Source: Acidobacteriaceae bacterium (GTDB lineage: Bacteria; Acidobacteriota; Terriglobia; Terriglobales; Acidobacteriaceae). Taken from it: a stretch of 58,243 nt of DNA. Position numbers and translations under genes: made by a program. Positions 1 to 58,243 of the stretch are shown one piece after another. The stretch is taken from assembly GCA_030037635.1 (NCBI GenBank), contig JASHQH010000061.1:1-58243 (forward strand), in the 5' to 3' direction. Positions within the stretch are counted from its first letter, which is position 1. The number at the start of each line of letters is the position of its first letter. The notes below the pieces were generated by a model. The model saw only the letters and a program-made list of their open reading frames with translations, did not search any database and was not told where the DNA came from.

Positions 1-493
1 GCAGCAGCCAATTGGCGCGGCGGGCAGCATACTCGTGCACGTTGGTATGCCAACTGGCGGCCAGCGGCACACCAAGGTGATGCGCCCACGCTGCGCCAAG
101 AAGGCCAATTTCGCTGGGGCCGGTGATATGGATCAGATCGGGCTTGAAGCGCTCGAGCACTTTGCCGATGAGCGGAACGTGGCGAAGGTAGGCCGGATCG
201 AAGCGCAGGTCTTTCTCCAGTGTGAAGGAGAGAAAGCCCCGCGGCAGTTCGAGGGTCCACACCGCGCCCTCTTCGATCAAGGCCTGGGCGCGGCGCCCGG
301 CGCGAAGGCATAGAAAAGGAAGATTGCGCCGGCGGGCAAAGGCCTCGAAATGGCGGCTGGTGTGCGCCACCCCGTTTACTTCGTGAAATGAGTCGGGGAA
401 ATAGGCTACGCGGGGAGCGGCAGCGGAGTGAGCGGGGTTCGCGGGATCAGATCCTTCGACGCGGTCGCTCAGGATGACAGTCTTATTCTTCAA
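1..493 (-). CDS. Glycosyltransferase family 4-like protein, N-terminal part
   Basis: Partial gene; the C-terminal part lies outside the window. The reverse-strand reading gives an N-terminal Rossmann half typical of GT4 enzymes, with the motif AYFPDSFHEVNGVAHTS followed by RHFEAFARR and, later, HITGPSEIGLLG and SWHTNVHEYA. These resemble the acceptor-binding domain of PimB/mannosyltransferase-like enzymes that transfer a sugar from a nucleotide donor during glycolipid or polysaccharide synthesis. The start is uncertain: an in-frame stop lies just upstream of a TTG at 493, and the first 25 or so codons fall in sequence that looks like a dispersed intergenic repeat, so translation may start differently. 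The family is clear; the substrate cannot be told. Confidence 0.8.
   Translation of the reverse strand, partial: MKNKTVILSDRVEGSDPANPAHSAAAPRVAYFPDSFHEVNGVAHTSRHFEAFARRRNLPFLCLRAGRRAQALIEEGAVWTLELPRGFLSFTLEKDLRFDPAYLRHVPLIGKVLERFKPDLIHITGPSEIGLLGAAWAHHLGVPLAASWHTNVHEYAARRANWLL
444..480 (-). repeat. Dispersed repeat word at the start of the glycosyltransferase
   Basis: On the reverse strand this reads TGTCATCCTGAGCGA followed by GAAGGATCTGATCC, a word I associate from memory with recurrent intergenic repeats in acidobacterial genomes (not verified here). It lies inside the reading frame of the adjacent glycosyltransferase and is followed by CCCCGCTCACTCCGCTGCCGCT, related to the repeat at 549-587. 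Confidence 0.4.
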
Positions 494-548
494 CGAAATT
501 CACACCCAAAATGTGAATGACCGGACGAATACGCTGCTGTGAACGCCT

Positions 549-587
549 CGAACTCCGCTGACACCGCTAACTCCGCCAGCTCCGCTG
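549..587. repeat. Short degenerate tandem repeat (AACTCCGCT words)
   Basis: Four degenerate copies of an AACTCCGCT/ACACCGCT-type unit of about 9 bases lie between two reverse-strand genes, just beyond the stop codon of the PHP gene. The same words reappear in inverse orientation near 41888 and 44606. Confidence 0.6.
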
Positions 588-589
588 TT

Positions 590-1747
590 TTACTCCTGCT
601 CGCCCAGGGCCAGGCGCAGCTGGTCGGAGTTGCTCCAGGCCATGCGCAACCCGCCGGCCAGCAGGCCGCGGCCCATGATTTGCACCAGCGCGAGTCCGGC
701 GCTGATGACGCGCGGCGGTGAACCGCCTGGCCATAATTCGCTCAGGGGGCGGATCACGCCGTTGGAATCAGGATGGTAGGTGCGCTCGTCCCAGGTGCGC
801 GAGCCCTGCGGGAACTCAGGATAGTGGCGCACGGCGTCGATGGCCGACTGCAGGACACGATGCTTCCACGGCTCGGCGTACTGCGGCATGAAAAGCACGT
901 TGCTCCTCTTTTGCCGGCGGACTTCATGCACAAACTCGGTAAAGCTTGTGGCGTTGGTCAAATTGATGGTGGCATTCGGCTCCACGCCATGGCGGTCCCC
1001 GCCGGCGATCAGAAGCATGTTCCACTTTTCCGCCAGACGGCGCACGGCGCGGTTCTCGTCCCAGTTGCGCAGCCCGTTGAGCTCCAGCGCGTGAAGATAG
1101 GCGCCGTTCTTCTGCAGGAACTCGTTAACCAGGAACTGGTGCTTCTCCTTGCCGACGAGATACAGGTCCCACATGGGATGGTTGAAGACCACCAGGATGT
1201 TCGGATCGCGGTGGAGCTGAACGAGAATTTCGGTCAGGCGCTCGTCGCTGGGATGGCGAGTGAACTCCTCAAGCGTGGCCATCCACTCGGCGGCGCGGGC
1301 GCTGGGCAGGTTGTGAATGCCCAGGTGGAAGGACTGCATGCTTCCATAGGGGGCGCTCCACTCCACCGAAACGGGAATCCGCCGCGCGCTGGGCACGGTG
1401 CGCAACAGCATGGGCGCCTGAATGGTGTCGTGGTCGGTAATCGAGACCATTGAAGCCAAGCCGAGTTTCTCGATCTGCCGCGATTCCAGATCGAAGGCGA
1501 GCTTGGGAGTCATGGGCGGCGTCCAATAGCTGGCCGCATAGTCGATGTGCAGACCATGAATCTGTTCGGCCCGGCGCTCCATCCTGGCCATCAACGGGCG
1601 TATCACCGGAAACTGGTTGCCGAAATTGGCTAGAAAATCCAGCGTCTCGCGCGATTGATTGGTGTGGCTATGCAAGGAGACGCCAGTGCGAAATCCTCTC
1701 GCGGCATCCTTGTCGCGCCACAGGTACGAGATGGTGGACCCAGGCAT
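590..1747 (-). CDS. PHP-domain metal-dependent phosphoesterase-like protein
   Basis: 385-residue protein with PHP-domain metal ligands: HSH at 26-28, DHD at 105-107, an NHP motif near 189 and GGDRHG near 249. PHP enzymes use two or three metals to hydrolyse phosphoesters; free-standing members include nucleoside bisphosphate and histidinol phosphatases. The substrate is unknown. I chose the ATG at 1747 because it is preceded by GAGGAG six bases upstream; a GTG at 1789 in the same frame would add 14 residues but has no good ribosome site. It lies downstream of the glycosyltransferase on the same strand, suggesting a possible envelope or glycolipid link, which is inference only. Confidence 0.8.
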   Translation of the reverse strand: MPGSTISYLWRDKDAARGFRTGVSLHSHTNQSRETLDFLANFGNQFPVIRPLMARMERRAEQIHGLHIDYAASYWTPPMTPKLAFDLESRQIEKLGLASMVSITDHDTIQAPMLLRTVPSARRIPVSVEWSAPYGSMQSFHLGIHNLPSARAAEWMATLEEFTRHPSDERLTEILVQLHRDPNILVVFNHPMWDLYLVGKEKHQFLVNEFLQKNGAYLHALELNGLRNWDENRAVRRLAEKWNMLLIAGGDRHGVEPNATINLTNATSFTEFVHEVRRQKRSNVLFMPQYAEPWKHRVLQSAIDAVRHYPEFPQGSRTWDERTYHPDSNGVIRPLSELWPGGSPPRVISAGLALVQIMGRGLLAGGLRMAWSNSDQLRLALGEQE

Positions 1748-2036
1748 TTTTCGCTCCTCGTCGATCGCAATGGTTTTCTGGATTTCCACAGGTAGTATCC
1801 CGTCCCTGCGATAAATTTCCTGTTAAGAACGTGCGAAATCCACTTCAATTGGCGCCCAAGCGGACTCAAAAAAGTTACCAAAATACCGAAAATACTTGCT
1901 GAAACACCGATAATTTCCGGATACGCCACGAGGACCGGCCTCGTCTGACCTGTTCCCATGAGTACGATGCGCGCGAAAGTTATCCACAGGTAAAAAGAGG
2001 CCGCGAGCTCAGATCAAATGATTGGCAAGCCGCTGC

Positions 2037-3152
2037 TCATTTCTTGGTTTTGGCCAGCTCGGGGCCGAGGAAATCATCGAGATTCCAGCCCGCCATCAAA
2101 TCTTCGTCGGCCGCGATTTTTCCGCTTTGGGGTGGCGCGCTGGCAGCCGGTCCCTCGGCCGAGAGGTAATTTTCAGTCAGTCCGTTGCGAAGCATCTCAA
2201 AGGCCTGCTCCGGCGTGCTGACATATTGAAACAGATCGAGGTCTTTGGGCGAGATGGCGCCGGTATCGACCAACACCTCGAGGTTGAAGACCTTCTTCCA
2301 ATATTCCGGGCCGTAAATCAAAACTGTGATCTTCTTCGTGACTTTTTGCGTCTGGGTCAAGGTGAGGATCTCAAACATCTCGTCGAGCGTGCCGTAACCT
2401 CCGGGAAAAACCACCAACGCCTTGGCCAGGTAAGCGAACCATAACTTGCGCATGAAGAAGTAGTGGAATTCGAAGTTGAGCGAGGGCGTGATGTAGGGGT
2501 TGGGCCGTTGCTCGAAGGGCAGCAGGATATTCATGCCGATGGTTTTGCCGCCGGCTTCGTAGGCGCCGCGGTTGGCGGCTTCCATAATGCCCGGACCACC
2601 GCCCGAAGTGACGACAAAGCGATGCTTGCGCGAAGGGATGGCTTTGGCCCATTGGGTAAGCAGCTGCGCAAGGCGCCGCGCGTCCTCGTAGTAGCGCGCC
2701 ATCTCCACCGCGGCGACCGCGCGCTTGCGCTGCAGATCAGTAGCTTTGCCGGCAGCGATCTCGCGGGCTTTGGCCGGCTGTTCCTCGCTGGGAGCGGGGC
2801 GCGTGGAGCCGGTGTTGTCGAGAAGCTCGAGGGCGTGATCGGCTTCTTCGCGCCCGCGAAAGCGCGCAGATCCGAAGAAGACGACGGTGTCCTGAATCTG
2901 CTCGCGGCGGAAACGGGACAGAGGCTCGAGAAACTCAGAGACGATGCGGATGATGCGGCCGTCGGCGCTGTTGAGGAAGGCAGTATTTTCGTAGGCCAGC
3001 GGGGCAGCCTCAAGCGGAGGGGGCGCTCCGTTAGCGGGGATCACGGCGCGAGGCGCAGCCTCGGGAACGGGAGTTTGAGGAGTTCCGGCAGACTTCTTCG
3101 GGCTCGCGCTTTCCTGTTCCCTGTTCCCTGTCGCCTGTGCCCTGTCTTTCAT
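2037..3152 (-). CDS. LOG-family (TIGR00730-type) nucleotide 5'-monophosphate phosphoribohydrolase
   Basis: 371 residues. The core Rossmann domain carries GGGPGIMEAANRG at about 184-196 and PGGYGTLDE at about 250-258, the two signatures of the LOG/'lysine decarboxylase-like' family. Characterised members cleave the N-glycosidic bond of (cytokinin) nucleoside monophosphates; older databases mislabel them lysine decarboxylases. The protein is longer than the usual 180-250 residues: about 60 N-terminal residues are Pro/Ala-rich and low complexity, and the first 13 or so codons lie in a CCTGTTCCC-type repeat, so the true start could be further in. The upstream small membrane protein gene ends only three bases before this start, suggesting cotranscription. 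Confidence 0.85.
   Translation of the reverse strand: MKDRAQATGNREQESASPKKSAGTPQTPVPEAAPRAVIPANGAPPPLEAAPLAYENTAFLNSADGRIIRIVSEFLEPLSRFRREQIQDTVVFFGSARFRGREEADHALELLDNTGSTRPAPSEEQPAKAREIAAGKATDLQRKRAVAAVEMARYYEDARRLAQLLTQWAKAIPSRKHRFVVTSGGGPGIMEAANRGAYEAGGKTIGMNILLPFEQRPNPYITPSLNFEFHYFFMRKLWFAYLAKALVVFPGGYGTLDEMFEILTLTQTQKVTKKITVLIYGPEYWKKVFNLEVLVDTGAISPKDLDLFQYVSTPEQAFEMLRNGLTENYLSAEGPAASAPPQSGKIAADEDLMAGWNLDDFLGPELAKTKK
3113..3147. repeat. CCTGTTCCC-type short tandem repeat over a gene start
   Basis: A run of CCTGTTCCCTGTTCCCTGT followed by degenerate CGCCTGTGCCCTGTC with 7-base periodicity. It covers the first codons of the LOG-family gene. Related words occur at 7481-7508 and, as GGGA-rich sequence, at 52113-52198. 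Confidence 0.6.
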
Positions 3153-3155
3153 CGT

Positions 3156-3524
3156 TCAACCATCCCTATGCCGAATCGCATCTTGAAAGGCGATCCATAA
3201 ATTCAGCAGACCCAACCCGGAGACAAGGCCGCGCACTGCACCCGAAGCTGCGAAGGCGGCAAGCCAGGGATATTGCAGGAGAATCGGATTCTGGTCCCAG
3301 AATGTGTGCGACCAGGGCGCCCAACAGACAAACAGTCCGATATAGATGCGCAGCATCACACGCAAGAACAATTCCATGCGTACCAGCCAGCGGGGAACGT
3401 GATGCTGGGGAGGGGCGGCCTGTGGATCGGGCGCGGAGCCCGATGCCGGATCCGTGGGCGGCCCAGCCAACGGAGCCGGGCTCGCTGCGAGCGTAAACGA
3501 TGCTGATTCCGGCTGCTGGACCAT
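3156..3524 (-). CDS. Hypothetical small membrane protein
   Basis: 122 residues, no family recognised. The first 45 residues are Pro/Ala/Ser-rich; residues about 46-120 contain a cluster of basic residues (RWLVRMELFLR) and hydrophobic stretches around LRIYIGLFVCWAPW and LLQYPWLAAFAASGAV, consistent with two membrane segments. It sits directly upstream of the LOG-family gene with only three bases between stop and start, so the two are probably one transcript. Codon use matches neighbouring genes, supporting it as real. Confidence 0.6.
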   Translation of the reverse strand: MVQQPESASFTLAASPAPLAGPPTDPASGSAPDPQAAPPQHHVPRWLVRMELFLRVMLRIYIGLFVCWAPWSHTFWDQNPILLQYPWLAAFAASGAVRGLVSGLGLLNLWIAFQDAIRHRDG

Positions 3525-3809
3525 TCGCCTCGAAGGAATTTGCTGATCCCGATGTCATTGCATTGCAGTCACTTAACACGCAATGCGGACCTCCCACGCC
3601 GAACGCAAGAAGGCCTCCGGCGGAGAAAACTCCATGCTGCAACGGTAACACAGCGAGAAGCGAAAGGGGACGCAACGGAAGGGGGATTTCCGCGCCCGAA
3701 GACCGCGTTGATTCCCACGCGGCGGCGGAGTATTTTTGACCGTGTGGCGCGCGTTGGCGGCGCCGAAATCCGGCGCCGGCACGCCAGTGCTTGTTCGAGA
3801 GGAGCCTCG

Positions 3810-4394
3810 ATGAAGTCTGCATCTATCTTTCTGCCTCTGCTGGCGCTCACCGCTCTCACACTGGCGGCTCAAACCGCGAGCCCGCCAGCTGGGGTTATGG
3901 GAGGCATGTGGTCAGCGCAAAGTGCGGGCCGGCAGCCGGCCTTGAACGCGCAGGCCATGAGCCAGCCACCGGTTTACTTCAGATGTCCGATTACCATGCG
4001 CGCGCAGCACCTGGCGGATGGAGAGACGATCAAGACCGGAAAGGCGAAACCGCAGGGAATCGGGCAATGGCTGCACCTGACGTTCATGGCTCCGGATTCG
4101 CGCAGGATTGTGAAGGCTACGCTGGCTGTATACGGCTCAAGCCCAAAGGGGCGAGTGGCCAGGACGGCAACGGTTCGCAGCGATTCGTCTGATGCGTCGA
4201 GGGCGCTGACTGCCGAGTTCACCGCCGGAGCAGACCGGAACGATGTGGCCGATCTGTGGGTGCCGGGAATGACCGCCGTACAGTCGATCGAAGTTCTGTC
4301 CGTGGCGCGCGGCGACGGATCGACGCTGAAGCTCTCAGGTGACCTCGCCTGCCGTGTGACACCCGACGGCCTCATGCTCATTACCAGCCGATAG
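3810..4394 (+). CDS. Hypothetical secreted protein
   Basis: 194 residues with a clear signal peptide (MKSASIFLPLLALTALTLAAQ). The start at 3810 follows a GAGAGGAG ribosome site. The mature part contains FRCPITMRAQH and a beta-rich region, QGIGQWLHLTFMAPDSRRI, with repeated alternation of hydrophobic and polar residues, suggesting a periplasmic beta-sandwich. No known family is recognised. It converges on the outer-membrane gene at 4474 and has no obvious operon partner. Confidence 0.65.
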   Translation: MKSASIFLPLLALTALTLAAQTASPPAGVMGGMWSAQSAGRQPALNAQAMSQPPVYFRCPITMRAQHLADGETIKTGKAKPQGIGQWLHLTFMAPDSRRIVKATLAVYGSSPKGRVARTATVRSDSSDASRALTAEFTAGADRNDVADLWVPGMTAVQSIEVLSVARGDGSTLKLSGDLACRVTPDGLMLITSR

Positions 4395-4473
4395 CAAAAG
4401 AGCAGCCGCCTGCAAGGGTGCTGGGCCCGACCCGGATGCCGCTGGTCGATGAAAAGCGAGCCCCGAACGGCAA

Positions 4474-5088
4474 TCAGAAGCGAAGGTAGGCTCCGATCAT
4501 TGGTTCGGCCGTGTGCGCGAACGCTCCGGTGGAAGAGAAGGCCGTGCTAACGTCGGCAGCCTTGTAGACGTTGCCGCGGTATTGAAAGCGCAGGCCGAGG
4601 TGCGCAACAAGGCCCCAATCCAATCCAGCGCCATAGACGAACACCGGTTTGTCGGAACTCGTGGTGTTGCTCTGGCTGCTGGTGGGTTCATTGAAAAGAA
4701 CACCCACGCCCGCAAGTGCGAAGGGCCTGACATTGGAAATATGAAGCGATACCAGCCAATCGCCTGTGACTTCGTGCGCGTTGGCCGAAACGGCGGCAGG
4801 ATTCGGACAAGCGTCTCCGGGGCAGCCCGCCAGCCAATACACCTGGTTGGCGCGGTTGTAGGAGTAGTTGAGGTCCCAGCCCACGAGAGGGTTGGAGATG
4901 TGGCGCAGCTCGACGATGCCGCCCGCCGAATTGGACGGGCTTTCCTGCACGCCGTTGCCGCTGGTGGCTCCGCTGAAGGCGCCGTAAAGACTCAGAGCCA
5001 CGGAGGTTTGTGCGCCGGCAGGCGCGGCAGCGAGAGAAATGAGAAAAAGGCAGTGAACGACGGCCCGAGCCCAGGAATGATTTTGCAT
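4474..5088 (-). CDS. Outer-membrane beta-barrel protein (first of a tandem pair)
   Basis: 204 residues: a signal peptide (to about AGAQTS, residue 26), then alternating hydrophobic beta-strands and a C-terminal aromatic (ending GAYLRF), typical of BamA-recognised outer-membrane barrels of roughly eight strands. The ATG at 5088 has GGAGGA upstream. It shares order and motifs with the next gene: SGNG near the mature N-terminus, GGIVE, LxYSYN, RPFAxxGxG and the RxQYRxN strand. It probably arose by tandem duplication. The cargo or function cannot be told; such small barrels are often porin-like or structural. Confidence 0.75.
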   Translation of the reverse strand: MQNHSWARAVVHCLFLISLAAAPAGAQTSVALSLYGAFSGATSGNGVQESPSNSAGGIVELRHISNPLVGWDLNYSYNRANQVYWLAGCPGDACPNPAAVSANAHEVTGDWLVSLHISNVRPFALAGVGVLFNEPTSSQSNTTSSDKPVFVYGAGLDWGLVAHLGLRFQYRGNVYKAADVSTAFSSTGAFAHTAEPMIGAYLRF

Positions 5089-5228
5089 GACTGTCCTCCA
5101 CTCGATATTCGTTTGGGCCGATCCCGATTTTGAGCGCGCGACGGCCGCGGCCTTGCAAGGCGTTAGACGCAGAACCGGCGCAACCGCCGTATTTGTGACT
5201 GGGGATCGATGCGGGGCTGAATCAAAAC

Positions 5229-5846
5229 TCAGAAACGGTAAAACAGCCCGCCCATCGGCTCGGAGGATGAGGTAAAGACCCCGGTTGACGGATAGAACCC
5301 GGCCATATTGGGCGCATGATAAAAGTTGTCGCGGTACTGAACGCGAATGCCGAAGTGAGAAGCTATCGAAAAATCGAAACCCCCTCCAGCGACATAGACG
5401 GGCCTGACCACGGTGTTCACTGTATAGGCGCTGTTGGAGGGCGAGGAGATGAAGAATCCGAGGCCGCCGATGGCGAAAGGACGGATGATGCCGATTTTTA
5501 CCGACGGCACCCAATCCAGGGAGATTTCATTCGCCTTGGCCGATAGTTTCGTTACCGGGTTGGCGCACGTGAGTTCGCATGTGGGATAGGTGCCATTGGG
5601 CGCAAAGGTGGTGTCGGCGGAATTATAGGAATAGCTCATGCCGAAGCCGGCGAGTCGGTTCATCAGGTAGCGCGCTTCGACGATGCCGCCGTCGGAGTTT
5701 GTCGGGGTCTGTTTTGTCCCGTTGCCGCTGGTGCTGCTGGTGAAGGTTTCGTAGAAGCTTCCGGAAAGATCGAACTGCGCATGCGCCGCGCTGGTGCTGA
5801 CCACGGCAAGAAGCAATGAAAGAAATGCGGCCCGGCTGCATTTCAT
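5229..5846 (-). CDS. Outer-membrane beta-barrel protein (second of a tandem pair)
   Basis: 205 residues with signal peptide (MKCSRAAFLSLLLAVVSTSAAHAQ), a glycine/asparagine-rich mature N-terminus containing TSGNGTKQTPTNSDGGIVEAR, the strands GMSYSYN, IIRPFAIGGLGFF and GIRVQYRDNFYH, and C-terminal FYRF. It is the paralogue of the gene at 4474-5088, in the same orientation with about 140 bases between them. Differences concentrate in predicted loops, including a Cys pair (PTCELTCANP) matching GCPGDACPNP in the other copy. Function unknown. Confidence 0.75.
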   Translation of the reverse strand: MKCSRAAFLSLLLAVVSTSAAHAQFDLSGSFYETFTSSTSGNGTKQTPTNSDGGIVEARYLMNRLAGFGMSYSYNSADTTFAPNGTYPTCELTCANPVTKLSAKANEISLDWVPSVKIGIIRPFAIGGLGFFISSPSNSAYTVNTVVRPVYVAGGGFDFSIASHFGIRVQYRDNFYHAPNMAGFYPSTGVFTSSSEPMGGLFYRF

Positions 5847-6007
5847 GATTCGAATTCATACCCCCTGGTTATTTTGTTTTGGGTCGATCGGCAATCGGGA
5901 CACATAGCGTGAACGCCGCCCAGGTGTTGGACGCGCAAACACAGAGAACGGGTTGATGAAGCGTCAGGCCTGAGCTGCCGGCAAATCATTGAGATAACTT
6001 CTCCAAC

Positions 6008-7375
6008 CTAACACACAGCGGGCAGGCCCGCGAGCGCCATGGCAATTTCTTCCTCGGGGTATTCGAAGTTTTCGAGCTTGCCCGCGTGGTAATCGATGTA
6101 GGCCTGCATGTCAAAGTGGCCGTGTCCGCTGAGGTTGAAGAGGATGGTGCGCGCCTTGCCTTCCGATTTTGCTTCGAGGGCCTGCCGGATGGCTTCGGCA
6201 ACAGCATGGTTTGACTCGGGCGCGGGCACAATGCCTTCGGCGCGCGCAAACTGCACGCCGGCGGCAAAGGCGTCGAGCTGCTGCACGGTGGTGGCTTCAG
6301 CCAGGCGCAAGTCGATAATGTGCGATACCAGCGGCGCCATGCCGTGATAGCGCAGGCCGCCGGCGTGGATCCCCGGAGGAATAAAGGAGCTGCCCAAGGT
6401 GTGCATCTTGACCAGCGGCGTCAGATGGCCGGTGTCGCCAAAATCGTATGCGTAGCGGCCCTTGGTAAGGCTGGGGCAGGCAGCCGGTTCAACGGCGACG
6501 ATCCGCGCGCTGGACTTGCCCTTGAGGTTGCGTCCCAGCCAGGGCATGACCAGACCGGAGAAATTGGAACCGCCCCCGGTGCAGCCGATGATCACGTCGG
6601 GCTCGTCGCCGGCAAGAGACATCTGCTCGATGGATTCGAGGCCGATGACGGTCTGGTGGAGTAGAACGTGATTGAGGACGCTGCCGAGCGAGTACTTGGT
6701 TTTGGGATCCTTGGCGGCGGTTTCAACGGCCTCAGAGATGGCAATGCCGAGCGATCCCGGGGAATCAGGGTGCGCGGCGAGAACGGCGCGGCCGGATTCG
6801 GTTTCGTTACTGGGACTGGCGATGACGGTGGCGCCAAAGGTCTCCATCAGCGCGCGGCGATAGGGCTTCTGGTTGTAGCTGACCCGCACCATGAAAACCT
6901 TGCACTGGAGGCCGAGAAACGCGCAGGCCATGGCCATCGCGGAGCCCCACTGGCCGGCGCCGGTTTCCGTCGCCAGGTGCCTGACGCCTTCCTGCTTGTT
7001 GTACCAGGCCTGCGGGAGTGCGGTGTTGAGCTTGTGCGAGCCTCCAGGACTGACGCCCTCGTATTTGTAGTAAATGCGAGCCGGCGTGTCGAGCGCTTTC
7101 TCGAGGCGGCGGGCGCGGATGAGCGGCGAGGGACGCCACTGCGCGTAAATTTGCCGCACTTCTTCGGGGATCTCAATCTCGCGATCGGTACTCACCTCCT
7201 GGAGGATCAAGGCCATGGGAAAGAGCGGAGCCAGATCGTCGGGGCCGAGCGGCTTGAGCGTGCCGGGATGCAGCGGCGGCGCCAGGGGCGATGGCAGATC
7301 GGGAAGAATGTTGTACCAGGCTTGCGGGATGCGGTTCTGCGGCAGGTTGTACTGGATGGTTTCCATGCGCAACAT
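6008..7375 (-). CDS. trpB: TrpB2-type tryptophan synthase beta chain
   Basis: 455 residues, a fold-type II PLP enzyme that joins indole and serine to make tryptophan. The PLP lysine lies in GGSHKLNTA (Lys115) and the phosphate-binding glycine loop in GCTGGGSNF (264-272). The long N-terminal extension with [13 protein letters not shown] and [11 protein letters not shown] is diagnostic of the TrpB2 subgroup, which often works without TrpA. No trpA or other tryptophan gene is nearby, consistent with an indole-salvage role, though that is inference. No clear ribosome site precedes the ATG at 7375; Met4 is an alternative start. Confidence 0.92.
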
Positions 7376-7480
7376 TTTACAGGCCGGCGCGGGAGACGAT
7401 CGTGCGGTGCGGCCCTCCAGGTCGCCAAAAGCCAGGGACGGAGGCGCCCATCATCGTGCCGAGCCTGGCGACGGCATCGC

Positions 7481-7508
7481 TCCCTTTTCCCTAATCCCTG
7501 TTCTCTGC
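7481..7508. repeat. CCCTAATCCCTGTTC-type degenerate repeat
   Basis: A TCCCTTTTCCCTAATCCCTG run continuing to TTCTCTGC lies next to the stop codon of the isoaspartyl peptidase gene. It is of the same word family as 3113-3147. Confidence 0.45.
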
Positions 7509-7511
7509 TTT

Positions 7512-8579
7512 TTACGGTTCGTCGTTGTAGATGTGAACCTCGATCTGGCCGCCTTCGGCCAGGCGGGCACGAAACATGCCGGGAGTGTTGAAGCTCCAGG
7601 CCATCTGGCCGTCGGGAGCGATGGCAATCACGCCGCCATCGCCATGAATGGGCGCCAGCCGCTTTTTGATGACCTCGTCAGCGGCCTGCTGCAGGGCGAG
7701 ACCTTTGTATTGCACGAGAGCGCAGATTTCACGAGCAACAGTGTAGCGGATGAAGTACTCGCCGACACCGGTGCCCGAGATGGCGCAGGACTGATTGGAG
7801 GCGTAAGTGCCGGCGCCGATGATGGGCGAGTCGCCTACGCGGCCGGGCATCTTGCCCTGCAGGCCACCGGTGGAGGTGCCGGCGGCGATGTTGCCCTGGC
7901 GGTCGAGCGCCACCACGCCCACCGTGCCGTAGCGATGGGTATCAGCTGCCTCCTGCAGCTGCGCCGTAGGCGTAACGGGACCCGGCGGAGGCGCACCCTG
8001 CGGGCGCGGCGGAATGGGCTTGCCTTCCTTTTGCAACTGCTTGACCAGAGACTGCCAGCGGCTTTCAGTGAAAAAATAGGCTGGACCCACCTGCTCGAGG
8101 CCGGCCTGCTCTGAGAAGGCGTCGGCGCCGGGACCGACGAGAAGCACGTAGGGCGTCTTTTCCATGACGGTGCGCGCCAGCGAGATGGGGTAACGCGTGC
8201 GGCTGACGTCGGCAACGGCGCCGGCGCGCATGGTGGCGCCATCCATGATGGAGGCGTCGAGCTCGGTGGTGCCGGCCGAAGTAAAGACAGCTCCGCGTGT
8301 GGCGTTGAAGAGGGGATCGTCTTCAAGGGCGCGGATGGCGGTTTCGACGGCGTCGAGCGACGAGCCTCCGCGATCGAGCACCGCGGCTCCGGCCTGAACA
8401 ACTTTGGTGAGCGCGGCGCGATAGGCCTTGTCACCGTCAGGGCCGAGCCTGGCCCGCAGAATGTCGCCCGCGCCCCCGTGCACCACAATGGCCCAATGGC
8501 GAGGCTGCGCCGGCTGTGCGGTCGCCGATGCGGCCATCATCAGTCCTCCCAGGATCACTCCGCTCATCGATTTCATCAT
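7512..8579 (-). CDS. iaaA: Isoaspartyl peptidase / plant-type L-asparaginase, secreted
   Basis: 355 residues with a signal peptide to about residue 22. It is an N-terminal-nucleophile hydrolase of the asparaginase 2 family: HGGAGDI near 34-40 starts the alpha subunit, and autocleavage before Thr219 in YGTVGVVALD would free the catalytic threonine of the beta subunit. GTSTGG and the substrate-binding MPGRVGDSPIIGAGTYA follow. The enzyme removes isoaspartyl residues from damaged peptides and hydrolyses asparagine. A proline-rich insertion (about 188-204) lies just before the cleavage site. The export signal suggests periplasmic peptide salvage. Confidence 0.9.
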   Translation of the reverse strand: MMKSMSGVILGGLMMAASATAQPAQPRHWAIVVHGGAGDILRARLGPDGDKAYRAALTKVVQAGAAVLDRGGSSLDAVETAIRALEDDPLFNATRGAVFTSAGTTELDASIMDGATMRAGAVADVSRTRYPISLARTVMEKTPYVLLVGPGADAFSEQAGLEQVGPAYFFTESRWQSLVKQLQKEGKPIPPRPQGAPPPGPVTPTAQLQEAADTHRYGTVGVVALDRQGNIAAGTSTGGLQGKMPGRVGDSPIIGAGTYASNQSCAISGTGVGEYFIRYTVAREICALVQYKGLALQQAADEVIKKRLAPIHGDGGVIAIAPDGQMAWSFNTPGMFRARLAEGGQIEVHIYNDEP

Positions 8580-8730
8580 CCGATGCCTCCGGCAAAATCC
8601 GCGCGACGAGCTCTTCTCTCGCTTCGCGCGGCAATGCCCCTACCATGCTATAACGTGGTCGTGCCTCGCGGCTTCTGAAGCGCGCGTGGGCTGCAGGATT
8701 GGTTCGGATCCGCCAAACACGGAGATCGAT

Positions 8731-9144
8731 TTGAAGCTCAACTTGATTACGCTGGTTGTGTTCGCGGCGGGGCTGGCGATTTTTGCCATGCACGCTTTGC
8801 GGCTTTCCTGGGACGCGGCACGCATTGCCGGGATTGCCATTGTGCTTACGTCATTCTTTTTCTTCGTGCTGGCGCGCCTGCAGTTGGGACGCGCTTTCAG
8901 CGTGCAGGCCAAGGCGAGCGTCCTGGTGACGACCGGCATTTACTCGCGCATCCGCAATCCTATTTATGTGTTCGGCGGGCTCATGATTCTGGGCATCATT
9001 GTGTGGATGGAACGGCCATGGCTGCTTCTGATCTTCGCGGTGCTGATTCCCGCCCAGATGCTTCGCGTCCGCAAAGAGGAACAGGTGCTGACCGAGAAAT
9101 TCGGCGCCGCCTATCTGGAATATAAACAGAAGACGTGGTTTTAA
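8731..9144 (+). CDS. Isoprenylcysteine carboxyl methyltransferase-family membrane protein
   Basis: 137 residues if the TTG at 8731 (after GGAGATCGAT) is used; there is no better ATG in frame at a sensible place. Three or four hydrophobic helices are followed by the ICMT/PEMT signature IYSRIRNPIYVFGG and a C-terminal RVRKEEQVLTEKFGAAYLEYK, where the conserved E-x-x-L and Y-x-x-Y-K residues form the S-adenosylmethionine pocket. Bacterial members methylate unknown small or lipid substrates. A second family member lies at 50151. The upstream region is shared with the divergently read iaaA. Confidence 0.75.
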   Translation: MKLNLITLVVFAAGLAIFAMHALRLSWDAARIAGIAIVLTSFFFFVLARLQLGRAFSVQAKASVLVTTGIYSRIRNPIYVFGGLMILGIIVWMERPWLLLIFAVLIPAQMLRVRKEEQVLTEKFGAAYLEYKQKTWF

Positions 9145-9161
9145 ACGGCCCCAGCCGTCTT

Positions 9162-10073
9162 TCAGGCGCCGGCGTGCATTGAGCTCGCCCTCGCAGCCAG
9201 TTCGGGAGCTAGGCGGGCGGTCGCCCACGCTCGTGTGCCGTTGTAGCGGCAGGATTCCGCTGCGATCTCCGCTGCCTCCGCGAGAGCCTCGACGAATCCG
9301 TGGCCGATGGCCGCGAAGTAACAGTAGGCGCCGTGAAAAACGTCGCCGGCTCCCATGGTGTCGACTACCTCCACCTCGGGGACGCGCAGAGTTCCCGACG
9401 ATGCGCCGGATGCGAATTGAATCGGTTGCGCTCCATCCGTGATGGCGACGTTGGTTACTCCGGATTCCTTGAGCAGCTGGATGACGGCCTCTTTGGAGGA
9501 GCACCGGGGCGGCCGGAAATCTGCGCTGCATATTGCGGTTTGCACGTACTTGAGAAGTTCCGCCGTTCCCTCTTTCCAGCTGCCGCCGTCGAGCACGACC
9601 GCGACGTTTTGGCCCCGCGCCCCTTTGGCCCACGCCTGGCACGCCTGCATGTAGTGACCATCAACCAGCACGCTGCGGCAACCCTTGCAAAGAGCGGCAT
9701 TGAATTCGGCATGGACGTCAGACGAGCTGGCGCGGAGAGCACCGGCCGAGACGACATTGCGGTTGCCCTTGCGGTCGACGCAGACCGAAGCGATGGCCGG
9801 GACTTCGTCGAATCCTGGACTGAGGTCGACGAGCTGAATGGAGTATTTCTGGAGTTCGTCGCGGACCATGCGTGCAAGCGGATGACGGCCGACGGCGGTG
9901 ACCAGGGAAGCCTGGCCCCCGAGATGAGCGAAGGTGATGGCGGCGTTGGTGGCCGGACCGCCTACATACACATCCTGGCTGTGCGCTGCGACCTTGGCGT
10001 TCGCTTTAGGGAACGCATCGACGTCATACACCACATCGATGGTCGACAATCCAATGAAAATTCCCTGCGTCAT
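9162..10073 (-). CDS. PfkB-family carbohydrate kinase
   Basis: 303 residues of the ribokinase/PfkB fold. It has the N-terminal substrate motif GGPATNAA (38-45), the ribokinase-type lid region, and the C-terminal VDTMGAGDVFHGAY with catalytic Asp244 in the GAGD anion hole. It would phosphorylate a sugar or sugar-like alcohol with ATP in the cytoplasm; the exact sugar cannot be told. It is divergent from the aquaglyceroporin gene at 10298 with a shared 220-base upstream region, so joint control of polyol uptake and phosphorylation is possible but unproved. Confidence 0.85.
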   Translation of the reverse strand: MTQGIFIGLSTIDVVYDVDAFPKANAKVAAHSQDVYVGGPATNAAITFAHLGGQASLVTAVGRHPLARMVRDELQKYSIQLVDLSPGFDEVPAIASVCVDRKGNRNVVSAGALRASSSDVHAEFNAALCKGCRSVLVDGHYMQACQAWAKGARGQNVAVVLDGGSWKEGTAELLKYVQTAICSADFRPPRCSSKEAVIQLLKESGVTNVAITDGAQPIQFASGASSGTLRVPEVEVVDTMGAGDVFHGAYCYFAAIGHGFVEALAEAAEIAAESCRYNGTRAWATARLAPELAARASSMHAGA

Positions 10074-10297
10074 AATTTATTTCCTGGGTTGCATTTTCAG
10101 GTCTTCTTGAAAGATATATAGCGTGAGCGCCGGATCTTGACGGCGCATTTTCTACATTCTAACCATCAATGCTTCCATCTGCTTGGCTAACCTGGGCCGT
10201 CCGTTAGAGAATGCTTGCGTTCCAGAAGGTCATTTCCGGGTTGCGCACTGCCGGCGCCCTCAAGTGCCATCAGGAGCAGTCCCATAAGGGAGATTGG

Positions 10298-11026
10298 ATG
10301 CATTCTGTCTGGTTTGGAGAGTTCATGGGCACGCTGGTCCTGGTGCTGCTGGGCGACGGGGTGTGCGCCGGCGTGACGCTGCGCAAATCGTACGCGGCCG
10401 ATGCCGGCTGGATGGTGATTACCACCGGTTGGGCGCTGGCGGTGCTCTGCGGCGTCATGGTGGCGCAGGCGTTCGGCAGCCCGGGCGCGCACATCAATCC
10501 CGCCGTCACGCTGGCCCTTGCGGTGGTGAGCGGGAGCTATGCGCAGATTCCGGTGTACTGGTCGGCGCAACTGCTGGGCGCCATGTGCGGCGCCGCGCTG
10601 GTGACGCTGCACTATGCGCCGCATTGGAAGCTTACGCCCGATCCCATCGCCAAGCTGAGCGTCTTCTGCACCAAGCCGGCGGTGCACAGCCCCGCCGCAA
10701 ACGTGGCCAGCGAGATGATCGGAACGGCGGTGCTTGTGCTTGTGGTGGGCGCGATCTTTTCGCACGGTGTGGCCGCAAACGGGCCGGCGCCGGGATTGGG
10801 GCCGTGGCTGGTAGGCAGCCTGGTGTGGGGCATCGGGCTGTCGCTGGGCGCGACCACCGGATACGCGATCAACCCGGCACGCGACCTGGGTCCGCGAATC
10901 GTTCATGCACTGCTGCCAATTCCGGGCAAAGGCGGGTCGAACTGGAGCTACGCGCCGATTCCGATTTTTGGTCCTCTTGCCGGAGGCGCGCTGGCAGGAC
11001 TGCTGCTGCACTTTGCGCACTTGTAA
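10298..11026 (+). CDS. glpF: MIP-family channel, aquaglyceroporin type
   Basis: 242 residues, six membrane helices and two half-helices with NPA motifs: GAHINPAVT (NPA 67-69) and YAINPARDLGPR (NPARD 192-196). Asp196 after the second NPAR is the residue typical of glycerol facilitators rather than water-only aquaporins, so it likely passes glycerol or similar small polyols across the inner membrane. The ATG at 10298 follows AAGGGAG. The neighbouring divergent PfkB kinase may act on a transported polyol. The gene symbol is by family; no glycerol kinase is seen. Confidence 0.85.
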   Translation: MHSVWFGEFMGTLVLVLLGDGVCAGVTLRKSYAADAGWMVITTGWALAVLCGVMVAQAFGSPGAHINPAVTLALAVVSGSYAQIPVYWSAQLLGAMCGAALVTLHYAPHWKLTPDPIAKLSVFCTKPAVHSPAANVASEMIGTAVLVLVVGAIFSHGVAANGPAPGLGPWLVGSLVWGIGLSLGATTGYAINPARDLGPRIVHALLPIPGKGGSNWSYAPIPIFGPLAGGALAGLLLHFAHL

Positions 11027-11111
11027 CGCAGACGGACTGCAATGATTCAGTCGCTTTTTCCACAGTGACCGGGACCGCTTGAGGATTTCCGCATCGATTT
11101 CGGGCCGGCGC

Positions 11112-11855
11112 TCACTCCAGGCAGGATGCAACGACAGCAAGCGCGGCGATCGCGGCGGTCTCAGCGCGCACGATGCGCGGACCCAGTGATACGGCGCGCC
11201 AGCCATTGGCATCAAAGAGAGCCTCTTCTGCAGGCGACCATCCACCTTCGGGGCCGATGGCGATTTCGAGCGCGGGCATCTCGCGTCCAGCTTCTCCAAT
11301 GGCCGCGTCGATGGCGTGACGCAGAGTTGTTGTGCGTTCCTGCTCGGCAAGCACGATGCGAGTGGAAGTAGAAGGGGCGCGAACCCGATCAGCTAAAGCA
11401 ACCGGATCGTGGATGAGAGGCGAGTCGGAGCGGCGCGCCTGCTGCGATGCCTCGTGCGCGATGCGGCGCCAGCGATCGGCTCGCTTCAGCGCCGCCTGCG
11501 CCAGGTGCTTGCCGGTCCGCTGCGCGATGACCGGAGCGACCGCCGCGACACCCAGTTCCGTGGCTTTCTCAATGGCCCACTCCATGCGATCGAACTTGTA
11601 GACAGATAACACCAAAGTAACGGGCAGCGCCGGCTCTGCCGGCACTTCAGCGAGCAGCGTAAAGCGAACTTCGCTCTTCTCAGGAGCCAATTCAACGGCA
11701 GCGACCTGGGCGTGGAAAACATGTCCGCCGGCCACCACATCGGCTTCCATGCCCGGCCGCACGCGCAGAACGCGCGCCAGGTGCTCGGCCTGCACTCCCG
11801 CGATGGTTGCGGTGGTCTCGTCCCAATCTTCGGCAATCCAGCGGCGGCGGGTCAT
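11112..11855 (-). CDS. rsmE: 16S rRNA (uracil-1498-N3)-methyltransferase
   Basis: 247 residues. It has an N-terminal PUA-like RNA-binding domain with HLARVLRVRPG, then a SPOUT knotted methyltransferase domain with KATELGV, RAERW-like RADRWRRIAHEASQQARR and the knot motif IGPEGGWSPAEEALF near the C-terminus, where the S-adenosylmethionine binds. It methylates U1498 in the ribosomal decoding centre. The length matches the family. It stands alone, convergent with the aquaglyceroporin gene. Confidence 0.92.
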   Translation of the reverse strand: MTRRRWIAEDWDETTATIAGVQAEHLARVLRVRPGMEADVVAGGHVFHAQVAAVELAPEKSEVRFTLLAEVPAEPALPVTLVLSVYKFDRMEWAIEKATELGVAAVAPVIAQRTGKHLAQAALKRADRWRRIAHEASQQARRSDSPLIHDPVALADRVRAPSTSTRIVLAEQERTTTLRHAIDAAIGEAGREMPALEIAIGPEGGWSPAEEALFDANGWRAVSLGPRIVRAETAAIAALAVVASCLE

Positions 11856-11924
11856 GATTGGCTTGCGAATCTTTCTACAACAAAAGTGTAGGTGCTGGAG
11901 TGAAGAGCCAATGATTTGCGCATA

Positions 11925-11964
11925 AACACTAAGGGGAACGCTTTAAGCGTCCCCCTAGAGTGTT
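11925..11964 (-). terminator. Strong hairpin downstream of the Lys/Ala peptide gene
   Basis: AACACT pairs with AGTGTT, and AGGGGAACGCTT with AAGCGTCCCCCT, giving a stem of about 18 base pairs with one or two bulges and a tiny loop. It is 22 bases past the stop codon of the peptide gene. Only a short T tract follows on either strand, so it may act as a terminator or a 3' mRNA-stabilising hairpin. Confidence 0.65.
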
Positions 11965-11986
11965 GCCTTTCGGGTTATTCGGTCCG

Positions 11987-12064
11987 CTACTTTTTCTTCG
12001 CGGCCTTCTTGGCGGTCTTCTTCGCCTTCTTCGCTGGTTTCTTGGCTGCTTTCTTGGTTGCCAT
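11987..12064 (-). CDS. Lys/Ala-rich basic micro-protein (histone H1 tail-like)
   Basis: 25 codons starting ATG GCA ACC AAG AAA. The peptide contains only M, A, T, K and P: MATKKAAKKPAKKAKK followed by TAKKAAKKK. This is the composition of histone H1 C-terminal tails and of bacterial Lys/Ala-rich DNA-binding tails, so DNA, RNA or ribosome binding is plausible. Support for a real gene: a GGGAGA ribosome site 8-9 bases before the ATG, a near-consensus promoter (TTGACA, 17 bases, TATACA) at 12129-12157, a 5' hairpin and a 3' hairpin. Function is inference from composition only. Confidence 0.6.
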   Translation of the reverse strand: MATKKAAKKPAKKAKKTAKKAAKKK

Positions 12065-12100
12065 TTGCCTATTCTCCCTTTTCGATGGGTTGCATCGAGT

Positions 12101-12120
12101 CTGCAATCTAGAAATTGCAG
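12101..12120 (-). promoter_or_regulatory. 5' leader hairpin of the Lys/Ala peptide transcript
   Basis: Perfect seven-base arms CTGCAAT and ATTGCAG around six bases. It would form at the extreme 5' end of the transcript predicted from the promoter at 12129-12157, a position where hairpins protect mRNA from decay. Confidence 0.5.
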
Positions 12121-12128
12121 TTGAAGAA

Positions 12129-12157
12129 TGTATAGATTCACAAGAGGTCGATGTCAA
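12129..12157 (-). promoter_or_regulatory. Near-consensus sigma-70 promoter for the Lys/Ala peptide gene
   Basis: On the reverse strand TTGACA (12157-12152), a 17-base spacer and TATACA (12134-12129). The predicted start near 12122 gives a leader of about 58 bases. It is the closest match to the housekeeping promoter consensus I saw in the window. Confidence 0.7.
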
Positions 12158-12371
12158 GAGAAAAACGACGTAAGAGTGAAAAAAAGATCAACACCGATTC
12201 GGCTGCGAAACGGCGTTTGCGGCCGTGCGCGATAGAAAAATCGACGCGCCGAGAAAAACTTTGCGCAATCGCCGCGCGCGAGTCGAAATTGCGAGCACAA
12301 GCGAGTCGATGATTCAAGCAGTGTTGGCGCGGCGATTCGCCAGGGTCGCACACTGCGCTTGCGCAGCGCAG
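12158..12371. other. Intergenic stretch between the peptide promoter and sdaA
   Basis: Together with the peptide leader and promoter this makes a gene-free gap of about 300 bases. I see an A-rich patch (GTGAAAAAAAGATC) and several CG-rich words but no coding signal, no convincing hairpin and no second promoter. Confidence 0.4.
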
Positions 12372-13799
12372 TCAGCACTCGATCACATTCAACGCAAGGC
12401 CGGCAAGGCTGGTTTCCTTGTAGCGCGACTGCATATCGAGTCCGGTGAGATACATGGTGCGGATGACCTGATCGAGGGAGACCTTATGACTCTCCGGTTC
12501 GTTCATTGCCAACCGTGCGGCCTGGACGGCCTTGGCTGCTCCCATGGCATTGCGCTCGATGCAGGGGATCTGCACGAGGCCGCCGATGGGGTCGCAGGTC
12601 ATGCCCAGGTTGTGCTCCATCGCGATTTCGGCTGCGTGCTCGATCTGGCCGTCGTTGCCGCCGAGCGCGGAGGCCAGACCTGCCGCAGCCATGGAGCAGG
12701 CCACGCCGACTTCGCCCTGACATCCAACTTCAGCACCGCTGATGGAAGCGTTCTCCTTGTACAGGACGCCGATGGCCGCCGAAGTGAGAAAGAAGCGGAT
12801 AATGCCTTCCTCATCGGCCCCGGAGACGAAGCGGCGGTAGTAGAGTGCCACTGCGGGAACGACGCCTGCGGCGCCGTTGGTGGGGGCTGTGACCACGCGT
12901 CCGCCGGCGGCGTTCTCCTCATTCACCGCCATGGCGTAGACAGTAACCCAATCGAGCGGGGCCAGCGGATCGCCTTGCTGTCCGCTGGCATCGCGCGCGC
13001 GCAGGCGTTCGGCGAGACGGTGCGCGCGGCGGCGAACCTGCAATCCGCCAGGCAGAATGCCTTCGGTGGCGATGCCGCGCTCAATACAGGCCTGCATCGC
13101 CTCCCAAATCCTGGTAATGCCTGCGCGCACGCGCCCTTCAATCGCTTCGGGGTTCGCGTTGGAATCAACGGCGCGTTGGCGCTGGCACTCATTGGCCAGC
13201 ATCACACGATCGATGGAGAGCGCGTGGGAATGGGCGGTCTCAAGGAGCTCCGCGGCGCTATGGAATGGGTAAGGAAGCTGAACGCCAGATTCGTCTGTGG
13301 TGGCGCCGGCCGCGCCATCCTCGGCGATGAAGCCGCCCCCAACGGAAAAAAACGTGCGCTCCGTGAGGACCGCGCCTTGGCTGTCGAATGCGGTGAAGCG
13401 GACTCCGTTGGGATGTTGCGTACGCGCTCCTGGCGGAAACATCTGGTCACGGTGGAAGACCAGGTCGCGCGCTTCGTCGAAGGGGATGGAGCGCACGCCG
13501 GCGAGGTCGATGCGCCGGGAAGCGCGAATCCCCGCAACCGTGGACTCAATGGCGGCGGGATCGATGGCGGAGGGCTCATTTCCGGCCAGGCCGAGCAGCA
13601 CGGCGCGATCGGTGGCGTGGCCCATGCCGGTGAGAGCGAGAGAACCATACAGCTGGGCGAGAACGCGAGACGTGCGTTCGAGGAGCCCGCTGTTACTCAA
13701 CTCCCGCGCAAAGCGGCAAGCCGCGCGCATGGGCCCCATGGTGTGCGAACTCGAGGGGCCGACGCCGATCTTGTAGAGATCGAAAAGGCTGGTCGTCAC
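12372..13799 (-). CDS. sdaA: L-serine ammonia-lyase, iron-sulfur, single-chain
   Basis: 475 residues. It deaminates L-serine to pyruvate with a [4Fe-4S] cluster. The N-terminal beta domain begins with [21 protein letters not shown], and the alpha domain holds [17 protein letters not shown] and [16 protein letters not shown], which provide the cluster cysteines. The C-terminal cysteine (ending NVIEC) matches the self-inhibiting tail cysteine reported in characterised type 2 enzymes. Length is that of single-chain serine dehydratases. It appears monocistronic. Confidence 0.94.
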
Positions 13800-13816
13800 G
13801 GATCAGATTGTAAAGA

Positions 13817-13860
13817 CAGCCGGTAGCCGGTAGCCAGTAGCCGGTAGTTATAGCCAATAG
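13817..13860. repeat. AGCCGGTAGCC-type short tandem repeat
   Basis: Six degenerate copies of a 7-base unit (GCCGGTA, GCCAGTA, GCCAATA) between sdaA and the transporter genes. The same words recur at 46202-46230. No spacers, so not a CRISPR array. Confidence 0.65.
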
Positions 13861-13954
13861 GGCGTGAAGGCAGAAGGGAGAGATCATGATTCGCCCTCGG
13901 GCTTTTACCACTAGGGTGAGGCGAACTCCGAAGACGGGCACCAGGTGACGCTGC

Positions 13955-14794
13955 TTACTCGAGGAACTCGCGGACAAACTGGTTTTGGCTGTGAACCAGT
14001 TCGTGGAGGGAGCCATCGAAGATCAGATGTCCCGCGTCGAGCATGAGGAATGTGGTGTCGGGATTGAATTGGCCTTCGGGGAGCGGGACCATGCGCTCCT
14101 GCTCGGGATCATAGCGGTGGTTGCAGAGGGTAAAAGCATCCTGAAGCCGGTGGGTGACGAGCAGGGACGGGGTCTTGCGCACATCGCGCTGCTTAACGAT
14201 GAGCTCGATGATGGTGTTGGAAGTGACGGGGTCGAGACCGCCGGTGGGAGAGTCATAGAGGATAAGCTCGGGCTGGTGGATGAGTGCGCGAGCGATGGCG
14301 ACACGACGCTTCATCCCTCCGGAGAGGCTGGGCGGAAAGAGAGCAAAAGTCTCATCCAGCCCGACAAAATGGAGCTCTTCGCGGACGCGGTGGTCGATTT
14401 CCTCGTCGGAGACACCCTCCTGAAGCAGCTGGTAGCCGACATTGTCGCGCACGCTGAGGGAGTCAAAGAGAGCGCCTTCCTGGAAAACCATGCCGGCGCG
14501 CGCGCGGAGCGGGAAGAGCTCCTGCTCGGGCATTTGGGAAATGTCTTCACCAAAGAGAACAACGCTGCCGTCCAGTGGGCGAAGCAGCCCGATGATGAGC
14601 TTGAGGAGCACGCTCTTGCCCACACCTGCCGGCCCCAGCAGGATTCGCGTCTCTGCCGGCCCAACGCTGAAAGTTATGCCCGCAAAGACCGGCGGGCCAT
14701 CGAAGGCAACGGAAAGATTGCGCAGGGCAACGACAGCCCCGGATCGGGAACCAGGAACAGGCGCAGGGGGTGCTGGCGTGGCGAGGTCGCTCAT
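13955..14794 (-). CDS. mlaF: ABC transporter ATP-binding protein, MlaF-like
   Basis: 279 residues. Walker A GPAGVGKS (54-61), Q-loop FQEGALF, signature LSGGMKRR (157-164), Walker B LILYDSPTGGLDP (177-189) and switch His in LLVTHRL. It would power phospholipid transfer between inner and outer membranes with the MlaE-like permease. The Walker B aspartate (181) is followed by Ser rather than the usual catalytic Glu, which is noteworthy. The first 20 residues are Pro/Ala-rich. It overlaps the permease gene by four bases (ATGA), so the two are translationally coupled. Confidence 0.88.
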   Translation of the reverse strand: MSDLATPAPPAPVPGSRSGAVVALRNLSVAFDGPPVFAGITFSVGPAETRILLGPAGVGKSVLLKLIIGLLRPLDGSVVLFGEDISQMPEQELFPLRARAGMVFQEGALFDSLSVRDNVGYQLLQEGVSDEEIDHRVREELHFVGLDETFALFPPSLSGGMKRRVAIARALIHQPELILYDSPTGGLDPVTSNTIIELIVKQRDVRKTPSLLVTHRLQDAFTLCNHRYDPEQERMVPLPEGQFNPDTTFLMLDAGHLIFDGSLHELVHSQNQFVREFLE

Positions 14795-15570
14795 GAAGGA
14801 AAAATCCAGAGCAGAAGATGGGTGACGAGGAAGTCGACGGCGATGATGAGTACGGAAGAATTGACCACCGCCGCGATGGTGGAACGGCCCACGCCCTCGG
14901 TGCCGCCCGAGGTTCTCATTCCATAGAAGCAGCCGATGGAAGCGATGATGTAGCCGAAGCAGACGGGTTTAACGAGTCCCTGGATGATGTCGGGGTAGCG
15001 CAGATGCTCGTAGGCCATGTGAAAGTACTGGGTGCCGTTCTGATGATTCAGGAAGACGGTAACGAAGGCGCCGCCCACGATGCCGAAGAAGTCGGCAATG
15101 ATGGTGAGCAGAAGCAGCATGATCACGCTGGAGACGACACGCGGGGTGACGAGCTTGCGCATGGGGTCGACACCCAGAGCGCGCATGGCGTCGATTTGCT
15201 CAGTGACGACCATCGACCCGAGTTCGCTGGCCATGGAGGACGCATTGCGTCCCGACACCATGATGCCGGTAAGGACTGCGCCGAGCTCGCGTACCATGGT
15301 GAGTGAAACGAACTGACCCGTGACGACTGCGGCGCCGAAGGCCGAGAGCGTAGCGCTGGACTGGAGTGCAAGCACGCCGCCGGTAAAGAAGCCGGACAGG
15401 ATGACGATGGGGATGGAACCGACTCCAATGATGTCGGATTGCATCAGGAAGTCGGTCCAATAGATAGGAGGGCGAACAAGATTGAGCAGGGCTCGCGCCG
15501 CGAACAAAGAGTATTCCTGGAGCGTGAGCACAATTTCTTTGGCTCTGCGGTCGATCCTGTTCGTCGCCAT
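14791..15570 (-). CDS. mlaE: MlaE-family lipid ABC transporter permease
   Basis: 259 residues with five or six membrane helices and the MlaE signature region: VLTGIMVSGRNASSMASELGSMVVTEQIDAMRALGVDP. This is the coupling-helix and glutamate-rich segment that contacts MlaF. The permease helps move phospholipids to keep outer-membrane asymmetry. It is upstream of, and overlaps, mlaF. The MCE-domain substrate-binding protein (MlaD) that normally follows is not next to the pair in this window. Confidence 0.9.
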   Translation of the reverse strand: MATNRIDRRAKEIVLTLQEYSLFAARALLNLVRPPIYWTDFLMQSDIIGVGSIPIVILSGFFTGGVLALQSSATLSAFGAAVVTGQFVSLTMVRELGAVLTGIMVSGRNASSMASELGSMVVTEQIDAMRALGVDPMRKLVTPRVVSSVIMLLLLTIIADFFGIVGGAFVTVFLNHQNGTQYFHMAYEHLRYPDIIQGLVKPVCFGYIIASIGCFYGMRTSGGTEGVGRSTIAAVVNSSVLIIAVDFLVTHLLLWIFPS

Positions 15571-15958
15571 GGTGTGTGGACCTGGAGATCAAGAAGGTTT
15601 GCGGCTCTTCAGAGGACAGGATAGCGCACCCTGGGCGCGCGCCAATGGCACGTGACCGGTTGCGATGGGTTGGGAATCAGGAATGATGATATAGTTAGAG
15701 CGGTTGTGCGCTGCGCGTGAGGCAAGGACCACCGGGAGGGGACCGGAATGGGCCGCGCAGCAGAAGTTGCTTCGGGCGAGCCAACGCAACGAACCGAGGC
15801 AGCGGGATGCAAATTGAAGCGCTCAGGTTGCCTTTCCTTCTGAATCGCTCAAGTTGCCTGTCTTTGAACGGGATCGACAATCCGCCCGTCTGCACTGGCG
15901 TCTGAAGAACTTCTGATATTGCCACTGGACGCATCCAACCGTTTATCAGGAGGAGATG
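15571..15958. other. Divergent intergenic region between mlaE and otsA
   Basis: About 390 bases with no convincing gene. It must hold promoters for both directions. A GATATAGTT -10-like element lies near 15687, and a 24-base imperfect direct repeat occurs at 15816 and 15842. An AGGAGGAG ribosome site ends the region. Confidence 0.5.
15816..15865 (+). promoter_or_regulatory. Imperfect direct repeat upstream of otsA
   Basis: Two 24-base copies (15816-15839 and 15842-15865) share GAA-CGCTCA-GTTGCCT-TC-TT with four mismatches and start 26 bases apart, roughly two and a half helical turns. They lie 95-145 bases before the trehalose synthase start and could be regulator sites or a small duplication. 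Confidence 0.35.
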
Positions 15959-18301
15959 ATGCACTCATTTCGCGTGCGGCTGATCCTTGCCTTAATCGCG
16001 AGCGTGACCGTGGTCTCCGTCGCCTCCACCTATTTTGACGTTCTAGCCCACCGGCACGTTTTGCGCGAAGACCTGGAACGGCGCACCAAGTGGATGGGCA
16101 TGAGCGTGCAGTCTGACGTGCAAAATGCAATGGTGACCGGCGATCCCACGTCATTGCTTCAAATTACCGAATTCCTGAAAACCCGCACCGGCGCGTTGGG
16201 GCTGGCCATATACGACCCGCACGGGCAGCTGCTGGCGAGCAGCATACCGGCGGAAATAATGGAGGGGCTGAAACGAGGCGTAATGCAGAAGTCGCTCCAG
16301 AACGGCGCCGAAATGGGTGCGTTCGGGCACGGAGGCGACTGGCAATGGCTGGAAGAGGTGTTTCCCATCCACAACGGGACGCAGTTGCAGGGAGCGATGG
16401 CCATTGTCGTGGATGCGGGATATATCCATGCTGCAGGAAATGACCTGTGGCGGCGGAGTTTCTGGCGGATCCTGGCGCTGGTGATTCTGATCGTGGCCAT
16501 TACGGTAGGGATGGTGCGCTGGTTTCTGATGCGGCCGATGAGCCGGATTGCCGAACGTCTTCGCCATTTGAGAACCGGCCGCGCGGAAGACGTCCCGCTG
16601 CCGTCAACGGTGGAGCTGAGCCTTTTTTCGTCGCTGGCGCGCGAAATGGAGAACCTGGCGGAGAGCCTGAAGGCGGCGCGAGCCGCAGCGGCGGCCGAGG
16701 CGCGGCTGCGCGATGCAGGCGAGCTTTTGTGGACTGCCGAGCGGCTGGCCGTGCATGTTCGCAACAAGGCCGGCTCAAGCCGCATTTTCGTGGTTTCGAA
16801 CCGCGAGCCGTATATGCACATCCAAAAGGGCCGGGAAACGGTGTGCGTGGTGCCGCCCAGCGGCTTGGTGACGGCGCTGGAACCGGTGCTGCGTGCCTGT
16901 GACGGGGTGTGGGTGGCCAGCGGCAGCGGAGACGCCGATGCAACCGCGGTGGACGAATTCGACCGGCTGCGCGTGCCGCCCGACGAGCCCCGCTATACGC
17001 TGCGCCGGGTGTGGCTTTCGCAAGAGGAGGAAGCACAATATTACGATGGCTTCGCCAACGAGGGATTGTGGCCGCTGTGCCACATTGCCCACACGCGCCC
17101 CATTTTTCGCGCCGCAGACTGGGAGTGCTACCAGCGCGTAAACCAGCGCTTTGCCGATGCCCTGCTGGCAGAGATGGAAGACAGCGCGGAACCGGTCGTG
17201 TTTGCGCAGGATTACCACCTGGCGCTGCTGCCGCAGCTGGTGAAGAAGGCGAGGCCGGATGCGCGCGTGGCTATCTTCTGGCACATTCCATGGCCCAACC
17301 CCGAAGCCTTCGGAATTTGCCCGTGGCAGGCCGAGCTGCTCGACGGGTTGCTGGGCGCCGACCTGATCGGTTTCCACATTCCTCTCCATTGTCACAACTT
17401 CCTGGCGACGGTGGACCGGGTATTGGAATCGCGCACTGATCGCGAGCACATGTCGGTGCGCCGTCGCGGGCATTCGACGGTGGTGAGGCCCTACCCGGTG
17501 AGCGTGACATTTGATGGAGCCTCGCGGCCCGACGCCATGTGGGCGAGGGTGGAGATCGAGCAGGAGCGGGAAGCAGCGCGGGAGCGATTGCAGAGCGAGT
17601 TCGGGGTGCGCGCCGAGTCCCTGATGGTCGGCGTGGACCGATTGGATTATACGAAGGGCATCGTGGAGAGGCTGGAGGCGGTTGGGCAACTGTTCGAAGA
17701 TTATCCATGGCACCGGGAACGGCTGACCATGGTGCAGATTGCCGCGCCCAGCCGGACGCGTATTCCCAGCTACGCTGATTTGCAGCGCCGCGTGCGCGAG
17801 ACGGTGGAGCGCGTGAACTCGACCCACCAGACCGCGCGCTGGAAGCCGATTGTGCTCATCGAGCAGCAATGCGATCACGAAGAGGTACGGCACTGGTATC
17901 GTGCCGCAGATATGTGCCTGGTGACCTCGCTGCATGACGGCATGAACCTGGTGGCTAAGGAATTCGTGGCGGCACGCGATGACGAGGATGGCGTACTGGT
18001 GCTGAGCAAATTCACCGGCGCGGCAGTGGAACTGCGGGATGCTTTGCTGGTGAATCCTTACGACATCGCCGGAGTCGCCGAAGCCATCCATCGCGGCCTG
18101 GAGATGAGCTCAGACGAGCGCCGGGAGCGGATGCGGCGGATGCGGCGCCAGGTGATGGAATACAACATTTACCTCTGGGCGGCGAAAATCCTCGGCGACC
18201 TGCGCGACGTGCGCCTGGAACCGGCGGAGGGCGCCGAGTTGAGACGCATAACGTCTGCGAGCGTTTCTTCAGGCGAGCTGGCGATGAAAAAACTGGCGTG
18301 A
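15959..18301 (+). CDS. otsA: Membrane sensor-HAMP fused to trehalose-6-phosphate synthase
   Basis: About 780 residues; the ATG at 15959 lies four bases past AGGAGG (15956 is an equal-frame alternative). Residues 8-26 and 169-191 are membrane helices bracketing a periplasmic sensor-like region of about 140 residues. A HAMP-like linker (192-245) and an Ala/Arg-rich coiled segment follow. From about 275 to 730 it is a GT20 enzyme that joins UDP- or GDP-glucose to glucose-6-phosphate: [34 protein letters not shown] (Arg/Lys donor ligands), and [12 protein letters not shown] with its Asp and Glu are all intact. The glycine loop reads PPSGL rather than the usual GGL. otsB overlaps its stop, so trehalose synthesis seems membrane-tethered and possibly signal-controlled. 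Confidence 0.93.
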
Positions 18302-19185
18302 GAGCGGGCACGGGCGTGAAAAGCGAAGCGGCAAAGCGGCTGGATGAGTTTTTCCGCGGCTTTAACGGCGCGGGGCGGTCTTTGTTGCTTCTGGATTACG
18401 ATGGAACGCTGGCGCCGTTCCGTGTCGACCGTTTCAAGGCATTTCCGTGGGCGGGCGTGCGCGCCCTCCTGAGCCTGATCCAGGACCAGGAAAAAACTCG
18501 CCTGGTGGTCGTCACCGGCCGCCCTCCTGCAGAGATTGTTCCGCTGGTGGGGATAAAGCCTGCTCCAGAGGTGTGGGGGTTGCACGGCGCAGAGCGCCTG
18601 CACCGCGACGGCCGGCACGAGGTGGAGCGTATTCCCGATGCGGCCGGCGCTCAGCTCGATGCGCTTTGCGAACAACTCCGCCACGACGCGCTGGGAGGGC
18701 TGTTCGAGGAGAAACCGAACGCCGCCTGCATCCACTGGCGCGGGATTCCGCCCGCGCGGGCCAAGGCAATTGAGAAGCGGACCCGGGCGCTGTTCGAGCC
18801 GCTCGCTCAAGTGGACGGGCTGAGGCTGCTCGAGTTCGAGGCCGGGCTTGAATTGCGCATCGGGCGCGACAAAGGCGAAGCCGTGCGGGTGCTTCTTGAG
18901 GAGATGCACGACGGACAGCCCCATCCGGCCGCTTATCTAGGTGACGACCTGACAGATGAAGCAGCGTTTCGCGCCATCAAAAGCTACGGACTGGGTGTGC
19001 TGGTGAAGCGCAAGCGGCGTCCCACGGCTGCCGATGTATGGCTGCCGCCTCCGCAGGGAGTGAGACTGTTCTTGAAGCGATGGTGGCAGGCCTGCCGCGG
19101 CATCGAAATCGATGCCTTGACGGCGCAAAGCGGCATGGCCGCCGCGCCCACCGCGGGGTGCGCAGCCGCCGCGGATGGCGGCTGA
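18298..19185 (+). CDS. otsB: Trehalose-6-phosphate phosphatase
   Basis: 295 residues, HAD-IIB phosphatase that converts trehalose-6-phosphate to trehalose. Nucleophile motif LLDYDGTLAPF (Asp33, Asp35), motif II VVTGRP, cap motif GLHGAE, and the late acidic motif YLGDDLTDEAAF are present. The GTG start at 18298 overlaps the otsA stop (GTGA), giving translational coupling; a GTG at 18316 is the alternative. The C-terminal 30 residues are Ala/Gly-rich and look dispensable. With the upstream synthase it completes trehalose formation for osmotic or desiccation stress. Confidence 0.93.
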   Translation: MRAGTGVKSEAAKRLDEFFRGFNGAGRSLLLLDYDGTLAPFRVDRFKAFPWAGVRALLSLIQDQEKTRLVVVTGRPPAEIVPLVGIKPAPEVWGLHGAERLHRDGRHEVERIPDAAGAQLDALCEQLRHDALGGLFEEKPNAACIHWRGIPPARAKAIEKRTRALFEPLAQVDGLRLLEFEAGLELRIGRDKGEAVRVLLEEMHDGQPHPAAYLGDDLTDEAAFRAIKSYGLGVLVKRKRRPTAADVWLPPPQGVRLFLKRWWQACRGIEIDALTAQSGMAAAPTAGCAAAADGG

Positions 19186-19214
19186 GAGGCTTATTTTCGC
19201 GCACCGCCCGCATT

Positions 19215-19220
19215 TACAAT
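19215..19220 (+). promoter_or_regulatory. Possible -10 element giving a leaderless aroC transcript
   Basis: TACAAT lies ten bases before the aroC ATG, and no Shine-Dalgarno sequence is visible. If used, transcription would begin within about three bases of the start codon. Confidence 0.35.
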
Positions 19221-19229
19221 CGAATCTAT

Positions 19230-20411
19230 ATGATCCGCTTTTCGACTGCCGGCGAATCCCATGGCGAAGCCCTGATTGCCGTTGTCTCGGGCCTTCCTGC
19301 CGGTGTCGCGGTCGATCTGGAATTCGTCAATCACGAGCTTTGGCGGCGGCAGCAGGGATATGGCCGCGGCGGCCGCATGAAGATCGAGACCGACCAGGCC
19401 CATGTGCTGTCGGGCATGCGGCATGGCAAAACGATCGGATCGCCGATTGCCATCGAGTTGATCAACCGCGACTGGAAGAACTGGCAGGAGAAACTGCCTG
19501 TCGAGACGGGCGATCCCGCGAAACACCGCGCGGTGACGTCGCCGCGGCCCGGCCACGCTGACCTGGCCGGCGCACTGAAGTTCAACTTCCCCGACGCCCG
19601 CTACGTGCTGGAGCGTGCTTCAGCGCGCGAGTCGGCGGCGCGCGTGGCCGCTGGAGCGTTCGCCAAGCTGCTTTTGCGAAGCCTGGGCATTGCAGTGGCA
19701 AGCCATGTGATTCGCGTGGGGCGCGTGGAACTGGAACGGGATGCGGCTTGGGAAGAAATTACCGCTCTGGCCGGCAAAGAGGAAGTGGTGCTGGCGTGCG
19801 TCGATGGCGAAACCGAGGCGCGCATGAAAGCGGAAGTGGAAGCAGCGACGAAGGCCGGCGACACCGTGAACGGCGTCTTTGAAGTGCTGGCTCACGGCGT
19901 TCCTGCCGGCCTCGGGTCGTACGCCAACTGGGACGAGCGGCTGGACGGCCAGCTGGCGTGGGCGGTGATGAGTTTGCAGGCGGTGAAAGCGGTCGAGATC
20001 GGGCGCGGCGTGGCAGCCGCCGCTTCCTTCGGCTCGCGCGTGCACGATCCCATTCACTATGCGGCCGCGAACCCGCCGGGACGGCCGACGCGTTTTACGC
20101 GCCCGCATAACAATGCCGGCGGGATTGAGGGCGGTGTCTCGAACGGCGAGGATGTGGTTGTGCGCGGCTACCTGAAGCCGATTTCGACGTTGCGCCAGCC
20201 CCTGGAATCGGTGCGCTTCGACACGCGCGAGCCGACCAGCGCAAGTTACGAGCGCAGCGATATTTGCGTGGTGCCGGCGGCAGGGGTGGCGGCCGAGGCC
20301 ATGGTCGCCCTGGTGCTGGCGAATCTGGCCCACGAGAAGTTTGGGGGCGACTCACTGGCAGAACTGAAGCGGAACTTTGACGGATACATCGAACAGATAC
20401 GGAGTTACTAG
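19230..20411 (+). CDS. aroC: Chorismate synthase
   Basis: 393 residues starting MIRFSTAGESHGEAL, the canonical chorismate synthase N-terminus, so the ATG at 19230 is preferred over longer readings in the same frame. Other signatures are RPGHADLAGALKF, the RASARESAARVAAG helix and GGIEGGVSNGE, which bind reduced FMN and EPSP. It makes chorismate in the last step of the shikimate pathway. No other aro gene is nearby; it starts a run of housekeeping genes (def, fmt, rsmB) on the same strand with a gap of only nine bases to def. Confidence 0.96.
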   Translation: MIRFSTAGESHGEALIAVVSGLPAGVAVDLEFVNHELWRRQQGYGRGGRMKIETDQAHVLSGMRHGKTIGSPIAIELINRDWKNWQEKLPVETGDPAKHRAVTSPRPGHADLAGALKFNFPDARYVLERASARESAARVAAGAFAKLLLRSLGIAVASHVIRVGRVELERDAAWEEITALAGKEEVVLACVDGETEARMKAEVEAATKAGDTVNGVFEVLAHGVPAGLGSYANWDERLDGQLAWAVMSLQAVKAVEIGRGVAAAASFGSRVHDPIHYAAANPPGRPTRFTRPHNNAGGIEGGVSNGEDVVVRGYLKPISTLRQPLESVRFDTREPTSASYERSDICVVPAAGVAAEAMVALVLANLAHEKFGGDSLAELKRNFDGYIEQIRSY

Positions 20412-20420
20412 CGGCCAACG

Positions 20421-20930
20421 ATGAAGCTGAAGATTCTGAAATATCCCGAGCCGGTGCTGGAGCAGCCCGGCGAGCCGGTGACCGAGTTCAACGATGAGCT
20501 GCGCGAACTGGTGGACGACATGTTTGAAACCACCTACGCCTCGCAGGGAATCGGACTGGCTGCGCCGCAGGTGGGCGTGTCGAAGCGGCTGACGGTCATT
20601 GATTTGAGCCAGGGCAAGGATCCTGCGCAGAGGCTGGTGCTCATCAATCCTGAGATTATCCTCAGCGAGGGCAAGCAATATGAGGAGGAGGGCTGCCTGA
20701 GCTTTCCCGACATTCGCGAGAAGGTGGTGAGGGCGGCCAAGGTCCGCATACGCGCCCAGAACGAGCACGGTAAGTGGTTCGAGATGGACGGAGAGGAGCT
20801 GCTCGCCCGCGCCTTCCAGCACGAGATCGACCACCTCGATGGCATTCTGTTCATCTTCCGCATGAGCGCGTTGAAGCGCGGCCTGAATTTGCGCAAGATT
20901 CGCAAGATGCAAAGCGACGGCAACTGGTAA
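20421..20930 (+). CDS. def: Peptide deformylase
   Basis: 169 residues. The three deformylase motifs are intact: GIGLAAPQVG, EEGCLSFPD (metal Cys) and QHEIDHLDG (two metal His and the catalytic Glu). It removes the formyl group from nascent N-terminal formyl-methionine at the ribosome. The gene is followed after seven bases by fmt, the usual partner that adds the formyl group. Confidence 0.97.
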   Translation: MKLKILKYPEPVLEQPGEPVTEFNDELRELVDDMFETTYASQGIGLAAPQVGVSKRLTVIDLSQGKDPAQRLVLINPEIILSEGKQYEEEGCLSFPDIREKVVRAAKVRIRAQNEHGKWFEMDGEELLARAFQHEIDHLDGILFIFRMSALKRGLNLRKIRKMQSDGNW

Positions 20931-20937
20931 GACGGCC

Positions 20938-21909
20938 ATGACGAGCGCGGCGAAAGCCCTCAAGCTGGTTTTTTGCGGTACGCCGCAGTTTGCTGTTCCC
21001 ACGCTGGAAGCGCTGCTGGCCGCAGGACATGAGGTCGCCCTTGCGGTTTCGCAGCCGGACCGGCCTGCCGGCCGCGAGCATCAGCTCACAGCTCCGCCGG
21101 TAAAGCAGCGGGCGTTGGCGGCCGGTCTGGAAGTTACGCAACCGGAAAAGATCAAGAGCAACGCGGAATTTCGGTCGCAGCTTGAAGCGATCGCGCCCGA
21201 TGCCATTGTTGTGGTGGCGTATGGCCGCATCATCCCCCCATGGATGCTCGCCGCTCCGCGGCTGGGATGCGTGAATCTGCATGCTTCGCTGTTGCCGAAG
21301 TATCGCGGCGCGGCTCCCATTCAGTGGGCCATCGCGATGGGTGACGCATATACGGGCAACACCACCATGCTTCTGGAAGAAGGGCTGGACACAGGGCCGA
21401 TTTTGATGCAAGAGACGATGGAAATCGGGCCGGAGCAAACGGCCGTAGAACTGTTTCCCCTCATGGCCAATGCGGGAGCGCCGCTGGTGGTGAGGACGCT
21501 GGCCGGACTTGCCGATGGAACCATTCATCCTGAGCCGCAGAATCACGAAGGCGCGACCTACGCGCCGCTGCTCGACCGCGAGGATGGACGGATGGATTTT
21601 CGCCTGCGCAGCGCCACGGAGCTTTACAACCGCTGGCGAGGCTTTCAGCCGTGGCCCGGCGCGTTTACGGCGCTTAACGGGAAGAAGCTGATCGTACACC
21701 GCATGGCGATTGCCCACGAGAGCTATGCCTCCAGGCTGGGGTTTGCCGAGCCGGGATGGATCCTGGCTGAGGATGGTCACCTTCTCGCCTGCTGCGCGGA
21801 GAACACCTGGCTGGAACTCCAGGAAGTGCAGCTGGAAGGTAAGAAACGTCTCGATGCGGCCGATTTTCTGCGCGGAAACCCGCTCACCGGCGACGCGCGC
21901 CTGGGTTAG
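20938..21909 (+). CDS. fmt: Methionyl-tRNA formyltransferase
   Basis: 323 residues. The N-terminal formyltransferase domain has LVFCGTPQFAVPTLEALL, the substrate loop and the catalytic signature NLHASLLPKYRGAAPI with the essential Asn, His and downstream Asp (EGLDTGPIL). The C-terminal OB-fold binds the tRNA acceptor (RWRGFQPWPGAFT). It formylates initiator Met-tRNA with 10-formyl-tetrahydrofolate. It lies between def and rsmB as in many bacteria. Confidence 0.97.
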   Translation: MTSAAKALKLVFCGTPQFAVPTLEALLAAGHEVALAVSQPDRPAGREHQLTAPPVKQRALAAGLEVTQPEKIKSNAEFRSQLEAIAPDAIVVVAYGRIIPPWMLAAPRLGCVNLHASLLPKYRGAAPIQWAIAMGDAYTGNTTMLLEEGLDTGPILMQETMEIGPEQTAVELFPLMANAGAPLVVRTLAGLADGTIHPEPQNHEGATYAPLLDREDGRMDFRLRSATELYNRWRGFQPWPGAFTALNGKKLIVHRMAIAHESYASRLGFAEPGWILAEDGHLLACCAENTWLELQEVQLEGKKRLDAADFLRGNPLTGDARLG

Positions 21910-21914
21910 GCATC

Positions 21915-23294
21915 GTGGCTCAGATCTCACCTGCGCGCCAAGCTGCCTTTCGCATCTTGCTGGCGGTCGAGCGTGGCCGGGCGCACTCTGACGAATTATT
22001 GCGCGGCAAGGATGTGAGCGCGCTTTCGCCGGCCGATCGCAACCTGGCCACGGCGCTGGTTCTGGGAGTGCTGCGTTCAAAAATCCTGCTCGACGAGCGC
22101 ATTCATCCCCTGCTCAAACGCCCCAACGCAAAGCTCGATCCGGAAGTGCGCATCGCTCTGCAGCTCGGCGCCTTTCAGCTTGAGTTCCTCGATCGCGTTC
22201 CCCCGCATGCCGCGATCGACGAGAGCGTAGAGCTGGCGAAACAGGCAGGACACCGCTTTGCAGCGCGCATGGTGAATGCGGTTTTGCGCAGGCTGAACGC
22301 GGCCGCTTCGCCCGCTCCGCGCTTCGATCCTCCGGAGGAGAATGCAGGCGAGCTTGCATCGGCGCAGGCGCATCCCGCGTGGATGGTGCAGCGCTGGACG
22401 GAATCTTACGGCCTGGAGGCCGCGCGCTTGATTTGCCGCCACGGCCAGGCGCAACCGCCGTTGACGATTCGCGTTGAGAGCGCAAAGGCCGAGGATGAAT
22501 TGCTCAAGGCAGGCATGGGTCTGGAACCGGGCGCCCTGCTGACGACGGCGCGCACGGTGATTTCAGGAGACGTGACGGCGACGGCGGCGTTTCGTGAGGG
22601 CCGGGTTCGACTTCAGGATGAGGGATCGCAGCTGATCGGCGAGCTGGCTGCTTGCGCCGCCACAACCCTCGTCCAAAACCAGAAAAAAATTCTCGATGCC
22701 TGCGCCGCGCCGGGCGGCAAGACGCTGATTCTCGCTGAACGCCGTCCTGAGGCGCACATTGTGGCGTGCGAGATGAGCGCCCGGCGGCATGCGGAATTGA
22801 GCAAGCGGATGGCTGCCTATGCGGGTCGAGTGGAATGCCGGCTCGGAGACGCAATGGAAATTGGGGTGGATTCGGAATTCGACCTTGCCCTGGTGGACGC
22901 GCCGTGCAGCGGAACGGGCACTCTGGGACGCAATCCGGAGATTCGCCACCGATTGCACCTGGAAGAGCTTGCGCGGCAGGCCGAGCGGCAGCGCGCCATT
23001 TTGCAGGGTGCGCTGCGCGCCGTGCGGCCGGGCGGACGCGTGCTCTATTCCACTTGCTCGCTGGAGCCGGAAGAAAATGAGCAGGTGGTCGCGGGCGTGC
23101 TCAAGAACTTCCCCGGCGCACGCCAAATCTCGCTTGCGCCGCAGATTGATGCGCTCGAGCGAACCGGAATTCTGACCGCCGGTGGTGCCGAGCGGCTGCG
23201 AGGTTGCCTCAGGGCCGGCGGCTCCCTGCTTTTGCTGCCCGGAGCCATGCCAACCGACGGATTCTTTGTTGCGATGATCGAGAGAGCGGCCTGA
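21915..23294 (+). CDS. rsmB: 16S rRNA (cytosine-967-C5)-methyltransferase
   Basis: 459 residues. The N-terminal NusB-like RNA-binding domain (PARQAAFRILLAVERG to RMVNAVLRRL) precedes a Rossmann methyltransferase domain with the SAM motif LDACAAPGGKT, VDAPCSGTGTLGRNPEIR (motif IV Cys) and the catalytic-Cys motif YSTCSLEPEENE. It methylates C967 of 16S rRNA. The start is GTG at 21915, five bases after the fmt stop, so it belongs to the def-fmt operon. Confidence 0.95.
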   Translation: MAQISPARQAAFRILLAVERGRAHSDELLRGKDVSALSPADRNLATALVLGVLRSKILLDERIHPLLKRPNAKLDPEVRIALQLGAFQLEFLDRVPPHAAIDESVELAKQAGHRFAARMVNAVLRRLNAAASPAPRFDPPEENAGELASAQAHPAWMVQRWTESYGLEAARLICRHGQAQPPLTIRVESAKAEDELLKAGMGLEPGALLTTARTVISGDVTATAAFREGRVRLQDEGSQLIGELAACAATTLVQNQKKILDACAAPGGKTLILAERRPEAHIVACEMSARRHAELSKRMAAYAGRVECRLGDAMEIGVDSEFDLALVDAPCSGTGTLGRNPEIRHRLHLEELARQAERQRAILQGALRAVRPGGRVLYSTCSLEPEENEQVVAGVLKNFPGARQISLAPQIDALERTGILTAGGAERLRGCLRAGGSLLLLPGAMPTDGFFVAMIERAA

Positions 23295-23300
23295 GAGCCC

Positions 23301-23804
23301 TCAACCCTGCTCCGCCTCGAGGCGCAAAGACGGATAGTCGCGGCCGAGCATGGCGCAAAGCGCCTCAACCACCAGGTTGTGATCGTCACGCTGGGGAAGG
23401 CCGGAGACGGTGACGCTGCCCACCACACCTGCTCCTTCTACAGCAAGCGGAAACGATCCGCCATCGGCTGCGTAATCGGCGGCGGGAAGCCCGTAGCGCT
23501 CCAGCAGGGTTGTGCCCTTCGCCTTCATCATCAATCCGGTGGCATAGGAGCTGCGATGGAAGCGGGCCACGACATTGCTCTTGCGGCGCACCCATTCCGC
23601 ATTGTCGGGGGTGGTGCCATCCAGCGCAGCGTAAAAAAGCGGCTGGCCGGAACGCCGCACGTCGATGACCAGCTTGAATCCGCGTTCGACGGCGAGCGTA
23701 CGCAGGCGCGTGCCCAGGTCCCAGGCCACCTGCGCATCGAAGCGCGGCAGGCGTAGTTCCCGCTCCTCAAGAGCGATCCGTTCCAAATCCTCGTTGATTG
23801 CCAT
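23301..23804 (-). CDS. UPF0303 / heme-degrading-domain family protein
   Basis: 167 residues matching the UPF0303 layout: an N-terminal helix with [53 protein letters not shown], and the glycine-rich C-terminus with [19 protein letters not shown]. The fold resembles GlcG/HbpS proteins that bind heme or small ligands; many databases call it 'heme-degrading domain', but direct activity is not established for most members. It converges on rsmB with a six-base gap. Confidence 0.8.
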
Positions 23805-23824
23805 GATCCGTTGCTCCGCCCTGC

Positions 23825-24595
23825 CTATTTTGCCACTGTGAGTTTAACCAGTGTGTCCTGGTTGACGCGCGCGCCGGGGCCGGGCGACTGGGCGATGACC
23901 GAGCCCGGCTTGATGGGGATCTTGGGAGGAGCGTCGCCCGCACCCACCGGGGCCACGGGAACGTCAACATATTTCGGTGCGGACGACTTGATGCCGGCTT
24001 TGGAGAGCGTCATCTGTGCGCTCACAACCGGCAGTCCGGTCAGGTCGGGCATGACCAGGTCGTCGGGCTGCGTATCGTCGGGCGCGGCCACCAGCAGGCT
24101 GACAGTGGGTTGCTCAATGCCCTGCGCGTGAGGAGGCGGATCCTGAGCCAGCACCGTCCCCTCGTCGGCAGCTGCATAGGGCAGACGCGCGATCGTGCCT
24201 ACTTCCAGGCCGGCGCGGCGCAATTCGAGCACGGCCACCCGCTCGTTTGTGCCCACCGTGTCGGGAACTTCAACCTTCTGCGGGCCCAGGCTTTCGGCCA
24301 CGCGCACCCGCCATTCGCGGCGCACCACCGTTCCAGGTTCAGGCGACTGCGACAGAATGTGTCCCGCAGGCACATCGCCAGAGTAATAACGGTTATCGAC
24401 TTCGAGATTGAGTCCCAGGCCCGCCGTCTCACTGCGCGCGTCGGCCACCGTCAAGCCTTTGAGCGACGGAACTTCCACCTCGGCTCCGTGGATGGCGAAC
24501 TGCATGGTGATAATGGCGGACAGCAAAGCCACGGCCACCAGGACCAGTACCAGCGAGGCCACACGGAAGAACGCGGCAATGGGGCGCATGTTCAC
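23825..24595 (-). CDS. Membrane-anchored triple-PASTA protein
   Basis: 256 residues: a short cytoplasmic start, a membrane helix at about 10-32, then three consecutive PASTA domains (about 40-101, 107-172, 180-256). Each opens with a V-P-x-x-x-G-type segment: [22 protein letters not shown] and [16 protein letters not shown] domains bind peptidoglycan fragments or beta-lactams. In many bacteria they form the outer part of Ser/Thr kinases, but no kinase domain is attached here, and the neighbouring genes do not encode one. It may be a cell-wall sensor or scaffold. Confidence 0.85.
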
Positions 24596-24627
24596 GGTTG
24601 CAGATTCACCCGCTCAGAAAAATGGGG

Positions 24628-26082
24628 CTAACGGGTATTATCGGTCACCGGCTCGGGGTGGATGGTCACGCGGTACACCTCCGGGCATTCCAGCTTCAAG
24701 CGATCCTCAAGCGCCGTGATGAGCTCATGGACGCGCTGCATGGGCATGTCGTCGGGCAACGTGCAATGGCAGGTGAGAGAGACGTGGTTTCCAATGCGGC
24801 CAATGGCGATGGCGTGAACGTCGGCGATCTCAGGAAATTCCGAGGCCACCGCGCGCAGCGCCTGCTCGATCTTCTGGTCCTCGGCAGGCGCTTCTTTCGG
24901 CTGCTCGATGGTGGCCGGCTCGCTTTCAATGTGCGTAAGCACGGAATCGATCTCAGGCACGTTGCGCCGAATCTGCGCTTCCAGCGAAGTGACGAAGTTG
25001 TGGGCGTCACGGAGGTGCATCTTCTCCTCGATCTCGACGTGCAACTCCACCTGCAGGCGCCCACGGCGCGACTGAATACTGAGATCGTGCACCGAGACGT
25101 TGTTGCGCGCGGCCACGGCACGCACGCGGTCAAAGATGCTTTCCGACCGGGACTCACGGGGCACGGTGTGGATGACGACGTCGGCGCTCGGCAGTGCGCG
25201 ATGCACGGCTGCGGTAGCGGCCTGCACCAAATCGCCGGTGTGCTCAAACGTGTAGCCACGCGGCAAAGCCAGGGTGAGGTCGGCAAAGTAACCCGCGCCC
25301 GAGCGCCGGACCCGCGCGCGCTCCACGGCCATCACTCCATCCACCCGCTCCACTTCGCGCAGCAGGCGCCGCCGGGTTTCGGCAGGAATCTGGTCCATGA
25401 GCACGTCCACGGCTTCGTGGCCAACACGGACCGTCATGCGCAGAATCATCAACGAAACGATGATCGCGGCGCAGGGGTCGGCGTAGTGCAGAGCGGCGAC
25501 CCCAAGGCGCGCACCTAACCATGTGGTGGCGAAGCCGGCCAGGACTGCCAGCGTAGCCCAGATGTCGGAGGCGAAGTGAAACGCGTCAGTGGCCAGCGCC
25601 GGAGAGCCGCTGCGGCGGGCGACCGAGCGCAATTGCCGCGAGCGCCACACGTCGACGCCGACGGAAGCCAGAAGCACCAGGACCGGCCAGACCGAGTGGT
25701 GGAGATTTACCTCGTGGTAGAGGATGCGGCGAACGGCCTCGATGATGATCCAGGCGCAGGAGACGCCCATCAGGCCGGCTTCGACAAATGCGGAGAGATT
25801 CTCGAACTTGCCGTGACCGTAGGTATGGTCCTCGTCGGCCGGCTTGTCGCTGAGCTGGACGGAAAAGTAGGTGAGAGCGGCGCCGATGAGGTCGAGTCCG
25901 GAGTGGGCCGCGTCAGAGAGTACGCCCAGCGAGCCGGAGAACAGTCCGGCAACCAGCTTCAACAACGTCATGACCGCGGCAGCGGCCATGGAGCGGCGCG
26001 CGACGCGCTGCTTTTCCGCAGAGATGGCCGAATCTCCCGCGGGAGGCTGAACAGGGCGCGAAGTGGTGACGGCCGGATTCAC
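24628..26082 (-). CDS. Cation diffusion facilitator with extended cytoplasmic tail
   Basis: 484 residues, longer than the usual 300. The membrane domain (about 25-240) carries the metal-site motifs SDAAHSGLDL in helix 2 and DAFHFASDIW in helix 5, expected for zinc, cobalt, iron or manganese efflux. The C-terminal domain appears multiplied: after the first ferredoxin-like dimer domain (VDVLMDQIPAETRRRLL) there are two further repeats, including HDLSIQSRRGRLQVELHVEI and HVSLTCHCTLPDDMPMQRV. The metal cannot be named. menG/ubiE ends the upstream side with only seven bases between, suggesting an operon. Confidence 0.88.
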   Translation of the reverse strand: MNPAVTTSRPVQPPAGDSAISAEKQRVARRSMAAAAVMTLLKLVAGLFSGSLGVLSDAAHSGLDLIGAALTYFSVQLSDKPADEDHTYGHGKFENLSAFVEAGLMGVSCAWIIIEAVRRILYHEVNLHHSVWPVLVLLASVGVDVWRSRQLRSVARRSGSPALATDAFHFASDIWATLAVLAGFATTWLGARLGVAALHYADPCAAIIVSLMILRMTVRVGHEAVDVLMDQIPAETRRRLLREVERVDGVMAVERARVRRSGAGYFADLTLALPRGYTFEHTGDLVQAATAAVHRALPSADVVIHTVPRESRSESIFDRVRAVAARNNVSVHDLSIQSRRGRLQVELHVEIEEKMHLRDAHNFVTSLEAQIRRNVPEIDSVLTHIESEPATIEQPKEAPAEDQKIEQALRAVASEFPEIADVHAIAIGRIGNHVSLTCHCTLPDDMPMQRVHELITALEDRLKLECPEVYRVTIHPEPVTDNTR

Positions 26083-26089
26083 TGCGATC

Positions 26090-26881
26090 TCAGGTTACAG
26101 GGGGCCGGACGGCAGTGTACAACCCGGCGATTCCGAATGTGTAGGGCTGCCATGCGCAGTCGGTGAGTCCCGCCAAGCGCATCATCGCCAACATTTCCTG
26201 GGGCGGCGGAAAACTGCCAACCGAAGTTGGGAGGTAGCTGTAAGGACCATCCTTTCCGCCGATCAATCGCCCCATGGCCGGCAAGACGCGGCGGAAATAA
26301 AGCGCATAGGCCTTTCCCAGCAGACCGCCCGGTTCGCTGAACTCAAGGATTCCCAACTGACCGCCGGGTTTCAGTGCGCGATGGAACTCGCGAAGCCCGG
26401 CATCGTAGTCGGCCAGATTGCGGAAGCCGAAGGAGGTAACGATCAAGTCAAGCGATTCCGGGCGCAGCGGCAAGTGCAAGGCGTCGGCTTCAAGGGGGAT
26501 GGCATAGGGCGCTCCGGGCTTGAGACGCCGCCACTTGCGAAGATGGGGCGGGCCAAACTTTTCGGCTCCGCGCCGCAGCATGGCGGGAGCAAAGTCGCCG
26601 GCCAGAATCGGTTGCGCCCCGGAAGGCCGCAACTTGAGCAGCGCCATGGTCAAGTCGCCGGTGCCGCAGCAGATATCGAGGATCGCGGCTTCAGGACGGC
26701 CCAGGATGGCGCGAAACCTGCACGCGGCCTTGCGCCACCAGAGCCGGTCGACGTTGGCCGAGAGGATGTGATTGAGCAGATCGTAACGGGGCGCGATGGA
26801 GTCGAACATCTGGCGCACGGCGAGAGCTGCGTCTTTCTCGTCGGACGTACCCAGCGGTCTGGCTCCCGTTGCGGGCATCAA
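26090..26881 (-). CDS. menG: Demethylmenaquinone / ubiquinone C-methyltransferase
   Basis: 263 residues. UbiE/MenG signatures: FDSIAPRYDLLNHILSANVD at the N-terminus, the SAM-binding ILDICCGTGDLTMAL, and SFGFRNLADYDAGLREFHR followed by LKPGGQLGILEFSEP. It adds the last methyl group to the quinone ring at the membrane. Acidobacteria generally use menaquinone, so MenG is the preferred name; the sequence alone does not exclude UbiE activity. Confidence 0.93.
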   Translation of the reverse strand: MMPATGARPLGTSDEKDAALAVRQMFDSIAPRYDLLNHILSANVDRLWWRKAACRFRAILGRPEAAILDICCGTGDLTMALLKLRPSGAQPILAGDFAPAMLRRGAEKFGPPHLRKWRRLKPGAPYAIPLEADALHLPLRPESLDLIVTSFGFRNLADYDAGLREFHRALKPGGQLGILEFSEPGGLLGKAYALYFRRVLPAMGRLIGGKDGPYSYLPTSVGSFPPPQEMLAMMRLAGLTDCAWQPYTFGIAGLYTAVRPPVT

Positions 26882-27021
26882 CTGGCTCCCCTCGTTGATC
26901 GCAAAAGCTCTCTGGCGGCTCCTCTTATGCTATCGCTTTCATTCCCTTCACGTTGGTGCGGGCGCTCAGGCTGGGCTGCACTTCAAGTGACGCGCCAAAG
27001 GGTATAGGCTTGAAGTTGCTG

Positions 27022-28059
27022 ATGGCTTCCACTTCCCTTTCCGCACTCCCCGCTTTCGTGCCGCACCCGCCGCTGACCGACAGCCACGGGCGCGTCATTC
27101 ACGACCTGCGCGTTTCCATCACCGACCGCTGCAACTACAAATGCGTGTACTGCCGCACGGGAGAGGCGGGAGCGCAGTATCCGGAGCTGGGCATCGACGA
27201 GTATCTGCGCCTGATTGAGATTTTTGTCAGCCTGGGAATCACGAAGGTGAGGCTGACCGGAGGGGAGCCGCTGTTGCGGCGCGGGGTGGTGGAGCTGGTG
27301 CGCGAGCTGGCGAGGCTGCGCACGCTCGACGGCCAGCCGCTCGACCTGGCGCTGACCACGAACGGACATCTGCTGGAGTCGCTCGCCGAACCGCTGAAGG
27401 CGGCCGGGCTGAACCGGGTGACCGTAAGCATGGACGCGGTGGACGCGGCGGCCTTCGAGCGGATCACGCGTGTCCCGGGTAGCTTCTCCGTTGTTCTCAA
27501 GAGCATTCGCGCGGCTCGAGCGGCGGGTCTTGCGCCGCTCAAGATCAACTGCGTATTGCTGCGCGGATTCAACGACGACCAGATCGAAGGATTCGCACGT
27601 TTCGCGCGGCACGAAGACGTGGTGGTGCGGTTCATTGAGTTCATGCCGCTCGAAGAGGGCCGGCTGTGGTCGCCGGAGATCGTGGTGCCTCTCAGGGAGA
27701 TCGTCGAGCGAATCGGGCAAACTTTGCCGCTGGTGGAGCTGCCGCCCCGCGAAGCGAGCGAAACCGCGCGGCGCTATACGTTCGCCGATGGAGTGGGCGA
27801 AATCGGCGTCATCGCGCCAGTGAGCCAGGCATTTTGCGGCGCATGCAGCCGCGTGCGGCTCACTTCCGACGGCAAGATTCGCACCTGCCTGTTCTCGCAG
27901 GTGGAACACGACCTGTACGGACGCTTGCGCGCCGGAGCCAACAGTGAGGAACTGCGCGCTTACATCGTGCGTACCGTGCAGGGGAAAGAGGCGCGGCATC
28001 ACATCGGCGAGCCCGGTTTTCTGAAACCGTCGCGGTCGATGGTTCACATCGGCGGTTAG
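27022..28059 (+). CDS. moaA: GTP 3',8-cyclase, molybdopterin synthesis
   Basis: 345 residues from the ATG at 27022 (longer readings add non-family sequence). It is a radical-SAM enzyme: N-terminal cluster ligands in RCNYKCVYC (Cys37, 41, 44), GGEPLLR for SAM binding, a C-terminal second cluster in FCGACSRVRLTSDGKIRTC, and the catalytic terminal Gly-Gly (VHIGG). It converts GTP to 3',8-cyclo-GTP, the first step to molybdenum cofactor. No other moa gene is nearby. Confidence 0.95.
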   Translation: MASTSLSALPAFVPHPPLTDSHGRVIHDLRVSITDRCNYKCVYCRTGEAGAQYPELGIDEYLRLIEIFVSLGITKVRLTGGEPLLRRGVVELVRELARLRTLDGQPLDLALTTNGHLLESLAEPLKAAGLNRVTVSMDAVDAAAFERITRVPGSFSVVLKSIRAARAAGLAPLKINCVLLRGFNDDQIEGFARFARHEDVVVRFIEFMPLEEGRLWSPEIVVPLREIVERIGQTLPLVELPPREASETARRYTFADGVGEIGVIAPVSQAFCGACSRVRLTSDGKIRTCLFSQVEHDLYGRLRAGANSEELRAYIVRTVQGKEARHHIGEPGFLKPSRSMVHIGG

Positions 28060-28110
28060 CGCCGGGTGTGGGACAATGATCGAAAGAGCCTTGCCCAACA
28101 GGTTCATCCG

Positions 28111-29130
28111 ATGCCAAATGAGGCGCCAGAGCGCATTCCGCTCGACGATCTGCTGGTGTTCCATCAACTGGCGCGATCGCTTAATTCGAGCTTCGACCTG
28201 GATACAATTCTGCGCACCATCCTGGAGCATATGGAGCGCATGGTGGAGGCGGAGCTTTGGACTCTGCTGATGCTGGACGAGGCCAGCCAGGAACTGTACT
28301 ACGCCATCGCCGCTGGCCAGGAGCAGGAAGCGCTGCGCGGGCTGCGCGTGAAGATGGGCGAGGGTGTGGCCGGCTGGGTGCTGGAGCACGGAGAAACGAT
28401 GATTGTGCCCGAGGCCGGCGAAGACCCGCGGGTGCAAGGCGAGAATGCGCGCCTCAGCGCAATACGCTCAGTGATCGCGCTGCCGCTGCGCGGACGCACG
28501 GGCACGCAGGGCGTAATCGAAATCCTGAACCCGCGCGCCGAAATGTCGGATTACACCATCGCCTTCCTGCACATCCTTGCCGACCATGCCGCCATCGCCA
28601 TTGAGAACGCGCGCGATGTGGCGCGCATCCAGCATTTGACCATCACCGATGACACCACCGGGCTCTTCAATGTGCGCCACCTGTACGACGTGCTGGAACG
28701 CGAACTGAAGCGAACCAGGAAACGCAGGCTGCCGGTAAGCCTGGCGTTCCTTGACCTGGACCGGTTCAAGCTGGTGAATGATGTGCACGGTCACCTGATT
28801 GGCAGCGAGCTGCTTGCCCACACCGGGCGCAGGCTGCAGGAGCTGAGCCGGAATCAGGACTCGTGCTTTCGCTACGGCGGCGACGAGTTTGTGATTCTCA
28901 TGCCCGAAACCGACCACGAGAATGCCATCCATCTGTCGAAGGGCATGCACAAGGCACTGATGGAGACCGAATTCAAAATGAAGGGCGGGCTTAACTTGCG
29001 CATCAGCTCGAGTGTGGGCGTGGCCACAGCCCCCTCCGACGGCGCCCAGGTGCATGCCATCATTGGCACCGCCGATGCACGCATGTACGCAGTCAAGAGC
29101 AACGGGCGCGGACAGGTGCGCGGAGCCTGA
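28111..29130 (+). CDS. GAF-GGDEF diguanylate cyclase
   Basis: 339 residues from the ATG at 28111. A GAF domain (about 20-175) contains the typical GEGVAGWVLEHGE and VIALPLRGRTGTQGVIEI. The GGDEF domain (about 190-335) has an intact active site RYGGDEFVIL and an intact inhibitory I-site, RNQD, five residues before it, so it should make cyclic di-GMP and be product-inhibited. No membrane segment: a soluble sensor with an unknown ligand. It follows moaA after about 50 bases. Confidence 0.93.
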   Translation: MPNEAPERIPLDDLLVFHQLARSLNSSFDLDTILRTILEHMERMVEAELWTLLMLDEASQELYYAIAAGQEQEALRGLRVKMGEGVAGWVLEHGETMIVPEAGEDPRVQGENARLSAIRSVIALPLRGRTGTQGVIEILNPRAEMSDYTIAFLHILADHAAIAIENARDVARIQHLTITDDTTGLFNVRHLYDVLERELKRTRKRRLPVSLAFLDLDRFKLVNDVHGHLIGSELLAHTGRRLQELSRNQDSCFRYGGDEFVILMPETDHENAIHLSKGMHKALMETEFKMKGGLNLRISSSVGVATAPSDGAQVHAIIGTADARMYAVKSNGRGQVRGA

Positions 29131-29184
29131 GTTCGAGCGCGAGCGGGCGAATCATGGATGCGCGCGCCTTCGAACGGGAGTGCC

Positions 29185-29619
29185 TTATTTCTTCGTGTCG
29201 CCACCGATCTGGATGACGACATATTGCGCAGGGCCGTCGCCGACGTTCTTCACGGAGTGCAGAGTGCCTAAAGCGACATAGATGACGCTGCCGGGGCCGG
29301 CGCGTTCGGCTTTGCCGTCGTGCTCGAATTCCAGGGTTCCCTCTTCGACTACGATCAATTCGGAGTGTTGAATGCGGTGCGCCGGATTGGGTGCTGTCCC
29401 CTCGGGCTGCAGGGTCTCGTGCACGGCGACGGATTCGCCCGTGGCCAATGTGCCGCTGAAGACACTGCGCCCCACGGCGCCGTTGGGCGCGGTTCTGGCA
29501 ACCATCTCGTCATAGGCAAAAACGCGCGAAGCCGTCAGGGGGTTGGAGGGCGCGGACTGCGCCGGGGATGCGGCGCAGCAACAGACAACCAGGCCAGCGC
29601 AAAGAGATAGATTGCGCAC
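29185..29619 (-). CDS. Secreted cupin-domain protein
   Basis: 144 residues from a GTG at 29619, chosen because AAGGAG lies nine bases upstream; longer readings in the frame run into the gyrB end. A signal peptide (RNLSLCAGLVVCCCAASPAQS) is followed by a cupin barrel: HETLQPEGTAPNPAHRIQHSELIVVEEGTLEF and GPGSVIYVALGTLHSVKNVGDGPAQYVVI. The metal-type motif His/Glu residues are present. Function unknown; likely a periplasmic small-molecule binding or isomerase-type cupin. Confidence 0.75.
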   Translation of the reverse strand: MRNLSLCAGLVVCCCAASPAQSAPSNPLTASRVFAYDEMVARTAPNGAVGRSVFSGTLATGESVAVHETLQPEGTAPNPAHRIQHSELIVVEEGTLEFEHDGKAERAGPGSVIYVALGTLHSVKNVGDGPAQYVVIQIGGDTKK

Positions 29620-29722
29620 GCGGTGAGCTCCTTTTTCAAGATGCTGCACCGTGCTTGCGATTTGTCCCGCGGTGCGCGATTCCCGTCGTGCCGGGAGAGG
29701 GCGAAGAAGGAAACGGCTTCGC

Positions 29723-32670
<2,948 letters not shown>

Positions 32671-32871
32671 ATGAAAGTCGCCATTCGCGTGTTTGCGCTC
32701 GTCGTTGCTCTTGCTGGGCTTGCCTCGGCATCTTTCGCTCCAGCTTCCACCCAGGCACTTTCCACTCGCTCTTCAGTAAAGGCAGCGAGCCCGGGGCCCA
32801 CCACGCTTCCGTTTCCTCCGCCCTGCTCGCTCACCAACTCCTGCTTCGTGGCCACCACACCAAGCCGCTAA
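32671..32871 (+). CDS. Small secreted peptide of unknown function
   Basis: 66 residues. A textbook signal peptide (MKVAIRVFALVVALAGLASASF) precedes a short Ser/Pro-rich mature part ending with two cysteines (PPPCSLTNSCF). GAAAGG lies about nine bases before the ATG, a promoter-like pair lies upstream and a structured hairpin with T-rich tail lies downstream, so it looks like a complete single-gene unit. No family is recognised; the Pro-Cys-rich mature part could be a secreted structural or signalling peptide. Confidence 0.6.
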   Translation: MKVAIRVFALVVALAGLASASFAPASTQALSTRSSVKAASPGPTTLPFPPPCSLTNSCFVATTPSR

Positions 32872-32908
32872 ATCACAGGGCCGATCAATCGGTTTCGCGA
32901 GGATCGGG

Positions 32909-32940
32909 CGCGCTCCTAGCACGAAAGTGCCAGCAGCGCG
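32909..32940 (+). terminator. Hairpin terminator after the small peptide gene
   Basis: CGCGCT pairs with AGCGCG and, after a four-by-four internal loop, GCAC pairs with GTGC closed by a GAAA tetraloop. TTACCCTTTTGTGTTT follows, so this may end the peptide transcript. Confidence 0.5.
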
Positions 32941-32973
32941 TTACCCTTTTGTGTTTGAGGCGTAAGGTAGATT

Positions 32974-33017
32974 GGCGCTATCCTGAGTTCGTTCTAAGAA
33001 TCGCGCAGGATAGCGCC
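32974..33017 (+). promoter_or_regulatory. Perfect 12-base inverted repeat abutting a start codon
   Basis: Arms GGCGCTATCCTG (32974-32985) and CAGGATAGCGCC (33006-33017) are perfectly complementary; the 20-base centre contains the near-concentric palindrome TTCTAAGAA. The right arm holds the only Shine-Dalgarno-like AGGA of the next gene and ends one base before its ATG. It could be a DNA operator or an RNA hairpin hiding the ribosome site. Confidence 0.6.
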
Positions 33018-33018
33018 T

Positions 33019-33900
33019 ATGCCTTTGAATGCCGCAATGTCGGTAATGAACACGGCCGAGTTTATTCTCTGGGCCGCGCTCGCCGTCCTTTTCTGGAAAA
33101 AGGGCTTGCATCGCCGCTTTAAGGCGATGAGTTATTACCTCGCGTTGCGTGTGATCTCGACGCCGGTGCTGATGCTCCTCCTTCGCGAGGAATCGCGGCC
33201 GTGGGGTGTGAGCCACGACGCTAACGAAATCTACTATCTCGGCTTTTTTGCCACCTATCTGGCCAGCGCGGTGCTCCTGTTCTTCATTTGCGTCGAGGTC
33301 TTCCGCTCGGCTCTGTCGCTGTTTCCGGGAATCACCAAACTCGCGCTCGTCATCTTCCGGTGGGCGGCTGTGGTTTCAGTCATCGTGAGCCTGAGCTCGA
33401 TCTCGTATGCAAGCAAGGGCGTCTTCATCATCGCCGACGTCTCCTACGGCTTGATGCGCGCAATGAGCGTGCTTGAACTCTGTTTGCTCGCCTTCCTCTG
33501 CTTGAGCATGAATGCGCTGCGCCTCACGGTGCGGGATTTGTCGTTCGGCATAGCTTTTGGTTTCGGCTTGATGTCCTCGGCCGACTTCATTGCTGCCTCG
33601 TGGAGCTCACGGGTGGCTTCCATGACCGACCCAGTGCAGTTCGTCTACGAATCGCTGATCCTGGCCACGCTGGCAATCTGGATGATTTATTGCACCGTGC
33701 CGGAGCCGGTCCGCAAGCCGGTGCTGATGCCGGCGAGCTCGACCATTTACCGGTGGAACGAGATTGCATCCGCGCTGGGCCACACCGGAACCAGGATCGC
33801 CGTGCAGCAACCCGCAAACAGCTTTTTCCTGTCCGATGTGGAGCGCGTCGTCGAGAAGGTTCTGGCCCGGAATATGAAGGGGCGCGAGTCAGAGACTTAG
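33019..33900 (+). CDS. Hypothetical multi-pass membrane protein
   Basis: 293 residues, no known family. About seven hydrophobic segments are visible (for example AEFILWAALAVLFW, YYLALRVISTPVLMLLL, FFATYLASAVLLFFICVEVF, AAVVSVIVSLSSISY, LATLAIWMIYCTVP). The C-terminal 55 residues are soluble and end in a basic helix (DVERVVEKVLARNMKG). In-frame ATGs at 33037 and 33046 could also start it. The inverted repeat directly before the start suggests regulated expression. A terminator follows. Confidence 0.7.
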   Translation: MPLNAAMSVMNTAEFILWAALAVLFWKKGLHRRFKAMSYYLALRVISTPVLMLLLREESRPWGVSHDANEIYYLGFFATYLASAVLLFFICVEVFRSALSLFPGITKLALVIFRWAAVVSVIVSLSSISYASKGVFIIADVSYGLMRAMSVLELCLLAFLCLSMNALRLTVRDLSFGIAFGFGLMSSADFIAASWSSRVASMTDPVQFVYESLILATLAIWMIYCTVPEPVRKPVLMPASSTIYRWNEIASALGHTGTRIAVQQPANSFFLSDVERVVEKVLARNMKGRESET

Positions 33901-33928
33901 ACATAAATAGGGGAGGAAGCATAGAGAG

Positions 33929-33957
33929 AAAGGCCGCGGCACTAGCCGCGGCCTTTT
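33929..33957. terminator. Bidirectional rho-independent terminator
   Basis: AAAGGCCGCGGC and GCCGCGGCCTTTT form a 12-base perfect stem with an ACTA loop, with T-rich sequence after it on the + strand and the complementary A run opposite. It separates the membrane-protein gene from the convergent rpmA and can serve both. Confidence 0.85.
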
Positions 33958-33978
33958 GCTTTGGGCTTAGAAATTGTT

Positions 33979-34242
33979 CTACTCGCCCGCCACGGGCTCA
34001 ACCGAAGCGAAGCGCCCGCGACGGCCCCGGTCGGTGAAGATCACTCGGCCCGTGACTTTGGCGAAGAGCGTGTCGTCGGAACCGATGCCGACATTGGGCC
34101 CAGCTTTGATTTTGGTGCCGCGCTGCCGCGCAATGATGGAGCCGCCCGTGACCAGTTGGCCCGCGAATGCCTTCACACCCAGCCGTTGCGCATTCGAATC
34201 GCGTCCGTTTGTGGAGCTGCCTCCACCCTTCTTGTGTGCCAT
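33979..34242 (-). CDS. rpmA: 50S ribosomal protein bL27
   Basis: 87 residues starting [22 protein letters not shown], the standard bL27 N-terminus without the cleaved extension seen in Firmicutes. [29 protein letters not shown] is also family-typical. The protein's N-terminus reaches the peptidyl-transferase centre. It follows rplU on the same strand, the normal order. The usual downstream GTPase gene obgE is absent here. Confidence 0.97.
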
Positions 34243-34255
34243 TTTCCAATCTCCC

Positions 34256-34288
34256 CAGCTGTCAGCTTTCAGCCGCCAGCTCTCAGCT
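34256..34288. repeat. CAGCTGTCAGCTTTCAGC-type degenerate repeat
   Basis: Four or five copies of a roughly 7-8-base CAGCT(G/T)TCAGC unit between rplU and rpmA. It lies inside what is probably a single operon and resembles the words at 50109-50160. Confidence 0.5.
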
Positions 34289-34313
34289 TGTTGCCTGCCC
34301 CAACCAGCCGCGC

Positions 34314-34637
34314 CTACTTCGCGGAGTAGGTCACACCGTCGGCCACGATGGCCTTGATGCGCACCTCGGTAAAGTTCTGCCGGTGTCCCTGGAGCTTCTT
34401 ATATTGCTTCTTGCGTTTGAAATGGAAGACCAGCACCTTGTCGCCACGGCTGTTGCCGAGCACCTCGGCTGTCACTTTAGCTGTGGCCGGCTTGGCCAAC
34501 GAACCCGGCTCGCCGGAGACCGCCAGCACATCGCTGAACTCAATACTAGGGCTGCCGGACGGGACGCTTTCGATCTTCAACACGTCGCCCGGAGCAACGC
34601 GGTATTGTTTGCCCCCGGTGCGAATCACTGCGTACAT
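34314..34637 (-). CDS. rplU: 50S ribosomal protein bL21
   Basis: 107 residues starting [14 protein letters not shown], the canonical bL21 N-terminus, with [24 protein letters not shown] at the rRNA-binding C-terminal end. It binds 23S rRNA. First gene of the rplU-rpmA operon. The start follows GGAGG six bases upstream. Confidence 0.97.
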
Positions 34638-35027
34638 ACCAAATCCTCCAGCGCCTTAGTTTTTTGAGAATCAGGCGCAAAGCACCAATCCGTCTGCTTT
34701 GATTGGGCGAATCAAGATGGATGATTGTATCGGCAGCCCGGTGGCGCCAATACGATGCGGAAAGCCCGCCCACTTCACGCGCACTTTCAACAGGAGTGCA
34801 TCGCCAAGCTCTTTAATTTTAACGTCAACCGGCGGAGCGGGTCAATCGAGCCCCTCGCGCGGAAGGAGCTTGATCTCGGGCTCTGGCGGCCGTGTCCACA
34901 CTGGATGGGGCACGAGGCAGTTCCGGATTGGCACACGCTTTTCGATTCGGAATTCTTCTCGAGATTGGCCCGCGTCCATAGGGCTATGCCCTTGAGTGCA
35001 AACCCATAGGGGTCTAGTTTGCAAGGC
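34638..35027. other. Divergent intergenic region between rplU and the TPR gene
   Basis: About 390 bases. The rplU-side half holds a likely promoter (see 34724-34750). The other half carries an 84-codon open frame (34755-35009, ATG, no ribosome site) with GC-rich third positions and plausible residues such as WRPCPHWMGHE. It might be a remnant, but I do not call it a gene. Confidence 0.35.
34724..34750 (-). promoter_or_regulatory. Probable rplU promoter
   Basis: On the reverse strand TTGGCG (34750-34745), a 15-base spacer and TACAAT (34729-34724), about 87 bases before the rplU start. The spacer is shorter than the ideal 17. Confidence 0.4.
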
Positions 35028-37190
35028 ATGTTGGGTATAACCGAAGAACTGCCTCCAGCGATTGAGAAAAGCACCACCGGGGTGGTTGCCGCCATCAGGA
35101 GCGAGCCGAAGCGTTCCGAGGCAGAACGCCGCCGGCCGGCGGGGCATTCTGCGCGGCGAATGCTTGCGATCGCGCGGGGATTCCAACGCATTTTGGAGCA
35201 GGACCCGCGCCGGCCCGAAGCGCTGGTGGGAATGTGCCTGGTGGCTTTGGCGAGCCGGCAGACCGAAGCCGCGGCGAAGATGGCGTTCAGGGCCGTGGAT
35301 GTGGCGCCGGGGATGGCTGCGGCATGGGTGGCGCTGGGACAGGCACTGAAAGCCGTGGAACGGTTCGCTGATTCCGAGCAAGCTTACACGCAGGCAATCC
35401 GGCTGGATGCGAAAAGCGCACCGGCGCGCATCGGGATGGGCGAGCTGAAAATCGCGGAGGGGCATCCCGATGAGGCCTGCGCCGAGTTCGAAATGGTTCT
35501 CAGGCGGAGGCCGGCGACGATTGCCGCACACCTTGGGCTGGGAAACGCGCTGGCCTTGATGGGGCGCAATGAAGAAGCCCTCGCACGGTACGAGACTGCG
35601 CTCGCCTTCCGGGCTCGCCTGCCCGAGGCGGAGTTTGCCGCCGGATTCGTCCTGGCGCGGTTGGGTCGCGTTCGGGAGGCGGAGAAGCGTTACCGCCGAG
35701 CGCTTGCCCAGCGGCCCGACTTTGCCGCGGCGTGGATCAATCTGGGTAGCCTGCTGCGGGAGCAGCGACAAGATGTGTATGCGGATGCGGCGCTGCGGCG
35801 CGCCGTTGCGGTGCGGCCGGATCTGGTTTCAGGATGGGTGAACCTGGCGATTCTGGAGCGTGAGCGGAACCGGCCGGAGGTGGCGGAGGCGTATCTGCGG
35901 CAGGCCCTTGCGCTGAATCCGGGCCAGGTTGAAACCCTGGTGGCCTGGTGCCAGTTTCGCATCGCGGAGCAAGACATGGCAGGCGCGTGGAGATGGCTGT
36001 GCTGGGCGCTCCAACGCAATCCTGATTTCGATGAGGCGGTGAACCTGCACGGAATTCTGCTGCACAAGGAACGGCGCTTCGCGGAAGCGGTCGAGACGTT
36101 TGAACGTGCGGAGGCTCTGGGCAATCATGCGGCGGCTTCGAATCGCGGCAATTCGTTGCTCGACCTGGGCAGGATGGAAGACGCGCTCGAGGCACAGCAG
36201 CTGGCGGTAGAGCGCGACCCGTTGAGTGCCGGCGCCCGCTACAACCTGGCGCTGGTGCAACTGCGGTTGGGCGATTGGGAGCGGGGCTGGAAGGGATACG
36301 AGGCGCGATGGAATTTCCGCGAAGTGCACCGCGCGCCGCGCGTCTTCAAACAGCCAAGATGGCGCGGCGAAGCGCTGCGCGGCGAGCGCATTCTGCTGCA
36401 CGCCGAACAGGGACTGGGCGACACCATCCAGTTCTGCCGGTACGCGGCGCTGGTGGCGGCGCGCGGCGGCGTGCCGATTCTCGAAGTGCAACCGGGCGCC
36501 GAGCGGCTGATGCGGTCGCTGGCCGTGGTGCGCGCAGGACGGGCGCGAACAGCGGCGGTCGGATCGGATCCACCGGAGTTCGATTTGGAGTGCCCTCTGC
36601 TGAGCCTGCCCGCGGTCTTTGCGACCACGGTGGACACGGTCCCGTGGACGGGCGCTTACCTTGGCGCGGATGCGGAGCTCTTCGCGGAGAAGCAGGCCCA
36701 GTTCGCGAGCGCCGGCCGCGGATTGCGGGTGGGCCTGGCCTGGGCGGGCAATCCGAGATACAAGGCGGACAGCGCACGGTCAGTGCGATTGGAGGCGCTG
36801 CTGCCGCTGCTGCGCTCGTCGAATGTTACCTGGATTTCGCTGCAAAAGGGAGAAGCCGCCGGGCAGCTGGCTGGATTGCCGAAGGACGTTGCGGTTTGGG
36901 ACGGCTCGAGCAGCGACCGTGACCTGGCAGAGACAGCCGCGCTTATGGCCGGCCTTGACCTGGTGATCACCACGGACACCTGCATCCCGCACCTGGCAGG
37001 AGCGATGGCAAAACCGGTGTGGATTTTGCTGCCCCACCTGGCGGACTGGCGCTGGATGCAGGAGACAGAAACCACGCCCTGGTACCCGACGGCGCGGTTG
37101 TGGCGCCAGACGGCGCCCGGCGATTGGGCGGGCGTTGTGGCACGTGTGCGCGGTCACCTGCAGCCGCTGGCGCGATCTGCGGCCGTCTGA
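35028..37190 (+). CDS. TPR-repeat protein with C-terminal GT9-like glycosyltransferase domain
   Basis: About 720 residues. Roughly residues 45-440 are a long tetratricopeptide array with repeated helix pairs (for example WVALGQALKAVERFADSEQAY, IGMGELKIAEGHPDEAC, LGLGNALALMGRNEEALA). The C-terminal 200 residues resemble the GT9/heptosyltransferase fold: GLAWAGNP, VTWISLQKGE, DLVITTDTCIPHLAGAMAKPVWILLP. Such TPR-GT proteins are thought to glycosylate proteins or sugars, but activity is not established. ATG 35028 is chosen; TTG 35019 is possible. It is probably cytoplasmic, as there is no signal peptide. Confidence 0.8.
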   Translation: MLGITEELPPAIEKSTTGVVAAIRSEPKRSEAERRRPAGHSARRMLAIARGFQRILEQDPRRPEALVGMCLVALASRQTEAAAKMAFRAVDVAPGMAAAWVALGQALKAVERFADSEQAYTQAIRLDAKSAPARIGMGELKIAEGHPDEACAEFEMVLRRRPATIAAHLGLGNALALMGRNEEALARYETALAFRARLPEAEFAAGFVLARLGRVREAEKRYRRALAQRPDFAAAWINLGSLLREQRQDVYADAALRRAVAVRPDLVSGWVNLAILERERNRPEVAEAYLRQALALNPGQVETLVAWCQFRIAEQDMAGAWRWLCWALQRNPDFDEAVNLHGILLHKERRFAEAVETFERAEALGNHAAASNRGNSLLDLGRMEDALEAQQLAVERDPLSAGARYNLALVQLRLGDWERGWKGYEARWNFREVHRAPRVFKQPRWRGEALRGERILLHAEQGLGDTIQFCRYAALVAARGGVPILEVQPGAERLMRSLAVVRAGRARTAAVGSDPPEFDLECPLLSLPAVFATTVDTVPWTGAYLGADAELFAEKQAQFASAGRGLRVGLAWAGNPRYKADSARSVRLEALLPLLRSSNVTWISLQKGEAAGQLAGLPKDVAVWDGSSSDRDLAETAALMAGLDLVITTDTCIPHLAGAMAKPVWILLPHLADWRWMQETETTPWYPTARLWRQTAPGDWAGVVARVRGHLQPLARSAAV

Positions 37191-37296
37191 GGGGATTTGC
37201 CGGCGCGCCAATAACTTAAGTAGATTTCCCGGTACGGCGGGGCCGAGTTTGGCGCTTGAAGATTGGCCGCGCTTGCTGGGGCGGTCAATTTTCTCC

Positions 37297-37329
37297 TTGA
37301 CATCGAGTACTCTATGTTATAGAGTACTC
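37297..37329 (+). promoter_or_regulatory. TTGACA promoter overlapped by a perfect palindromic operator
   Basis: TTGACA lies at 37297-37302. A perfect inverted repeat with 11-base arms, GAGTACTCTAT and ATAGAGTACTC, spans 37305-37329 around a GTT centre and covers the -10 region (TATAGA, 37318-37323, with a 15-base spacer). A dimeric regulator bound here would block RNA polymerase. The winged-helix protein encoded as second gene downstream is the obvious candidate. Confidence 0.75.
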
Positions 37330-37371
37330 TTCGTAAGAGAAAAGCCGATTAGGCGACAAAGGAGGTTGCGT

Positions 37372-37971
37372 ATGACGGGTGAACTGGATGGAAAGGACCT
37401 TGCCGAGCGGGTGATGTTGATTGAAAGCATGATGGCCGAGGGGCGGCGGAGAACGGCGAACTTCGGATGGTCATTTGTGCTCTGGGGCGTGGCCTACCTG
37501 GTAGCCACAACCTGGTCCGTGCTGGGCAAGAGCAACTGGGCGTGGCCGGTCACCATGACTGCCGCAGCGATTATTACGGGGATTGGATTCTCGCGCATGT
37601 CGCACGGCAAGCCGGCGACGGTGGTGAGCCGGGCGGTGAGTGGCGTGTGGGGCGCGATGGGCATTTGCATCTTCATTCTGCTGCTGTCGCTGGGGTTCGG
37701 CGGACACTTTGACGGAAACATCTTCGTGGCCATCATTGGCGCGATGCTGGGACTGGCAAACATGGCCTCGGCCATCATCCTCAAATGGAAGGCCCAGTAT
37801 TTCTGCGCAGTGGTATGGCTGGCTTCAACGGTGGTGGCAAGCTTCGGACCGCTTCAAGCAGCGTGGATTGCCTTCCTGGCGGCAACTTTCATCGGGCTGA
37901 TTGCGTTCGGCATCTATGCCATGATTTGCGAGTCGCGGCGGGGAAGGCAGAACGGAGTGGCCCATGCCTGA
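37372..37971 (+). CDS. Hypothetical multi-pass membrane protein of a regulator pair
   Basis: 199 residues. A charged, amphipathic N-terminus (DGKDLAERVMLIESMMAEGRRR) is followed by about five membrane helices, among them GWSFVLWGVAYLVATTW, WPVTMTAAAIITGIGF, GAMGICIFILLLSLGF, IFVAIIGAMLGLANMASAI and AFLAATFIGLIAFGIYAMI. The ATG at 37372 has GGAGG six bases upstream. The winged-helix regulator gene overlaps its last eight bases, so both form one operon behind the palindromic operator. No known function. Confidence 0.75.
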   Translation: MTGELDGKDLAERVMLIESMMAEGRRRTANFGWSFVLWGVAYLVATTWSVLGKSNWAWPVTMTAAAIITGIGFSRMSHGKPATVVSRAVSGVWGAMGICIFILLLSLGFGGHFDGNIFVAIIGAMLGLANMASAIILKWKAQYFCAVVWLASTVVASFGPLQAAWIAFLAATFIGLIAFGIYAMICESRRGRQNGVAHA

Positions 37972-38272
37972 GCTGCCGGAGTTGAATCCCGTGATTCACG
38001 GGAAGCTGCGCCTGGCGCTGCTCTCGCTGCTTTCGGGAGTCGACGAGGCGGAGTTCACGTGGCTGCGCGAGAGGACGGGCTCGACGGATGGAAACCTGGG
38101 CGCGCAGTTGATGAAGCTTGAGGAGTCAGGGTACGTGACCGCGGAGAAGCGGTTTGTGCAGCGCAAGCCGCAGACGCTCTACCGCATGACGGAAATCGGC
38201 CGCGAAGCGCTGGCGCAATATGTAGCTGCGCTGAGGCAGTTGCTGGGAAGTGCAGTGGCCGGTGGCCGGTGA
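37964..38272 (+). CDS. Winged-helix transcriptional regulator
   Basis: 102 residues: a compact winged helix of the HTH_34/MarR-like type. LRLALLSLLSGVDEAEFTWLRERTGSTDGNLGAQLMKLEESGYV is the helix-turn-helix, and the wing (KRFVQRKPQTLYRMTEIGREAL) follows. The size and shape match acidobacterial and other regulators that repress their own operon with a membrane partner. It overlaps the membrane-protein gene by eight bases and probably binds the palindrome at 37305-37329. Ligand unknown. Confidence 0.85.
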   Translation: MPELPELNPVIHGKLRLALLSLLSGVDEAEFTWLRERTGSTDGNLGAQLMKLEESGYVTAEKRFVQRKPQTLYRMTEIGREALAQYVAALRQLLGSAVAGGR

Positions 38273-38366
38273 TCGTTGGCGATTCCTGGCTGGTGGATGA
38301 CGGCGGCACGCACGGCGAGTCAAAAACTGTGGCAAACTTGAGGAATCGGCACGGCGGGGGGGCGGC

Positions 38367-38990
38367 ATGCGGCTATCGGAGAAGCTTCGCAGGCGGATCG
38401 TGCTATTCCTGGCGCTCTCAGCCGCGCTGCATCTTCTGGTGACCGCGATCATGCTGATGGTTCCGCGGCAACAGCGAGTGCGTGTGGTGGAGCAGAAGCC
38501 GGCGCGCTTCTATCCCGCGATGATCTCGTTCGCCGGCGGCGCGAAGACGGTGAAGACCGACGCGCCGGTCGGGAGAAAGAAACATCCGCAGGAAGTGAAA
38601 CCGCAGACTTCGGACCTGGCCATGAATCCGAATCCCGCACCCGCCGCGGGACGCCCGGTGAGCGCGCCCGACAGCGCAGCCGCGGGCAGCGGAGCCGACC
38701 AACAGGACGCCGATCCGGCGTTCCCGGTGTTTTCGCCGCGGCCCGCAGTGGCCGACCGGTCGCTGCTGCCCGATTCGAATGAGCAGGTGATTGTGGACGT
38801 GAAGGTGAGCGCGGAGGGCGACGTGCTGGAGGCCACGCTGGTCAAAGGCATCGGCAACGCGCTGGACGCGCTGGTGCTGGAGACGGTGAAGACGTGGCGC
38901 TTTCATCCGGCAACGGTGAACGGCACGCCTGTGGCCACCGAGGCGGAGCTGATTTTCCCGTTCAATCGGAACTATCCGACGATAGGGTGA
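38367..38990 (+). CDS. TonB-family protein
   Basis: 207 residues: an N-terminal membrane anchor (IVLFLALSAALHLLVTAIMLM, about 11-31), a Pro/Ala-rich periplasmic linker (about 60-115) and a C-terminal TonB/TolA-like fold (about 118-205: VIVDVKVSAEGDVLEATLVKGIGNALDALVLETVKTWRFHPATVNG). TonB-type proteins pass energy from the inner membrane to outer-membrane receptors. No ExbB/ExbD or receptor gene is next to it, so the partner is unknown. Confidence 0.82.
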   Translation: MRLSEKLRRRIVLFLALSAALHLLVTAIMLMVPRQQRVRVVEQKPARFYPAMISFAGGAKTVKTDAPVGRKKHPQEVKPQTSDLAMNPNPAPAAGRPVSAPDSAAAGSGADQQDADPAFPVFSPRPAVADRSLLPDSNEQVIVDVKVSAEGDVLEATLVKGIGNALDALVLETVKTWRFHPATVNGTPVATEAELIFPFNRNYPTIG

Positions 38991-39011
38991 AAAAGCCAGT
39001 AGCAGTCAACC

Positions 39012-40130
39012 TTATGCCAGGTCGCGCATGCCCGCCGGCTCGAGCGAGCTGCGGACGCGCTGCATGATACCGAGATAAAACGCCAGATTGTGGATGGAGT
39101 TGAGCGTGGCGGCCAGCGGCTCGCTGGCTTGCACCAGGTGGCGCAGGTAGGCACGCGTATAGCGGCGGCAGACGGGGCAGGAGCAGGTGGGATCGGGCGG
39201 GGACTGGTCTTCAGCAAATTGCTTGTTCTTGATGTTGAGCCGGCCTTGGCTGGTGAAGAGCAGGGCGTGGCGCGCAGCGCGTGTGGGAAGAACGCAATCC
39301 ATCATGTCGACGCCCATGCGTGCGTACTGCTCGATCTCGTCGGGATAGCCGACACCCATCACATAGCGCGGCTTGTCTTTGGGGAGCAGCGGCAGCACTT
39401 CGGCGACGATTTCGAGGGTGAGCTCGCGGGGCTCGCCGACGCTCAGGCCGCCGATGGCGTAGCCGTCGAATTCCATTTCGACAAGACGCTGGGCGCATTG
39501 ACGGCGCAGGTCGCGATACATGCCGCCCTGAACGATGCCGAAGAGACATTGCGTGCGGCAGGCCTTTGGATCAAACCACGGAACTTCAAGCTGGTGGGCC
39601 CGGAAATGGTCGACGGAGCGGCGCGCCCAGGCCATGGTGAGGCGCAGGCTCTGTTCAGCACGGAAGCGATCGGCGGGATATTCGGTGCATTCGTCAAAGG
39701 CCATGCAGATATCCGCGCCGAGGGCAATCTGCACGTCGATGGAGTGCTCGGGAGTGAAGAAGTGCGAACTCCCGTCGAGATGCGAGCGGAAGCGAACGCC
39801 ATCTTCAGTGACTTTGCGCAGCGCGGTGAGAGAGAAGACCTGGAAGCCGCCGGAATCGGTGAGCAGGGCGTGCGGCCAGCTGATGAAGCGATGCAGGCCG
39901 CCCATGCGGCGGATGGCCTGGTGACCGGGCCGCAGATAGAGATGGTAGGTGTTGCCGAGAATGATTTCGGCGCCCAGAGACTCGAGCGTCTCCTGTGGGA
40001 CGGCCTTGACCGTGCCCTGTGTGCCGACGGGCATGAAGACGGGCGTGGCGACGGTTTGATGCGGGAGGACGAGATGGCCGCGGCGCCCGCCCGCAGGCGT
40101 TTCAGCAATGAGCTGGAACGTTGGAGTCAC
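39012..40130 (-). CDS. tgt: tRNA-guanine transglycosylase (queuine/preQ1)
   Basis: 372 residues. It exchanges guanine 34 in GUN-anticodon tRNAs for preQ1. Signatures: GNTYHLYLRPG, DSGGFQVFSL (catalytic Asp), GGLSVGE, TRAARHALLFT and the zinc site CSCPVCRRYTRAYLRHL with later HNL. Length is that of the bacterial enzyme. No other queuosine gene lies in the window. Confidence 0.96.
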   Translation of the reverse strand: MTPTFQLIAETPAGGRRGHLVLPHQTVATPVFMPVGTQGTVKAVPQETLESLGAEIILGNTYHLYLRPGHQAIRRMGGLHRFISWPHALLTDSGGFQVFSLTALRKVTEDGVRFRSHLDGSSHFFTPEHSIDVQIALGADICMAFDECTEYPADRFRAEQSLRLTMAWARRSVDHFRAHQLEVPWFDPKACRTQCLFGIVQGGMYRDLRRQCAQRLVEMEFDGYAIGGLSVGEPRELTLEIVAEVLPLLPKDKPRYVMGVGYPDEIEQYARMGVDMMDCVLPTRAARHALLFTSQGRLNIKNKQFAEDQSPPDPTCSCPVCRRYTRAYLRHLVQASEPLAATLNSIHNLAFYLGIMQRVRSSLEPAGMRDLA

Positions 40131-40194
40131 CTCCTGATTTTATCGGGCGGGAAAGCCCGCTCATCGCGCAAGAGCAACGGTAGACTCTTGGAGT

Positions 40195-40232
40195 GGCCGG
40201 CGCGAACCAAAAAGTTGGTTCGGGCCGGCGCG
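40195..40232 (+). promoter_or_regulatory. Leader hairpin with flanking direct repeats before the cyclodeaminase-like gene
   Basis: CGAACCAA and TTGGTTCG form an eight-base perfect stem with an AAAG loop (40203-40222), flanked by identical GGCCGGCGCG copies at 40195-40204 and 40223-40232. It ends four bases before the GAGGAG ribosome site, so it may influence translation or bind a protein. Confidence 0.45.
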
Positions 40233-40246
40233 GCGAGGAGCAAGGG

Positions 40247-41191
40247 ATGCGATTCATCGATCGCGAAGAAGTGGCGCGGCGGCTGACGTATGAAGTGTGT
40301 ATCCCGATTGTGCGGCGGGCAATGATCGCATTTTCGCAGGGCGAGACAAAGCAGCTTCTGCGCTCGATCATTCCGCTGTCAGAGGGGCGGTTGTTCGGCA
40401 TTATGCCGGGAGCCATGGGCGCGCACCAGGTGTTCGGCGCCAAACTGATCAGCGTTTTCCACGGCAACTTTGAGCGCGGCATTCAATCGCACCAGGGGCT
40501 GGTGATTCTTTTTGATCCGGAAAGCGGCGCGCCCGTGTGCGCAGTGCATGCCGGCGAGATCACGGCCATTCGTACGGCCGCGGCGAGCGCCGTAGCGACC
40601 GGGGCGCTGGCGCGCAAGGACGCTTGCCGGCTGGCGTTGCTCGGTTACGGCGAACAGGCAGGGACGCACGCGCGGGCGATCGCGAAGGCGCGCAGGATTG
40701 AATCGGTGGTGGTCTGGGGACGGTCGCCCGATCGGGCCCGTGCCTTCGCGGAGCGCATGCAGGCCGCGCTGGACGTGCCGGTGAAGGCTGCGGGGACGGT
40801 ACAAGAGGCGGTCGCCGAGGCGGATATTGTGTGCACGGTGACCTCGGCGAGCGAGCCGATTTTGAAAGGCGAATGGATCAGGCCGGGGACGCACGTAAAC
40901 GTGGTGGGTTCAAGCTACGCGGGGCCTGCGGAAGTGGACAGCGATCTTGTGGCGCGATCGCGGTTCATCGCCGACAGCCGCCAGAGCGTTCTAGAGCAAG
41001 GCGCCGAATTTTTGCGGGCGAAGAAGGCCGGACTGGTGGATGACAGCCATATCGCCGGCGAGATTGGGCAGGTGCTGGCCGGCGAGGTGGAAGGGCGCCG
41101 CTCGGGCGAGGAGATTACGGTTTACAAATCGCTGGGTCACATCGTGCAGGACTTGGCGGCTGCTTGGGCGCTGTATACGCAGCGGGAATGA
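40247..41191 (+). CDS. Ornithine cyclodeaminase / mu-crystallin family protein
   Basis: 314 residues from the ATG at 40247 (GAGGAGCAAGGG upstream). NAD(P)-binding fold with the family's pattern: AFSQGETKQLLRSIIPL, GAKLISVFHGNFERGIQSHQGLVILFDPESGAP, EITAIRTAAASAVAT and LGYGEQAGTHARAI, then ADIVCTVTSASEPI. Members deaminate ornithine to proline or reduce imino or keto acids; the substrate here is unknown. It is divergent from tgt. Confidence 0.85.
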   Translation: MRFIDREEVARRLTYEVCIPIVRRAMIAFSQGETKQLLRSIIPLSEGRLFGIMPGAMGAHQVFGAKLISVFHGNFERGIQSHQGLVILFDPESGAPVCAVHAGEITAIRTAAASAVATGALARKDACRLALLGYGEQAGTHARAIAKARRIESVVVWGRSPDRARAFAERMQAALDVPVKAAGTVQEAVAEADIVCTVTSASEPILKGEWIRPGTHVNVVGSSYAGPAEVDSDLVARSRFIADSRQSVLEQGAEFLRAKKAGLVDDSHIAGEIGQVLAGEVEGRRSGEEITVYKSLGHIVQDLAAAWALYTQRE

Positions 41192-41268
41192 GCTCAGCCT
41201 GCAGCATTGGTTCCCGGTCCCGGAATCGTGCTCCCCGGGGCACCCCGGCAGGCGCGCTGGGCGAGCGC

Positions 41269-41808
41269 TCACAGACGTTCGGCGCGCCACAGAGTGCTTT
41301 CGACGCGTGCGACGAGCGGCGGTTCCTGAGCCGAGTCGAGCTTGAGAACGGAGAGAAGCTGGGCGATGGTTCGGCCGGAGCGGGGATCGCGGAGCGCGGG
41401 CGCAATTTCGTGGAGGGGGATGAGGACGAAGGCGCGCTGCGCGAAGCGCGGGTGGGGGATTTCGAGGCCGGGCTCGCTGATGAGCTGATCGCCGTAGAAG
41501 AGAACGTCGAGATCGAGCGTGCGCGGCCCGTCGGGAATCGATGAGGTGCGGTCGCGGCCGAAGTCGCGTTCGAGCGCGAGGAGAGCATGAAGCAAATCCC
41601 GCGCCGCGAGGTTGGTGTCGAGCGCAATGACGGCGTTGAGGAAGCGCGGTTGATCGGTGAGGCCGACGGGCGCGGTGGAATAGAGCGAGGAGCGGGCGCT
41701 GATGCGGCCAAACGAGGCGAGGCGGGCGACCGCGGCCGCGAGCGTGGCCTCAGGAGGACCGGCGGGACTGGGGAGATTGGCGCCGAGGGCGAGATAGGCG
41801 AGGGGCAT
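41269..41808 (-). CDS. folK: Hydroxymethyldihydropterin pyrophosphokinase
   Basis: 179 residues. It has the pterin/ATP-binding N-terminus YLALGANL, QPRFLNAVIALDTNL and the signature RTLDLDVLFYGDQLIS with the catalytic Asp residues, followed by IPHPRFAQRAFVLIPLHEIAP. It transfers pyrophosphate from ATP to hydroxymethyldihydropterin in folate synthesis. folP, folB and folE are not adjacent. Confidence 0.94.
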   Translation of the reverse strand: MPLAYLALGANLPSPAGPPEATLAAAVARLASFGRISARSSLYSTAPVGLTDQPRFLNAVIALDTNLAARDLLHALLALERDFGRDRTSSIPDGPRTLDLDVLFYGDQLISEPGLEIPHPRFAQRAFVLIPLHEIAPALRDPRSGRTIAQLLSVLKLDSAQEPPLVARVESTLWRAERL

Positions 41809-41831
41809 TGGAGTAAGACTAGCGGAGGCAG

Positions 41832-41882
41832 CTCCCCCGCCCTGGCGACAAAAACAAGGGCGTCGCGAGAGTGGGGCACCCG
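41832..41882. repeat. Dispersed GC-rich repeat (GCCCTGGCG ... GGGGCACCC)
   Basis: CTCCCCCGCCCTGGCG, then a short AT-rich stretch (ACAAAAACAAGG), then GTGGGGCACCC. This resembles, from memory, a recurrent acidobacterial interspersed sequence. A related copy, GCCCCCGCCCTGGCGG ... GGGGCGCCCC, occurs at 44662-44695. Confidence 0.4.
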
Positions 41883-41887
41883 GCCGA

Positions 41888-41914
41888 GGCAGCGGCGTTA
41901 GCGGAGCTGGCGCG
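41888..41914. repeat. TTAGCGGAG-type repeat at the permease stop codon
   Basis: GGCAGCGGCGTTAGCGGAG-type words directly beyond the stop codon of the ADOP permease. Related words GGCAGCGGCGCTAGCGGGG lie upstream of the same gene at 44606-44641. Confidence 0.5.
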
Positions 41915-44398
41915 TCATTCCTCTCTGAGAGCTTGCATGGGCTGGATGGTCGCGGCGCGCCGCGCGGGCAGCAGTGCGGCCATCAGGCCGATGATGGCCA
42001 GCGCCAGCGCGACGGCGCAGTAGGTGGAAGCGTCGAGGGGCTGCACCTGGTAGAGAAAGCTCTTGACCAGCCGGCCGCCGGCCAAGGCAAGCACCAGGCC
42101 GGCGATGAGCCCCGCGCCCACCAGCATGGAGCCCTGGCGCAGCACCATTTCGGCCACGCTGCGGCGCGTGGCGCCCAGAGCCATGCGTACGCCGATTTCC
42201 CGGCGTCGGTAGCTCACCAGCTGCGAGAGCACACCGTAGAGGCCGGCGATGACCATGACCACGGCGAGTCCGGCGAATGAGCCCACCAGATAGAGCCCCA
42301 GTCTCTGCGCGAAGGTGTTCTTTTCGACCGCTTCCTGCATGGTTTCGAAATCATCGAGCGCATATCCGGGCGCGTCACGATGGAAGACGTCGCGCATCTC
42401 TGTCGCCATGGGAATGTTCCCGCGCGTTCTGACCACGAAGCTGACCACGGTCTTGAGCAGCGCGGGATAGAAGAGCGAGGTGGTGGGGATCTGCTGCATG
42501 GGCAGGAACACCGCCGGCTGGATGTCGGCGGCGACCGCGCCCTGTGCCTGGTCGGCGAGGACGCCCACAATCGTGTACGGCTTGAGCATGCCTGTGTCCT
42601 TGCCGCCCAGGTTGATCTGCTTGCCCAGCGGCTCCTCGCCGGGGAAGTACTTCTTGACGAACGCCTGGTTGACCACCAGCACGAACGGCGCGGATTCAGC
42701 ATCACTGGACGCAATCATGCGCCCCCGCATGACCGGCGTGTCCAAGGTGCGGGCATACTCGCCGCTGACCGCTGTGACGTTGGTCTCAAGATGGAGGTCA
42801 CGGTCCTTGGCGCGGCCCACGATCTCGAAGCTTGAGCCTATACCCAGGTCAGAGAGTGGCGGGCTGGTGACCAGCGCTGCATCTTCGACGCCAGGCAAGT
42901 GACGGATATTGTCGAGTATGGGCTGGTAGACCAGCGTGGCCACGGAGACGGGAGCGTTGGCGGTGTCAGTGGACACGGCCAGGTCAGAGAAACCGGCCGC
43001 ATCGGCGGGCATGGCGGTGAACGTGGTGAGATGCTCGACGTCGAAGCCCAGCCGCGCCTGCTCCAGGTTCCACAGCGTGTGGAAGAGCAGCCCGGTGGCC
43101 ACTAACAGCAGCGTTGAGAGCGCCACTTCGCCTGCCACCAGGATGCCGCTGAGGCGCCCGCTCACGGTGCGCGAGCCCAGGCCGCGCGAGGCAGCCTGCA
43201 GCGCCACCTGCGGATTGGCGCGCGCCACCAGAAGCGCCGGCAGCAGCGACGAAAGCACCGTCGTCGCGACGGCGATGACGGCCAGCGTGAGCACCACGGT
43301 CCAGTGAATGGCGATGGAGTCAGACAGGGGAATGGTTCCCTGCGGCAGCTTGCGCATGAGAATCATGGCGGTTTGCGCCAGCACCACGCCCACGGCACAG
43401 CCCAGCAAGCTCAGCGTCAGGCCCTCGGCCAGCATCTGGCGCACCAGCCGCACCCGGCCGGCGCCCAGCGCCGAGCGCACCGCGAACTCCTGCTGCCGTG
43501 CCAGACAGCGGGCGATCAGCAGGTTGGACACGTTGGCGCAGGCAATGAGCAGCACCAGGCCGAGAGCGGCAAACAGGGCCAGCAGCACCGGCCGCACCGG
43601 TCCAGTGAGCGTTTCCTGGTACGAAGCAGTGCGAAACGCCAGCGCAGACTGGTCTTTGTCGCGCGGGATGTGCGCGGCGATGGAGTTCAGCTCCTGCTGA
43701 AGCTGGGGGAGGGTGACGCCCGGTTTCACACTGCCCACGACGATGAAGAAGTCGTAGCCGCGGTCGTTAAGCATTTGCGCACTGGGCTGAATCGGCAGCC
43801 AGATGCCCTTGCGCACGTCGGCGCCCATCGAGTCGGGGAAGCGGAACGAATCCGGCATGACCCCGATCACGGTGCGCGACTGGCCGCCGATGCGAAGCGT
43901 CCGGCCCACAATCGTGGGATCGGCATGGAAGGTCTGGCGCCAGATTCCTTCAGAAAGGAGCACCACCTGCGGCCCGCCCGCCTGCCCTTCCGCATCGGTG
44001 AAGGTGCGGCCGAGCAGAGGCTGCGCGCCCAGCATCGAGAAGACATTGGGCGTGACACGCGGCGCCAGGACGCTCTGCGAAGAGTCGTTGCTCTCCACCA
44101 CGCTGGCATCTTCAGAGTAGCCGGCTAACTGGTCGAGAAGCTGCGACTGGCTGCGGATGTCGCGGTAGTTGAGCCATGACGTGGGACCGAAGCCTTTGGA
44201 GTCGGCCGGGCCGATGTAGACGAGCTGCCTGGCGTGCGCATAGGGCAGCGGCCGCAGCAGCACGCTCTCGATGATGGTGAAGATCGCCGTGTTTGCCCCG
44301 ACACCTAAGGCCAGCGTGAGGACGGCAAGAAGCGCCATGCCCGGATTTTTGCGTAACTGGCGCAGAGCAAAGCGCAGATCGTGCAGCAAGCCGGCCAT
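41915..44398 (-). CDS. ADOP-type FtsX/MacB-like permease
   Basis: 827 residues from the ATG at 44398 (AAAAGGAGGACCA upstream). The N-terminal segment LLHDLRFALRQLRKNPG is typical of acidobacterial 'duplicated orphan permeases'. Two FtsX-type domains follow: the first around residues 270-400 (LVLLIACANVSNLLIARCLARQQEFAVRSALGAGR), the second at the C-terminus (LVSYRRREIGVRMALGATRRSV, AALLPARRAATIQPMQALR), with large periplasmic domains between. The characteristic RR-E-x-x-x-R-x-A-L-G-A motif occurs twice. It is an ABC-type mechanotransmission or export permease; the ATPase is not encoded next to it, hence 'orphan'. Confidence 0.9.
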   Translation of the reverse strand: MAGLLHDLRFALRQLRKNPGMALLAVLTLALGVGANTAIFTIIESVLLRPLPYAHARQLVYIGPADSKGFGPTSWLNYRDIRSQSQLLDQLAGYSEDASVVESNDSSQSVLAPRVTPNVFSMLGAQPLLGRTFTDAEGQAGGPQVVLLSEGIWRQTFHADPTIVGRTLRIGGQSRTVIGVMPDSFRFPDSMGADVRKGIWLPIQPSAQMLNDRGYDFFIVVGSVKPGVTLPQLQQELNSIAAHIPRDKDQSALAFRTASYQETLTGPVRPVLLALFAALGLVLLIACANVSNLLIARCLARQQEFAVRSALGAGRVRLVRQMLAEGLTLSLLGCAVGVVLAQTAMILMRKLPQGTIPLSDSIAIHWTVVLTLAVIAVATTVLSSLLPALLVARANPQVALQAASRGLGSRTVSGRLSGILVAGEVALSTLLLVATGLLFHTLWNLEQARLGFDVEHLTTFTAMPADAAGFSDLAVSTDTANAPVSVATLVYQPILDNIRHLPGVEDAALVTSPPLSDLGIGSSFEIVGRAKDRDLHLETNVTAVSGEYARTLDTPVMRGRMIASSDAESAPFVLVVNQAFVKKYFPGEEPLGKQINLGGKDTGMLKPYTIVGVLADQAQGAVAADIQPAVFLPMQQIPTTSLFYPALLKTVVSFVVRTRGNIPMATEMRDVFHRDAPGYALDDFETMQEAVEKNTFAQRLGLYLVGSFAGLAVVMVIAGLYGVLSQLVSYRRREIGVRMALGATRRSVAEMVLRQGSMLVGAGLIAGLVLALAGGRLVKSFLYQVQPLDASTYCAVALALAIIGLMAALLPARRAATIQPMQALREE

Positions 44399-44472
44399 TG
44401 GTCCTCCTTTTGGTTGCCGCCGGGTTCGCGCTGCCCCGGCCACGGGGCGAGGTCTGCCCCGCTGATGCAGAA

Positions 44473-44488
44473 TGCATTTGCCGGGCCA
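44473..44488 (-). promoter_or_regulatory. Sigma-54-type -24/-12 promoter of the ADOP permease gene
   Basis: On the reverse strand TGGCCCGGCAAATGCA, differing from TGGCACGNNNNTTGCW at two positions and keeping the invariant GG and GC ten bases apart. The predicted start near 44462 gives a 64-base leader to the ATG. The palindrome at 44582-44599 lies where an enhancer-binding activator would bind. Confidence 0.6.
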
Positions 44489-44581
44489 CCACGGCTGCAA
44501 AAACAAGCCTCTTCATTTCAACGAATTCTCCCCGGCAGTTGCGCGGATAACGGATCGTGCTTTGTCCAGAATTGCAAGCAA

Positions 44582-44599
44582 CTGTCCGTAAATGGACAG
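44582..44599 (-). promoter_or_regulatory. TGTCC-N6-GGACA enhancer-like palindrome
   Basis: CTGTCCGTAAATGGACAG has six-base perfect arms around GTAAAT. Its centre lies about 128 bases upstream of the predicted permease start site, a typical position for an enhancer-binding activator dimer. A half-site, TTGTCCAG, lies near 44563. Confidence 0.5.
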
Positions 44600-44605
44600 G
44601 GAGAC

Positions 44606-44695
44606 GGCAGCGGCGCTAGCGGGGTTAGCGGAGTTAGCGCCGTTGGGGGGGAGTCAAGTCAGCCCCCGCCCTGGCGGAGCCGGGACGGGGCGCCC
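44606..44695. repeat. GCTAGCGGGGTTAGCGGAG repeat plus GCCCTGGCGG element
   Basis: 44606-44641 contains three degenerate GG(A/G/C)(G/C)TTAGCG units; 44662-44695 carries CCCCGCCCTGGCGG followed by GGGGCGCCCC. Both elements have counterparts on the other side of the permease gene (41832-41914). Confidence 0.5.
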
Positions 44696-44747
44696 CGAAA
44701 CAGTGCGCGGCTGATCTGGTAGCATCGGGACTTCGGAGAATTTGCCC

Positions 44748-44984
44748 ATGGATACACAGGAGATTGCGGGGCTTGGAGCCCGCCGCAATGAAGACATCGC
44801 GCTTGACCTGATGAAGTTTGTGGCCGGAACTGCGGGCGTGGGAAAGCCGGCGGCCCCGTCGACCGGATTCACCGGGACAGGGGCGGCGAAACCCGACGAG
44901 CACGTGAACCAGCTGCTCGCGCTTTACACCCGCTGCCTGAAGGCCGTGGAAGGAAAAGGGCCCGAGAAAGAGGCGGCACGATAG
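44748..44984 (+). CDS. Hypothetical small conserved-looking protein
   Basis: 78 residues, no family recognised. The composition is soluble with a central Gly/Pro-rich stretch (GTAGVGKPAAPSTGFTGTG) between an N-terminal helix (RNEDIALDLMKFVAG) and a C-terminal helix (VNQLLALYTRCLKAVEG). CGGAGAA lies nine bases before the ATG at 44748. It is followed 14 bases later by the oxidoreductase gene, so it may be the first gene of that operon. Confidence 0.5.
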   Translation: MDTQEIAGLGARRNEDIALDLMKFVAGTAGVGKPAAPSTGFTGTGAAKPDEHVNQLLALYTRCLKAVEGKGPEKEAAR

Positions 44985-44998
44985 CCGACGGAAGACAG

Positions 44999-46204
44999 TT
45001 GCGCGTCGCCGTAGCGGGCGCCGGAATGTTCGGGCGCAATCACCTGCGCGTGGTGCGCGAGCTGGAGGCCGCGGGCGGAGAGGTAACGCTGGCTGCCGCG
45101 GTGGAACCGGATGCGGCGCGGGCGGCTGAGGCCGGGAAGCAGTACGGAATCCCGGTTTTTCCGGGCGTGGAAGAACTGCTGCGCGCGGACCTGAAGCTGG
45201 ATGCAGCGAGCGTGGCGGTTCCCACGGTAAAGCATCACGAGGTGGCTCTGGCGCTGCTGGATGCGGGACTGGATCTGCTGGTGGAAAAGCCGCTGGCGGC
45301 GAACCTGGGCGAAGCCGGCGATCTGATTGAAAAAGCCGAAAAAAACAGGCGAATCTTGCAGCCGGGACACCTGGAGCGGTTCAACCCGGCGGTGCTGGCG
45401 GTGCAACCGCGTCTCAAGCGGCCGATGTTTTTTGAGGCGCACCGGCTGAGCGTGTTTTCGCCGCGCTCGCTGGACGTGGACGTGGTCCTGGACCTCATGA
45501 TTCACGACCTGGATATCGTGTTGACGTTTGCCCGCTCCCCGGTGCGCGAGGTGCGCGCGGTGGGCCTGCCGATTGTTTCGCCTAGGGTGGATATTGCCAA
45601 CGTGCGCGTGGAATTCGAGTCGGGGTGCGTGGCCAACTTCACGGCCTCGCGCGTGTCGACGGAACGGGTCAGGAAACTGCGCTTTTTTGAGCCGCGGCAA
45701 TACGTGTCGATCGATTACGCGCGGCGGGATGTGCTGGTGATTCGCATCGACCCCCCACCTGCGGCGGGGCAGGCTCTCGGACAAGGCTCAGCGGCCGGCA
45801 GTGAGCTTGCCGCGGCAGCCATGGAGTTCCTGGCGACGGGAAAACTCGACGCCGCAGTGATTCAGGAGCTGCTCGCGTCGGGCCAGGTGCCGGCGGCATT
45901 GATGATGAAACTTGTGGCCGCGAAAGACGATCCCGAAAAGTTGAATGAAATTGCCAAAAGCCTGGCGCAGCGGCACGACGGCCCTGCGCCCGGACTGAGC
46001 TTTGTGAAGCCGGAGGTAACGCCGGGCGAGCCGCTGCGGCTGGAGATCGAGTCGTTTCTGGAGTCGGTGCGGACGCGGCGCGAACCACAGGTGACGGCAA
46101 AGCAGGGATGTGCGGCGCTGGAGCTGGCATTGACGATTCAGGCCGCCATGGCGGCGCACGCTGAGCGGGCGGGGCTGGGGGATTTCTTCAAGAGCGGCCA
46201 GTAG
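44999..46204 (+). CDS. Gfo/Idh/MocA-family oxidoreductase
   Basis: 401 residues from a TTG at 44999 (GGAAGA upstream). The N-terminal Rossmann motif GAGMFGRNH (7-15) binds NAD(P). The family lysine lies in VEKPLAANLGEA (EKP at 96-98), and the second domain contains GHLERFNPAVLA, HDLDIVLTF and FTASRVSTERVRKLRFFEP. Members oxidise or reduce sugar-type alcohols; the substrate is unknown. The LERFNPA signature is common in lipid-A-linked UDP-GlcNAc 3-dehydrogenases (GnnA-like), which is a possible but unproved identity. Confidence 0.8.
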   Translation: MRVAVAGAGMFGRNHLRVVRELEAAGGEVTLAAAVEPDAARAAEAGKQYGIPVFPGVEELLRADLKLDAASVAVPTVKHHEVALALLDAGLDLLVEKPLAANLGEAGDLIEKAEKNRRILQPGHLERFNPAVLAVQPRLKRPMFFEAHRLSVFSPRSLDVDVVLDLMIHDLDIVLTFARSPVREVRAVGLPIVSPRVDIANVRVEFESGCVANFTASRVSTERVRKLRFFEPRQYVSIDYARRDVLVIRIDPPPAAGQALGQGSAAGSELAAAAMEFLATGKLDAAVIQELLASGQVPAALMMKLVAAKDDPEKLNEIAKSLAQRHDGPAPGLSFVKPEVTPGEPLRLEIESFLESVRTRREPQVTAKQGCAALELALTIQAAMAAHAERAGLGDFFKSGQ

Positions 46205-46230
46205 CCTGGAGCCGGCAGCCAGTAGCCGGC
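46202..46230. repeat. AGCCAGTAGCCGGC-type repeat
   Basis: TAGCCTGGAGCCGGCAGCC then AGTAGCCGGC. It begins at the stop codon of the oxidoreductase gene and matches the words at 13817-13860. Confidence 0.6.
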
Positions 46231-46364
46231 CGAACACAGCACAGACATCGAGGCCCGCGCAAAGCCAGTGCCGAAACAGTTTGCCGGTCTTTACCTTTCG
46301 GGCGTCGAACTGATATTGTGCAAAGACCCGCTGCAAAATCTTTCTAGATTATTGGAGAATCAAC

Positions 46365-47030
46365 GTGTTTTGTACCCGCTGTGGCCATCCGGCCCAACCG
46401 AACCAAAGATTCTGCACTGGCTGCGGTGCGGCCCTCGCTACGGCGGAAAGCGCGCCGGATGCGCAACCCGCGCCGCCGCCCGATGCTCGACCGCAGTCGG
46501 CGCCTGTCGCACCCGAGGCGCCCCCTGCCGCCGCGCAGCCAACCCCAACCCCTCCGCCGGAGCCGGTACCCGCCGCGCCGCAGGCAACGCCGTACCTGCC
46601 GCAACCGTCGCCGGCATCGGTGCACCCGGTTCCTGAGGGAGGACTGACCATTGAAGAGCTGGTTGCGTGGCTCGAGACGGTGAATCTCTCGCCCAACGTG
46701 GTGACCGCCGAAAGCGGCGAGCGCCATCTTGTGATCAGGATCAAAAACACGCCGTTCAACATCTTTATGCGGGATGGCAAGGATAACCGCTACGAATCGC
46801 TTGAGCTCGCGGCGGGATTTTCGACCCACGGCGGATTCGATACTTCGCAATTGAACGACTGGAACAGCAGCAACCGCTGGACGCGCGCTTACTTCGATGA
46901 CGTCAAGGATCCGTGGCTCGAGATGGATATCGATCTGTATCCGGGCGGCACGTACGAGTCGCTGAACGATCAGTTGATTGCGTGGCTCAATACGGTTGCG
47001 CGGTTCATTGAGAAATACGGCGTTCGATAG
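46365..47030 (+). CDS. Zinc-ribbon protein with YbjN-like domain
   Basis: 221 residues from a GTG at 46365 with GGAGA upstream. The first 21 residues form a zinc ribbon (FCTRCG ... FCTGCG; Cys3, 6, 17, 20). A Pro/Ala-rich linker (about 25-88) follows, then a YbjN-type domain (about 90-221) with LTIEELVAWLETVNL, ESGERHLVIRIKNTPFNIF and FDDVKDPWLEMDIDLYPGG. YbjN folds resemble type III secretion chaperones; their role in free-living bacteria is unclear. It stands near two other zinc-ribbon proteins (48609-50119). Confidence 0.8.
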   Translation: MFCTRCGHPAQPNQRFCTGCGAALATAESAPDAQPAPPPDARPQSAPVAPEAPPAAAQPTPTPPPEPVPAAPQATPYLPQPSPASVHPVPEGGLTIEELVAWLETVNLSPNVVTAESGERHLVIRIKNTPFNIFMRDGKDNRYESLELAAGFSTHGGFDTSQLNDWNSSNRWTRAYFDDVKDPWLEMDIDLYPGGTYESLNDQLIAWLNTVARFIEKYGVR

Positions 47031-47079
47031 GCGCGTTGGGGCGGCCTTTCAAGACCGATGGTGCGCCGCGCGCTTCGGA

Positions 47080-48321
47080 TCAAGCTGTGGTCACAATCGA
47101 TTGCGCCCATTCCATCGCGTTCCACTGCGAATGGGCAATGAACTCCTGCTCAATGCCCAGGTTACGGGCCAGGGCCGTAACCTTGGGCCACACGCCGGCC
47201 TCCACAGCGAGCATGAGTTCGTACACTCTGGCAAGCGGCCCCTTGTTTTCCTGAAGAACGGTCTTCGAGGCCTCATCGAGCGGCAGCCCTTCCAGCACCT
47301 CGCCCATGGGGATTTCAAGAATCGCATCCACCAGCGAAAGCAGCCCCACCTGGAACAGGTCCGACGCCCCGCAGTCCACCCGGGCGGCGATCGATTCCGC
47401 AAAGCGCGCGCGCACCAGAGATGCCAGCGCCAGATCGGAGGGCTTGTTCCTCGACAGCTCAAGCATGCCGCTGAGCTGGCACCAGCGGCGGGTCTCGTTT
47501 TCGCCCAGGATGGTGAGCGCCTGGCCTACGGTCTTCACTTCGCTCTGCAGCCCGAAGATGACCGAGTTCAGGTAGCGCAGCAACCGATAGTAGAGCATGG
47601 GATCCGATTTGACGATCGTCTCCAGTTCTCTCCAGTCGAGAACCGGCCGGGAGATGGCCGCCAGCAGGCGCAGATAGACGGTGCGATTCGATTGCGCGCC
47701 GCGTGCCCGCATCATCTCGGGCTTGCGAAAGAAATAGCCTTCAAAGAAGGTAAATCCCTCGACCTTGCAGAACTCGAAATCTTCCCTCGTTTCCACTTTC
47801 TCGGCGATCAGCCTCGGTCCGCGGTCGCGGTACCGGCGTACCAGTTTTGAGACTTCAGTGAGGGGCGACTCTTTGATGTCGACTTTGATGTAATCCGCGA
47901 TGTTCTCCAGTTCTCCCCGAGGATCATGCCCGCGAAAGTTGCTCAGCGCAATTTTGTAGCCGGCTTCCTTGAGCAGACTGCACGCGCGCAACACCTGGGC
48001 GTCGCCAGGGACGGAATCCGGAATCTCCGCGATCACCTTGTCAGCCGGAAGGAGAGCCAAATAGTCCTGAACCAGAACGTCGCGCGTGGTGACGATGAAG
48101 GCAGGCAGGTTATTGGAAAGCGTCCTGAGGCCGATCAAGCTCGCCATATCGATCACGCCCCGGCTGGCGACGTCCCCTTCAACCGACGGGAAATAGTTAT
48201 TGACGCCGCTCCGGAACAGAAGCTTGTAGCCGAAAACCTTCTCATCGCGGGAAAGGATGGGCAGGCGGGCGGCGAAGCGAGCCGGTTTTGCATCCTCTGG
48301 ATTGAAGTCGAACAGCGCCAT
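47080..48321 (-). CDS. Degenerate EAL-HDOD signalling protein
   Basis: 413 residues. The N-terminal half is an EAL-derived TIM barrel (ARLPILSRDEKVFGYKLLFRSG, IVTTRDVLVQDYLALLP, IADYIKVDIKESP, RLIAEKVETREDFEF), but the defining Glu of the EAL motif is Lys (GYKLLFR) and other metal ligands are replaced, so it should not cleave cyclic di-GMP. The C-terminal half is an HDOD domain (WRELETIVKSDPMLYYRLLRYLNS ... LVDAILEIPMGEVLE). YuxH-type proteins bind partners rather than catalyse. Confidence 0.9.
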   Translation of the reverse strand: MALFDFNPEDAKPARFAARLPILSRDEKVFGYKLLFRSGVNNYFPSVEGDVASRGVIDMASLIGLRTLSNNLPAFIVTTRDVLVQDYLALLPADKVIAEIPDSVPGDAQVLRACSLLKEAGYKIALSNFRGHDPRGELENIADYIKVDIKESPLTEVSKLVRRYRDRGPRLIAEKVETREDFEFCKVEGFTFFEGYFFRKPEMMRARGAQSNRTVYLRLLAAISRPVLDWRELETIVKSDPMLYYRLLRYLNSVIFGLQSEVKTVGQALTILGENETRRWCQLSGMLELSRNKPSDLALASLVRARFAESIAARVDCGASDLFQVGLLSLVDAILEIPMGEVLEGLPLDEASKTVLQENKGPLARVYELMLAVEAGVWPKVTALARNLGIEQEFIAHSQWNAMEWAQSIVTTA

Positions 48322-48608
48322 CGCAAGAAACCCTTATGCGAGTTATCGGGTCGGAAGGCGACGGTCTTTAGGGCGTATCGAAATGATGCGCCCAGGGTCC
48401 GGCAGGCTTTCGACCGCACTTGCCGCGGAACTGCCCCAAACTTCCCTGAGGATGGCCGGCTGCAGCAAATGAGCCGGGCCCGCTCCCGGGGGTAGCGGGG
48501 CGCCTATCGGGGTTGATGAATCTGATGCAACATTACGGCCTGCTACGACTTAAGTTGGAGTGAAGAACGCGAGCGAGCAGTGATACGATCCAGCGCGGGA
48601 GGAATACC
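48322..48608. other. Intergenic region between the HDOD and SPFH genes
   Basis: 287 bases, divergent promoters expected. GTTATCGGGTCGG-rich words and a CCCGGGGG-type run are visible near 48485, but I see no gene, strong promoter or hairpin. GGGAGGAAT before the SPFH start is the only clear signal. Confidence 0.4.
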
Positions 48609-49631
48609 GTGCCGCTCAGCCAATTCATCAGCAAGCAGTTTATCCGCGTCATTCAGTGGAATGAATCCATTGAGGGAATCCTTTCGTTCCGGTATCCCAT
48701 GCAGGACATGGAGATCGAGAACGGCGGGCAGTTGACGGTGCGCGAGTCGCAACTGGCGCTGTTTGTGAACGAGGGCCGGATTGCCGACGTGCTCTCACCC
48801 GGCCTGCACACGCTGAATACGCGCAACCTGCCCGTATTGACCGACCTGATGAACTGGGGCAAGGACTTTGAGTCGCCGTTCAAGTCGGATGTGTATTTCT
48901 TCTCGACCCGGCTGCAGATTGACCAGAAGTGGGGCACCCCGGCGGCGATTACGACCCGCGACAAGGAGTTCGGCATGGTGCGGCTGCGCGCATTCGGCAA
49001 TTACGCCTACCGCATTGCCGACCCGCGGAAGTTTTTCACTGAAGTAACGGGCACGCGCGAGGAAGTATTTGCCGATGATCTGGAAGGGCAGTTGCGCACG
49101 ACGATTGTGGCGCGGTTGACGGCGATTTTTGCCGGAAGCGAGATCTCCTTTGTCGACATGGCGGCGAACCTGGGCGCGCTGACAGAGAAAGTGACGGCGG
49201 ATGTGAAGCCGATCTTTGCGGCCCTGGGGCTGGAGCTGAACCAGTTTGTTGTGGAGAGCATCTCGCTGCCCGATGATTTGCAGAAAGTAATCGACCAGCG
49301 CATCGGCGTGAACATGGCCGGTGACCTGGGGCGGCTGACGCAGTTTGAGACGGCCGAATCGCTGGAAGAGGCGGCGCAAAATACCGGCGGCACGGCCGGG
49401 ATGGGTGTGGGGCTGGGCGCAGGCGCCGCCATGGCGCAGGCGCTCATGGGCGGATCGACACCCGGAACGTTTGCGCCCGGAGCGGGGCCGGGACGCCTGG
49501 TGCCGCGGCAGGCGCAGGCAGCGAACAGTGTTGCGGCAGCGCCGGCGGCGGGCACCAAGTTCTGCATCGAGTGCGGCAAGCCCATGCCGGAGCGCGCGAA
49601 GTTCTGTCCCGAGTGCGGAAATCCGCAATGA
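48609..49631 (+). CDS. SPFH-domain protein with C-terminal zinc ribbon
   Basis: 340 residues from a GTG at 48609 (GGAGGAATACC upstream). Residues about 20-240 form the SPFH/band-7-like domain of the YdjI/'virion core' type (RYPMQDMEIENGGQLTVRESQLALFVNEGRI, KTVSDLG-like RTTIVARLTAIF). A Gly/Ala-rich stretch (250-310) precedes a zinc ribbon: FCIECG ... FCPECGNPQ (Cys319, 322, 333, 336). In Bacillus subtilis YdjI works with YdjG/H and PspA in membrane-stress response. The next gene overlaps its stop (ATGA). Confidence 0.88.
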   Translation: MPLSQFISKQFIRVIQWNESIEGILSFRYPMQDMEIENGGQLTVRESQLALFVNEGRIADVLSPGLHTLNTRNLPVLTDLMNWGKDFESPFKSDVYFFSTRLQIDQKWGTPAAITTRDKEFGMVRLRAFGNYAYRIADPRKFFTEVTGTREEVFADDLEGQLRTTIVARLTAIFAGSEISFVDMAANLGALTEKVTADVKPIFAALGLELNQFVVESISLPDDLQKVIDQRIGVNMAGDLGRLTQFETAESLEEAAQNTGGTAGMGVGLGAGAAMAQALMGGSTPGTFAPGAGPGRLVPRQAQAANSVAAAPAAGTKFCIECGKPMPERAKFCPECGNPQ

Positions 49632-50119
49632 ATTGTCCTTCGTGTGGAGCGCCGTTGCGCGTGGAGCGCGGGCTCATCAACCTGCATTGCGATTATTGCA
49701 AGAGCGTTGTTTACTCCGCGCCGGACGCCGAGGGCCTGCGCTACCTGGGCGAGGCGGAGGGTTGCCAGTGCCCGGTGTGCGAGGTTTCTCTCTGGGATGC
49801 GGCCTTAGGGAACTTGCCGCTGCGTGCGTGCAAGCAGTGCCATGGTGTGCTGGTGGCGATGGGCGCGTTCGAAGGGTTGATTCAGCAGGTACGCGCGCAG
49901 CATGAAGGCAAGGAGATTCCAGTTACTGAAGACGCGAGGGACCTGGACCGCAAGCTTAATTGCCCATCGTGCCATCGCCCCATGGAGACGCACTTTTATT
50001 ACGGCGGCGGGCACGTGGTGATGGAAGATTGCGAGCACTGCGAGCTGAACTGGCTGGATGGCGGCGCGCTCATGAGGATTGCGTGCACGCCGCGCCAGGA
50101 GGAAGCCCCTAGCTTCTAG
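49628..50119 (+). CDS. Triple zinc-ribbon protein
   Basis: 163 residues with three Cys4 zinc sites: CPSC ... CDYC (3, 6, 21, 24), CPVC ... CKQC (48, 51, 68, 71) and CPSC ... CEHC (112, 115, 135, 138). The latter two are of the zf-TFIIB type with a C-x-L-N-W-L-D-G-G-like end. The start overlaps the SPFH gene's stop by four bases, so the proteins are made together and likely act together. Comparable to YdjG/YdjH zinc-ribbon partners by context, not by clear homology. No nucleic-acid function is established. Confidence 0.78.
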   Translation: MNCPSCGAPLRVERGLINLHCDYCKSVVYSAPDAEGLRYLGEAEGCQCPVCEVSLWDAALGNLPLRACKQCHGVLVAMGAFEGLIQQVRAQHEGKEIPVTEDARDLDRKLNCPSCHRPMETHFYYGGGHVVMEDCEHCELNWLDGGALMRIACTPRQEEAPSF

Positions 50120-50160
50120 CTTCTAGCACCTGGCTCCCGGCATTCAGCTGTCAGCTCTCC
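50109..50160. repeat. AGCTTCTAGCTTCTAGC-type degenerate repeat
   Basis: CTAGCTTCTAGCTTCTAGC, then ACCTGGCTCCCGGC, then ATTCAGCTGTCAGCTC. It spans the stop codon of the zinc-ribbon gene and approaches the end of the methyltransferase gene on the other strand. Confidence 0.55.
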
Positions 50161-50687
50161 ACGCTGCGGTCGCTCTTCCACGGTGTCACGCGCGGAATCC
50201 AGCGGGGCACGTGCGCTGTGAACTGCGCGTAATCATCGCGAAACGAGCGGCGCAGCGTGGGCTCTTCGTAAAACACGACAAACAGGTGCGTGGCCAGCCA
50301 CGCGAAGAACGCATAGACGATGAGGCGCGCGTCGGCGAAGAACAGCGCCTGCCCGGCGAGGATAAGCAGGAGCGCAACGTACATGGGATTGCGCACATAG
50401 CGATAGAAGCCTTTGACGACGAGATGGCGGGTGGGATAAACGGGCGCGGGCGTTCCCACGCCCTGCAGGGCAAAGCGCACGAAGGAATCGAGAACCACGG
50501 CTGTGCCGGCGGCGATGGTGAGAGCGCCGGCAACACGCAGAGGCCCAAGCCCGGCCAAGTGCGCGTGTACGCGCCAGTGCGTGATCCACCAGGGAACAAG
50601 AACCACCACCGTGCCGGGAGCCAGGATGAGAAAAGCGAACGTGCCCAGCACGGCGAAGAAGCGAGCGCGGGCGGTGCCTGCGGTCAT
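50151..50687 (-). CDS. ICMT-like membrane methyltransferase
   Basis: 178 residues, four or five hydrophobic segments and the ICMT/PEMT signature RHLVVKGFYRYVRNPMYVALLLI, then a conserved EEPTLRRSFRDDYAQFTAHVPRWIP with the E-x-x-L and Y/D residues for SAM binding. It is the last gene of the ECF sigma operon (52060 to 50151). Substrate unknown; a second family member is at 8731. Confidence 0.8.
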   Translation of the reverse strand: MTAGTARARFFAVLGTFAFLILAPGTVVVLVPWWITHWRVHAHLAGLGPLRVAGALTIAAGTAVVLDSFVRFALQGVGTPAPVYPTRHLVVKGFYRYVRNPMYVALLLILAGQALFFADARLIVYAFFAWLATHLFVVFYEEPTLRRSFRDDYAQFTAHVPRWIPRVTPWKSDRSVES

Positions 50688-50738
50688 GGTTCCTCTCTTT
50701 GCAATCGCCGCCGCGTGAAGCTCGCCGCGCCCTCGCGA

Positions 50739-51185
50739 TTACGCGATGCCGAGCACGCGGTTGACAAAGCCGACAATGTATTTCCAGACCAGATAGTAAG
50801 CGGCGACGCCAAAGCAAAAACCAACCGCGATCCAGGCGTAGGGCACTGAGCACGCCTGGAACCATGTCACTCCTGTTGAGCCCAGCGCAAGGATGCCCAG
50901 ACAATGGGCCACGAGGGTTCCGCAGGGAAGCAACACAAACGGCAGGACGGCGCCGTGCACACCGGCAGCAAGATGCGTACGCTCGTGACTGACCAGCCAG
51001 AGCATGTTCCACAAACCCCACACTGCCGGCACCACCGCCATGGGAAAGATGAGGCCGCGCTCAATGGGCACAGGAAGCTGCAGCACGAGCCGCACCACGA
51101 TGAACACCGTGAGGATGAGCGGCAGAACCAGCGAGGTCACGAAGACTCCGGCGAGATAAGCGCGAAGGTAAGGATGTGGATTCAT
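50739..51185 (-). CDS. Hypothetical four-helix membrane protein
   Basis: 148 residues. Four hydrophobic segments: YLAGVFVTSLVLPLILTVFIVV, GLIFPMAVVPAVWGLWNML, GAVLPFVLLPCGTLVAHCLGI and YAWIAVGFCFGVAAYYLVWK. A His pair and Glu lie between helices 2 and 3 (HERTHLAAG). No known family. It is between the sigma/one-TM pair and the methyltransferase gene on the same strand. Confidence 0.65.
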   Translation of the reverse strand: MNPHPYLRAYLAGVFVTSLVLPLILTVFIVVRLVLQLPVPIERGLIFPMAVVPAVWGLWNMLWLVSHERTHLAAGVHGAVLPFVLLPCGTLVAHCLGILALGSTGVTWFQACSVPYAWIAVGFCFGVAAYYLVWKYIVGFVNRVLGIA

Positions 51186-51248
51186 GGGAGGGCTCCTTTC
51201 AGTCGCTTGCGAGTTCGTCGTTCATGGTTCGCAGTTTCTAGGCCGTTG

Positions 51249-51285
51249 AACTGTCAACTGCGAACTGTGAACCCGGGTTCATAGG
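51249..51285. repeat. GAACTGTCAACTGCGAACTGTGAAC-type repeat
   Basis: Degenerate 7-8-base units with AACTG/GAACTG cores, ending in ACCCGGGTTCAT. It lies between the four-helix gene and the one-TM gene. Confidence 0.45.
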
Positions 51286-51521
51286 TAGTAGAGAAGAACC
51301 GGAATGGTGGCCGGAAAAACGGCGATGAAGATAATGAGGCCGGCGAGCAGCGCCCAGTCGAGCCATGGAACCCTGCGGAGTGCGGGGCGAGTCGCCGCGG
51401 CTGAGTCGAGACGGCGCAGCATGGCGGGCCACAGGTCGCGCGCCGGCTCAGCGTCAGGATCGACAGGCGGCAGCGCCTGCTGGAGCAATTCCTTGATGCG
51501 GTCCTCATCGTGCGCAGTCAT
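51279..51521 (-). CDS. One-TM protein, candidate anti-sigma factor
   Basis: 80 residues: a soluble N-terminal half (EDRIKELLQQALPPVDPDAEPARDLWPAMLRRLDS) and a single C-terminal membrane helix (WALLAGLIIFIAVFPATIPVLLYYL, about 56-80). It overlaps the ECF sigma gene by four bases (ATGA), the classic arrangement of a sigma factor with its anti-sigma. It lacks the zinc-binding His/Cys motif of most anti-sigmas, so the assignment rests on context and topology. Confidence 0.55.
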   Translation of the reverse strand: MTAHDEDRIKELLQQALPPVDPDAEPARDLWPAMLRRLDSAAATRPALRRVPWLDWALLAGLIIFIAVFPATIPVLLYYL

Positions 51522-52060
51522 GGTGTCATTCCCTGCCTTTCCAGCTCTTTTCTCAACAAACGTACGGCGCGAAAGACGCGGAGCTTCACGGCTCCGGCGG
51601 AAATGCCGAGCGCCGCGGCGATTTCGTTATGCGGCTGCCCTTCAACCAGCGAAAGAACGGCCGCGAGGCGCAGGCGCGGCGGCAGCCGGGCGAAGGCCTG
51701 CGTGGTTTTGCGGCGAATCTCGGCAGTGATGCCGGGATCGGCCGCCAGCGGCGCGGGAAGATCGGCGGCTTCAACGGGAAACTCCGCGTCGGGCCGCTGC
51801 GTGCGCAGCCAATCGAGCGCCACGCGCGTCGCGATGCGGCGCGCCCACGGCGCGAAGGGCCGGCCGGGGAGAAAGCGCGCGTGGGCGCGATAGATGCGCC
51901 AGAATGTCTCCACCGTGAGGTCGTCAGCGGCGGCCGTATTGCGCACCATGCGCAGGATCCAGCCGTAAACGGCGCGCTGATGCTCGCGGAAGATCGATTC
52001 GAAAGCGTCGAGGTCGCCTTGCCGGAACCGGTCCAGAACGTCGCTCAGAGGTTCCGGCAT
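51518..52060 (-). CDS. ECF-type RNA polymerase sigma factor
   Basis: 180 residues from the ATG at 52060 (GGGGAAG upstream). Region 2 (FESIFREHQRAVYGWILRMVRNTAAADDLTVETFWRIYRAH) binds the -10 element, and region 4 (LPPRLRLAAVLSLVEGQPHNEIAAALGISAGAVKLRVFRAVRLLRKEL) is the -35-binding helix-turn-helix; there is no sigma-3 domain, as in ECF factors. It opens a four-gene operon running to 50151, with the one-TM protein, a four-helix protein and an ICMT-like methyltransferase. Confidence 0.9.
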   Translation of the reverse strand: MPEPLSDVLDRFRQGDLDAFESIFREHQRAVYGWILRMVRNTAAADDLTVETFWRIYRAHARFLPGRPFAPWARRIATRVALDWLRTQRPDAEFPVEAADLPAPLAADPGITAEIRRKTTQAFARLPPRLRLAAVLSLVEGQPHNEIAAALGISAGAVKLRVFRAVRLLRKELERQGMTP

Positions 52061-52112
52061 CCGCGCTTCCCCTTCTGATTTGCTTACGGAGGTTGCGGAA
52101 GAAAGGTTACAA

Positions 52113-52198
52113 CGGCAGGGAGCAGGGGAGCGAGGGAGCGAAGAAGCAGGGACCAAGGGACCGAGGGACCGAGGGAACAAGAAAACTGGGAACAAGGG
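52113..52198. repeat. GGGA-rich degenerate tandem repeat
   Basis: A run of about 85 bases of GGGAGC, GGGACC, GAGGGAACAAG-type units of 7-9 bases. It lies upstream of the sigma factor and is the reverse-strand counterpart of the CCCTGTTCCC words at 3113. Confidence 0.55.
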
Positions 52199-52313
52199 GC
52201 GAGGCAGTAGCTCAGAGGTGGTCGCAGGATCGTTCATCTAAAACGATTTTCTGATGGCGTTGTGTGCTTGATATGATGTTTGGCGGCGATTCGATTTGCC
52301 CGGCGGGGGAACG

Positions 52314-54983
52314 ATGGCGAGATGGGGATGGATTGGCGTTGCAGCAGTGGGGTGGGTAACTGGGGCATGCGGCCTTTGGGCGCAGAATGCTGAGAAGCCG
52401 GCCTACCTGAACCCCAACCTGCCCGCGGAACAGCGCGCGGCGGACTTGGTGCATCGCATGACGCTTGAAGAGAAGGCCAGCCAGCTGGTGAACCAGGCGC
52501 GGCCTATTCCACGTCTGGGCGTACCGGGCTACGACTGGTGGAGCGAGGCTCTGCATGGCGTGGCCGTGCCCGGAACCACGGAGTTTCCCGAGCCCATCGG
52601 GCTGGCGGCGACCTTTGACACCCCCTCAATTCACGAAATGGCCGTGGATATCGGCACCGAGGCGCGCGTGGTGAACGCGCAATCGACAGCCGCCAACGAC
52701 GGCAACAGCCTGATCTTTCATGGACTCGATTTCTGGGCGCCGAACGTGAATATCTTCCGCGATCCGCGCTGGGGACGCGGGCAGGAGACGTACGGCGAGG
52801 ATCCGTTTTTGACCGCGCGCATGGCCGTGGCCTTTGTGCGCGGGATGCAAGGCGACGATCCGCATTATTTCCGCGTGATTTCCACGCCCAAACACTTTGC
52901 GGTGCACTCGGGGCCGGAGCCAACACGGCACTTTGCCGACGTGGACGTGAGCAAGCACGACGAGCTCGACACTTATCTCCCGGCATTTCGCGCCGCCGTG
53001 ACAGAAGGTAAGGCCGACAGCGTGATGTGCGCCTATAACGCCATCAACGGACAGCCGGCCTGCGCCAATGAATTCCTGCTTGAGGATCAGTTGCGCGGGA
53101 AATGGGGATTCCAGGGCTACGTGGTGTCGGATTGCGGAGCAGTGCGCAACATTCTCGATGGTCACCGCTTCGAACCGACGCAGGCGCAGGCTTCCGCCAT
53201 CAGCCTGGAGCGCGGCATGGACAACGAGTGCATCGACTTCCGCGCCAAGGTGACCGACGACCACGACTACAGGCCGTACATCGACGCGGTGAAGGAAGGC
53301 TACCTGAAGGAAAGCGACATCGACACGGCGGTGACGCGGCTGTTTACTGCGCGCATCAAGCTGGGCATGTTCGATCCGCCGGCGATCGTGCCTTACACCA
53401 GGATCGACGCGAGCCAACTGAACAGCGCAGCGCATCGCGCACTGGCGCTCAAGCTGGCCAATGAGTCAATGGTGCTGCTCAAGAACGATGGCACGCTGCC
53501 GCTGAAGACCTCGGGAGCGAAGATCCTGGTGGTGGGGCCGCTCGCCGAGCAGACGCGCGTGCTGCTGGGCAACTACACCGGTGTGCCCACGCACACCGTG
53601 TCGATCCTGGAGGGAATGCGGAAGGAATTCGCGGGCGACACCGTCAACTATGTGGCGGGGACGGGCTTCTTGAGCAAGGAAGCCGAGCCGGTTCCGAACG
53701 CGGTGCTCTCAGTGGATGGGCAGCCGGGCGTCAAGGCGATCTATTCCAATCAGAGCATTGTGAACTTCTCAAGCCAGCAGAGCAACGCCACAGCCGTGCT
53801 GGCCACGCGCACGGAACCGGGCATCGATATTGCGGCGCAGCCGCTGCCGCCGGAGACGGCCAACGTGGAGCCGCTGAGTGTGCGCTATGAGACGACGATC
53901 ACCGCGCCGGAGACCAGCGAATACAACCTGGGTGTGGAAACGGACGGGTTTTTCCGGGTCTTTGTGGACGGCAGACCGGTCGTGATGGCGAACTATCCGC
54001 ACGGGGTCGAAACGCTGACCGGAAAGGTCCACCTGGATGCGGGCAAACCCGCCAGGCTGGTGGTGGAGTACCAGCGGACGGCGAATGCGGGCCTGCACTT
54101 GCGGCTCATGTGGGGCAAGATCGATTCGCGCATCGATCCCGCAGTGGTAACAGCGGCGCAAAGCGCAGATCTGGTTGTGGCCGTGGTGGGCATCACCAGC
54201 GAACTTGAGGGCGAGGAGATGCGCGTCGACGAGCCGGGATTCCTGGGCGGCGACCGCACCAGCCTGGATCTGCCGGCGCCCGAAGAGACATTGCTTGAGG
54301 CCGTGGCCGGCGCGGGCAAGCCGCTGGTGGTGGTGCTCACCAACGGCAGCGCGCTGGGCGTGAACTGGGCCAATGCCCACGCCAATGCCATTTTGGACGC
54401 GTGGTACCCGGGCGAAGAGGGCGGGACCGCTGTGGCGCAGACGCTGTCGGGCGCGAACAATCCCGCGGGCCGCCTGCCGGTGACCTTCTATAAGGATGTC
54501 AGCCAGTTGCCAAACTTCGAGGACTACTCGATGAAGGGGCGGACGTACCGGTACTTCACGGGAACGCCGCTTTATCCGTTCGGATATGGCCTGAGTTACA
54601 CAAAGTTTTCCTACAGCGATTTGAAGGTTCCGGGCGCGGCAGTGCATGCCGGAGACCCGGTAGCGGTGCAGGCCACCGTGACCAACACCGGCGCACGCGC
54701 GGGCGATGAAGTGGCGCAGTTGTATTTGAGTTTTCCTGCCGTCGCGGGTGCGCCGCTGCGTGCGCTGCGCGGATTTGAACGCGTGCACCTCGAGCCGGGA
54801 GCGTCCACGCAAGTGCGCTTTGAGCTGAAGCCGCGCGACCTGAGCATGGTGTCCGAAGCGGGAGAGCCGACCGTGCCCCAGGGGACGTACACGGTGACGG
54901 TGGGTGGCGGCCAGCCCAACACCGGCGCGGCCACGGTCTCCGGGACGCTGAACGTGGAAGGCACGGTGACTCTGCCGGAATAA
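52314..54983 (+). CDS. GH3 glycosidase with PA14 domain, exported
   Basis: 889 residues from the ATG at 52314. A signal-like N-terminus (VAAVGWVTGACGLWAQ) is followed by the GH3 barrel: GYDWWSEALHGVA, DPRWGRGQETYGEDP, KHFAVHSG and the nucleophile motif YVVSDCGAVRNI (Asp273). The second GH3 domain is interrupted by a PA14 domain (about 455-605) and ends in a fibronectin-III-like domain (about 780-880). WWSEALHG is typical of beta-xylosidase-type members; glucosidase activity is also possible. It would degrade plant or microbial polysaccharide oligomers in the periplasm. Confidence 0.9.
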   Translation: MARWGWIGVAAVGWVTGACGLWAQNAEKPAYLNPNLPAEQRAADLVHRMTLEEKASQLVNQARPIPRLGVPGYDWWSEALHGVAVPGTTEFPEPIGLAATFDTPSIHEMAVDIGTEARVVNAQSTAANDGNSLIFHGLDFWAPNVNIFRDPRWGRGQETYGEDPFLTARMAVAFVRGMQGDDPHYFRVISTPKHFAVHSGPEPTRHFADVDVSKHDELDTYLPAFRAAVTEGKADSVMCAYNAINGQPACANEFLLEDQLRGKWGFQGYVVSDCGAVRNILDGHRFEPTQAQASAISLERGMDNECIDFRAKVTDDHDYRPYIDAVKEGYLKESDIDTAVTRLFTARIKLGMFDPPAIVPYTRIDASQLNSAAHRALALKLANESMVLLKNDGTLPLKTSGAKILVVGPLAEQTRVLLGNYTGVPTHTVSILEGMRKEFAGDTVNYVAGTGFLSKEAEPVPNAVLSVDGQPGVKAIYSNQSIVNFSSQQSNATAVLATRTEPGIDIAAQPLPPETANVEPLSVRYETTITAPETSEYNLGVETDGFFRVFVDGRPVVMANYPHGVETLTGKVHLDAGKPARLVVEYQRTANAGLHLRLMWGKIDSRIDPAVVTAAQSADLVVAVVGITSELEGEEMRVDEPGFLGGDRTSLDLPAPEETLLEAVAGAGKPLVVVLTNGSALGVNWANAHANAILDAWYPGEEGGTAVAQTLSGANNPAGRLPVTFYKDVSQLPNFEDYSMKGRTYRYFTGTPLYPFGYGLSYTKFSYSDLKVPGAAVHAGDPVAVQATVTNTGARAGDEVAQLYLSFPAVAGAPLRALRGFERVHLEPGASTQVRFELKPRDLSMVSEAGEPTVPQGTYTVTVGGGQPNTGAATVSGTLNVEGTVTLPE

Positions 54984-55431
54984 CTCACTGCGCTTCTTGA
55001 AGATGAGGCGATTCCAATTCGCGAAGCCAGGCCATCTGCTTCAAACGATGTCAAGAGCCTTGACGGAAGCCGTCCCAGGAACGAGTGGCAATCGATTGGA
55101 TGCCGATAAGTTATTTACTTTTACATAGATACAGAGCGATACCGCTCTCCTCCTCATCGCCGGTTCGCCGCCGTCCGGGTGGGATGTTCCACATTCGCCG
55201 CGATCAGCAGGTATAGACTTGAATGTAGCCCGGTTCCTACTTCCTCACTGCCGGGTAAACAGCCGCGAAAGACCGCGGTTGTTGAGGTTTTATGCACGCC
55301 ATCTTGCTCTGCTCGACCTCTTTCCACCCAGGATCCTCACTATTTCCATTGAAAAGTTGCACCATCGCTGCGTTTCCCACCGGGAGGCCCAGGCGAAGCC
55401 GGAATTTTTCCGGACGCCGTGGTGATTTCTG
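54984..55431. other. Intergenic region before the first phosphate transporter
   Basis: About 450 bases without a convincing gene. Visible features: an AT-rich patch with TTATTTACTTTTACATAG near 55110, a small hairpin AGAGCG/CGCTCT at 55133-55148, a TATAGA box near 55212 and a CCGCG/CGCGG hairpin near 55262. None is strong enough to call a promoter or terminator. Confidence 0.45.
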
Positions 55432-57048
55432 ATGGCCGATCTCGCGACGGCAGTTCATATCATTCCAGCAACGCCAAGTCTCGAGGAGAGCAGGCACAAC
55501 AGCACTTCGAGACGGGTGGGCTGGTGGATTTTCCTGCTGGCCTTGTCGAGCGGCCTCGCCTACATCGGGGTGCACGTGGCCAGGGACCTGAACCGCGTAA
55601 CCGTGACCAGCGTCTGGCCGTACCTGGTGCTGGGAGTAGCGCTGCTCATCGCACTGGGGTTCGAGTTTGTGAACGGCTTTCACGACACGGCCAATGCGGT
55701 GGCGACGGTGATCTACACCAACTCGCTGCCTCCCAACGTTGCAGTGGTGTGGTCGGGGCTTTGCAATCTAGCCGGCGTGCTGGCTTCTTCGGGAACGGTG
55801 GCCTTTGCCATCATCACGCTGCTGCCCGTGGAGCTGATTCTGAAGGTGAGCTCGGGAACCGGCTTCGCCATGGTTTTTGCGCTGCTGATCGCTGCGATTC
55901 TCTGGAACCTGGGGACGTGGTGGTTTGGGCTGCCGGCTTCCAGCTCGCACACCATGGTGGGATCGATTATCGGCGTAGGGCTGGCGAGTCAATTGATGAA
56001 CGTGCGCGGCAGCGCCTCCGGCTTGGATTGGAGCCAGGTGATCAAGGTTCTTGAAGCGCTGCTGATCTCGCCGCTGCTTGGATTTGCCCTGGCCGGCTTT
56101 GTATTGCTGGCATCCAAGCGGCTCTTCCGGTACCCGGCACTTTACGAAGCTCCCAGGGGAAAGCAACCGCCGCCGTGGCCGATTCGCGCCCTGATGGTGG
56201 GAAGCTGCACGGGAGTCAGCTTTTTCCATGGATCGAACGATGGTCAAAAAGGCATGGGGCTGATCATGCTGATCCTGGTTGGCACGTTGCCCACGGCGTA
56301 CGCAATCAACCACGATGCCAGCCCCGCCCAAGTACAGAGCTTCATTGCGGCTTCAGTCGAGACGGAGCAGATTCTGGAGCGCCATGTGCCGGCCGGGACC
56401 CCCGATCCGGAAGCCCGTAACGAGGTGACGAAATACATCGAGACCAGGGAGCTGCGGCCGGAGTCGCTGCTTGCGCTGAGCCAGCTGGTAGACGAGATCC
56501 GGATTGAGGTCTCCACCAACAAGACAATGCGCGGCATTCCCGGCGCCGGGCAGACCAACATCCGCAACGATATGTATCTGGCGGGGAGGGCGTTGCGGCT
56601 CCTCAACCAGTCGCGCGACCCGGCATTTACCGCCCAGGAGAGCGCCGCGCTGAAGAACTACCAGGGCGAGATCGACAAGGCCACGCGCTTCATCCCGGGC
56701 TGGGTGAAGGTGGCTGTGGCGCTGGCGCTTGGACTGGGCACGATGGTCGGCTGGAAAAGGATCGTCGTAACCGTGGGCGAGAAGATCGGCAAGGAGCATA
56801 TGACCTACGCCCAGGGCGCGAGCGCGGGGCTGGTAACCATGGCAACCATCTTCGCCGCCGATACCTGGAGCCTGCCGGTTTCAACGACGCACATCCTCAG
56901 CTCGGGCGTGGCCGGCACCATGGCCGCCAACGGAAGCGGCTTGCGCCTGTCCACGGTTCGTAACATCGCGGCGGGCTGGGTGTTTACGCTGCCGGCAGCG
57001 GCGCTGCTTTCCGGGCTGCTCTATTGCCTGTTCCACACGCTTGCCTGA
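55432..57048 (+). CDS. pitA: PiT-family phosphate transporter (first of a tandem pair)
   Basis: 538 residues with ten or more membrane helices and both PiT signature repeats: ALGFEFVNGFHDTANAVATVIYTN near the N-terminus and FFHGSNDGQKGMGLIMLILVGTLP in the middle, with the second GANDxxN-type helix in the C-terminal half (STTHILSSGVAGTMAANGSG). A large cytoplasmic loop of about 130 residues (SFIAASVETEQILERHV ... DKATRFIPGW) separates the halves. It imports phosphate, driven by H+ or Na+. A second copy follows at 57249. Confidence 0.92.
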   Translation: MADLATAVHIIPATPSLEESRHNSTSRRVGWWIFLLALSSGLAYIGVHVARDLNRVTVTSVWPYLVLGVALLIALGFEFVNGFHDTANAVATVIYTNSLPPNVAVVWSGLCNLAGVLASSGTVAFAIITLLPVELILKVSSGTGFAMVFALLIAAILWNLGTWWFGLPASSSHTMVGSIIGVGLASQLMNVRGSASGLDWSQVIKVLEALLISPLLGFALAGFVLLASKRLFRYPALYEAPRGKQPPPWPIRALMVGSCTGVSFFHGSNDGQKGMGLIMLILVGTLPTAYAINHDASPAQVQSFIAASVETEQILERHVPAGTPDPEARNEVTKYIETRELRPESLLALSQLVDEIRIEVSTNKTMRGIPGAGQTNIRNDMYLAGRALRLLNQSRDPAFTAQESAALKNYQGEIDKATRFIPGWVKVAVALALGLGTMVGWKRIVVTVGEKIGKEHMTYAQGASAGLVTMATIFAADTWSLPVSTTHILSSGVAGTMAANGSGLRLSTVRNIAAGWVFTLPAAALLSGLLYCLFHTLA

Positions 57049-57120
57049 GTTTTCCCGCGCCGCACAAGCCATCGCCATGCCGATTGCGCGCTGCTGGGCT
57101 GGCGTATAGATATTCAACGC

Positions 57121-57173
57121 CTGTTGACGTTTCGTTCATTGAGCGTTGACGCCTCATTCACAGGAATTAGATA
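57121..57173 (+). promoter_or_regulatory. PhoB-box-like array upstream of the second phosphate transporter
   Basis: Four consecutive 11-base units (57121, 57132, 57143, 57154) start with CTGTTGA, TCGTTCA, GCGTTGA and TCATTCA, all matching N(C/T)(G/A)TT(G/C)A. The 11-base phase is that of tandem PhoB half-sites. A -10-like TAGATA follows at 57168-57173. Consistent with phosphate-starvation control of this copy only. Confidence 0.55.
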
Positions 57174-57248
57174 TCCCAAAGAAGTTCGGCGCTTGCCGCC
57201 TCCAGCGGCTCCGGACGAAAATCCCTATTTCAATGGATGGAGTTCGCA

Positions 57249-58243
57249 ATGGCCGATCTGGCGACAACAGTGGAACACCTGCCTCATGAGGGGTTCCTTG
57301 ATCGAAAAATGAAGCCAACCTCCGCCTGGGTGAGCGGCGGAGTGGTTCTGGTCGCGCTTCTGGGCGGGCTGGGCTATATCGGCATCCACATCGCGCAGGA
57401 TCTGAGCAACGTGGTGGTGGTAAGCATCTGGCCCTACGTTCTGCTGAGCGTGGCACTGCTGATTGCGCTGGGATTCGAGTTCGTGAACGGCTTTCACGAC
57501 ACGGCCAATGCGGTGGCAACTGTCATCTACACCCACTCGCTCGATCCCAACATCGCCGTTGTGTGGTCGGGGATGTGCAACCTGGCCGGCGTGCTGGCTT
57601 CATCGGGCGCGGTGGCGTTCAGCGTCATCACGCTGCTGCCCGTAGAGCTGATCCTCAAGGTGAGCTACGGCGCGGGCTTTGCCATGGTCTTCGCTCTGCT
57701 GATTGCGGCCATCATCTGGAACCTGGGCACGTGGTGGTTCGGGCTGCCGGCCTCGAGTTCGCACACCATGGTGGGCTCGATCATCGGAGTGGGCGTCGCC
57801 AATCAGATCATGAGCGCCTACAACGGCACATCGGGCGTGGATTGGGGACAGGCGGGCAACGTGTTTCGCGTGCTGCTGATCTCACCGGTGGTGGGCTTTT
57901 GCTGTGCGGCCATTTTGTTCCTGGTGCTCAAGCCGGCATCGCGCCTGCTCGGCTCCGTGGGCCTGGCCGTGATTCTGGGGCTGACCGCGTTCTTCCTGTT
58001 CAAATGGAGCCTGCTGTGGGCGGCCGTTTTCGCGATCGGCGTCACCGCGGCGCTGGCGGCGGCATTGAGCCTGATTCCAGCGCCCGAGTCGCTGTTCCGC
58101 GCGCCGGAAGGCGCCACGCCGCCACCCTGGCCAATTCGGGCCCTGCTGATCCTCACCTGCTCGGGCGTGAGCTACTTCCACGGGTCCAACGACGGGCAAA
58201 AGGGAATGGGCCTCATCATGCTGATTCTCATCGGCACCGTGCC
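57249..58243 (+). CDS. pitA: PiT-family phosphate transporter (second of a tandem pair), truncated by window end
   Basis: The ATG at 57249 begins MADLATT, matching the MADLATA start of the first copy. The visible 331 residues repeat all landmarks of the first copy: FEFVNGFHDTANAVATVIYTHSL, the GTWWFGLPASSSHTMVGSIIGVG helix, and YFHGSNDGQKGMGLIMLILIGTV at the window edge. It differs by a unique hydrophobic insertion (LAVILGLTAFFLFKWSLLWAAVF) before the central region. The two arose by tandem duplication. The C-terminal half lies outside the window. Confidence 0.9.
   Translation, partial: MADLATTVEHLPHEGFLDRKMKPTSAWVSGGVVLVALLGGLGYIGIHIAQDLSNVVVVSIWPYVLLSVALLIALGFEFVNGFHDTANAVATVIYTHSLDPNIAVVWSGMCNLAGVLASSGAVAFSVITLLPVELILKVSYGAGFAMVFALLIAAIIWNLGTWWFGLPASSSHTMVGSIIGVGVANQIMSAYNGTSGVDWGQAGNVFRVLLISPVVGFCCAAILFLVLKPASRLLGSVGLAVILGLTAFFLFKWSLLWAAVFAIGVTAALAAALSLIPAPESLFRAPEGATPPPWPIRALLILTCSGVSYFHGSNDGQKGMGLIMLILIGTV

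Follow-up and report, generated by a model that had tools for sequence, protein, structure and literature searches.

A predicted membrane-bound trehalose-phosphate synthase in which a Cache-type sensor and a divergent HAMP linker precede a GT20 domain

The stretch of DNA analysed here (58,243 nucleotides from an Acidobacteriaceae bacterium; hereafter the window) carries an open reading frame for a protein of 781 residues in which a transmembrane helix (TM1), a periplasmic Cache domain, a second transmembrane helix (TM2), a HAMP-type linker, a coiled linker and a GT20 domain follow one another in this order (Table 1). Every element that the preliminary description had read from the letters, that is, the membrane helices, the periplasmic region, the HAMP-like linker, the coiled segment and the GT20 domain, is present, and far above chance. 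Since the Shine–Dalgarno-like motif directly abuts the first ATG, the second ATG has the better spacing and is, judging from the sequence, the likelier start codon; in many close relatives, too, a start codon stands at the position that matches M2, which is a weak indication, as the script took the start codon closest to the expected position. The product of the trehalose-phosphatase gene of the otsB type that follows scores 79.1 bits with TIGR00685, over the cut-off of 68.05. The scan for promoters and terminators returned 1 and 1, against means of 0.8 and 3.9 for shuffled sequence.

Table 1. Features of the sensor-fused synthase locus, with positions in the window.
Feature	Position	Strand	Evidence
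Shine–Dalgarno-like GGAGGAG	15949..15955	+	read from sequence; favours second ATG (15959)
Cache-HAMP-GT20 protein (predicted membrane-sensor trehalose-phosphate synthase), 781 aa	15956..18301	+	no internal stop
TM helix 1 (about residues 8-27)	15977..16036	+	hydropathy; AlphaFold2 helix 2-61
Predicted periplasmic single-Cache/PDC-like domain with helical stalk (about residues 28-163)	16037..16444	+	AlphaFold2, Foldseek, Pfam
TM helix 2 (about residues 164-190)	16445..16525	+	hydropathy; AlphaFold2 helix 155-207
HAMP-type linker (residues 191-240): P194, variable connector 208-219, E230 in helix 2	16526..16675	+	hhalign
Conserved coiled linker (residues 241-275, WTAERL at 259-264) into enzyme	16676..16780	+	column identity, near-constant length
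Complete GT20 (trehalose-6-phosphate synthase-type) catalytic domain (residues 276-750)	16781..18205	+	Pfam, Foldseek, residues
Trehalose-phosphatase gene (otsB type)	18298..19185	+	4-base overlap with synthase; PF02358 E 3.1e-15

The architecture is not unique to this genome, a possibility ruled out by relatives across many lineages. Scanning one genome per species (84,980 species) gave at least 585 matching stretches, and the best 80 loci were analysed. The sensor part aligns in 79 of these 80, a set that favours the sensor architecture because two of the six patterns searched for come from the N-terminal part; the remaining locus, L023, is cut by a contig end. About ten phylum names appear in the records of the best 80 loci (Acidobacteriota, Nitrospirota, Methylomirabilota, Rokubacteria, Elusimicrobia and Omnitrophota, with Bacteroidetes, Deltaproteobacteria, Edwardsbacteria, Patescibacteria/Daviesbacteria and Verrucomicrobia as further record names), and since most relatives are metagenome bins, single taxon cases may be misbinned. 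According to their records, soil and groundwater bins are among the relatives, and L065 holds a relative from the cultured Edaphobacter aggregans. The 781-residue protein is matched by 49 of 60 relatives, not all of them with a sensor. An alignment of 76 sequences, which left out L017, L037, L071 and L079 (stop in the read-out) and L023, was used for the family comparisons below, and 60 of these 76 members entered a full-length alignment (A2). In 396 sampled genomes of the window's phylum, a GT20 match is found in 147, and above the cut-off in 129. The sensor profile A1 taken alone matches in 173 of the 396 and was rejected as a count of the architecture, as many of these must be kinase matches; the architecture was therefore counted only where a sensor match adjoins a GT20 match. 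On this basis at least 40 GT20 genes, in at least 37 genomes, sit 0–198 bases after a sensor match, and at least 39 sensor-GT20 pairs, in at least 36 genomes, are in frame, a divergent second kind of sensor included.

By Kyte–Doolittle analysis the protein has two hydrophobic peaks, in windows that begin at residues 9 and 169 (segments of about 9–27 and 169–187), and exactly two peaks lie within the first 240 residues in 74 of the 76 aligned members, the other two having three. The AlphaFold2 model (monomer, 76 sequences; mean pLDDT 85.6) has an alpha/beta domain at residues 64–153 between the two long helices that contain the membrane segments, followed by a loop at 208–219 and helices at 220–258 and 261–272; hydropathy and model together bear out the two membrane helices (8–26 and 169–191) proposed to bracket a periplasmic region. 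Neither Pfam nor NCBIfam gives a Cache match in the 781-residue protein itself. Searched member by member, however, the family yields sCache_3_2 in 18 of 76 sequences (best E 1.3e-8) and SMP_2 in 19. Foldseek pairs the N-terminal model with full-length WalK (the integrative model 9a5d_A; E 9.7e-8, 254 columns), the WalK ectodomain (7dud_A; 3.3e-5), CitA (2j80_B; 3.9e-4) and also DcuS, and the citrate/C4-dicarboxylate sensors DctB, CitA and DcuS are among the closest solved folds. Because of the Foldseek matches and the Pfam matches within the family, the periplasmic sensor is identified as a Cache (PDC) domain of the WalK/CitA type. Viewed by eye, the 76-row alignment of this part has no cluster of invariant polar residues by which a ligand pocket could be recognised.

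For the HAMP-like linker the outcome depends on how it is searched. In the 781-residue protein, PF00672 (HAMP) has no match at E ≤ 1, and Pfam HAMP is found in 2 of the 76 members at E ≤ 0.01. Profile–profile comparison (hhalign) of residues 186–258 with the HAMP stretches of nine histidine kinases, in contrast, gives a probability of 97.4% and an E of 9.7e-12 over 70 columns, with a score of 58.1 against 13.0 at most for the controls, which were 20 column shuffles and four further stretches of the 781-residue protein. The nine kinases belong to the same phylum, and Pfam calls HAMP, HisKA and HATPase_c in all of them, L170, the tenth protein in that scan, being a GT20 protein; the kinases were picked from the better matches of profile A1 and not at random, so that the comparison shows homology and not how common it is. 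Longer stretches were compared with eight kinases, and the sensor part together with the HAMP aligns with these at E 2.2e-30 over 252 columns. Invariant in all 76 members are P194, close to where HAMP helix 1 begins, and E230, in helix 2; position 226 is Pro in 69 of them (Ser in the 781-residue protein). HAMP helix 2 usually starts with an acidic residue; here a hydrophobic residue, at 223, stands in its place. Judged by these sequence comparisons, the linker is a divergent HAMP homologous to those of kinases, and its absence from the single-protein Pfam and NCBIfam scans is overruled by the comparison of family profiles.

The coiled segment noted earlier between HAMP and enzyme proves to be a conserved linker, with a mean pairwise column identity of 0.54, compared with 0.62 for the GT20 domain and 0.29 for the periplasmic part, the lowest among the folded regions; A241, A245, E248, R252, W259, T260 and L264 are conserved at 96–100%. 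The path from TM2 to the enzyme is also almost free of insertions and deletions in the 76-sequence alignment. The distances D153–W165, W165–P194, P194–R206, E230–A245 and W259–L264 are invariant in 76 of 76 sequences, E230–W259 is the same in 72, and W259–N282, which ends within the enzyme, in 75. By contrast, the HAMP connector, R206–E230, varies in length from 20 to 31, and the periplasmic distances R43–G82 and G82–D153 differ in 7 and 17 of the 76. A signalling HAMP would require helices of fixed register combined with a free connector, and a plain anchor would not.

That the protein ends in a complete GT20 domain was confirmed by PF00982, which matches from model position 2 to 472 of 473 (E 4.5e-121), and by Foldseek, which aligns this part with the trehalose-6-phosphate synthase of M. 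thermoresistibile (5jio; E 2.7e-39, 37% identity); no second GT20 match was found in the same genome, which is 91% complete. The residues equivalent to R10, G23, Y77, W86, D131, H155, R263, K268, R301, D362 and E370 of the E. coli enzyme, numbered as in the gene, are identical in all 35 sensor-type rows of the GT20 tree described below. In our own alignment, eight of the kept positions coincide with substrate contacts that PMC6879718 lists for mycobacterial OtsA; of the other contacts in that list, Gln146 is His in the sensor-type family, as in E. coli, and Arg365, which according to that paper is less well kept outside mycobacteria, is replaced by His in 73 of 76 members. Changes typical of the clade are those of W42 (E. 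coli numbering) to His, Ser or others in most rows and of R361, just before the DGMN motif, to His; by our alignment, R361 is the equivalent of R384 in mycobacterial OtsA, which PMC6879718 places in an allosteric site. Among the positions that the same source links to specificity for the donor nucleotide, one is E. coli-like, one mycobacterial-like and one neither (own alignment). As the active-site residues of OtsA are mostly kept, a catalytically dead domain is unlikely. The loop PPSGL, singled out before because GGL is usual, reads as stated, but it is no oddity: Ser is the majority residue at that position (58 of 76 members; Gly in 18) and the next Gly is invariant in all 76, which rules the loop out as a sign of altered chemistry. 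Among the NCBIfam models, PRK14501 (493 bits) and TIGR02400 (OtsA; 443 bits, where the equivalog cut-off is 564.85) score best, and both stay under their cut-offs, as does the glucosylglycerol-phosphate synthase model TIGR02398 (310.2 bits versus 569); the second OtsA model, PRK10117 (264.8 bits), scores lower still. Since the best models stay under their cut-offs, we can only infer that the product is trehalose 6-phosphate.

The sensor-fused enzymes stand apart from canonical OtsA. On a tree of 87 GT20 domains, with a root for drawing only and with E. coli OtsA, L114 and L140 as long branches, 55 rows (the enzymes with a membrane module and three soluble ones) split from 32 others with support of 100/99. 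Those others include E. coli OtsA and long ORFs with a GT20 domain at the front, which are probably synthase-phosphatase fusions. The 35 sensor-type rows (32 picked ones, the window's protein, L103 and L104) form one group, with support of 100/91. OtsA (E. coli 1uqt, M. thermoresistibile 5jij/5jio) shares with the sensor-fused enzymes the fold, most active-site residues and an otsB-type partner gene, and differs from them in having no membrane or sensor part, in the Arg that precedes the DGMN motif and in its position outside this separate clade. A set of 20 stretches was chosen for unusual ORF length or paralogy. One further group (L135–L138, L141–L143 and L154) has a divergent sensor in the same layout, as judged by eye and with weak A1 matches for some; in the four members scanned, Pfam finds GT20 only. 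Moreover, in a third group, from Acidobacteriota (L144–L151 and L153), the sensor is replaced by an antiporter in the same reading frame as the GT20 domain. Pfam finds Na_H_Exchanger in eight of these nine fusions (E 2.3e-18 to 5e-25), and in the ninth, L145, the antiporter is recognised through L149, whose antiporter part it matches at E 4.7e-153. Like the sensor type, the fusions have an N-terminal membrane module and a GT20 domain of the same clade; unlike it, they have a module of the Na_H_Exchanger family and a short junction in which no HAMP-like linker was seen. The antiporter label needs two changes on the tree, because one soluble protein sits inside the antiporter group. In L145, L146, L148, L153 and L154, the long front is probably open frame that precedes the real start. 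An ORF of L152 (2578–4866) was rejected as a fusion and counted as soluble, its front half overlapping an ORF in another frame (2258–3421) that looks, by eye, like a cysteine desulfurase.

The genes around the synthase are given here as families defined by BLAST clusters; the Pfam check covers two otsB-type members (window and L002) and three of the TreT type. An otsB-type gene lies in 47 of 81 loci (the 80 and the window), directly downstream of the synthase in 40, and 34 of the 81 have none within the stretch examined; a gene for a TreT-type trehalose synthase is found in 31 of 80. The DUF5752 cluster has 27 members in 25 loci. Ten were scanned, and eight carry DUF5752; the other two, one each in L031 and L046, are MscS proteins with no DUF5752, so that DUF5752 occurs in at most 24 loci. 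The MscS beta domain and DUF5752 share one ORF in L029, L030, L032, L060 and L063, L031 has a separate MscS gene beside a DUF5752 gene, and L046 also has a separate MscS gene. A Na_H_Exchanger gene is present in five of the 80 loci (L030, L035, L060, L066 and L071); MscS and antiporter neighbours thus occur in few loci, and these are raw counts. According to PMC10117811, MscS-type channels respond to an osmotic downshift by opening, and an upshift is followed by a rise in potassium and in solutes, trehalose among them. Neither TreT nor DUF5752 was found in the window's own genome (91% complete), which led us to reject them as partners there, and no MscS or antiporter family was found among the window's neighbours in the clusters listed; the osmotic link therefore rests on the relatives. 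The genome does contain TreY, and the sensor-fused synthase is thus not its sole trehalose route.

The protein is, in our view, probably a trehalose-6-phosphate synthase bound to the membrane, whose GT20 domain is coupled to a periplasmic Cache domain and a kinase-type HAMP and on which an external cue, most likely osmotic or ionic, acts post-translationally. The enzyme would work as a dimer, and the extracytoplasmic cue would shift the HAMP bundle; the shift would travel along the coiled linker and make the two Rossmann domains open or close, changing the rate of trehalose-6-phosphate synthesis quickly and independently of transcription. The phosphatase encoded by the overlapping gene would then release trehalose as a compatible solute. 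The osmotic or ionic nature of the cue is suggested by the loci of the relatives and by the antiporter fusions. The preliminary description had proposed that trehalose synthesis may be under the direct influence of an outside cue such as osmolarity or desiccation. Its interpretation is supported in part: the architecture is confirmed, and control by a cue is made more plausible by the nearly indel-free path, the adjacent otsB-type gene, the antiporter fusions and the MscS genes of the relatives. Somewhat more tentatively, and at rather less than even chances, this separate branch of trehalose-phosphate synthases may have evolved as outputs that plug into membrane modules, the module being a Cache-HAMP receptor in many phyla and a cation/proton antiporter in some Acidobacteriota, with MscS-DUF5752 partners in some loci, so as to form a direct, transcription-free circuit in which ions or turgor would set osmolyte synthesis at the enzyme.

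The main rival to an osmotic or ionic cue is a small molecule: the Cache domain may bind a small carboxylate or another metabolite, and trehalose may be a carbon or stress reserve that answers nutrients. CitA, DcuS and DctB are indeed among the nearest solved folds of the sensor part, and small molecules are common ligands of Cache domains. The antiporter fusions of the clade and the MscS genes in some loci point instead to ions and turgor, and the periplasmic alignment offers no invariant ligand-binding set to the eye; a metabolite cue is, on this balance, a serious contender that we hold to have about one chance in three. Alternatively, the sensor may be degenerate and the N-terminal part a mere anchor, by which a constitutively active enzyme would be kept at the membrane, close to transporters for instance. 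The low conservation of the periplasmic part and the divergence of the HAMP motif fit such a role, and the antiporter that serves as membrane part in the sister group suggests that tethering itself may be selected. A mere anchor, however, would need neither helices of fixed length nor a near-invariant linker, and the periplasmic part can still be aligned in 79 of the best 80 relatives, whose records name about ten phyla, so that we regard this reading as unlikely.

The two remaining alternatives concern the output. The GT20 domain might make a different product, such as another sugar phosphate, in keeping with the position of the clade apart from canonical OtsA, the missed OtsA equivalog cut-off, the score of PRK10117 below that of the glucosylglycerol-phosphate model, the clade-typical changes at W42 and R361 and the 34 loci with no otsB-type gene in the stretch examined. 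Against this, the acceptor- and donor-binding positions that were checked are kept, the top two models are both trehalose-phosphate synthases, and otsB-type and TreT-type genes are neighbours; another product is, in our opinion, quite improbable. Least credible of all, and hardly to be expected, is an output that consists of trehalose 6-phosphate itself, produced when needed as a messenger within the cell, like the cyclic nucleotides of HAMP-linked cyclases. The layout of receptor and enzyme is that of such cyclases and some loci have no otsB-type gene, but in 40 of 81 loci the synthase gene is followed directly by one for a phosphatase.

The reading that we favour, a Cache-HAMP receptor that controls its own trehalose-phosphate synthase, has its closest counterparts in two known kinds of receptor. 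Membrane histidine kinases of the WalK/CitA/DcuS type share the whole TM-Cache-TM-HAMP unit, homologous over the 252 columns mentioned above, and differ in their output, which is HisKA-HATPase in the kinases and a glycosyltransferase in the sensor-fused synthase. HAMP-linked adenylyl and diguanylate cyclases are one-protein receptors with an enzymatic output behind the HAMP; their output is a messenger, whereas that of the sensor-fused synthase would be an osmolyte precursor. One such protein, DgcN/YfiN, gives a weak match to the 781-residue protein in the NCBIfam scan (E 0.011). Among the open-licence papers that the literature searches listed, we found none on a trehalose-phosphate synthase that is membrane-bound or linked to a HAMP, on its antiporter fusions or on DUF5752, and no experiment on any member of the sensor-fused family; they may be described elsewhere. 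The rapid synthesis of compatible solutes after a shock is mostly described in terms of transcription, potassium and soluble enzymes. If our reading is true, a receptor with an osmolyte enzyme as its output would be the shortest possible route, and a metabolic glycosyltransferase would join the known outputs behind HAMP. The relatives would also provide a context in which DUF5752 and the antiporter fusions can be tested, and since interchangeable modules sit on one enzyme, chimeras would make an easy test of signal transfer.

Nine genomes from the phylum of the window encode, within single open reading frames, a Na_H_Exchanger-type antiporter fused to GT20 (relative loci L144-L151 and L153), and the GT20 part belongs to the same clade as the sensor-type synthase. 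A divergent second version of the enzyme, with a TM-periplasmic-TM layout, is encoded at L135-L138, L141-L143 and L154; it coexists with the sensor-type synthase in some genomes (for example, G346). At G132:C19:14598-16630 a sensor match adjoins a GT20 match in a different frame; two genes, a frameshift or a faulty assembly could each explain this.

The window carries MlaE permease and ABC ATPase genes (13955-15570, minus strand) that diverge from the synthase gene, and members of the MlaE cluster occur in the window and at 10 of 80 loci (the best 80 of 585 listed). At five loci of the sensor-type synthase, an MscS beta domain is fused to DUF5752, a term of which no mention was found in the open-licence literature searched.

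Selected proteins at relative loci
Feature	Position	Strand	Remark
MscS beta-DUF5752 protein	L029:2287-3660		
MscS beta-DUF5752 protein	L030:8057-9430		
MscS beta-DUF5752 protein	L032:2255-3631		
MscS beta-DUF5752 protein	L060:7988-9376		
MscS beta-DUF5752 protein	L063:8012-9415		
TreT-type trehalose synthase	L060:9376-10620		example
Antiporter-GT20 ORF	L149:2086-4842	+	example
Antiporter-GT20 ORF	L147:2792-5548	+	example

A TreT-type trehalose synthase lies within the sensor-type synthase locus in 31 of these best 80 of 585, together with an otsB-type gene in 20; PF21269 is present in all three TreT-type proteins scanned. The window's own genome encodes TreY (G000:C217:14218-16848, L155; 940.6 bits, above the cut-off), and because of this gene glucans are probably a further source of trehalose there.
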